Source of the DNA: Bacteroidales bacterium
GTDB lineage: Bacteria; Bacteroidota; Bacteroidia; Bacteroidales; UBA932
Length of the DNA stretch: 34,147 nucleotides
Direction of reading: 5' to 3'
NCBI GenBank assembly: GCA_017477245.1
Contig: JAFUWY010000022.1
Span: forward strand, 1 to 34,147
Below, one piece after another: positions 1 through 34,147 of this stretch. Under the pieces are notes generated by a model. It made no database searches, was not told where the DNA came from, and was given only the letters and a program-made list of their open reading frames with translations. The translations under genes and the position numbers were made by a program. The number at the start of each line of letters is the position of its first letter. Position 1 is the first letter of the stretch.

Positions 1-489
1 GCCGCTCACGCTGCCGGTGCTTCCGGTGGAACCGGTGGCGGGCAGGCGCTGCTGGCGGACGGTGGTGCCGCTGCCGTTGGCGGGAGCCGTCTGGCGGTTC
101 ACGCTGCCGGAGGAAGGGGTCGTCGGACGGGCCTGCGTCGCGCTGCCGCTGCTGCGGGTGTTGGACCCGCTGCGGGAGACCTGGCCGCTCGAGCCGGTGC
201 TCGGGCGCGTCTGCGTGGCGCTGCGGTTCTGACTGGACATGGAGGGCTGGCTGCTGCGAGGCGTCGCGGAGCCGAGGCCCTTGGTATTACCGGCGGAGCC
301 GGAGCTTCTCATCTGGGTAGACGGAGCTGACATCGAAGAGGAAGGACGGCTGCCGCCGCTGCTGCGGGAGTTGCCGCCGCCCGAACCACCGCGGGAATTG
401 CTACCGCCCCTGGTCTGAGCGTCGACAGGGACCGCGATCATAGCCGCTACGGCTACTGCGATCAGGGAGAGTGTGGTCAAGCGTTTCAT
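1..489 (-). CDS. Secreted Ser/Gly/Thr/Arg-rich low-complexity protein (partial, C-terminus off window)
   Basis: The reading frame is open from an ATG at 489 to the window edge (163 codons). It starts MKRLTTLSLIAVAVAAMIAV followed by a likely signal-peptidase site near VDA-QT. The rest is almost entirely Ser, Gly, Thr, Arg, Asn, Gln and Pro, with recurring SATQTRPSTGSSG-like and SGSATQARPTTPSSG-like segments, so it is a repetitive, probably disordered exported protein. A -7-like box (TACATTTA on the minus strand, 512-505) lies 15 nt before the start and overlaps the end of the upstream gene. Function is not recognisable; a surface or cell-wall-associated linker protein is one possibility. The signal peptide and absence of stops make it a credible gene. 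Confidence 0.7.
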   Translation of the reverse strand, partial: MKRLTTLSLIAVAVAAMIAVPVDAQTRGGSNSRGGSGGGNSRSSGGSRPSSSMSAPSTQMRSSGSAGNTKGLGSATPRSSQPSMSSQNRSATQTRPSTGSSGQVSRSGSNTRSSGSATQARPTTPSSGSVNRQTAPANGSGTTVRQQRLPATGSTGSTGSVSG

Positions 490-501
490 AATTGTGTGAT
501 G

Positions 502-1767
502 TTAGTAAATGTAATATTTCCTGGACTTCTCCTTGAAAGCTTCGACGTCCGCGGACCAGAATCCGGAGATGTCGGAGACCTTCATCGTCTGTCCGAACTT
601 CTTACTGACAAAATCAGTGCCGCAAACTTTGTTGAACATCGAAAGTCGGTCGTTTGCGCCCGAAAAAGGATTCTTTTTGTAGAGTTCCCAGACGGCCTGC
701 ATCACGTAAAACTGTGTCAGTGTGATGGTTGCAGCTTCGAAGTCGGTATAGAAATATTGTACGCCGTGGATGAGCTTCCCGGCCAGCCGGCCGGAGATCG
801 GCTGGTAATGGATGGTGCGCCACGCCACGCCGGGGACGTGGTAGCTGTCGAGCTTGTCCTTGAGTTTGTCGGCATCCACCCACTGCTCCGCGAAGGTGGC
901 GAAGGGGAGGGTGTAGCCGATACCGATGTTGAGGTAGTTGTACATTTCGCCGCAGAGGCCGGCGGAAGGGTAGCAGATGGCCGTCTCGGCGTAGGGGATG
1001 TTGGGGGAAGGGAGGATCCAGGGCAGGCCGGTGTCGTTGAAGAGCATGTCGCGCTCCCAGCCTTCCATCGGCACGACCGTGAGCTTGCACTTGAGCGGCT
1101 CCAGTTTGCCGTTCTGGCCGCGGTTCATCCCCTCGTCGTTGATCATCCGGGCAAGCTCGCCGACGGTGAGGCCGTAGATGTAGGGGATCTTGTACTGGCT
1201 GACGAAGGAGTGGAACCCGTCCCGTACGAGGGAGCCCTCGACCTTGCGCCCGCCCAGCGGGTTCGGGCGGTCGAGCACCATCACCGGGATGCCCATCTCG
1301 GCGCAAGTGCGCATCACCAGGCCCAGCGTGGAGATGAACGTGTAGGACCGGCTGCCTACGTCCTGGATGTCGTAGACCATGATGTCGATGCCTTCGAGCA
1401 TCTTGCGGGTGGGCTGGCGCGTGTCGCCGTAGAGCGAATGCACGGGCAGGCCGGTGCGCTCGTCCCGGCCGGACTCGACCTTGCCGCCGGCCCAGATGTC
1501 GCCGCGCACGCCGTGCTCCGGCGCGTAGAGGGCCACGAGCTTGACGTTGGGCGCATCGTGGAGGATCTCGATGGTGGAGCGGAGCTGGCTGTCCACCCCG
1601 GAGGGGTTGGTGACCAGGCCGACGCGCTTGCCTTCCAGGCCTGCGAAATTGCGTTCCCGCAGGACTTCGATGCCGGGCTTGACCCGGGGGGCGGCCGCGG
1701 CGAGGGCGGCTACGAGGAGCAGCGCCGCCGCGCAAAGAATGTGACGAATACCGTTGCCAGACAACAT
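502..1767 (-). CDS. namZ: DUF1343 / NamZ-like exo-beta-N-acetylmuramidase, secreted
   Basis: 421 aa from the ATG at 1767, with a signal peptide (about residues 8-25, LCAAALLLVAALAAAA). Family landmarks are GKRVGLVTNPSGVD near the N-terminus, ALYAPEHGVRG with the conserved PEHG, DIQDVGSRSYTFISTL and VLDRPNPLGG. NamZ (GH171) enzymes remove terminal MurNAc from peptidoglycan fragments; this family role is established knowledge, not shown here. The usual SxGRGT-PF segment appears instead as LNIGIGYTLPF, so this is a divergent subgroup. It is the last gene of the minus-strand operon and its start lies about 58 nt inside the upstream AmpG-like gene. The frame stays open upstream to 2313, but that extension is antisense-free overlap with the permease and lacks a signal peptide, so 1767 is preferred. 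Confidence 0.85.
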   Translation of the reverse strand: MLSGNGIRHILCAAALLLVAALAAAAPRVKPGIEVLRERNFAGLEGKRVGLVTNPSGVDSQLRSTIEILHDAPNVKLVALYAPEHGVRGDIWAGGKVESGRDERTGLPVHSLYGDTRQPTRKMLEGIDIMVYDIQDVGSRSYTFISTLGLVMRTCAEMGIPVMVLDRPNPLGGRKVEGSLVRDGFHSFVSQYKIPYIYGLTVGELARMINDEGMNRGQNGKLEPLKCKLTVVPMEGWERDMLFNDTGLPWILPSPNIPYAETAICYPSAGLCGEMYNYLNIGIGYTLPFATFAEQWVDADKLKDKLDSYHVPGVAWRTIHYQPISGRLAGKLIHGVQYFYTDFEAATITLTQFYVMQAVWELYKKNPFSGANDRLSMFNKVCGTDFVSKKFGQTMKVSDISGFWSADVEAFKEKSRKYYIY

Positions 1768-3014
1768 ACCATTACGACAATAAAGAATCCAACATAGCCG
1801 AGCCGCTCCTGCATCCAGCCGGCGAACAGGCCCGGGATCATCATCGACAGGGCCATGAAGGCCGTGCAGATGGCATAGTGGGAGGTCTTGAACTCCCCTT
1901 CGGAGAATTGCATCATGTAGAGCATGTAGGCGGTGAAGCCGAAGCCGTAGCCGAACTGGTCGACCGCCACGCAGAGGTAGATGACCCACAGCGCGGAAGG
2001 CTGCGTGGCCGCAAGGAAGAGATACACCGCGCAGGGCAGCGCCAGGGCCATGGACATCGGCCACATCGAGCGCCGGAGACCCATGCGGGCGGCGTAGAGC
2101 CCGCCGAGGATCCCGCCCACGGTCAGGGCGATCACGCCTACCGTGCCGTAGACCAGCCCGGACTGCGCCGTGCTGAGGCCGAGCCCGCCCGCTTCCGCCG
2201 GGTCGAGCAGGAAGGGGGTGAGCATCTTGACGGAGAACGCCTCCGGCAGGCGGTACAGCAACATGAAGATGATCGCCAGCCACACGCCGGTTTTTTGGAA
2301 AAACGTCACCCACGCCCGTCCGAATTCCCGGAAAATCCGTGCTGACTGCGTCCCGTCATTCACCTGCTTCCCGTCATTCGCCTGCTTCCCGTCATTCGCC
2401 GGCTTGACCGGCGAATCTCCTTCCGTCGCCGGCAGGAAGCGCCAGTGCCACAGGGTCACGAGCGCGAAGAGCACGGCGCAGGCGAGGAGGGTAATGCTCC
2501 AGGCGCGCGGGATGGCGCCGAGCCGCTCCTCGAGCACGCCGGCCAGCACCACGATCACGCCCTGGCCGAACACCGAGGCGATGCGGTAGAAGGTGCTGCG
2601 GATGCCCACGAAGGCCGCCTGCTGCTTCTGCTCCAGGGCGAGCATGTAGAAGCCGTCCGCGGCGATGTCGTGCGTCGCGGAGGCGAACGCGATCACGTAG
2701 AAGATGACGAGCTGCAGCCCGAAGGCGTCCGGGCTGACGCTGAGCGCCAGCCCGGCGAAGCCGGCCGTGCAGAGCGCCTGCATGAGCAGGATCCACCAGC
2801 GCTTGGTGCGGATCACGTCCACGAAGGGACTCCACAGCGGCTTGATCACCCACGGGAGATACAGCAGCGAGGTGTACATCGCGAGGTCGCCGTTGGACAT
2901 GCCCAGCCGCTTGAACATCGTCACCGAGATCACGTTGACGATGAAATAGGGGATGCCTTCGGCGAAATAGAGCGTCGGCACCCAGAACCAGGGGGATTTA
3001 TTCGAGCGTTGCAC
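1710..3014 (-). CDS. ampG: AmpG-like MFS permease (muropeptide/peptidoglycan-fragment uptake)
   Basis: 434 aa with about 12 hydrophobic segments spread over the whole length. The N-terminus WVPTLYFAEGIPYFIVN and the HDIAADGFYMLAL segment near residue 115 match the AmpG/PAT branch of the major facilitator superfamily, which brings GlcNAc-anhydroMurNAc fragments into the cytoplasm. The central cytoplasmic loop (residues about 201-223) carries an in-frame repeat encoding (K)Q(A/V)NDG hexapeptides, described separately. The start overlaps the end of the DUF4922-SpoIID gene by 17 nt and its own 3' end overlaps namZ, so all are probably co-translated. The substrate is inferred from family and neighbours; other sugars or peptides cannot be excluded. 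Confidence 0.82.
   Translation of the reverse strand: MQRSNKSPWFWVPTLYFAEGIPYFIVNVISVTMFKRLGMSNGDLAMYTSLLYLPWVIKPLWSPFVDVIRTKRWWILLMQALCTAGFAGLALSVSPDAFGLQLVIFYVIAFASATHDIAADGFYMLALEQKQQAAFVGIRSTFYRIASVFGQGVIVVLAGVLEERLGAIPRAWSITLLACAVLFALVTLWHWRFLPATEGDSPVKPANDGKQANDGKQVNDGTQSARIFREFGRAWVTFFQKTGVWLAIIFMLLYRLPEAFSVKMLTPFLLDPAEAGGLGLSTAQSGLVYGTVGVIALTVGGILGGLYAARMGLRRSMWPMSMALALPCAVYLFLAATQPSALWVIYLCVAVDQFGYGFGFTAYMLYMMQFSEGEFKTSHYAICTAFMALSMMIPGLFAGWMQERLGYVGFFIVVMVCCLATVFVTFFARRRCSS
2351..2420. repeat. Intragenic short repeat, 18-bp units plus terminal palindrome, inside the AmpG-like gene
   Basis: Two 18-bp units (tcccgtcattcrcctgct, 2351-2368 and 2369-2386) are followed by a longer unit from 2387 that ends in a palindrome (attcgccgg-cttga-ccggcgaat, 2395-2417) and the tail ctcc. 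On the minus strand it reads in frame as a hydrophilic loop between transmembrane segments 6 and 7. It is a diverged relative of the repeat at 5848-5938. Confidence 0.85.
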
Positions 3015-5064
3015 CGGGATAATAATGTTGCAGGATTTGACGGTAGGTGAAGCCGCGGTCGGCCATCACGGCGGCGCCGATCTGGCACAGGCCGACGCCG
3101 TGGCCCCAGCCGCGGCCGCGGAGGATCCACGCGCCGGCCGGGTCGCGCTCCGCCTCGAAGGCGGAACTCTTGAGGTGGGACGTGCTCAGCGCGCGGCGGA
3201 TCCGGAGCTCCTTGCCGATCACTTCGGTGTGCTTGCTGCCGACGATCCGCAGGTACTTGATGCGGCCGGACGGGCCGCGCTCCACGGCCTCCAGTGCCCG
3301 GATCTCCCCGAAATCGATGCCGGTCCGCTCCCGCACCAGCGCGGCGAGCTCCTCGGCGCCGTAGCGCACGGTCCAGTCGTGGAAGTCCCGGGTCGTCTGG
3401 TCGTAGTCGTTGAGGACCTGGCTCAGGACCGCGTCGTTCTCGCAGTCGCACCACGGGTCTTCGACGCTTTGCAGGTAGGGGTAGTCGACGTCCTCCCAGC
3501 AGGTGCTGAAGAGTTCGGTGCGGCCGCCGCAGCATTTGGAGTACCGCGTGTCGCAGAGGGCGCCGTCATAGCGGAGCACCTGTCCCCAGGTCTCGTCGAT
3601 GGCCGTGCGGACGTTGTCGCCCACGGCCATGGTGAGGCCTTGGTAGCGTTGGCAGTGATCATCCGCGCAAACATCGAAATGTTTGTGCGCAGAATGGTCG
3701 TGCATCCGGGCGAGGAGCCAGGAGCGGGAGATGACGGCGTGGGCCTTGAGCAGCTCGGGCGAGGCGCTGGCCTTCATCTCGGAGGAGATGACGCTGAGCA
3801 GGTAGTCCTCCATGCCCACGAGGTTGACGGCGCGCACCAGGTCGCCTTCGACGATGAATTTCAGGCCGCCGGCATACTTGAGCGTGCGTTTCTGCTCCCA
3901 GTGGAAGTCGATGCCGATCACCACGTCGTAGAGTACGAACGAGGGCTCCGCGAAAAGGGTGGAGCGGGTGATGGAGTCGAAGTAGAGCTCGTCGTAGAGC
4001 GTGCCGTTGTAGTCGATCTTGCCGTCGCACCAACGCACGCTCTGCGGGCCGGCGCCGTCGGAGATGATCTCGAAGCGGATCTCCTTCGCGGCGAGGATGC
4101 CCACGGACACGCGGGGCTGCGTGCGCGTGAGGCGCCACTGGATCATGTCCTCCTCGTGCCGGGGGATGGTCACTTCCTCGAGGATCCCTTCCAGTTGCGC
4201 GGCCGTGACCTTGTCGAAGTCCTCCCGGAAGGGGGCGACGAACACCCCGGCCATGTCGGCGGCACCGGGGCTGATGGTGAGATGGTCGGGGCCGGCGGCA
4301 TCGAAGTGGTGCGAGCGCTTGGCGGCGCGCATCACCACGAAGGCGCGCCACTCTTCACTCTTCTTGTAGGCGTAGAGATTGAACTTGGGCTCGGTCTCAT
4401 CCGGGCGGCGGTCCGTGCAGTCCAGCAGCTGGTAGAAGAGCTTGGTCAGCGATTTGGACGTCGTGGCCTTGAGGGCGAAGACGCCGCGGCAGTAGCCGGG
4501 ATATTTATATAAGGTGGCGTCCTTGACGGAGGCGAGGGGTGCTCCGGGCTCGTCCAGGAAAGCGTCGACGGCTTCTTCCAGGGGCAGCTTGTGCCGGGGC
4601 ACGGCCTGGAAATGCAGGTGGTCCGGCGCGGAGGCGCCGCTCTCCGGGCCGTTGTAGAAGACGGTCCAGTCAGTGTAGCGGGCGGCGAAGTCCAGCATGT
4701 CCGGCAGGTGGTGCCAGATGGCCTGGGGCAGGTGCCGGTCGCGGACGATCACCAGATGGTCGCGGAAGATGGGGAAGGGGTTGACCTGGACGTTGTACAG
4801 GCGTCCCTTGCGCCCTTCGAACTTGATGTGCCGCTGCTCCGGGGGGCGGTTGTCCTCGCACAGGAAGCAGGGGCGCGCGGCGATGGCCTCCGGCGAGGTG
4901 TCGGCGGTCGACGAGCCGGCGCGCTCGGGGTTGAACTGTACGGAGCAGGGGAGGCCGCAGACCGTCAGGTGCTTGGTCCTGACGGACTTGAGTGCCCGGA
5001 AATTGGCCGCTGCGAGCGGCCACACGGACAGCTGGTCCTTGATGAATTTTCGCAGTTCTTGCAT
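2998..5064 (-). CDS. DUF4922 (HIT/GalT-like) - SpoIID/LytB fusion protein
   Basis: 688 aa without a signal peptide or transmembrane segment. Residues about 1-310 resemble DUF4922, with PCFLCEDNRPP (Cys66, Cys69) and SAPDHLHFQAVPR carrying an HxHxQ signature (His149, His151, Gln153) like that of GalT, Ap4A phosphorylase and GDP-hexose phosphorylase. Residues about 320-688 are a SpoIID/LytB domain: SSEMKASASPELLKAHAVISR holds the Glu (about 429) corresponding to the catalytic residue of SpoIID lytic transglycosylase, and the C-terminus has GRGWGHGVGLCQIGA. Its ATG shares one base with the upstream Nudix stop (TAATG). The context (AmpG, NamZ) points to peptidoglycan fragments as substrate. Whether the SpoIID domain works in the cytoplasm is inference. 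Confidence 0.85.
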   Translation of the reverse strand: MQELRKFIKDQLSVWPLAAANFRALKSVRTKHLTVCGLPCSVQFNPERAGSSTADTSPEAIAARPCFLCEDNRPPEQRHIKFEGRKGRLYNVQVNPFPIFRDHLVIVRDRHLPQAIWHHLPDMLDFAARYTDWTVFYNGPESGASAPDHLHFQAVPRHKLPLEEAVDAFLDEPGAPLASVKDATLYKYPGYCRGVFALKATTSKSLTKLFYQLLDCTDRRPDETEPKFNLYAYKKSEEWRAFVVMRAAKRSHHFDAAGPDHLTISPGAADMAGVFVAPFREDFDKVTAAQLEGILEEVTIPRHEEDMIQWRLTRTQPRVSVGILAAKEIRFEIISDGAGPQSVRWCDGKIDYNGTLYDELYFDSITRSTLFAEPSFVLYDVVIGIDFHWEQKRTLKYAGGLKFIVEGDLVRAVNLVGMEDYLLSVISSEMKASASPELLKAHAVISRSWLLARMHDHSAHKHFDVCADDHCQRYQGLTMAVGDNVRTAIDETWGQVLRYDGALCDTRYSKCCGGRTELFSTCWEDVDYPYLQSVEDPWCDCENDAVLSQVLNDYDQTTRDFHDWTVRYGAEELAALVRERTGIDFGEIRALEAVERGPSGRIKYLRIVGSKHTEVIGKELRIRRALSTSHLKSSAFEAERDPAGAWILRGRGWGHGVGLCQIGAAVMADRGFTYRQILQHYYPGATLE

Positions 5065-5636
5065 TACAGCAGGGCTTGCAGCATATCTTTGATGCGGGCG
5101 TATTCGCCCTCGAAATTCGGGGTGAGGATCCCTTTGCCGTACGCCTGGTCGATCTCTTCCGGGGTCCAGAACCGGCCCCCGGCGAGCTCGTCCGGATCGG
5201 GGCGGATCTCATATTCGCCCACGGCGGCGAACACGCTCACGAACTCGCGCTCGCTGTCCGACTCGTAGATGTAGGAGCAGAGGCCGTGCGGGAGGAAATC
5301 GTGGAGGTGCAGCTCCTCGTCGGATTCGCGGTAGAGGGCCTCCTGGATGTATTCGCCATAAGAGACATGCCCGCCGACGGCGGTGTCCCAGCGGAGCGGG
5401 AGGAGGTCCTTGTGCGCGCCGCGCTGCTGGAGGTAGATGTTGCCGCAGCGGTTGATGATGTGGAGGTGGACGACCGGGTGCAGCGGCTTGTCCGCATGGT
5501 GATGCACGCGGTCGCGGGCGGCCTGGGCGATGACGTTGCCGTACTCGTCGATGACCGGCAGCATCTCCACGGCCTTGGCGCGCCGGCCGCCCCTGAGGAG
5601 CGGCGCCGGGGAAGCGGGATAGATCAGCTCAAGCAA
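5064..5636 (-). CDS. Nudix hydrolase (isopentenyl-diphosphate isomerase-like subgroup)
   Basis: 190 aa if the TTG at 5636 is used, or 166 aa from the ATG at 5564 (MLPVIDEYGN). The Nudix box is GGHVSYGEYIQEALYRESDE followed by ELHL, matching GX5EX7REUXEE with His in place of the usual Gly near the end. HPVVHLHIINRCGNIYLQQR and LRWDTAVGGH are typical of the IDI-type Nudix proteins common in Bacteroidetes. The ATG at 5564 matches where homologues usually begin, but the TTG start sits 4 nt after the upstream stop and its codons look coding, so the start is unresolved. Substrate is not predictable; nucleotide-sugar or dinucleotide cleavage would fit the neighbouring HIT-like domain. Confidence 0.85.
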   Translation of the reverse strand: MLELIYPASPAPLLRGGRRAKAVEMLPVIDEYGNVIAQAARDRVHHHADKPLHPVVHLHIINRCGNIYLQQRGAHKDLLPLRWDTAVGGHVSYGEYIQEALYRESDEELHLHDFLPHGLCSYIYESDSEREFVSVFAAVGEYEIRPDPDELAGGRFWTPEEIDQAYGKGILTPNFEGEYARIKDMLQALL

Positions 5637-5640
5637 GGCG

Positions 5641-6444
5641 TCAGTAGTTTATGATCCGTAATTCTTCGGGGGTATACAGGATGGAGTCGATGAAGTCCGG
5701 GGCGACGCGGGCGAGGATCATGAACACGGCCAGCGCGACCACGACCACGCCGACGGTGGCGACCACCGGGATCCACCAGCGGAAATGCTTCTCGCTGCGG
5801 GATCCTTCGATTGTCTCCGGTTTTACCTCCTGCACGGGCTGCCCGGCGTCATTCCGGGCTTGACCTACGTCATTCCGGGCTTGACCTACGTCATTCCGGG
5901 CTTGACCTACGTCATTCCGGGCTTGACCCGGAATCTCCTTCTCCTTCTCCGGCTCCGGCTCGGGCTCGGGCTTCGGAATCGGGATCGGAACGTTGATGAC
6001 CACCGGGTCGTCATACTGCATCGTATGGCTCTTGAGCGAGACCGGCCGCAGGCCGATGCCGCCCGGGAAGATGTCCAGCCCCTCTTCGGGGACGAAGAAG
6101 ATGGCGTTCTCGCGCGTGGCGCGCAGGCGGCCCAGCCCCGGCAGCACAATGGTCTTGCGGACTTCCAGCACGGACTTCATCTCCGCAAGGAACTGCGTGA
6201 TGTAGGCGGCGGCCGTCTCCCGGGGGATGGGGTTCGAGGAGGCGTAGAGGTCGATCAGAAGTTGGTCTTCCAGGCATTTGGGACTGAAAGAAAGACGCCG
6301 GTAGGGAGGATTGATGGTGAAGCCCTTGTCGGAGAAGGACGCCGGGACCATCTCGGCAACGAACGTGCCGACCCCGGGCAGTCCCACCTGGTCGTGCCCG
6401 ACGATCAGTTCACCTACCATCCGTGACAGAAGATCGATATCCAT
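5641..6444 (-). CDS. HU/CCDC81-like domain protein with C-terminal membrane anchor
   Basis: 267 aa from the ATG at 6444. Residues about 1-120 hold two HU-like units: MDIDLLSRMVGELIVGHDQVGLPGVGTFVAE and ETAAAYITQFLAEMKSVLEVRKTIVLPGLGRL, the pattern of Bacteroidetes HU-CCDC81 proteins. A linker rich in Pro-Glu (PIPIPKPEPEPEPE) leads into four GQARNDV repeats, then one transmembrane helix (WWIPVVATVGVVVVALAVF, about 223-244) and a short tail. Related proteins often carry a SPOR domain, which is missing here. It heads the operon under the promoter at 6451-6481. A TTG at 6453 would extend it by three codons, but that TTG is part of the -7 box and cannot be transcribed. A link to envelope or septal peptidoglycan is inferred from family and neighbours. 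Confidence 0.8.
   Translation of the reverse strand: MDIDLLSRMVGELIVGHDQVGLPGVGTFVAEMVPASFSDKGFTINPPYRRLSFSPKCLEDQLLIDLYASSNPIPRETAAAYITQFLAEMKSVLEVRKTIVLPGLGRLRATRENAIFFVPEEGLDIFPGGIGLRPVSLKSHTMQYDDPVVINVPIPIPKPEPEPEPEKEKEIPGQARNDVGQARNDVGQARNDVGQARNDAGQPVQEVKPETIEGSRSEKHFRWWIPVVATVGVVVVALAVFMILARVAPDFIDSILYTPEELRIINY
5848..5938. repeat. Intragenic short repeat, 21-bp units plus terminal palindrome, in the HU-like gene
   Basis: Three perfect 21-bp copies (gtcattccgggcttgaccta + c) at 5848-5868, 5869-5889 and 5890-5910 are followed by a terminal unit 5911-5938 in which attccggg-cttga-cccggaat forms a hairpin. The unit length is a multiple of three, so on the minus strand it encodes tandem GQARNDV in the linker of the membrane-anchored HU-like protein. 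No spacers are present, so it is not a CRISPR. Confidence 0.93.
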
Positions 6445-6450
6445 AACATA

Positions 6451-6482
6451 CAAAGGTAATCAATCTTGCCAAAACTGGCAAG
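6451..6482 (-). promoter_or_regulatory. Promoter of the HU/Nudix/SpoIID/AmpG/NamZ operon with overlapping inverted repeat
   Basis: On the minus strand TTG (6481-6479), 20 nt, TACCTTTG (6458-6451) forms a Bacteroidetes promoter. A perfect inverted repeat cttgcca-aaac-tggcaag (6465-6482) covers the TTG and part of the spacer, the position expected of an operator. Only 6 nt separate the -7 box from the ATG at 6444, so the mRNA should be leaderless or nearly so. Confidence 0.7.
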
Positions 6483-6527
6483 ACCCCTCCCGATTGAAAA
6501 ATTATCTCGAAAAAAACGCGAAAATTT

Positions 6528-6557
6528 TTGCGCTTTCAAGTTTTTGCCGTATATTTG
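6528..6557 (+). promoter_or_regulatory. Promoter of tRNA-Asn
   Basis: TTG (6528-6530), 19 nt, TATATTTG (6550-6557) matches the Bacteroidetes -33/-7 consensus and lies about 32 nt before the tRNA. Confidence 0.75.
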
Positions 6558-6589
6558 CAATCCCAAAACGAAAGTCAAGGGAACAACAG

Positions 6590-6666
6590 TCCTCTTTAGC
6601 TCAGTTGGTTAGAGCACCTGACTGTTAATCAGGGGGTCCTAGGTTCAAGTCCTAGAAGGGGAGCCA
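6590..6666 (+). tRNA. tRNA-Asn (GTT)
   Basis: The cloverleaf is complete. The acceptor stem tcctctt/aagggga (6590-6596 with 6656-6662) has one G-T pair. The anticodon arm is cctga-ctGTTaa-tcagg (6617-6633) with anticodon GTT at 6624-6626. The T arm is ctagg-ttcaagt-cctag (6639-6655). The discriminator is G6663 and CCA is encoded at 6664-6666. Confidence 0.97.
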
Positions 6667-6668
6667 AA

Positions 6669-6711
6669 GCGGACGAATCATCGGAAACGACGGTTCGTCC
6701 GCTTCTTTTTT
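6669..6711 (+). terminator. Intrinsic terminator after tRNA-Asn
   Basis: A 9-bp perfect stem gcggacgaa/ttcgtccgc (6669-6677 with 6694-6702) is followed directly by ttctttttt, the form of a rho-independent terminator. Confidence 0.88.
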
Positions 6712-6785
6712 CTCTTTAACTCCCTGATTCAAACCGCATGTAAAGAGGAACTCGTTCTTGGAGACAGGTTCAAGATATTCTCAGA

Positions 6786-6815
6786 TTGGATGTCGGTAAA
6801 TAATGTCTATCTTTG
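6786..6815 (+). promoter_or_regulatory. Promoter of the immunity-like gene
   Basis: TTG (6786-6788), 19 nt, TATCTTTG (6808-6815), 20 nt before the ATG at 6836. Confidence 0.75.
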
Positions 6816-6835
6816 AACATTAGACAAAGTTATTT

Positions 6836-7291
6836 ATGAAACAGCTGGCGATACACAATGGCGATGCAACCATTTCATTTGCGCTTTGCTACGGCAATGA
6901 ATTGGATTTAAACGGTTTGGATTATCTCGCAAAGATAAAGTACGAGTTTTATGGAAGGACTATTTATGCGGAGCATATCTGGGGACTCCATCTGGGGGAA
7001 ATAGCTTCTTTCATAGAAGGGATGAAGTGTATGCATCGCGACCTGAAAGGCCAAGCCAAGCTTTCCACATATGAAGGAGATACACTTTTATTGACGATGG
7101 AAGAATGTGGTCATATTATGGTTGATGTCAAAGATGGAATTGAAGGGTACAACGGCTTCCTTCATATCAGTTTTGAGATAGACCAGTCTTACCTGCCAGA
7201 ACTGATAACACAAACTGAATCCTTTTGCCCAATAAAGGAAGAGGCGGCAAAGAAGAAATCATTCTTTCAGCGCCTTGGCATCTCCAAGTAG
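6836..7291 (+). CDS. Hypothetical protein, resembles WapI-type immunity proteins
   Basis: 151 aa, acidic, with no signal peptide or membrane segment. The arrangement of a two-strand start (LAIHNGDATISFALCYG), a central LHLGEIASFIEGMKCMHRDLKGQAKLSTYEGD and a following LLLTMEECGHIMVDV recalls small WapI/DUF6228-type immunity proteins, but this was judged by eye and is uncertain. The gene is clearly more AT-rich than its neighbours and uses different codons, it has its own promoter, and it sits just downstream of a tRNA gene, all of which suggest horizontal acquisition. No matching toxin is visible in the window, so it could be an orphan immunity gene or an unrelated protein. Confidence 0.75.
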   Translation: MKQLAIHNGDATISFALCYGNELDLNGLDYLAKIKYEFYGRTIYAEHIWGLHLGEIASFIEGMKCMHRDLKGQAKLSTYEGDTLLLTMEECGHIMVDVKDGIEGYNGFLHISFEIDQSYLPELITQTESFCPIKEEAAKKKSFFQRLGISK

Positions 7292-7616
7292 TGTTATCAG
7301 CCACTCCTGATTCTTGTCAATGAACTTCACAACTATGAGGAAATCCCGCCACAGGTTCAACATTTCGCAGTTTCGGGGAGCATCAAGGGACAAATTTTTC
7401 TCATAATTGAATATGCTTTCCTGTTTTTGGTAATTGGCTAAAAATCATTGTTTTATGCAATAATACCGACGTTGAATCGTACCGGTGTGATTGGCTAAGC
7501 TTCTTCCTATCAGCCATTTGAAGAAAACACCATCCTCTCTGGCGTTATCGGGGCGCAAGGAAATGGCATTTTTTTGTAAAAGATTTATATTTGTTGTAAA
7601 CCAAAACGCATGCATC
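7292..7616. other. Gene-poor AT-rich stretch
   Basis: No convincing gene is present. A minus-strand frame from 7441 to a stop at 7259 is open for about 60 codons and its translation (ending KNQEWLITLLGDAKALKE) looks protein-like, but it has no good start and overlaps the end of the gene at 6836-7291. It may be a gene remnant. A -7 box for the next gene lies at 7586-7593. Confidence 0.45.
7586..7593 (+). promoter_or_regulatory. -7 promoter element (TATATTTG) of the small membrane protein gene
   Basis: TATATTTG at 7586-7593 lies 23 nt before the ATG at 7617. There is no clear TTG at the right distance upstream. It argues against using upstream in-frame starts (from 7491), which would precede the transcript start. 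Confidence 0.55.
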
Positions 7617-7862
7617 ATGAAACGAACCATCGTTGAAAAGATTATCGTTGTCCTGGCCTGGACCGGATTGGTCGGCGGGATCTTGTTCTCTCTCTTGTGT
7701 GGCCACAGTGTCCTGGCATCCGCAGATGATATGAGCGTCCCGCAGGCACTGGTATACATACTGGGCGGGACCTTCCTTTCTGTCGGCGGTTGGGCGGTCC
7801 TGATGCAACTGGTCGCCTTGTCCGACAGGATCGGCAGGTTGGAGAAGTCCGAAAAGGAGTAG
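7617..7862 (+). CDS. Small two-TM membrane protein
   Basis: 81 aa from the ATG at 7617. It has two hydrophobic segments, IIVVLAWTGLVGGILFSLLCG (about 9-29) and ALVYILGGTFLSVGGWAVLMQLVAL (about 45-69), then a charged tail RIGRLEKSEKE. The frame is open upstream to 7491 but that part has no hydrophobic or conserved character and precedes the -7 box. The family is not recognised. It converges on the 84-aa Cys protein gene. Confidence 0.6.
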   Translation: MKRTIVEKIIVVLAWTGLVGGILFSLLCGHSVLASADDMSVPQALVYILGGTFLSVGGWAVLMQLVALSDRIGRLEKSEKE

Positions 7863-7896
7863 AGCTTCCGGTGTCGCCGGGAGGGATAGCGGGACG

Positions 7897-8151
7897 TTAT
7901 TCCGCGCGTGGCGCGTCCTGCGCGGCGTCGTAGAACGGACCGGCTTCCTGGTCGGTGGCTTCCAGCAGGAAGGTCACGGGGCGGAAACCGTCGTTGCAGG
8001 TCACGACCGCGATGCCGTCCCGGTTGGTCCAGTCGTCCCCGTAGAACTTCTTGACGCCGGAGGACAGCGCGAACACATATTGGTTCATCGTGCGCCAGGC
8101 GCAGTCGCACAGTCCTTTCGGGCAGGTATTGGTGGCATAGACTATTTTCAT
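7897..8151 (-). CDS. Small Cys-containing hypothetical protein (84 aa)
   Basis: The ATG at 8151 gives MKIVYATNTCPKGLCDCAWRTMNQYVFAL and a C-terminus ending DAAQDAPRAE. The CPKGLCDC cluster (residues 10-17) could bind metal or form disulfides. FVxALSSGVKKFYGDDWTNRDGIAVVTC looks like a small alpha/beta fold; no family is recognised. The minus-strand -7 box TATATTTG at 8211-8204 favours this start over the longer frame up to 8373, which would run into the divergent GH2 gene. It shares a divergent promoter region with that gene. The codon use of the body matches the GC-rich chromosome, so it is likely a real native gene. Confidence 0.65.
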   Translation of the reverse strand: MKIVYATNTCPKGLCDCAWRTMNQYVFALSSGVKKFYGDDWTNRDGIAVVTCNDGFRPVTFLLEATDQEAGPFYDAAQDAPRAE

Positions 8152-8203
8152 ATACGGAACATTTGCGTTTGCGTGTCTGCCTTCCGCAACACGATAACTG
8201 TTA

Positions 8204-8211
8204 CAAATATA
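8204..8211 (-). promoter_or_regulatory. -7 promoter element (TATATTTG) of the 84-aa protein gene
   Basis: The minus-strand TATATTTG (8211-8204) lies 52 nt before the ATG at 8151. It is back to back with the GH2 promoter (8245-8252). The -33 element is weak. Confidence 0.5.
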
Positions 8212-8244
8212 GGGGAAATAGATACGCCGAACAGCTTTTTTTCT

Positions 8245-8252
8245 TACATTTG
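8245..8252 (+). promoter_or_regulatory. -7 promoter element (TACATTTG) of the GH2 gene
   Basis: TACATTTG at 8245-8252 lies 26 nt before the ATG at 8279. No clear TTG is seen 19-21 nt upstream, so an activator may be needed. Confidence 0.5.
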
Positions 8253-8278
8253 AAGGAAAACCAACCCCTATTATCTGT

Positions 8279-10606
8279 ATGTCTTTCCGGAAACTATTGT
8301 TCGGCATCCTGCTTCTGGCAGGAGCATGTGCCCTGAATGCGGCGGAACCCAGGACCTCCATCAACATTGACAAATCGTGGAGATTCCTGCGCGGCGATGC
8401 CGAAGGCGCCTGGCGCGCGGATTTCGACGACGCGGCATGGCGCCTGCTCGACGTCCCCCACGACTGGGGGATCGAAGACGACTACGCCCAGGACAGCCCC
8501 GTCAAGCGGGGCGGCGGTTATCTGGGCGGCGGGATCGGCTGGTACCGCAAGGCGTTGAAACTCGACGGCAAGGACCTGGCCGGCAAGCGGATCTACATCG
8601 AGTTCGGCGGCGTGATGGCCAACAGCGACGTGTGGATCAACGAGCACCTGCTGGGACACAGGCCTTTCGGTTATCTGCCTTTGTATTATGATATTACGGA
8701 CTATGTCAAGCTGGACGGTACGGACAATGTCATCGCCGTCCGGGCCGACAATACCGAGCAGCCCGCTTCCCGCTGGTACGCGGGCGACGGCATCTACCGG
8801 CACGTCTGCATCCATGCGATGGACCCCGTGCACATCGATGAAGGCAGCGTGTTCGTGACGACCCCCGCCATCAGCGACGCCGAGGCGCAGGTCCGGGTGG
8901 AGTCCTCCTTCACCAACCGCTCGGACCGCACGCGCATGGTGACGGTGCAGACCACCCTCATCTCGCCCAAGGGAAAGAAGACGCGCACGGCGCCCCAGAC
9001 CTTCACGGCCGCTCCCGGCCAGCAGGTCAGCACCGTCCAGACCGCGACGGTGCGGAATCCGGCGCGCTGGGACATCGACAGCCCGAACGTCTACAAGGCC
9101 GTGACCACGCTCAAGGCGGACGGCAAGGTGATCGACAGCCGCACCGACAACTTCGGCATCAAGGAGACCGAGTTCCGCTCCGACACGGGCTTCTGGCTCA
9201 ACGGCCGCAACATCAAGATCAAGGGGACCTGCCTGCACAATGACGCCGGCGCCCTGGGCTCCGCGGTGCCCGCGTCCGTCTGGGTGCGCCGCCTCACCCT
9301 CCTCAAGGAGCTGGGCTGCAACGCCATCCGCTGCGGGCACAGCCCGATGGACCAGGCGTTCTACGACGCCTGCGACCAGGTGGGCCTGCTCCTCTTCGAC
9401 GAGACCTTCGACACCTGGACGGCCGCCAAGCCCAACGCACAGCGGGCCTACAACCTCTACTGGAAGGAATGGTGGGCGTACGACTGCGAGCAGCAGATCC
9501 GCCGCGTGCGCAACCACCCCAGCCTCTTCATCTACAGCCTCGGCAACGAGATCCGTGACAACGTGAACCGCCCCGAGGGCTTCGCGACCTTCAAGGGCCT
9601 GCTGGACCTGACCAAGCGGCTCGACCCCACCAAGCCGGTCACGATGGCCCTGTTCCGGCCCGCCGAGTCCGGCCTGTACGACAACGGCTTCGTGGAGAAC
9701 CTGGACGTCGTGGGCACCAATTACCGCGAGACCCAGCTCCTGCAGGCCTGGAAGGACAAGCCGACCCGCAAGATCATGGGCACGGAGAACGGCAGCCAGC
9801 GCGAGTCCTGGCTGCTCGTCCGGGACAATCCCGCCTTCTCCGGCCAGTTCATCTGGACGGGCTTCGAGTACCTGGGCGAGGCTGACTGGCCCAAGATCGG
9901 GTCCAGCAGCGGACTCTTCTACCGCAGCGGCGCGTGGAAGAGCATCGGCTGGCAGCGCCGCAGCTGGTGGACGGACGAGCCCATGGTGCGCATCTACCGT
10001 CCGGACGACGGTCCCCGGACCGCCTTCGCCCGGGAAATGGTCGAGGACTACACCCCCTCCAATCCCGACACCAAGACCGTCGAACTGACCGTCTACAGCA
10101 ACTGCGAGGAAGTGGAACTGTTCCGGAACGGCGTCAGCATGGGCCGGCAGCCCGTCCCCGAGGACGACTCTCCCAATGTCTTCAAGGTCGACTTCGTCCC
10201 CGGTACGGTCAAGGCCGTCGGCCTCAACGGCGGCCGCGCGGTCGCCGAGCATGTGCTCCGCACGGCCTCGGTCCCGGTCCGGCTGCACCTGACGGCCGAG
10301 CGCTCCACCATCCCGTACGACTGGGAAGAAGTGGTCTACGTCCGGGCCGAGATCGAGGACGCCGACGGCGTGCGCTATCCCAACAGCGACCACCGCATCA
10401 CGCTGCAGGTCAGCGGCCCCGGCGAACTGCTGGGCGTCGACAACGACGATGCCTACTCGCACGAGCGCTACAAGTCCGACTGGCGTACGGCCTACCGCGG
10501 GCAGATATCGGGCATCATCCGCGCGACGGCGGCTTCCGGCACGATCACCGTGACGGCCACCGCGGACGGCCTGGAGCCCTCCACGGTGCAGGTCCGGATC
10601 CGCTGA
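8279..10606 (+). CDS. Secreted glycoside hydrolase family 2 enzyme (beta-galactosidase-type)
   Basis: 775 aa with signal peptide LLFGILLLAGACALNA. Domain order is the GH2 sugar-binding jelly roll (about 30-180, with DVPHDWGIEDDY, GIGWYRKAL and GVMANSDVWINEHLLGHRPFGY), an immunoglobulin-like domain (about 185-295), a TIM barrel (about 300-580), and C-terminal DUF4982-like and Ig-like domains. The catalytic acid/base is Glu424 in YSLGNEI and the nucleophile Glu503 in IMGTENGS. Exported GH2 enzymes of this build in Bacteroidetes cleave beta-galactosides or beta-glucuronides of plant polysaccharides. The following PL11 lyase gene suggests rhamnogalacturonan side chains, which is inference; the exact substrate is unknown. 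Confidence 0.92.
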   Translation: MSFRKLLFGILLLAGACALNAAEPRTSINIDKSWRFLRGDAEGAWRADFDDAAWRLLDVPHDWGIEDDYAQDSPVKRGGGYLGGGIGWYRKALKLDGKDLAGKRIYIEFGGVMANSDVWINEHLLGHRPFGYLPLYYDITDYVKLDGTDNVIAVRADNTEQPASRWYAGDGIYRHVCIHAMDPVHIDEGSVFVTTPAISDAEAQVRVESSFTNRSDRTRMVTVQTTLISPKGKKTRTAPQTFTAAPGQQVSTVQTATVRNPARWDIDSPNVYKAVTTLKADGKVIDSRTDNFGIKETEFRSDTGFWLNGRNIKIKGTCLHNDAGALGSAVPASVWVRRLTLLKELGCNAIRCGHSPMDQAFYDACDQVGLLLFDETFDTWTAAKPNAQRAYNLYWKEWWAYDCEQQIRRVRNHPSLFIYSLGNEIRDNVNRPEGFATFKGLLDLTKRLDPTKPVTMALFRPAESGLYDNGFVENLDVVGTNYRETQLLQAWKDKPTRKIMGTENGSQRESWLLVRDNPAFSGQFIWTGFEYLGEADWPKIGSSSGLFYRSGAWKSIGWQRRSWWTDEPMVRIYRPDDGPRTAFAREMVEDYTPSNPDTKTVELTVYSNCEEVELFRNGVSMGRQPVPEDDSPNVFKVDFVPGTVKAVGLNGGRAVAEHVLRTASVPVRLHLTAERSTIPYDWEEVVYVRAEIEDADGVRYPNSDHRITLQVSGPGELLGVDNDDAYSHERYKSDWRTAYRGQISGIIRATAASGTITVTATADGLEPSTVQVRIR

Positions 10607-10629
10607 CGGCGGCGGGGGCCCGGGTCCTG

Positions 10630-10660
10630 TTGGATTTTTGTAAATCCTTGCCTAAATTTG
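10630..10660 (+). promoter_or_regulatory. Promoter of the rhamnogalacturonan lyase gene
   Basis: TTG (10630-10632), 20 nt, TAAATTTG (10653-10660), 52 nt before the ATG at 10713. The lyase is therefore probably transcribed separately from the GH2 gene. Confidence 0.68.
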
Positions 10661-10712
10661 GCTTCCGGAATTTCCGGACCACGAGACATCAAACACCAAT
10701 TATTACGATAGC

Positions 10713-12587
10713 ATGAAGAAATCATTTGTTCTGAAAAGCCTGATGCTGGGACTGTGCCTCTGCCTGTCGGCGGGCGCGTTCGCCCAGCGCCAGATGGAGA
10801 ACCTGAGCCGGGGCGTCGTCGCCATCCGGCAGGATGACGGCGTGTTCGTGTCCTGGCGCCTGCTGGGGACCGAGCCCACCGACCTGGGATTCAACGTATA
10901 CCGCCAGGCCGAAGGCCAGAAGGCGGTCAAGCTGAACGACAAGCCCCTGACGGGCCCCACCCACTTCATCGACAAGACGGCGGACCTGTCCCGGACCAAT
11001 TCCTGGTACGTCCGCGCCGTGCAGAAGCGCAAGGAAGCCGCGCCCAGCAAGGCGTTCACCCTGCCGGCGGGCGCGCCCGTGCAGCAGTATGTCTCCATCC
11101 CGATGCGCACTCCGGACCGCTATGCGCCCAACGACTGCAGCGTGGGTGACCTGGATGGTGACGGCGACTACGAGATCATCGTCCACATGGCCGGCCGCGG
11201 CATCGACAACCCCTCCAACGGGTTCTCGGATATCCCGATCTTCCAGGCCTACAAACTGGACGGTACCTTCCTGTGGGAGATCAACCTGGGCGTGAACATC
11301 CGCGAGGGTGCGCACTACACCCAGTTCATGGTCGCCGACCTGGACGGTGACGGCAAGGCCGAATTCGCCTGCAAGACCGGTGACGGCACCAAGGATGCCA
11401 AGGGCAACGTCATCGGCGACGGCACCAAGGACTGGCGCGACCGCAACGGCAAGATCCTGACGGGTCCCGAGTACTTCACCGTGTTCAGCGGCGAGACCGG
11501 CGAGGCGCTGGCCACGGTCGATTATATCCCCGCGCGCGGCGCCCTGGACGGCTGGGGCGGCTGGGGCGGCAACGGCGGCAACGACAGCAACGGCAACCGC
11601 ATCGACCGCTTCCTGGCCTGCGTGGCCTACCTCGACGGCAAACTCCCGAGCGTGGTGATGTGCCGCGGCTACTACGGCCGCTCGGTGCTGGCCGCCTGGG
11701 ACTTCCGCGACGGCAAGCTCACGTCCCGCTGGGTCTTCGACTCCAAGGACCGCGACAACCCGTTCTCCGGCCAGGGCAACCACAACCTGTCGGTGGCCGA
11801 CGTGGACGGTGACGGCTTCGACGAGATCATCTACGGCTCCATGGTGGTCGACCACGACGGCACCGGCCTGTTCTCGACCGGCTTCCGCCATGGCGACGCG
11901 CTGCATGTCAGCGACCTGGATCCGGACGTGCCCGGACTGGAGGTCTTCGGCATCCATGAGAATGAGGCGGAAGGCCTGGACGGTGCCATCGGTCCGGGTG
12001 CCGCCCTGTACAGCGCCCGGGACGGCAAGGTGCTCTTCCGCATGAACGAGGGCCAGGATGCCGGCCGCGGCGTGGCCGAGGACATCTGGGACGGCAACCG
12101 CGGCGCGGAGATCTGGTTCTCCGGGTCTGGCGGCCTGCTCAACACCAAGGGCGAACGCATCGGCGACGCCCCGCGCTCTACGAACTTCCTGATCTGGTGG
12201 GACGGCGAGCTGACCCGCCAGCTGCTGGACGGCAACCGCATCGAACGCTATGGCAAGGGCGTGATCTTCACGGCCGAGGGCTGCCGCTCGAACAACGGCT
12301 CCAAATCCACCCCGGCCCTCACGGCCGATATCTGGGGCGACTGGCGTGAGGAGCTGATCCTCCGCACCGAGGACAACAAGGAGCTCCGCATCTTCACCAC
12401 GACCATCCCGACGGAATACCGGATGTACACGCTGATGCACGACCCGGTGTACCGCAACGGAGTCGCCTGGGAGAACGTCGGCTACAACCAGCCGCCCCAC
12501 CTGGGCTTCTGGCTGGGCGCCGGCGTGGACAAGGCCCCCCGGCCCGATATCGTCCTGACCGGAGCGAAGAAGGGTAAGAAAAAATAA
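10713..12587 (+). CDS. Rhamnogalacturonan lyase, polysaccharide lyase family 11
   Basis: 624 aa, close to the usual length of PL11 enzymes such as YesW. It has a signal peptide (LMLGLCLCLSAGAFA-Q). It opens with MENLSRGVVAIRQDDGVFVSWRLLGTEP, the Fn3-like N-terminal start of the family, followed by an eight-bladed propeller with calcium-binding DxDxDG loops (DLDGDGDYEI, DLDGDGKAEF, DVDGDGFDEI). Further landmarks are FACKTGDGT, GGWGGNGGNDSNGNRIDRFLA, GQGNHNLS and DIWGDWREELILR. Such enzymes cut the rhamnose-galacturonic acid backbone of pectin by beta-elimination. It follows the GH2 gene but has its own promoter. Confidence 0.95.
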   Translation: MKKSFVLKSLMLGLCLCLSAGAFAQRQMENLSRGVVAIRQDDGVFVSWRLLGTEPTDLGFNVYRQAEGQKAVKLNDKPLTGPTHFIDKTADLSRTNSWYVRAVQKRKEAAPSKAFTLPAGAPVQQYVSIPMRTPDRYAPNDCSVGDLDGDGDYEIIVHMAGRGIDNPSNGFSDIPIFQAYKLDGTFLWEINLGVNIREGAHYTQFMVADLDGDGKAEFACKTGDGTKDAKGNVIGDGTKDWRDRNGKILTGPEYFTVFSGETGEALATVDYIPARGALDGWGGWGGNGGNDSNGNRIDRFLACVAYLDGKLPSVVMCRGYYGRSVLAAWDFRDGKLTSRWVFDSKDRDNPFSGQGNHNLSVADVDGDGFDEIIYGSMVVDHDGTGLFSTGFRHGDALHVSDLDPDVPGLEVFGIHENEAEGLDGAIGPGAALYSARDGKVLFRMNEGQDAGRGVAEDIWDGNRGAEIWFSGSGGLLNTKGERIGDAPRSTNFLIWWDGELTRQLLDGNRIERYGKGVIFTAEGCRSNNGSKSTPALTADIWGDWREELILRTEDNKELRIFTTTIPTEYRMYTLMHDPVYRNGVAWENVGYNQPPHLGFWLGAGVDKAPRPDIVLTGAKKGKKK

Positions 12588-12643
12588 CCCGGATACGTTG
12601 TAACATTCCGCAGGCGGGGTCGTCATTATAGCAAACGTTTTTT

Positions 12644-13780
12644 ATGAAAAGGATCCTGATTGCCGCTGCTGCGGCCCTGATGATGCTGGCGTCGTGCGGC
12701 CATGAGCCGTCCGGCGCCCGCGTCATTGATGTATCTGCTCCTTCCGACGCCGTCCTGGAGGATATTGCGTCGGACATCCGGATCATCCCGCTCGACGAGA
12801 GCGCCGGACTGATCCCCGAAATCTATTCCGCGAAGCTTTTCGGAGACCGGCTGCTGCTGCACGAATACGCCAAAAGCGTGACCGTATTCGACGGCGGCAA
12901 GTTCGTCGGAAAGCTGGATGCCCGGGGACGCTCGGAGCAGGAATACCTCAATCTCTATTCTTTCACGTATCTGCCGCAGACGGAGGAAATCCTGGTCTAT
13001 GACCTGATCCTGCGTGCCATCAAGGCTTACCATGTCCCCGACATGAAATGGACCCGGACGATCCCGATGCAGGACTGCAAGGATTACCTGAACGGTTTCG
13101 AGGCCTTGGATGAGCACCACAGTTTCTATGCGGGCAGCAGGAATCCGACCGTGTGGGACCACCGCCGGAACGCTCCTTCCCTGACGGTCCCCGTGCCGAC
13201 GGCCGGAGGATTCTTCGGGGGCGTCGGTCTCACCGGTTCGCATTTCGAGCAGGATCGCGGGGCGCTGCGCACTTTCATCCCGGGGAGTACGATCAAGATC
13301 ATAGACGTCGAAGCGGACCGGTACACCGTGCTCGATTCGCTGGTCTTCCGTCCGGAACTCCTGCCCCCGGATTTCTGGGAAGGAGACTACTCGGAGGAGA
13401 AGGCTGCCGTCTACCAGGAGGCCATGGCCCATGATCATTTCGCCAGTGGGTGCTATGCTCCTGTGCTACGGGGGAGGAATCTGGCTTTCTGGTATTTCGG
13501 CGGCAGGCGCGCCGACGAGACCGGCGCGACGGCCCCGGACATCCCGCCGCTGCATCTGTATCTCGACCTGAAGGGTCGGCGTCAGGCCGTCTCCTCCCTC
13601 CATGTCGGAGGTGCTTCCAACCCGCTTCAGCCCGATGTCTGCGAGGGGAATCGCTGGGGATCGGTCCTGGAACTCCCGCTGCCTTCGGACGGGCATGAAC
13701 CGGGCCGGGTGAAGAAGCAGCTGGACGAGCTGGCCGCGAAGGGCTACGAGCATGCGCTGCTGCTCTATTCCGTGCTGTAG
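12644..13780 (+). CDS. 6-bladed beta-propeller lipoprotein
   Basis: 378 aa. The N-terminus MKRILIAAAAALMMLASCGHE has a lipobox (LASC, Cys18), so it is a lipoprotein. The mature part starts with VIDVSAPSDAVLEDIASDIRIIPLDES, followed by IYSAKLFGDRLLLHEYAKSVTVFDGGKFVGKLDARGRSEQEY, the pattern of Bacteroidetes 6-bladed propeller (DUF5128/BF3164-like) proteins. These occur widely beside polysaccharide-use genes but have no fixed biochemical role. The gap to the lyase gene is 56 nt and no strong -7 box is seen, so read-through from the lyase promoter is possible. Confidence 0.82.
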   Translation: MKRILIAAAAALMMLASCGHEPSGARVIDVSAPSDAVLEDIASDIRIIPLDESAGLIPEIYSAKLFGDRLLLHEYAKSVTVFDGGKFVGKLDARGRSEQEYLNLYSFTYLPQTEEILVYDLILRAIKAYHVPDMKWTRTIPMQDCKDYLNGFEALDEHHSFYAGSRNPTVWDHRRNAPSLTVPVPTAGGFFGGVGLTGSHFEQDRGALRTFIPGSTIKIIDVEADRYTVLDSLVFRPELLPPDFWEGDYSEEKAAVYQEAMAHDHFASGCYAPVLRGRNLAFWYFGGRRADETGATAPDIPPLHLYLDLKGRRQAVSSLHVGGASNPLQPDVCEGNRWGSVLELPLPSDGHEPGRVKKQLDELAAKGYEHALLLYSVL

Positions 13781-13844
13781 CGCTGCAGACTCCGGCTTGG
13801 CTTCCGAAGATACGGCAAAAGGTGGGGGATTGAAAAAATAATCG

Positions 13845-13852
13845 TATCTTTG
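13845..13852 (+). promoter_or_regulatory. -7 promoter element (TATCTTTG) of the membrane protein gene
   Basis: TATCTTTG at 13845-13852 lies 21 nt before the ATG at 13874. It rules out the upstream in-frame TTG at 13850, which is part of the element itself. The -33 element is not clear. Confidence 0.6.
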
Positions 13853-13873
13853 AGAATCATTCATCTGGAACCT

Positions 13874-14551
13874 ATGGAAGTCAAGACGACGAAAGAAGAA
13901 CGGATGTACCTGCGGATCCGCAACCTGTGCGGCCTGCTCGGCATCATCCTCCCGTGGCTGGCCCTGTTCTCGGCCGGTATCGCGCAGCATCCCAGCAGCG
14001 AGTGGTGGTGGAGCATCTCCGCCACGTATTACCAGAGCCCGGCCCTGGTCGGCGTGCTGGTGCCGGCCTGCATCGTGCTGATGTCCTATATCGGTTATGA
14101 CCTGACCGACAACCTGCTGACTTCGGCGGCGGGCCTCTTCGGCCTGGGTATCGTCCTCTTCCCCTGCAAGGTGAGCTGGATCCCGGACGGGACGCCCGTC
14201 GGGTTCTTCCAGGTGCCCGTGGAGACCTCGCAGATCATCCATACGGTCTGCGCGGCGCTCTTCTTCGTGGCGATCGCCTGCAACAGCATCTTCCAGTTCA
14301 CCAAGTCCGGCCCCACGATGACGGACCGCAAGAAGATCCGCAACCGGATCTACCGGATTTGCGGCTACGGGATGATCGCCATGGAGCTGGCCTTCGTCGT
14401 GGCGCGCCTGCTGGGCGCCCCGGGCTATGCCATCATGATCGTCGAGATCATCCTGCTGCACCTCTTCGGCTTCGCCTGGCTGGTGAAGGGGGAGGCCTTC
14501 CCGTTCCTGAACGACAAGGAAGAAGAAGCTCCGGAAAGTGGTGCAAGATAG
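13874..14551 (+). CDS. Integral membrane protein, about six TM segments
   Basis: 225 aa from the ATG at 13874. Hydrophobic segments include LCGLLGIILPWLALFSAGIA, VGVLVPACIVLMSYIGYDL, AAGLFGLGIVLFPC, IIHTVCAALFFVAIACNSIF, YGMIAMELAFVVARLLG and YAIMIVEIILLHLFGFAWLV. The motif WWWSISATYYQSPALVGVLV after the first segment resembles a widespread integral membrane family with SIS-YYY between TM1 and TM2 (DUF998-like); the assignment is tentative. It ends in a charged tail. The DUF3298 lipoprotein gene follows after 31 nt and is probably in the same transcript. Confidence 0.78.
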   Translation: MEVKTTKEERMYLRIRNLCGLLGIILPWLALFSAGIAQHPSSEWWWSISATYYQSPALVGVLVPACIVLMSYIGYDLTDNLLTSAAGLFGLGIVLFPCKVSWIPDGTPVGFFQVPVETSQIIHTVCAALFFVAIACNSIFQFTKSGPTMTDRKKIRNRIYRICGYGMIAMELAFVVARLLGAPGYAIMIVEIILLHLFGFAWLVKGEAFPFLNDKEEEAPESGAR

Positions 14552-14582
14552 AAGAGGACTAGAACTGATAATACGCGAATTT

Positions 14583-15470
14583 ATGACTAGAAAGAACTTG
14601 GCGGCTGCCGTGGCGATTGTGCTGGCCGTTGCCGCCTGTACCCCCAAGAATACCGGCATCGGATTCGAGCAGCGGCATTTTGCCGATTCCACGGCGCATG
14701 CCTACGTTACACTGGACGTGGATCTGCCCGAGGCGGACGGCCGCGCCGCGCGGGCCGTCCGTGCCTCGCTCGTGGAGATGATGGACCAGTCGCTCAGCCA
14801 TGCGGACTCCTACGAGGAGGAGCGGGCCTTCCCCCGGTTCTCCGGCAACGAGGACGATACGGAAGCGCTGATGGGCTACTATGAGGAGCGGACGCTCCGG
14901 CACGTCGACGGCCTGTCCCAGGCCGATTTCGACGACCGCGAGCGCTCGATCCGGGAGAATGCGGAGCTCACGGACGCCGAGAAGGCGGAACTGGTCGCCG
15001 AGGCCCCGAAGTGGTCCTATGAGTACAAGCTTCAGAAGCTTTCGGAGACGGAGCGCTACCTGGTCTTCAGCGCCCAGGAGTATGTCTATATGGGCGGAGC
15101 GCACGGTGGCATCATCGGCGCCGGCTTCCCGACCTTCGACCTACAGGACGGCCACCAGGTCACGCCGGTGCTGCGTCCGGACTGCGTCGAGGACATCCAG
15201 CCCCTGCTGGTGCGCGGCCTGATGCAGTATTTCGGTGAGTTCGAGGCGGGCCTGACGGAAGAGGACCTCTTCGGGCAGCTGATGCTGGAGGAGGAGCGTG
15301 TCATCCCGCTCCCGACCTGGGACCCGTATCCGTCCGAGGCGGGCCTGGTGTTCACCTACCAGCAGTACGAGATCGCGAGCTATGCGGCCGGCATGCCGGA
15401 GTTCGTGCTCCCTTATGCCGACGTGAAGGAGTTCCTCTCCGCCGACGCCGCCCGCGTGTTCGGGCTGTAG
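14583..15470 (+). CDS. DUF3298 (RsiV-like) domain lipoprotein
   Basis: 295 aa from the ATG at 14583. The start MTRKNLAAAVAIVLAVAACTPK has a lipobox ending at Cys19. The middle region with VLVFSAQEY-like YLVFSAQEYVYMGGAHGGIIGA and FDLQDGHQV, and the C-terminal FTYQQYEIASYAAGMPEFVLPYADVKEFLS are the hallmarks of DUF3298, also found at the C-terminus of the anti-sigma factor RsiV and of PdaC. In RsiV this region binds lysozyme. Here there is no anti-sigma segment, so a general envelope role is all that can be said. An in-frame upstream start (14538) lacks a signal sequence at the N-terminus and is rejected. Confidence 0.85.
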   Translation: MTRKNLAAAVAIVLAVAACTPKNTGIGFEQRHFADSTAHAYVTLDVDLPEADGRAARAVRASLVEMMDQSLSHADSYEEERAFPRFSGNEDDTEALMGYYEERTLRHVDGLSQADFDDRERSIRENAELTDAEKAELVAEAPKWSYEYKLQKLSETERYLVFSAQEYVYMGGAHGGIIGAGFPTFDLQDGHQVTPVLRPDCVEDIQPLLVRGLMQYFGEFEAGLTEEDLFGQLMLEEERVIPLPTWDPYPSEAGLVFTYQQYEIASYAAGMPEFVLPYADVKEFLSADAARVFGL

Positions 15471-15490
15471 GCGCGGAAACGGAAGATAGG

Positions 15491-15522
15491 AATCCCGGCA
15501 GGTTGGATAATCTGCCGGGATT
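15491..15522. terminator. Perfect 11-bp hairpin between the DUF3298 gene and proB (terminator or operator)
   Basis: aatcccggcag (15491-15501) pairs perfectly with ctgccgggatt (15512-15522) around a 10-nt loop. It lies 20 nt after the DUF3298 stop and has only a short T-rich stretch after it. The -33 TTG of the proB promoter sits in the loop, so it may also act in proB regulation. Confidence 0.65.
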
Positions 15523-15533
15523 CCTTATATTTG
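15503..15533 (+). promoter_or_regulatory. Promoter of proBA
   Basis: TTG (15503-15505), 20 nt, TATATTTG (15526-15533), 23 nt before the proB ATG. Confidence 0.75.
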
Positions 15534-15556
15534 CAGGTAAGGTTAGAAGCAAGTGT

Positions 15557-16321
15557 ATGAAACGGTTGGTTGTCAAGATCGGATCCAATGTATTGACGCG
15601 TCCGGACGGGACCCTCGACATGACGCGCGTGTCGGCGCTGGTGGACCAGGTGGTCTGCCTGCGCAGGGTAGGGTATGCCGTCGTCATCGTGAGCTCGGGC
15701 GCCGTGGCCTGCGGCCGCACGGAGCTCCGCCTGGACGACGACCTGGACAGCGTGGAGCAGCGCCAGCTGTATTCCGCCGTCGGACAGGTGCGCCTGATGG
15801 ACCTGTACTACCGGCTTTTCCGCGACTACGGCCTGCAGGTCGGCCAGATCCTCACGACCAAGCGCAATTTCGAGACGGAGCGCGAGCGTGACAACCAGCG
15901 CGCGTGCATGGAAGTGATGCTCGCGCACGGCGTCGTGCCCGTCGTCAACGAGAACGACACCGTCAGCGTCACGGAGCTCATGTTCACGGACAACGACGAA
16001 CTCTCCGGACTGATCGCCGAGATGGTCGGGGCGCAGGCCCTGGTCCTGCTCAGCAACATCCCCGGTCTCTACGACCGCGACCCGGGCGACCCCGGCGCGC
16101 AGGTGATCCGCACCGTCCGGAGCGCGGACGACCTCTCCGGCTGCATCCTCGAGGAGAAGAGCGCCTTCGGCCGGGGCGGGATGTTCTCCAAGTACAACAC
16201 CGCCCGGCGCGTGGCCGCGGGCGGGATCCGCGTGGTGATCGCGGACGGCAAGCGCGAGAGGATCCTGACGGATATCATCCAGGACCCTGAAAATACGGTA
16301 TTTACGGAATTTCTCCCATAG
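15557..16321 (+). CDS. proB: Glutamate 5-kinase
   Basis: 254 aa. It is an amino-acid kinase fold: KRLVVKIGSNVLTRPDG (ATP site), VVIVSSGAVACG, VVPVVNENDTVSVTE (substrate binding), LVLLSNIPGLYDRDP and FGRGGMFSKYNTARRVAAGG. It catalyses ATP-dependent phosphorylation of glutamate, the first step of proline synthesis. It lacks the C-terminal PUA domain of the E. coli enzyme (367 aa), as is common in Bacteroidetes. proA begins 3 nt after the stop, so the two are co-transcribed from the promoter at 15503-15533. Confidence 0.96.
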   Translation: MKRLVVKIGSNVLTRPDGTLDMTRVSALVDQVVCLRRVGYAVVIVSSGAVACGRTELRLDDDLDSVEQRQLYSAVGQVRLMDLYYRLFRDYGLQVGQILTTKRNFETERERDNQRACMEVMLAHGVVPVVNENDTVSVTELMFTDNDELSGLIAEMVGAQALVLLSNIPGLYDRDPGDPGAQVIRTVRSADDLSGCILEEKSAFGRGGMFSKYNTARRVAAGGIRVVIADGKRERILTDIIQDPENTVFTEFLP

Positions 16322-16324
16322 ACG

Positions 16325-17557
16325 ATGAACGTGTTCGAATCAGCGAAGCGGGCTGCGGCGCAGGTGGCGCTGCTCCCGGACGCGCAGCGGGCTGCTGCGC
16401 TGGAGGCCGTGGCCGCCGCCATCGAGGCGCAGGGTGCGGAGCTGCTCTCCGCCAATGCAGGGGACCTCGCGCGCATGGACCCCGCGAATCCTCTGTACGA
16501 CCGTCTCAAGCTGACCCCGGAGCGGCTGGCCGGCATCGCGGCCGACATGCGGAAGGTGGCGCAGCTGCCCTCGCCGCTGGGCCGCACGCTGGAGGACCGG
16601 ACGCTCCCCAACGGGCTGCGCCTGCGCAAGGTGAGCGTGCCCTTCGGCGTGGTGGGCGTGATCTATGAGGCGCGCCCCAACGTGACCTTCGACGTGTTCT
16701 CGCTCTGCCTGCGCAGCGGCAACGCCTGCGTCCTCAAGGGCGGGCGCGATGCCGACGCATCCAACCGCGCCGCCGTGGCGCTGGTCCGCCGCGTCCTGGC
16801 GGAGCAGGGGATCCCGGCCGAAGCCGTCACGCTCCTGCCGCCCACGCACGAGGCGGCCGGCGAGCTGCTCGGCGCCGTGGGCTATGTGGACCTCGTGATC
16901 CCGCGCGGCGGCCGCCGCCTGATCGACTATGTGCGCGACAACGCCAAGGTGCCCTGCATCGAGACGGGGGCCGGCGTGGTCAATACCTATTTCGACGCCG
17001 AAGGCGACCTGGAGACGGGCCGTCGCATCGTGCTCAACGCCAAGACGCGGCGCGTGTCGGTGTGCAATGCGCTCGATTGCCTGATCGTCCACCGGAGCCG
17101 CCTCGCCGACCTGCCCGCGCTGGTGGAGCCGCTGGCCGCGCAAGACGTGCTGCTCTATGCGGACGAGGCCGCCTACGCAGCCCTGGCGGGCCGTTATCCG
17201 AAGCTGGAGCCCGCTACGCCGGCATCCTTCGGGACGGAATTCATGGATTACAAGATGGCCGTGCGCACGGTCGACTCGCTGGACGGGGCGCTGGCGCACA
17301 TCGCCCGCTACGGTTCGGGCCACAGCGAGAGCATCGTCACCGCCTCGCCGGAGGCCGCCCGGCGGTTCCAGGCCGAGGTGGACGCCGCCTGCGTATATGT
17401 CAACGCGCCGACCAGTTTCACGGACGGCGCGCAGTTCGGACTTGGTGCGGAAATCGGGATCAGCACCCAGAAACTCGGGGCCCGGGGTCCGATGGGACTC
17501 GCCGAACTCACCACCTACAAGTGGCTGATCGACGGCAACGGGCAGACCCGGCCCTGA
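16325..17557 (+). CDS. proA: Glutamate-5-semialdehyde dehydrogenase
   Basis: 410 aa, the usual ProA length. Landmarks are [47 protein letters not shown], the catalytic Cys247 in [25 protein letters not shown], and the C-terminal [25 protein letters not shown]. It reduces glutamyl 5-phosphate with NADPH to the semialdehyde, the second step of proline synthesis. proC, for the last step, is not in the window. The gene converges on the small lipoprotein gene 3 nt downstream. Confidence 0.97.
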
Positions 17558-17560
17558 CGG

Positions 17561-17884
17561 TTATTTCTCCTTGACCTCCCGGTAGGGAACGTTCGGAACG
17601 GCGTAGAGGAGCTTGGTGCGCTGATCGGACTCCATCTGTTCGCGGATCAGCCGCTGGCGCTCGGCTTCGCGCAGCTTGGCTTGCTGCGCCTGGAACTCGG
17701 GGTCGTTCTCGTCTGCTTCGAGCATCTCCTGGAGGACCTGGTCCTTCAGGGCCATCTGCTGCTGGCGGATGGCTTCGCGCTCGCGCTCCGCGCGGGCTTC
17801 CCGGGCTTCGCGCAGCGCCGAGCAGGAGGAGAAACCGAGTACGGCCAAGAGGCCGCCGAGGATGTATCTGACAGGTCTTTTCAT
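17561..17884 (-). CDS. Short coiled-coil lipoprotein next to a radical SAM enzyme
   Basis: 107 aa from the ATG at 17884. The N-terminus RYILGGLLAVLGFSSC has a clear lipobox (Cys21). Residues about 22-90 are strongly charged and helical (REAREARAEREREAIRQQQ, then many Lys/Glu/Gln), and the end is LLYAVPNVPYREVKEK. The LLGFSSC signal region resembles that of the lipoproteins of the Bacteroidetes rSAM/lipoprotein system, but the usual Ig-like body is missing. It has its own promoter (TTG-19-TAACTTTG) overlapping the stop of the radical SAM gene, with 5 nt between the -7 box and the ATG. Being a radical SAM substrate is a hypothesis. Confidence 0.82.
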   Translation of the reverse strand: MKRPVRYILGGLLAVLGFSSCSALREAREARAEREREAIRQQQMALKDQVLQEMLEADENDPEFQAQQAKLREAERQRLIREQMESDQRTKLLYAVPNVPYREVKEK

Positions 17885-17889
17885 ACGGC

Positions 17890-17919
17890 CAAAGTTATGC
17901 AATTCTTTCCAAATGACAA
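17890..17919 (-). promoter_or_regulatory. Promoter of the short lipoprotein gene, overlapping the radical SAM stop codon
   Basis: On the minus strand TTG (17919-17917), 19 nt, TAACTTTG (17897-17890). The first three bases of the -7 box are the TAA stop of the radical SAM gene. The ATG lies 5 nt after the box, so the transcript should be leaderless. Confidence 0.7.
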
Positions 17920-18971
17920 AATAACAGTTTCCCGTCGCCGTCGCGCAGGTGCATCCCGCCGCCGAGGCAGTACTTGAAAAACCTGCACGTGGCGCACGCG
18001 CCGGTGCGCATCCATTCCCGGTCGCGGTAGGGCTGGAACCTATGCTCCCAGACATCCATCAGGTCGTCGCGGTAGATGTTGCCCTGGTGGTAGTCCGCGC
18101 GGATGCTCGCGCACGCGGAGATGGAACCGTCCACGAGCACGGAAGCGGCCGTGATGCCCGCTTCGCAGCTGTAGAAGTGGTCCCGGACCTCGCCTTCGTA
18201 GTTGCCCAGGAAGCCCTCGCAGCCGTAGGATGCGTGGATGCGGCCTTCCCGGCGCGTGGCTTTGATGAAGTCCAGCACGCCGCGGAACTGGTCGGGCGGA
18301 AGCTGGAGCTCGGGGTCGTCCGCGGCGCGCCCCATCGGGAAAACGGTGAAGATGCGCCAGGACCGCACGCCCCAACCGATCAGCGCCTCCTTGATGCGGG
18401 GGAGTTCGGCGTAGTTGCGGCGGTTGACGCAGGTCACGACGTCGAAGACGAAATCCGGCTCTGCGGCGAGCATGCGGATGGCCTCCGACGCCCGCTCGAA
18501 GCTGTGTTCGCGCCCGCGCATCCAGTCATGGTTCTCCTGCAGGCCGTCCAGGCTGACGGTGGCGCTGCGCATGCCGGCGGCCAGCAGGCGCCGGAAGCGC
18601 TCCTGCGTGAGCGCGAAGCCGTTGGTGACCATGCCCCAGGCGAAGCCCTTCTCATAGATGCCCCGTCCGCACGCCTCCAGGTCGGGGCGCATCAGCGGCT
18701 CCCCGCCCGTGATGATCACGAAGACGGAGTGCGGCTCGCACCGGGCGTTGACGCTGTCCAGCACGCGCAGGAAATCCTCGCGGGGCATGTCGGGCGCCGC
18801 CGCCACGGCCTTGCAGTCGCTGCCGCAGTGGCGGCACGCGAGGTTGCAGCGCAGCGTGCACTCCCAGAAGAGCTGCTCCAGCGGATGGTCCCGCAGGACG
18901 TCGCGCCGGAGGGCCCGGTCGATGTCCAGGGCCAGGCGGTGCCTCAGGTCAAGCTTCGCGGTCGCCGGCAC
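17895..18971 (-). CDS. Radical SAM/SPASM enzyme (rSAM/lipoprotein system type)
   Basis: 358 aa from a GTG at 18971. HPLEQLFWECTLRCNLACRHCGSDC holds the CxxxCxxC cluster (Cys42, 46, 49) that binds the SAM-cleaving 4Fe-4S centre; VIITGGEPLMRPDL is the GGE motif. The C-terminal third has SPASM-type cysteines (FYSCEAG, ISACAS, GACATCRFFKYCLGGG, LFCH) for auxiliary clusters. The wording of the first motif fits the TIGR04133-like family, which in Bacteroidetes pairs with a lipoprotein. SPASM enzymes usually modify peptides; the substrate here is unknown. It begins 1 nt after the stop of the LamG-like gene and is followed by a short lipoprotein, so these three form a cassette. Confidence 0.88.
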   Translation of the reverse strand: MPATAKLDLRHRLALDIDRALRRDVLRDHPLEQLFWECTLRCNLACRHCGSDCKAVAAAPDMPREDFLRVLDSVNARCEPHSVFVIITGGEPLMRPDLEACGRGIYEKGFAWGMVTNGFALTQERFRRLLAAGMRSATVSLDGLQENHDWMRGREHSFERASEAIRMLAAEPDFVFDVVTCVNRRNYAELPRIKEALIGWGVRSWRIFTVFPMGRAADDPELQLPPDQFRGVLDFIKATRREGRIHASYGCEGFLGNYEGEVRDHFYSCEAGITAASVLVDGSISACASIRADYHQGNIYRDDLMDVWEHRFQPYRDREWMRTGACATCRFFKYCLGGGMHLRDGDGKLLFCHLERIA

Positions 18972-18972
18972 G

Positions 18973-19674
18973 TCAGTCCCCGTTCAGGCGTTTGTGGTCC
19001 TGCAGGAACTCCGAGGGCTTGAGGACCTTCGGGGTGACGCGGATCTTGAGGAGGTCTCCCTTGAACCAGCAGACCATGTTCTGGCGCACGCCCACGGAGG
19101 TGAAGCCTTCGTTGACGAGCGGGAGCCAGGGGAGGTCGGAGCGGCACTGCTCCACGCCGTCCACGTAGCTCACCAGGCCGTCCTTGGAGGCGGTGAGGGC
19201 GAGGCTGTACCAGCGGTCGGCGGGGTGGGTGAGCTTGTCGTCGATCAGCGTGGCGCTGCGGCGATTGGGCTGCGGGTCCTCCGGCGTGGCCTCGGGCGTA
19301 CCGAGGTTGACGAAGGCGTCGAAATACCAGGTGGCGTCGGGGTTGACCCGCGTCTCGAACAGGATCCGCTTGTCCATCGTGCCGATGTGCAGGAAGCGCT
19401 GCTCGAAGGCGGCGTCGCCGTCCTGGCGGAAGATCACTTCCAGGGTGAACTCTTCCATACCCGCCACGGGGACGCTGTCCACGAAGGCGGCGTCGCCCTG
19501 GCCGCCGAAGTGGACGGCCTGCCCGGCCGCGGTCCAGAAGACCTGCGGCTGGCCGAAGAAGTCGCGCAGGGGCGGGAGGTTGTCGGCGGACCAGGTGACC
19601 GTGCCGGGCACGGCGGTCTGGGCGGCGCAGCTGAGCGCCGCGAAGACGGATAGAAGGAGCAAGATGCGTTTCAT
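18973..19674 (-). CDS. Secreted LamG/concanavalin-like domain protein
   Basis: 233 aa from the ATG at 19674. The signal peptide is MKRILLLLSVFAALSCAAQ. The rest is one jelly-roll domain of the Laminin-G type, with FTLEVIFRQDGDAAFEQRFLHIG, TWYFDAFVNLG, DRWYSLALTASKDGLVSYVDGVEQ (typical of LamG: 'W..va.t.dg..v..YvdG') and LLKIRVTPKVLKPSEFL. It likely binds a carbohydrate or surface ligand. A longer frame from 19695 starts within the promoter (19700-19693) and is rejected. The radical SAM gene follows directly, so the pair is probably co-translated. Confidence 0.82.
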   Translation of the reverse strand: MKRILLLLSVFAALSCAAQTAVPGTVTWSADNLPPLRDFFGQPQVFWTAAGQAVHFGGQGDAAFVDSVPVAGMEEFTLEVIFRQDGDAAFEQRFLHIGTMDKRILFETRVNPDATWYFDAFVNLGTPEATPEDPQPNRRSATLIDDKLTHPADRWYSLALTASKDGLVSYVDGVEQCRSDLPWLPLVNEGFTSVGVRQNMVCWFKGDLLKIRVTPKVLKPSEFLQDHKRLNGD

Positions 19675-19692
19675 GTCGGTCAAAGCATTTCC

Positions 19693-19700
19693 CAAATGTA
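19693..19700 (-). promoter_or_regulatory. -7 promoter element (TACATTTG) of the LamG/radical SAM cassette
   Basis: The minus-strand TACATTTG (19700-19693) lies 18 nt before the ATG at 19674, back to back with the hut promoter. No good -33 TTG is seen. Confidence 0.55.
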
Positions 19701-19722
19701 AGCAAAATCACCAAAAAATACC

Positions 19723-19730
19723 TAAATTTG
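19723..19730 (+). promoter_or_regulatory. -7 promoter element (TAAATTTG) before the formiminotransferase-cyclodeaminase gene
   Basis: TAAATTTG at 19723-19730 lies 24 nt before the ATG at 19755. The in-frame TTG at 19728 belongs to this element and is not the start. The -33 position has no TTG. Confidence 0.55.
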
Positions 19731-19754
19731 GGCATAAAACTGATAACCACATCT

Positions 19755-21458
19755 ATGAAGAAAATCATCGAATGTGTCCCCAACTACAGTGAGGGACGCG
19801 ACCGCGCAGTCATCGATGGCATCGTCGCGGCCATCGCATCCGTCGAAGGTGTCCGGGTGCTGAACGTCGATCCCGGCGAGGCGACCAACCGGACGGTCGT
19901 CACCTTCGTCGGCGAACCCGAACCGGTCGTCGAGGCGGCTTTCCGCGGCTCACGGGCCGCGCAGGAGCTGATCGACATGCGCCGGCACCACGGTGCCCAT
20001 CCCCGCAGCGGCGCCACGGACGTGCTCCCGCTCATCCCCGTATCCGGCATCACCCTGGAGGAGTGCGCCGCGCTCGCCCGCGCCCTGGCGGAGCGGATGT
20101 GGCGCGAGCTCGGCATCCCGTGCTACTGCTACGAAGCCGCCGCCTTCAAGCCCGAGCGCAAGAACCTGGCGGTCTGCCGGGCCGGCGAATACGAGGCGTT
20201 GCCCGAGAAGATGGCCGATCCCGCCCGGAAGCCGGACTTCGGCGGTGCGTACGACGAGACCGCAGCGCGCAGCGGCGCCTCCAACGTGGGCGCCCGCAAC
20301 TTCCTGATCGCCGTCAATTTCAACCTCAACACCACCTCCACGCGCCGGGCGATGGCCGTGGCCTTCGACGTGCGCGAGAAGGGCCGCAAGGCCCGCGAGG
20401 GCGGCTCGCTGACCGGCAAACTGCTCAAGGATGCCGCCGGCGAACAGATCTGGATCCCCGGCACGCTCAAGGGCTGCAAGGCCATCGGCTGGTACATCGA
20501 CGAATACGGCATCGCCCAGGTGTCGATGAACATCACCGACATCGACGCCACGCCGCTGCACGTCGCCTTCGAGGAGGTGTGCCGCGCCGCCGCGGCCCGC
20601 GGGCTGCGCGTCACGGGCACGGAGATCGTCGGCTTGGTGCCGAAACGCGTCCTGCTGGAGGCCGGCCGGTTCTACCTCGAGAAGCAGCAGCGCTCGCTGG
20701 GCATCTCCGAGGAGGAGATCCTCCGGATCGCCGTCAAGTCCATGTCGCTGGATGACCTGAAGCCCTTCGACCCGAAGGAGAAGGTCATCGAGTACCTGAT
20801 GGAAGACCCCGCCGAGACCGCCGTACGCGAACGGTTGGTCCGGATGCGCGTCAAGGATTTCGTCGCCGAGACGGCCTCCGAGTCGGCGGCGCCGGGCGGC
20901 GGCTCCGTGTCCGCCTGCATGGGCGCCCTGGGAGCCGCCCTTGCGACGATGGTCGCGAACCTCTCTGCCCACAAGCGCGGCTGGGACGACCGCTGGAAGG
21001 AGTTCTCCGACGTGGCGGAGCAGGGGCAGGCCCTCGTGGCCGAACTGACCGCCCTGGTCGACGAGGACACGGCGGCCTTCAACCGCATCATGGACGCCCT
21101 TTCGCTGCCCAAGGGCACGGAAGCCGAGAAGGCGGAGCGGGCGGCCGCGCTCGAAGCTGCGACGCTCTATGCCGCTTCGGTGCCGCTCAAGACGATGGAG
21201 GCCTCGCTGAAGGCCCTGCCGCTGGCCCTGGAGATGGCCCGGAAGGGCAATCCGGCCTCGGCGTCCGACGCCGGCGTAGCCGCCCTGGCCGCCCTGGCTG
21301 CCGTGCGCGGCGCCCACCTCAACGTCCGCATCAACGCCGCCGGCCTGACCGACAAGGCGCCGGCCGCCCCGCTGCTCTCCCGCGCGGCTGGGATCGAGGC
21401 CGAGGCCGTCGCCCTGCAGGAAGAGGTCCTGGCGGAGGTGGACAGGCACATCGGATAG
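19755..21458 (+). CDS. ftcD: Bifunctional glutamate formimidoyltransferase / formiminotetrahydrofolate cyclodeaminase
   Basis: 567 aa from the ATG at 19755. The N-terminal domain (about 1-325) is the transferase: KIIECVPNYSEGRD, DPGEATNRTVVTFVG, RRHHGAHPRSGATDVLPLIP (with the catalytic His region HHGAHPR) and SMNITDIDATPLH. The C-terminal part (about 345-567) is the cyclodeaminase, with ASESAAPGGGSVSACMGALGAAL and a long helical bundle. Together they transfer the formimino group from formiminoglutamate to tetrahydrofolate, releasing glutamate, and then deaminate it to 5,10-methenyl-THF. In many bacteria these are separate genes; the fusion resembles the mammalian FTCD. It heads the histidine-degradation cluster. 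Confidence 0.96.
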   Translation: MKKIIECVPNYSEGRDRAVIDGIVAAIASVEGVRVLNVDPGEATNRTVVTFVGEPEPVVEAAFRGSRAAQELIDMRRHHGAHPRSGATDVLPLIPVSGITLEECAALARALAERMWRELGIPCYCYEAAAFKPERKNLAVCRAGEYEALPEKMADPARKPDFGGAYDETAARSGASNVGARNFLIAVNFNLNTTSTRRAMAVAFDVREKGRKAREGGSLTGKLLKDAAGEQIWIPGTLKGCKAIGWYIDEYGIAQVSMNITDIDATPLHVAFEEVCRAAAARGLRVTGTEIVGLVPKRVLLEAGRFYLEKQQRSLGISEEEILRIAVKSMSLDDLKPFDPKEKVIEYLMEDPAETAVRERLVRMRVKDFVAETASESAAPGGGSVSACMGALGAALATMVANLSAHKRGWDDRWKEFSDVAEQGQALVAELTALVDEDTAAFNRIMDALSLPKGTEAEKAERAAALEAATLYAASVPLKTMEASLKALPLALEMARKGNPASASDAGVAALAALAAVRGAHLNVRINAAGLTDKAPAAPLLSRAAGIEAEAVALQEEVLAEVDRHIG

Positions 21459-21498
21459 CGTTTTTCGTATTGATTTGAATAGAAACGTTTTGTATGAT

Positions 21499-21530
21499 CA
21501 TACCGGTTCATCTTGCAGACGGTATGTTTG
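21499..21530 (+). promoter_or_regulatory. hutU: Candidate promoter/operator before hutU
   Basis: TATGTTTG (21523-21530) is a -7 box 19 nt before the hutU ATG. A 7-bp inverted repeat cataccg/cggtatg (21499-21505 with 21520-21526) runs into the box. No -33 TTG is visible at 19-21 nt, so this may be an internal, regulated promoter. Confidence 0.4.
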
Positions 21531-21549
21531 ATTAAAAGACTGAGAAACA

Positions 21550-23591
<2,042 letters not shown>

Positions 23592-23595
<4 letters not shown>

Positions 23596-25097
23596 TCCAT
23601 ACCATTTCCAACGCACGCCTTTCGCTTGAACAACTGAAAGATATCATCGACAACCACGCCCGGCTCGTCCTCTCGGACGCATCCGTGGAAGCCATCGTCA
23701 AATGCCGCAGGTACCTGGACAGCAAGATGGAAGATATCGGCCGTCCGGTCTACGGCGTCACCACGGGCTTCGGCTCGCTCTACAACGTGACCATCCCGGC
23801 CGACGAACTCTCGCAGCTGCAGTACAACCTGGTCGTCTCCCACGCCTGCGGGGCGGGGGAGACCGTCCGTCCCGAGATCGTCAAGCTGATGCTCTTCCTC
23901 AAGGCGCAGAGCCTCTCCTACGGCCATTCCGGGGTCCAGCTCGTCACGGTGCAGCGCCTGATCGACATGTTCAACGAGGATATCCTGCCCGTCGTCTATC
24001 AGCAGGGATCGCTCGGCGCCTCGGGCGACCTCGCCCCGCTGGCGCACCTCAGCCTGCCGCTCATCGGCCTGGGCGAGGTGCTGTACCGCGGCCGGGTCCG
24101 CCCCGCCGCCGAGGTCTGGGCGGAGAAGGGCTGGGAGCCCATCACCCTGCAGTCCAAGGAGGGCCTCGCCCTGCTCAACGGCACGCAGTTCATGAGCGCC
24201 CACGCCGTCTGGTCCATCCTCAAGAGCATGCGCCTGTCGCGCTGGGCCGACCTGATCGGGGCGATGTCGCTGGACGCCTACGACGGCCGCATCGAGCCTT
24301 TCCTGCCGCTGACCCACCAGCTCCGTCCCCATGTCGGGCAGATCCTGACCGGCAAGCGCTTCATGGAGATCCTGGAGGGGAGCGAGCTCATCGGCCGCCC
24401 CAAGGAGCACGTCCAGGACCCGTACAGCTTCCGCTGCATCCCGCAGGTCCACGGCGCCGTCAAGGACAATATCCTCTATGTCAAGTCCGTGATCGAGAAC
24501 GAGATCAACTCGGCCACCGACAACCCTAACATCTTCCCGGACGAGGACATGGTCATCTCCGCGGGCAACTTCCACGGCGAGCCCATCGCCATCCCGATGG
24601 ACGCGCTCGCCATCGCGATGTCGGAGCTCGCCAACATCTCCGAGTGCCGCACCTACCGCCTGATCCACGGCCACCGCGGCCTGCCGAAATACCTCGTGGC
24701 CAATCCGGGCCTCAACAACGGATTCATGATCCCGCAGTATACCGCGGCTTCGATCGTGAGCCAGAACAAGGGCCTGTGCTGGCCCGCTTCCTGCGACTCC
24801 ATCCCTTCGTCGCAGGGCCAGGAGGACCACGTGAGCATGGGCTCCAACGCCGCCACCAAGCTGGTGCGCGTGATCGACAACACCGAGACCGTGCTGGGCA
24901 TCGAACTCTTCAACGCCGCGCAGGCGCTGGAGTTCCGCCGCCCGGCGCACTCGTCCCCGCTGCTGGAGACCCTCTTCGCCGATTACCGGGCCGAGGTGCC
25001 GTTCATCGACAACGACGTCTACATGCACCCGCTGATCGAGAAGTCCGTCCGCTTCCTGCACCGCGAACAGTACTACAAGGACCTATGCAAATCATAA
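23592..25097 (+). CDS. hutH: Histidine ammonia-lyase
   Basis: 501 aa, the usual length of about 500-510. The self-formed MIO cofactor comes from Ala143-Ser144-Gly145 in GSLGASGDLAPLAHLSLPLIG. Other landmarks are YGVTTGFGSLYNV with the catalytic Tyr, NEGLALLNGTQ-like KEGLALLNGTQFMSAHAV, QDPYSFRCIPQVHG and SATDNPNIF. It removes ammonia from histidine to give urocanate. It overlaps hutU by four bases and hutI by 13, in one operon. Confidence 0.97.
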
Positions 25098-26299
25098 ACA
25101 TCGGCGAACTGGCCGGCATCGCGCCCGCGGGCATGGTGCGCCGGCAGGGGGCGGAGATGTCGCAGACCGGCATCCTCCGCGATGCCTGGCTGCGCATCGA
25201 AGGCGGCCGGATCGCCGGATTCGGCCCGATGGGGGAGATGCCGGGCGGGGCCCGGGAAGAGGTTGTGGATGCGCAGGGAGGCATGGTGATGCCGGCCTTC
25301 TGCGACAGCCACACGCACGTGGTCTACGCCGGCAGCCGCGACGGCGAGTTCCTCGACAAGATCGAGGGCCTGTCCTACGAGCAGATCGCGGCCCGGGGCG
25401 GGGGCATCCTCAACTCCGCCGACCTGCTGCACCGGACTTCCGAAGAGGAGCTCTTCGCGCAGTCCCTGCCCAGGGTCCTGGAAATGATGGCAAAGGGCAC
25501 GGGATCCCTCGAGATCAAGAGCGGCTACGGCCTCAATCCGGCGGACGAGCTGAAGATGCTCCGGGTCATCCGGCGCATCCGCGAGGCCGTGCCGGCGCAG
25601 GTGCGCGCCACCTTCCTGGGGGCGCACGCCGTGGGGCGCGGCTATACTCACGAGGCTTACGTGCAGGCCGTCATCGACATGATGCCCGACGCCGCGCCGC
25701 TGGCCGATTTCGTGGACGTGTTCTGCGACGAGGGGTTCTTCACCCCGGAAGATACGGACCGGATCCTCGCCGCCGGCGCCCGGCAGGGGCTGCGCCCCAA
25801 GATCCACGCCAACGAGCTCGCCGTCAGCGGCGGCGTGCAGGCCGGCGTGGTCCGGGGCGCCCTCTCGGTGGACCATCTGGAGCGGACCACCGAGGCGGAG
25901 ATCGGCGCGCTCCGGGGCACGGAAACGATGCCCGTGATGCTGCCGGGGACGTCTTTCTTCCTGGGCATCCCTTACGCCCGCGCGAAGGATTTCATCGCGG
26001 CGGGGCTGGGGATCGCCCTGGCGTCCGACTACAACCCCGGATCGTCTCCGGCCGGGGACATGCGCTTCGTGATGGCCCTGGGCTGCATCCGCATGCGGCT
26101 CACGCCCGTGCAGGCCTTCAATGCCGTGACCCTCAACGGCGCCTACGCCCTGGGGCTCGGCGCGGAGACCGGCTCCGTCACGCCGGGCAAGCGCGCGGAC
26201 CTGATCCTGACGCATCCCGGCTGGACGCTGACCAAGCTGCCTTACTATCACCAGACGCCGTTCATCCGCCGGGTCTTCCTGGGCGGGGAGCCGCTCTGA
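25085..26299 (+). CDS. hutI: Imidazolonepropionase
   Basis: 404 aa, near the usual 405-415. It is an amidohydrolase with the metal-binding HxH in FCDSHTHVVYAGSRDGEF, EIKSGYGL, RATFLGAHAV, KIHANELAVSGGVQ, SVDHLERT and LASDYNPGSSP. It opens the imidazolone ring to give N-formimino-glutamate, the substrate of the ftcD-encoded enzyme. The first 13 nt lie within the end of hutH. The frame is open far upstream inside hutH, but only the ATG at 25085 gives the expected N-terminus MQIINIGELAGI. Confidence 0.97.
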   Translation: MQIINIGELAGIAPAGMVRRQGAEMSQTGILRDAWLRIEGGRIAGFGPMGEMPGGAREEVVDAQGGMVMPAFCDSHTHVVYAGSRDGEFLDKIEGLSYEQIAARGGGILNSADLLHRTSEEELFAQSLPRVLEMMAKGTGSLEIKSGYGLNPADELKMLRVIRRIREAVPAQVRATFLGAHAVGRGYTHEAYVQAVIDMMPDAAPLADFVDVFCDEGFFTPEDTDRILAAGARQGLRPKIHANELAVSGGVQAGVVRGALSVDHLERTTEAEIGALRGTETMPVMLPGTSFFLGIPYARAKDFIAAGLGIALASDYNPGSSPAGDMRFVMALGCIRMRLTPVQAFNAVTLNGAYALGLGAETGSVTPGKRADLILTHPGWTLTKLPYYHQTPFIRRVFLGGEPL

Positions 26300-26317
26300 T
26301 CCCAATCCCGACATCCC

Positions 26318-27559
26318 ATGAAAGCCTCTCGAATCCTCAAGAAATGGACGGAGACCAGCCTGGTGCTCCGGATCCTCTGCGGCCTGTTGATCGGCGCCGC
26401 CCTCGGCCTGCTCTGCCCGAAATGGACGGGCATCGGCATCCTCGGCCAGGTCTTCGTCAGCGGCCTGCGGGCCATTGCGCCCATCCTCGTGGCCGTGCTG
26501 GTGACCGCGTCGATCGCCCGGGCGAAAGGCGGCCTGGGACCCCGTTTCCGGACGGTGATCATCCTGTACCTGGCCACGACCCTGCTGGCCGCCGTCCTGG
26601 CGGTCGCGGCCAGCTTCCTGTTCCCGGTCACGCTGAAACTGGAAGGCGTGGCGGGCGGGGAGTCCGCAGGCGGCCCGACCTCGCTGGCCGACGTGTTCAC
26701 GAAGCTGCTCACGGGGATGGTGATGAACCCGGTCGCGGCGCTCGCGGAGGCCAACTACATCGCCATCCTGTTCTGGGCCATCCTGCTGGGCGTCGCGCTC
26801 CGGCTGCTGGCCGGCGGCGCGACGATCCGCATGGTCTCCGATTTCGCGGGAGCGGTGTCGCGGGTCGTGGAATGGATCATCCAGTTCGCGCCTTTCGGCA
26901 TCCTGGGCCTGGTGTTCACCTCCGTCTCGGGCAACGGCCTGGACATCTTCGTCGACTACGGCAAGCTGCTGGCGTTGCTGGTCGGCTGCATGCTGGTCAC
27001 GGGACTGGTGACCAATCCGCTCGTCGCCGCCCTGCTGCTGCGGCGCAATCCCTACCCGCTGCTGTGGCGCTGCCTGCGCACCAGCGGGCTGAGCGCCTTC
27101 TTCACGCGCTCGTCGGCCGCCAACATCCCGATCAACATGGAGCTCTGCCGCGACCTGGGGCTGGAAGAGGATTTCTATTCGGTGAGCATCCCGCTGGGAT
27201 CCACCATCAACATGAACGGCGCCGCCGTCACGATCACGGTCCTCACGCTGGCTGTCGCCCGCACAGTCGGGGTCGAGGCCAGCTTCGCTTCGGCCATCTT
27301 CCTCAGCGTGATCGCCACGCTGGGTGCCTGCGGCTCGTCCGGCGTGGCCGGCGGCTCGCTGCTCCTGGTGCCGATGGCGTGCTCGTTCTTCGGGATCCCG
27401 GGCGACATCGCCATGCAGGCGGTGGCCGTCGGATTCATCATTGGCGTGGTGCAGGATTCCATGGAAACGGCGCTCAATTCCAGCAGCGATGTCTTCTTCA
27501 CGGCGACGGCGGAATATTACGACAGGCAGAAGAAACGCCGATTGTTTGGAAATGGCTGA
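26318..27559 (+). CDS. sstT: SstT-type sodium/serine-threonine symporter (DAACS family)
   Basis: 413 aa with eight or more transmembrane segments and two re-entrant loops. The family motifs are FFTRSSAANIPINMELC, YSVSIPLGSTINMNGAAVTITVLTLAVA, GACGSSGVAGGSLLLVPMACSFFGI and AVGFIIGVVQDSMETALNSSSDV, very close to SstT. SstT takes up serine and threonine with sodium. It starts 18 nt after hutI, so it is the last hut-operon gene; this raises the question whether it carries histidine or links serine use to the one-carbon pool. The substrate is inferred from motifs only. Confidence 0.93.
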   Translation: MKASRILKKWTETSLVLRILCGLLIGAALGLLCPKWTGIGILGQVFVSGLRAIAPILVAVLVTASIARAKGGLGPRFRTVIILYLATTLLAAVLAVAASFLFPVTLKLEGVAGGESAGGPTSLADVFTKLLTGMVMNPVAALAEANYIAILFWAILLGVALRLLAGGATIRMVSDFAGAVSRVVEWIIQFAPFGILGLVFTSVSGNGLDIFVDYGKLLALLVGCMLVTGLVTNPLVAALLLRRNPYPLLWRCLRTSGLSAFFTRSSAANIPINMELCRDLGLEEDFYSVSIPLGSTINMNGAAVTITVLTLAVARTVGVEASFASAIFLSVIATLGACGSSGVAGGSLLLVPMACSFFGIPGDIAMQAVAVGFIIGVVQDSMETALNSSSDVFFTATAEYYDRQKKRRLFGNG

Positions 27560-27576
27560 ATAAAAGCTTATCTTTG
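27546..27576 (+). promoter_or_regulatory. Promoter of the oxidoreductase/PmoA-like pair
   Basis: TTG (27546-27548), 20 nt, TATCTTTG (27569-27576). The -33 element lies in the end of sstT; the ATG is 47 nt after the -7 box. Confidence 0.75.
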
Positions 27577-27623
27577 GAGAGGAAGTGTCTTCACTTCGAA
27601 GCTAACAACCAATTATTACTCAT

Positions 27624-28973
27624 ATGGAAAGAAGAGAATTTCTCAAGAAAGCGGGTTATGCCGCTGCCGGAATCGTGATCGGCGGACAGGGCCTCAGCGC
27701 CTCCAGTTACGCCCGGATCAAGGGAGCCAACGACAGGGTCAACGTGGCCGTCGTGGGCTATTCGGACCGCTTCAAGGGGTCCCTGCTGCCTGCCTTCCAG
27801 GCGAACTGCCAGAAGCAGAATTTCGACATCGTCGGCGTGTCCGACCTGTGGCGCCTGCGCCGCGAGGAGGCCAAGTCGACGCTCGAGACGCGCTTCGGCC
27901 ATGCCATCAAGACGTACGTCAACAATGACCGGATGTACGAAGACAAGGACATCGACGCCGTGATCATCTCCACGGCCGACTTCCAGCACGCCCTGCATGC
28001 GGCCGAAGCGGCCCAGAACGGCAAGGACGCCTACGTGGAGAAGCCGTTCGCCGAGACGATGGCCGACGCCCGCGTGGCCAAGGCTGCCATCGAGAAGGCC
28101 GGCACCATCGTCCAGATCGGTTCCCAGCGCCGCAGCGCCCCCAACTACCATGCAGCCAATGACTACCTTCGCTCCGGCAAGTTCGGCGACATCGTCATGG
28201 TCGAGATGACCTGGAACGTCAACCAGCCTGGTCGCTGGCGCCGTCCCAACACCGTTCCCCTCCTCAAGGAAGAGGACACCGACTGGAAGCGCTACCTGAT
28301 GAACCGTCCCTGGCAGGCCTTCGACCCGCGCAAGTACTTGGAGTTCCGTCTCTTCTGGCCGTTCTCTTCCGGTATCCCCGGACAGTGGATGGCGCACCAG
28401 ATCGACACTGTGCACTGGTTCACCGGCTATAACTATCCGCGCAGCGTCGCTGCCAACGGCGGTATCTACCTTTGGAACGACGGCCGCACCAACTATGATA
28501 CGATGACCGCGGTGCTTGACTACGGTCCCCAGGACAATCCCGCCAAGGGTTTCCAGGTCATCTACTCTTCCCGCTTCACCAACAGTGCGGGCGGCACCAA
28601 GGAGATCTACTACTCCAACGGCGGCGAGCTCAACCTCGACACCAACATGGTTACCTCCAACGGTTACCTGACGGCCGGCAACGCCCGCGCCATGGGCATG
28701 GCGGAGAACAAACTGGAGTCCTTCTCCCTGGCCTCCAACGTCAAGGTCAGCACCGACGCCAACACCGGCGGCGACCCGATGACCACGGCCCACATGCTCA
28801 ACTGGATGGAGTGCGTGCGCAGCCGCAAGCAGCCGAACGCCAACTACATGGCCGGTTACAACCATTCCATTGCCTGTATCATGGTCACCGCTGCCCTGCG
28901 TACCCATGAGTTCACCGTGTTCGATCCCGCCACGCAGGAAGTGATGGCTGGCGGCAAGCCTTTCCAGTATTGA
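27624..28973 (+). CDS. Gfo/Idh/MocA family oxidoreductase with Tat-type signal
   Basis: 449 aa. The N-terminus [21 protein letters not shown] has the twin-arginine pattern (R-R-x-F-L-K), so it should be exported folded with its cofactor. The Rossmann fold follows ([20 protein letters not shown], with DIVGVSDLW and [15 protein letters not shown]). [14 protein letters not shown] is the Gfo/Idh/MocA EKP signature. The C-terminal domain includes [14 protein letters not shown]. The family oxidises or reduces sugars and sugar alcohols with NAD(P); some exported members act as glycosidases (GH109-like), which cannot be decided here. A PmoA-like lipoprotein follows after 4 nt in the same operon. Confidence 0.92.
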
Positions 28974-28977
28974 TACC

Positions 28978-30003
28978 ATGAAGAGAATCCTGTATTTGCT
29001 GCCCCTGCTGGCCTTGCTGGCCGGCTGCGGCAACGCCCCCAAACAGGCCGAAGTGACTTTCGTGCGTGACGATGCCGCCCGCAAGGTGGACGTCAACATC
29101 GACGGATCCTATTTCACGTCCTACATCTATCCGCAGGACATGGAGAAGCAGGTCCTCTGGCCGATCATGACCGCTTCCGGCAAGGACATCACCCGCGGTT
29201 ATCCCCGCGCCCCGCGCGCTTTCGAGAGCACGGACCACCCGCACCACGTGGGCCTGTGGTTCAATTTCGGCAACGTCAACGGACTGGACTTCTGGAACAA
29301 TTCCTTCGCCATCCCCGCCGAGCGCAAGCCGATGTACGGGTCCGTGGTCTTCGACAGGATCGTCTCCGCCGAAGGCAACAAACTCGTCACCTTGGCCAAC
29401 TGGGTGGACAATGACGGCAAGGTCCTCATGAAGGAGGAGACCACGTTCACCTTCGCCGGCACGGCCAATGAGCGGTCCATCGTCCGCGAGGCCAAGCTGA
29501 CGGCCGTCGAGCCCGTCCTCTTCAAGGAGAACAAGGAGGGTATGCTGGGCCTTCGGGTCGACCGCGCCTTCCAGAAGCCGTCCAACCGTCCGGAGCGCTA
29601 CACGGATGCCAACGGGATCGTGACCGAGGTGGCCACGGTCAACAACGAGGGCATCAACGGCGAGTATGTCAACAGCCTGGGCGACAAGGGCGACGACGTG
29701 TGGTCGAAGCGTGCCGAGTGGACGATGCTCAACGGCACCAAGGAAGGGGATCCGATCTCCATCCTGATCATCGACGGCAAGGGCAACCCCAACTTCCCGG
29801 CCTGGTCGCATGCCCGCGGATACGGCCTCTTCGCCGTCAACAGCATGGGTGGCAAGGACTTCGACAAGACCCTCACCGAGCCGGTCGAGCTCAGCCTCAA
29901 CCCCGGCCAGAGCGTGACCTTCTGCTACAAGGTGGTCATCAAGGACGGCGGTTTCTTGACTTCCGAGGGAGCCGACGCCATCGCCAAGGAGTTCAACAAG
30001 TAA
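28978..30003 (+). CDS. PmoA-like (DUF6807) lipoprotein
   Basis: 341 aa. The N-terminus [20 protein letters not shown] has a perfect lipobox (LAGC, Cys17). The mature part shows [52 protein letters not shown] and a C-terminal [20 protein letters not shown], the pattern of PmoA-like/DUF6807 proteins; the name is historical and does not imply methane oxidation. Such proteins often neighbour Gfo/Idh/MocA enzymes in sugar-use loci of Bacteroidetes, as here. The His pair in DHPHH suggests metal or substrate binding. A terminator follows at 30024. Confidence 0.88.
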
Positions 30004-30023
30004 GTCCCTGACTGATTCTGCAG

Positions 30024-30062
30024 ATCCTTCCCGTCCGGGCGCTGCCTGGCGGGAAGGATTTT
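30024..30062 (+). terminator. Intrinsic terminator after the PmoA-like gene
   Basis: atccttcccg (30024-30033) pairs perfectly with cgggaaggat (30050-30059), followed by a short T run (30060-30062). Confidence 0.75.
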
Positions 30063-30076
30063 CCGTTGAAAATCCC

Positions 30077-30084
30077 TATCTTTG
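30077..30084 (+). promoter_or_regulatory. -7 promoter element (TATCTTTG) of the DUF2130 gene
   Basis: TATCTTTG at 30077-30084 ends 7 nt before the ATG at 30092 and 1 nt before another ATG at 30086. The transcript start is expected around 30088-30090, so 30092 is the usable start and the mRNA is leaderless. Confidence 0.62.
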
Positions 30085-30091
30085 CATGTAT

Positions 30092-31396
30092 ATGCACGAA
30101 CTTATCTGTCCCCATTGCAAGAAGCCGTTCGCGGTCAACGAAGACGACTACGCGGCCATCCTGAGCCAGGTCAAGGGCGCCGAATTCGACGCCGAGGTCT
30201 CCCGCCGCATCGCCGAGCTCCACAAGCAGCACGAGGCCGAGCAGGAAGCCCGCGAGGCCAAGGCCGGGCAGGCCCATCAGCTGGAATTGTCCCGGAAGGA
30301 CAAGGTCATCGGCGAGAAGGAAAACGAGATCCTGCGCCTCCGCGAGCAGCTCTCCGCCATGGGAGAGCGGCGCGAGCTGGAGCTCAGCGTGGCCGTGGCC
30401 GAGAAGGAGAAGAAGATCGCCGAGCTGCAGTCGCAGGCGCGCCTGGTGGCTTCGGAGGCGAACCTCCGCGAACAGAGCATCGTCAGTGACTACGAAGGCA
30501 AGCTCCGGCTGGCCAAATCCGAGGCTTCCGTCCGGGAGAAGGGGATGAAGGAGGATTACGAGTCCCGGCTGCGCATCGCGAACGAGGAGGTCGAGCGGCT
30601 GAAGGACTTCAAGGTCCGCCTGTCCACCAAGATGGTCGGCGAGACGCTGGAAGCCCATTGCAGCAACGTCTTCAACGGCGAGATGCGCCCGATGTTCCCG
30701 AACGCCTATTTCGAGAAGGATAATGACGCTTCCGGAGGCTCCAAGGGGGATTTCATCTTCCGGGATTACGAGGACGGCACGGAGTATATCTCCATCATGT
30801 TCGAGATGAAGAACGAGATGGACGAGACGGCCACCAAGCACAAGAACGAGGACTTCTTCCGCAAGCTGGACCAGGACCGCACCGAGAAGAAGTGCGAGTA
30901 CGCCGTGCTGGTCTCCCTGCTGGAGCCCGACAGCGAGTTGTACAACACCGGCATCGTGGACGTGTCCTACCGCTATCCGAAGATGTTCGTGATCCGCCCG
31001 CAGTTCTTCAAGTCCCTGATCATGCTGCTGGTCAACGCAGCCAGGAATACGGTGGGATACAAGAAAGAGCTCGCCCTGGCCCGCAGCCAGAACGTGGACG
31101 TGACCAATTTCGAGAACAAGCTGCTCGAGTTCCGCAGCAAGTTCGGCGACCACTATACCCGCGCCGCGGGCAAGTTCGAGGACGCCATCAAGCAGATCGA
31201 CGACACCATCAAGAAGCTCCAGGCCGTCAAGAAGAGTTTCGAGCAGTCCGAAAACTACCTGCGCCTGGCCAACCAGGATGCCGAGGAGCTGACCATCCGC
31301 AAGCTCACCTACAAGAATCCGACGATGAAGGCCAAATTCGAAGAGGCCCGCCGGACCGGAGCAGGGGAGCCCGGCGGCGAGACCTCTTCCAAGTAG
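30092..31396 (+). CDS. DUF2130 protein with zinc-finger-like start, coiled coil and nuclease-like core
   Basis: 434 aa from the ATG at 30092. It begins HELICPHCKKPFAV (CxxC, zinc-ribbon-like), then a long coiled coil (about 30-180, rich in Glu/Lys/Gln). Residues about 190-330 are the DUF2130 core: GGSKGDFIFRDY, ISIMFEMKNE, FFRKLDQDRTEKKCEYAVLVSL. The GDF...FEMK arrangement looks like the D-(x)n-ExK of PD-(D/E)XK nucleases, with Glu/Lys in the right order. The C-terminus is a second helical region. No function is proven; a structure-specific nuclease or a DNA-linked scaffold is possible. It stands alone between a terminator and a convergent gene. Confidence 0.87.
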   Translation: MHELICPHCKKPFAVNEDDYAAILSQVKGAEFDAEVSRRIAELHKQHEAEQEAREAKAGQAHQLELSRKDKVIGEKENEILRLREQLSAMGERRELELSVAVAEKEKKIAELQSQARLVASEANLREQSIVSDYEGKLRLAKSEASVREKGMKEDYESRLRIANEEVERLKDFKVRLSTKMVGETLEAHCSNVFNGEMRPMFPNAYFEKDNDASGGSKGDFIFRDYEDGTEYISIMFEMKNEMDETATKHKNEDFFRKLDQDRTEKKCEYAVLVSLLEPDSELYNTGIVDVSYRYPKMFVIRPQFFKSLIMLLVNAARNTVGYKKELALARSQNVDVTNFENKLLEFRSKFGDHYTRAAGKFEDAIKQIDDTIKKLQAVKKSFEQSENYLRLANQDAEELTIRKLTYKNPTMKAKFEEARRTGAGEPGGETSSK

Positions 31397-31405
31397 GACG
31401 TCCTC

Positions 31406-33508
31406 CTATTTCAGCAGCTTGACGAGCTGCTCCACGATGCCCGGCGCAGGACAGCCGGGATACCCTTTCAGCATCAGCATGCACGCCAGTTCGTCCTTGT
31501 CGTAGTGGTTGTGGTCCCGGAAGCAGGAGATGATGGCCCGGGCCGCAGCCTCCCTGGACGCGTATCCGTTGGCCGCATAGTCTGCGACATAGGCGTTGAA
31601 GATGGCGTCGGCATGCTGACCGATCTCGACGAATCCCAGGTAGTCGGGGTCCTGCTGCGCGCGCTGTGCAGCCACTTTCCGCACGATGACGTCGTAGGTG
31701 TCCCGGCGGTAGCTGTCGAAGGTCTGGGTCTGCGGGTCGTAACCCTTCGTGTGGTTGCTGACGGCCCCGTGGGGCGTGTAGGAGTTGAGGATGACGCGGG
31801 CCCCCATCGCCTCGGCGGCGTCGAAGTAGTAGTTCACGTCGTCCTCGAAGGTGGAATTCAGGCCGTTGGTCCCGTTGTTGCCCAGCATCACGATGTCTCC
31901 GGGGCAGATGTCCAGCAGGACGGCCGCGAGCTTGCCCTGCTGGTAGTAGGTGCTGAGGTTGCGGCCGCCGGCTCCCTGGTTGGCGAATTCGCACAGCTCG
32001 GCCAGGGCCGGGAAGTCGGTGCCGAAGATCCGCTCCAGGCGCCAGGCCCACGACCCGTTGCTGGCCGAGGTCGAGTCGCCGATGTGGTGTACCTTGGGTT
32101 TCGCGCGACGCGCAGGCGTCGGCAGCAGGGTGAGTTTGACGTTTTCGATCTTGGCTTCACCCCCGGCGCCGGGGCCGATGCGCAGGTCGAACACGTCCCG
32201 CGGGCATGCCACCACCAGCGTATCCGTGCCCATCGTGTCGCGTCGTCCCAGGATGTATCCGGCCAGGTCGCTGTTGACGTAGCCGGAGGAGAGGACGCCC
32301 TGGTAGGTGACTTCGACCCGGTACAGGCGGCCTTTCTCGACCTGGGCCTCGAAGCGCTCCGCATCGGCGTTCGGCGAGACGGCCTCGCAGGCCGCGATGT
32401 CGACGGTCCCGCAGGCCTCGTCGGCGAATCCGATGCTGAAGAAATCGGGATTCGAGGTCTCCTTCCACTTGACCGCTCCGCTCTTCGCGATGATCCTGCC
32501 CCTGGCGTCCGCTACGGATGCCTGGCAGGTCTCTCCTTTCTTGTCCAGCTCCAGGGTGATGGTGTACCAGCGGTCCGTCCGGACCTTGCCGGCCTTGCCT
32601 CTCCGGGTCAGCGGGGTGTCGTTGAGCGTGACGGTCTGTCCGTCGAACAGCAGCGTGACGGGATTGGTGTAGAGCCGGTTGTTGTTGCGGAACGGGAAGC
32701 GGGAGCTCAACGTCAGGACGGCTCCGGGCCCGTGGAAGCGCACCTTGGCGCTGAAGACCATCTCCGAGACGGGCGGCGTGAAGGATTTGGCGAACACGTG
32801 CGACTGGCCGGTCTCCTGCGCGCTGAAGCGGATGTATCGGGTCCCGTCCGGGTCCTTGCAGAATTCGGCCTGCCGGGAGTCGTCGCTGCCGGCGACGATC
32901 CACTTCCCGAACACGATGTCCTGGGCTTGCCCGTACCGCTCAGCGAGCACTTTCGCGCCGAGGAGCTGGTCTGGGTACCCGTTGAAATCCTTGGGATAGC
33001 CGCCTTCCGGGAGCGTCTGCGTGTTCGGGATCCGTTCGTTGCCCAGGGCGACCACGGGCATCTCGGCGCGGAACGTCTTGCCGCCCACCTTCAGGACGGC
33101 CCGGAGCGAGCCGTAGAAATTCATGGGGACGTTGCGCAGGTCGAAGCTGGTCGCGAGGGAAGCCTTGCCGTTGACCGAGAACGCGCCGTAGGAGTCGCAA
33201 TACTGCCCGGGCAGGTCGTTTTCGGTCTGGAAGCCTGCCGCGTCCCAGTCCACGGAGAACCCTTCGGATTTGAGCGCCGTCTCGCTGACGGGCTTGCCGT
33301 CGGCATCCCAAACCGTGAGGCTGAATGCGTTGGCGTGGGGGGTGTCGGTCGTCGGGCCGAACGTCAGTTTCTGGTTCCCCTCGATCCGGACCCTGGCGAT
33401 CCGGTCCGCAATGGCTCCGCTGGCATCGATGCCGAGGGAGAAGGCGAGGAGCGCAATCGCGCTGAACAGTGGAAGATGTTTCATATCGATGGTGTACAGG
33501 AATTTCAT
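31406..33508 (-). CDS. Secreted SGNH/GDSL hydrolase, rhamnogalacturonan acetylesterase-like, with N-terminal beta domains
   Basis: 700 aa from the ATG at 33508, which overlaps the upstream stop (ATGA); an ATG at 33484 (MKHLPLFSAIALLAFSLG) would be equally good for the signal peptide. Residues about 30-440 look like Ig-like and concanavalin-like beta domains. The C-terminal catalytic part (about 455-700) has HHIGDSTSASNGSWAWRL (GDS nucleophile), NQGAGGRNLSTYY, VMLGNNGTNGLN (GxxN oxyanion) and DHNHYDKDEL (catalytic Asp-His), the four SGNH blocks. CE12-type members remove acetyl groups from rhamnogalacturonan; the lyase at 10713 makes that plausible, but this is inference. The frame is open to 34000, but the upstream part overlaps the DUF3784 gene. 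Confidence 0.85.
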   Translation of the reverse strand: MKFLYTIDMKHLPLFSAIALLAFSLGIDASGAIADRIARVRIEGNQKLTFGPTTDTPHANAFSLTVWDADGKPVSETALKSEGFSVDWDAAGFQTENDLPGQYCDSYGAFSVNGKASLATSFDLRNVPMNFYGSLRAVLKVGGKTFRAEMPVVALGNERIPNTQTLPEGGYPKDFNGYPDQLLGAKVLAERYGQAQDIVFGKWIVAGSDDSRQAEFCKDPDGTRYIRFSAQETGQSHVFAKSFTPPVSEMVFSAKVRFHGPGAVLTLSSRFPFRNNNRLYTNPVTLLFDGQTVTLNDTPLTRRGKAGKVRTDRWYTITLELDKKGETCQASVADARGRIIAKSGAVKWKETSNPDFFSIGFADEACGTVDIAACEAVSPNADAERFEAQVEKGRLYRVEVTYQGVLSSGYVNSDLAGYILGRRDTMGTDTLVVACPRDVFDLRIGPGAGGEAKIENVKLTLLPTPARRAKPKVHHIGDSTSASNGSWAWRLERIFGTDFPALAELCEFANQGAGGRNLSTYYQQGKLAAVLLDICPGDIVMLGNNGTNGLNSTFEDDVNYYFDAAEAMGARVILNSYTPHGAVSNHTKGYDPQTQTFDSYRRDTYDVIVRKVAAQRAQQDPDYLGFVEIGQHADAIFNAYVADYAANGYASREAAARAIISCFRDHNHYDKDELACMLMLKGYPGCPAPGIVEQLVKLLK

Positions 33509-33804
33509 TCGGACTTGTCCTTGGCCCAGGTATTGGCGAGGATGACCACGACGATGCAGGCGACGAGCGTGAATGCCGTAAAAGAGAAACTGGCGGTCAT
33601 CGATTCTTTGCCGAGCAGGAACATCATCGGGGCCTCGGCGACCAGCAAACCCCCGACCAGGCCGCGCAGCCGTTTGATGTTGTATGCGGCCCTTTCTTCC
33701 TGGGAAGCGGTGTTGTACCCCGCAATCAGGTTGTCTCCCTTGCCCATGATGACCAGGATGCCCGTGATCAGAAACAGGGCGGCGAGTATGTAAACGATGA
33801 TCAT
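33505..33804 (-). CDS. DUF3784 small membrane protein
   Basis: 99 aa with three hydrophobic segments: IIVYILAALFLITGILVIMG, GGLLVAEAPMMFLLG and FTAFTLVACIVVVILANTW. The signature GKGDNLIAGYNTASQEERAAYNIKRL after the first segment is the defining motif of DUF3784. The function of the family is unknown. Its stop overlaps the start of the SGNH hydrolase gene (ATGA), indicating coupling, although the two have no obvious functional link. No strong -7 box is seen upstream. Confidence 0.92.
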   Translation of the reverse strand: MIIVYILAALFLITGILVIMGKGDNLIAGYNTASQEERAAYNIKRLRGLVGGLLVAEAPMMFLLGKESMTASFSFTAFTLVACIVVVILANTWAKDKSE

Positions 33805-33885
33805 ATCGACTCCGTTTTGTCCGTATGAAGATAGCTACATTCCGCCAAATCTCCAAGGATCGGCGCCGCCAAACCGCATCCGAGT

Positions 33886-33972
33886 GTGCACATCGTCCCG
33901 AAATCATGGACGTTGTGCACGAAAACGGCGCGAAACGTGCATAACGTCCAAGTTTTAAGGACGTTGTGCACG
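33886..33972. repeat. Two tandem imperfect palindromes (hairpins) with a 51-bp period
   Basis: Unit 1: gtgcacatcgtcc (33886-33898), 9-nt loop, ggacgttgtgcac (33908-33920), one mismatch. Unit 2: cgtgcataacgtcc (33936-33949), 9-nt loop, ggacgttgtgcacg (33959-33972), one G-T pair. The right arms are identical and start 51 bp apart. They lie between the DUF3784 start and the stop of the ExbB-like gene. There is no T run, so a simple terminator is unlikely; an operator pair or a dispersed repeat element is more likely. Confidence 0.85.
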
Positions 33973-34013
33973 GGGCTCCGTTCCGGGCATGGAACCCCAT
34001 TTGATGCCGCCAT

Positions 34014-34147
34014 TCAGATCCTGGGCTTTTGGATAACCCGGATAATCAGGGAAACGAAATACACGATGAGACCGTAGAGGACCGGTATAAGACTGATCTT
34101 GATGCCGCCGGCGACAATGTTTTTCGCAACGTCATCATGTGCGGACA
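34014..34147 (-). CDS. MotA/TolQ/ExbB-like proton channel protein (partial, C-terminus only)
   Basis: The minus-strand frame entering at the window edge reads SAHDDVAKNIVAGGIKISLI followed by PVLYGLIVYFVSLIIRVIQKPRI and a TGA at 34016-34014. The IVAGGIKIxLI-xxYGLIVYxxSLII segment matches the last transmembrane helix of Bacteroidetes MotA/TolQ/ExbB family proteins, which energise outer-membrane transport or envelope processes with TolR/ExbD partners. Only 44 residues are visible, so the call rests on the pattern of the final helix. It ends 42 nt before the double hairpin. Confidence 0.65.
   Translation of the reverse strand, partial: SAHDDVAKNIVAGGIKISLIPVLYGLIVYFVSLIIRVIQKPRI

Follow-up and report, generated by a model that had tools for sequence, protein, structure and literature searches.

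A DUF4922-SpoIID fusion beside AmpG and NamZ in Bacteroidales: a candidate cytoplasmic unit for peptidoglycan recycling

A variant of the Tannerella recycling operon

The known enzyme for opening imported 1,6-anhydro-MurNAc is AnmK. The nearest known system to the locus described here is an operon of Tannerella forsythia which, in the passages of PMC5388701 that deal with it, comprises Tanf_08345-08385 (xanthane lyase, gtf, gtf, lytB, ampG, ybbC, murT, murK and murQ) and forms one transcript by RT-PCR; in the same passages and in those of PMC7670621, lytB is annotated as an 'amidase enhancer precursor'. Growth of T. forsythia on GlcNAc-anhMurNAc requires AmpG and growth on free anhMurNAc is poor, according to sections of PMC7670621, which name disaccharides with reducing-end MurNAc or anhMurNAc as the AmpG substrates, predict no AnmK and call the processing of AmpG-imported fragments an important open question. 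The passages on the operon in these two papers propose no substitute for AnmK.

The window, by which we mean the whole stretch of 34,147 nucleotides analysed, corresponds to contig C18; the Bacteroidales genome to which it belongs measures 2.38 Mb, is 96% complete and has uncultured Bacteroidales and Candidatus Cryptobacteroides MAGs among its closest named relatives. It carries a run of five genes on the reverse strand which encode, in order of transcription, an HU-like protein, a Nudix hydrolase, a DUF4922-SpoIID fusion, an AmpG-like permease and NamZ (Table 1). Both the run and the fusion are real. Compared with the T. forsythia operon there is no GT2 orthologue and no MurQ, and the Nudix and HU genes precede the fusion instead. 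The preliminary description had suggested that there might be a new recycling route here; a cytoplasmic role in recycling is supported by our results, but the operon itself (lytB-ampG-ybbC with murTKQ) is already known from T. forsythia (passages of PMC5388701), and that in the window is a variant of it, of the AmpG-dependent kind. In the literature searched we found no cytoplasmic SpoIID clade joined to an Apa2-like enzyme. One locus (L212, genome G561) has the nine-gene order of T. forsythia, preceded by one more NamZ, with golvesin/amidase-like, GT2 and DUF4922 genes in the first three places; by gene order, these probably correspond to the xanthane lyase and the two gtf genes.

Table 1. 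Features of the five-gene run, in window coordinates
Feature	Position	Strand	Evidence
Stem-loop upstream of the -7 element	6462-6485		sequence scan
TACCTTTG, putative TAnnTTTG-type -7 element directly before HU	6451..6458	-	sequence
HU-CCDC81-like protein, 267 aa, C-terminal hydrophobic segment; first gene of the run	5641..6444	-	PF18175 and PF18174 (HU-CCDC81 domains 1 and 2, profile match) above cut-off
Nudix hydrolase, 190 aa, YfcD/IPP-isomerase-like	5064..5636	-	PF00293 4e-12; PRK15393 1e-17, below cut-off
DUF4922-SpoIID fusion, 688 aa, predicted cytoplasmic	2998..5064	-	domain profiles, AlphaFold2 model
DUF4922, Ap4A-phosphorylase (Apa2)-like domain, residues 1-306	4147..5064	-	HxHxQ = H149, H151, Q153
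Complete SpoIID domain, residues 314-688	3001..4125	-	Glu429 and Cys466/His470/Cys471 cluster
AmpG-like muropeptide MFS permease, 434 aa	1710..3014	-	TIGR00901 6e-53, 180 bits against cut-off 350
NamZ exo-beta-N-acetylmuramidase, 421 aa, signal-peptide-like N-terminus (by eye); start codon chosen by us	502..1767	-	PF07075 (NamZ_N) 1.5e-83, 280 bits; PF20732 (NamZ_C) 1.6e-30, 107 bits; both above cut-off

The genes are as tightly packed as had been described, with a gap of 4 nt between HU and Nudix followed by overlaps of 1 nt (Nudix/fusion), 17 nt (fusion/AmpG) and 58 nt (AmpG/NamZ); the fusion had, however, been placed between NamZ and AmpG, and it is AmpG that lies between the other two. A single promoter for all five genes is plausible, with a putative -7 element before HU, whose TAnnTTTG-type motif we assume to mark such an element. 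There is also a weak sigma-70-type match at 6472-6445, upstream of HU. Promoter-like matches numbered three against 1.1 in shuffled sequence, and terminator-like matches one against 3.7.

This arrangement is not due to chance, because the same neighbours recur across 62 related fusion loci, many of which are close relatives of one another. For each neighbour only same-strand genes at loci with enough flank were counted. Downstream of the fusion, AmpG starts within 1.5 kb in 56 of 57 loci and NamZ starts within 3 kb in 48 of 49. On the upstream side, Nudix is present in 46 of 52 loci (within 1.2 kb) and HU in 36 of 47 (within 2.5 kb).

The two halves of the fusion protein

Both domains named in the preliminary description, one with an HxHxQ motif and the other a SpoIID domain with its Glu near residue 429, were recovered by profile search and by structure prediction (AlphaFold2; pLDDT 90, pTM 0.83). 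The first half matches DUF4922 (PF16269) at 2e-51, with 174 bits against a cut-off of 23.6, and its motif reads H149-L-H151-F-Q153. Residues 1-306 are modelled as an Apa2 fold, closest to yeast Apa2 (4i5t), with which the likeness lies in the fold over these residues and in HxHxQ, at 18-19% identity; the score with the Ap4A phosphorylase profile PF19327, 21.9 bits, falls short of the cut-off (23.1). Part of PMC11047344 places plant GDP-L-galactose phosphorylase (GGP) in the DUF4922 superfamily, and it is in its link to peptidoglycan recycling that the DUF4922 of the fusion differs from that enzyme and from Apa2. We expect the domain to use a nucleoside phosphate as its substrate, and this may be a nucleotide sugar.

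The second half scores 86 bits with PF08486 (3e-24, cut-off 23) and 190 bits with TIGR02669 (9e-56, cut-off 83) and does not reach the sporulation equivalog TIGR02870 (145 against 235 bits). Residues 314-688 are modelled as a complete SpoIID lytic transglycosylase fold, in which the Glu aligns with the catalytic Glu of 5i1t and 4rwr and the Cys/His cluster with that of 5i1t; for the roles of E429 and of C466, H470 and C471 we rely on earlier SpoIID work, which presumably carries over. Loss of the HxHxQ or of the Glu among homologues had been suggested as a check. Across alignments of 157-173 rows, nearly every homologue retains both of them as well as the Cys/His cluster; Glu429 is present in 172 of 172, and C466, H470 and C471 are nearly invariant. 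This pattern of conservation points to catalysis rather than mere binding. A lytic-transglycosylase active site usually yields 1,6-anhydroMurNAc. As reported in parts of PMC6635528, in which E88 of B. subtilis SpoIID is named, the SpoIID of Waddlia acts as a lytic transglycosylase when given sacculi, but on denuded glycans it behaves as a muramidase and yields mainly non-anhydro products; no non-anhydro products were seen there with B. subtilis SpoIID. The SpoIID fold is able to use water as acceptor, because the Waddlia enzyme acts as a muramidase.

With known SpoIID/LytB enzymes (C. difficile 5i1t, B. anthracis 4rwr, Waddlia) the fusion shares the whole fold, the catalytic Glu and the Cys/His cluster. 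It belongs to a type that differs from them in having no signal peptide, in being fused to or in one operon with nucleotide-type enzymes, and in standing beside AmpG. A quick tree of 116 rows splits SpoIID proteins into two types by a fully supported branch, and we call the DUF4922-linked one type C. Under a rule that is a plain hydrophobicity threshold and not a trained predictor, no signal-peptide-like start was seen in the fusion, in any of the 74 scorable standalone type-C rows (77 rows, 75 of them distinct and three without a usable Met) or in any of 147 DUF4922 proteins, against 17 of 21 rows of the other type, from which a 22nd, L192, was left out as a cut-off type-C fusion. The missing signal peptide noted in the window is accordingly a property of the clade. 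A cytoplasmic location of type-C SpoIID and of the fusion, to which this points, is also supported because SpoIID is found fused to GT2 and to the Apa2-like domain, both from nucleotide-using families. The suggestion that a cytoplasmic SpoIID acts on imported fragments beside a nucleotide-type enzyme is likewise favoured by the absent signal peptides, the conserved active site, the presence of AmpG and the fusions. As far as computation could probe them, none of the three conditions under which the preliminary description would have been refuted was borne out.

Distribution across Bacteroidales and the absence of AnmK

In a sample of 295 Bacteroidales genomes, 77 match DUF4922, or 76 once a weak match (G472) is dropped. 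Gene order was counted within the genome stretches fetched around DUF4922, fused forms included. GT2 adjoins DUF4922 in 64 of the 76 genomes and SpoIID does so in 53; DUF4922-SpoIID-AmpG are consecutive in 48, and SpoIID is directly followed by AmpG (<500 nt) in 54. A same-strand SpoIID within 9 kb of DUF4922 is missing from 21/76, where some stretches end at contig ends. MurT, MurK and MurQ also lie in the fetched stretch in ten genomes. The conserved order that the preliminary description proposed to look for is present in the form GT2-DUF4922-SpoIID-AmpG (45/76), but not for Nudix and HU, which occur within 9 kb of DUF4922 in just two genomes (G000 and G336, of the window's genus). A part in the wider system for Nudix, proposed as a clean-up enzyme, or for HU is thus not supported, and the usual partner is GT2; in the window genome a GT2 orthologue was not found.

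The three genes are all unfused in 65 of the 76 genomes, and fused forms occur in the remaining 11: DUF4922 with SpoIID in four, GT2 with DUF4922 in five and all three together in two. Among the named loci, L115-L117 are three-way fusions and L118-L120, L122-L124, L127, L128 and L130 join GT2 to DUF4922, while DUF4922 and SpoIID stand as separate side-by-side genes in, for example, L044, L045, L113, L114, L121 and L129, often with GT2 upstream. DUF4922 and type-C SpoIID are thus joined in more than one lineage, several in all, and also together with GT2. From this distribution the DUF4922-SpoIID fusion is probably a derived state. A model of a GT2-DUF4922 protein (pLDDT 83.5, pTM 0.66) has K4 chondroitin polymerase, TarS and TarP among its matches.

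All 76 DUF4922 genomes contain a SpoIID of one type or another, against 100 of the 219 others. Type C is seen directly in 75 of the 76, the last (G437) having a fusion gene cut by a contig end, whereas only three of the 21 genomes typed among the 100 with SpoIID and no DUF4922 have it. AmpG-family matches follow the same division (76/76 against 41/219), which bears out the predicted co-occurrence with AmpG. These AmpG calls rest on TIGR00901 at E <= 0.001, and none of the 295 genomes reaches its curated cut-off; that cut-off looks too strict for Bacteroidales, because T. forsythia AmpG is functional in E. coli (passages of PMC5388701).

A connection with AnmK was absent from the preliminary description. 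AnmK is found in 194 of the 295 genomes, but in only 11 of the 76 with DUF4922 against 183 of the 219 without (odds ratio 0.033, P 1e-27). Scoring each family by its majority gives 4/27 against 73/82, and when a single genome was picked at random from every family, P did not exceed 1.2e-6 in any of 2000 draws. Of 117 genomes with AmpG, 65 have DUF4922 only, 30 AnmK only, 11 both and 11 neither, so that 106 have one or the other. Within the 12 families holding both kinds of genome, however, no association between AnmK and DUF4922 was found (AnmK in 7/23 DUF4922 genomes against 10/22 others; MH odds ratio 0.67, z -0.28). The contrast lies between families and not within them, and could therefore reflect a clade effect or a small number of separate losses; moreover 153 of the 183 AnmK-only genomes are without AmpG, so that ring opening is not the only step in which the two groups diverge. 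Two genomes (G408 and G535) have AmpG and a type-C SpoIID with neither AnmK nor DUF4922, and a third, G488, has type-C SpoIID, GT2, AmpG and AnmK with no DUF4922 match, which implies that DUF4922 is not always needed.

The AnmK domain PF03702 has no match in the window genome, at 96% completeness, nor among the Pfam matches of the fusion. The same genome has a NagZ-like GH3 (L283), whose start looks cytoplasmic, and a kinase resembling AmgK (L281, E 2e-12), neither of which reaches its equivalog cut-off, and only a weak match to the MurQ model (E 8e-9). With NagZ-like and AmgK-like proteins present and AnmK missing, the conversion of anhMurNAc to MurNAc is a visible gap.

Possible roles in recycling

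That the fusion, or the type-C SpoIID unit in general, has a cytoplasmic role in cell-wall recycling we regard as probable, with good confidence. Our more specific proposal, that the SpoIID/DUF4922 unit opens the anhMurNAc ring and fills the missing AnmK step, is tentative and in our estimation somewhat short of an even chance. In the order of steps that we suppose, NamZ would trim fragments in the periplasm, and the import of (GlcNAc-)anhydroMurNAc and GlcNAc-MurNAc would fall to AmpG. In the cytoplasm SpoIID would bind anhMurNAc as the product of its own normal reaction and open the anhydro ring with its lytic-transglycosylase active site, using water or another acceptor, to give MurNAc, or else its glycoside or phosphate, which would pass to AmgK/MurU or MurK/MurQ. 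Within this sequence of reactions the Apa2/GGP-like domain would deal with the nucleotides or sugar phosphates, with the GT2 glycosyltransferase as a presumed partner in most relatives, though not in the window genome. SpoIID would take over the job of AnmK here and in most such genomes, which have no AnmK. The two are unrelated proteins; their proposed common task is the entry of imported anhMurNAc into metabolism, as in the AnmK route of E. coli, Pseudomonas and Caulobacter outlined in part of PMC13046382.

Several observations count against ring opening: the AnmK contrast that lies between families, the lack of AmpG in most AnmK-only genomes, the 11 genomes with both DUF4922 and AnmK, the 11 AmpG genomes with neither, and, from the papers cited above, the B. 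subtilis SpoIID result and the poor growth of T. forsythia on free anhMurNAc (PMC7670621). The need for GT2 and DUF4922 is left unexplained by it. The chemistry already known for the SpoIID fold, lytic transglycosylase and muramidase (parts of PMC6635528), and the conserved catalytic residues would also suit a cytoplasmic SpoIID that cuts MurNAc-GlcNAc bonds in imported or new oligosaccharides, with an unrecognised enzyme opening the ring. We consider this unlikely, though deserving of some weight: the disaccharides named as AmpG substrates in T. forsythia (passages of PMC7670621) contain no such bond, and the missing AnmK step would stay unfilled. The between-family nature of the AnmK contrast, with no association within families and AnmK-only genomes mostly without AmpG, would also follow if the contrast were a clade effect and the module an accessory of the recycling operon with another role, for example GlcNAc release or phosphorolysis by GT2 and DUF4922, in which SpoIID, whose old annotation is 'amidase enhancer', would serve to bind or to regulate. 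This appears rather improbable to us, as the invariant Glu429 and nearly invariant Cys/His cluster suggest catalysis and T. forsythia uses GlcNAc-anhMurNAc with no AnmK predicted (passages of PMC7670621).

DUF4922 might instead be an Ap4A or NDP-sugar phosphorylase with a housekeeping role, metabolically unconnected to its neighbours and fused merely from operon adjacency. This would agree with yeast Apa2 being the closest fold and with standalone DUF4922 proteins occurring in other classes of the phylum; yet DUF4922 goes with type-C SpoIID in every one of its Bacteroidales genomes sampled, also where no SpoIID lies near it in the stretch fetched, and always with AmpG, and we hold this explanation to be very unlikely. 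Just as slim a chance attaches to a more elaborate form of ring opening, in which SpoIID would open (GlcNAc-)anhMurNAc onto phosphate or a sugar and the Apa2/GGP-like domain would use a nucleoside diphosphate to form a nucleotide sugar such as UDP-MurNAc, conserving the energy of the anhydro bond. This would amount to ATP-sparing recycling that bypasses AnmK, AmgK and MurU, with a lytic transglycosylase reversed in the cytoplasm.

To our knowledge no member of the type-C SpoIID clade has been assayed, and no lytic transglycosylase is known to open anhydroMurNAc. Our preferred reading, opening of the ring by the SpoIID/DUF4922 unit, names a conserved candidate for the unassigned step of the T. 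forsythia type, in the form of three clustered genes or one fused protein. If confirmed, it would mean that an enzyme of a lytic-transglycosylase family acts in the cytoplasm on products of its own kind, and DUF4922 would gain a role in Bacteroidales.

The loop of the SpoIID half

Among the homologue rows listed for the 688-residue DUF4922-SpoIID fusion, the loop ahead of the Cys/His cluster (Cys466/His470/Cys471) varies from 7 to 61 residues in length from row to row, and in many of them it carries a segment of the RWYDREDH or KWFDHDDH kind, in which a His keeps a constant spacing from the Cys. In these same rows, no segment of this type is present in the window fusion and its closest relatives.

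Variants of the fusion locus and DUF4922 elsewhere

At two of the homologous loci compared (L103 and L104) the Nudix gene lies immediately 5' of the fusion, while the AmpG and NamZ genes are found on the opposite strand, apart from it; because of this layout, Nudix may be more tightly linked to the fusion than AmpG is in some relatives. Three further loci from the window's own genus (L012, L013 and L023, in genomes G018, G006 and G019 respectively) have fusion matches with one to three in-frame stops, which are either pseudogenes or assembly errors.

The phylum sample also includes genomes from other classes (e.g., G110, G276 and G106) in which DUF4922 stands alone, in frames of approximately 290-390 aa, and DUF4922 matches are also present in control genomes of Synechococcus elongatus and Lactococcus lactis.

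Intragenic repeats and the upstream flank

The 21-bp array in the HU-like gene runs into the palindromic sequence CATTCCGGGCTTGACCCGGAATCTC, and CGTCATTC is common to this repeat and the 18-bp unit of the AmpG gene. Both repeats may have originated from a dispersed intragenic palindromic element. The upstream flank of the five-gene run is included in the table.

Features of the five-gene run, its flank and the fusion protein (window coordinates unless stated)
Feature	Position	Strand	Location	Details
tRNA-Asn gene	6590-6666	+	just 5' of the five-gene run	divergent to the run
Tandem repeat, 21-bp unit CGTCATTCCGGGCTTGACCTA	5847-5928		inside HU-like gene	3.9 perfect copies
Tandem repeat, 18-bp unit	2346-2405		inside AmpG gene	3.3 copies
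Variable-length loop	fusion residues ~452-462		SpoIID half	homologues L053-L130, L185
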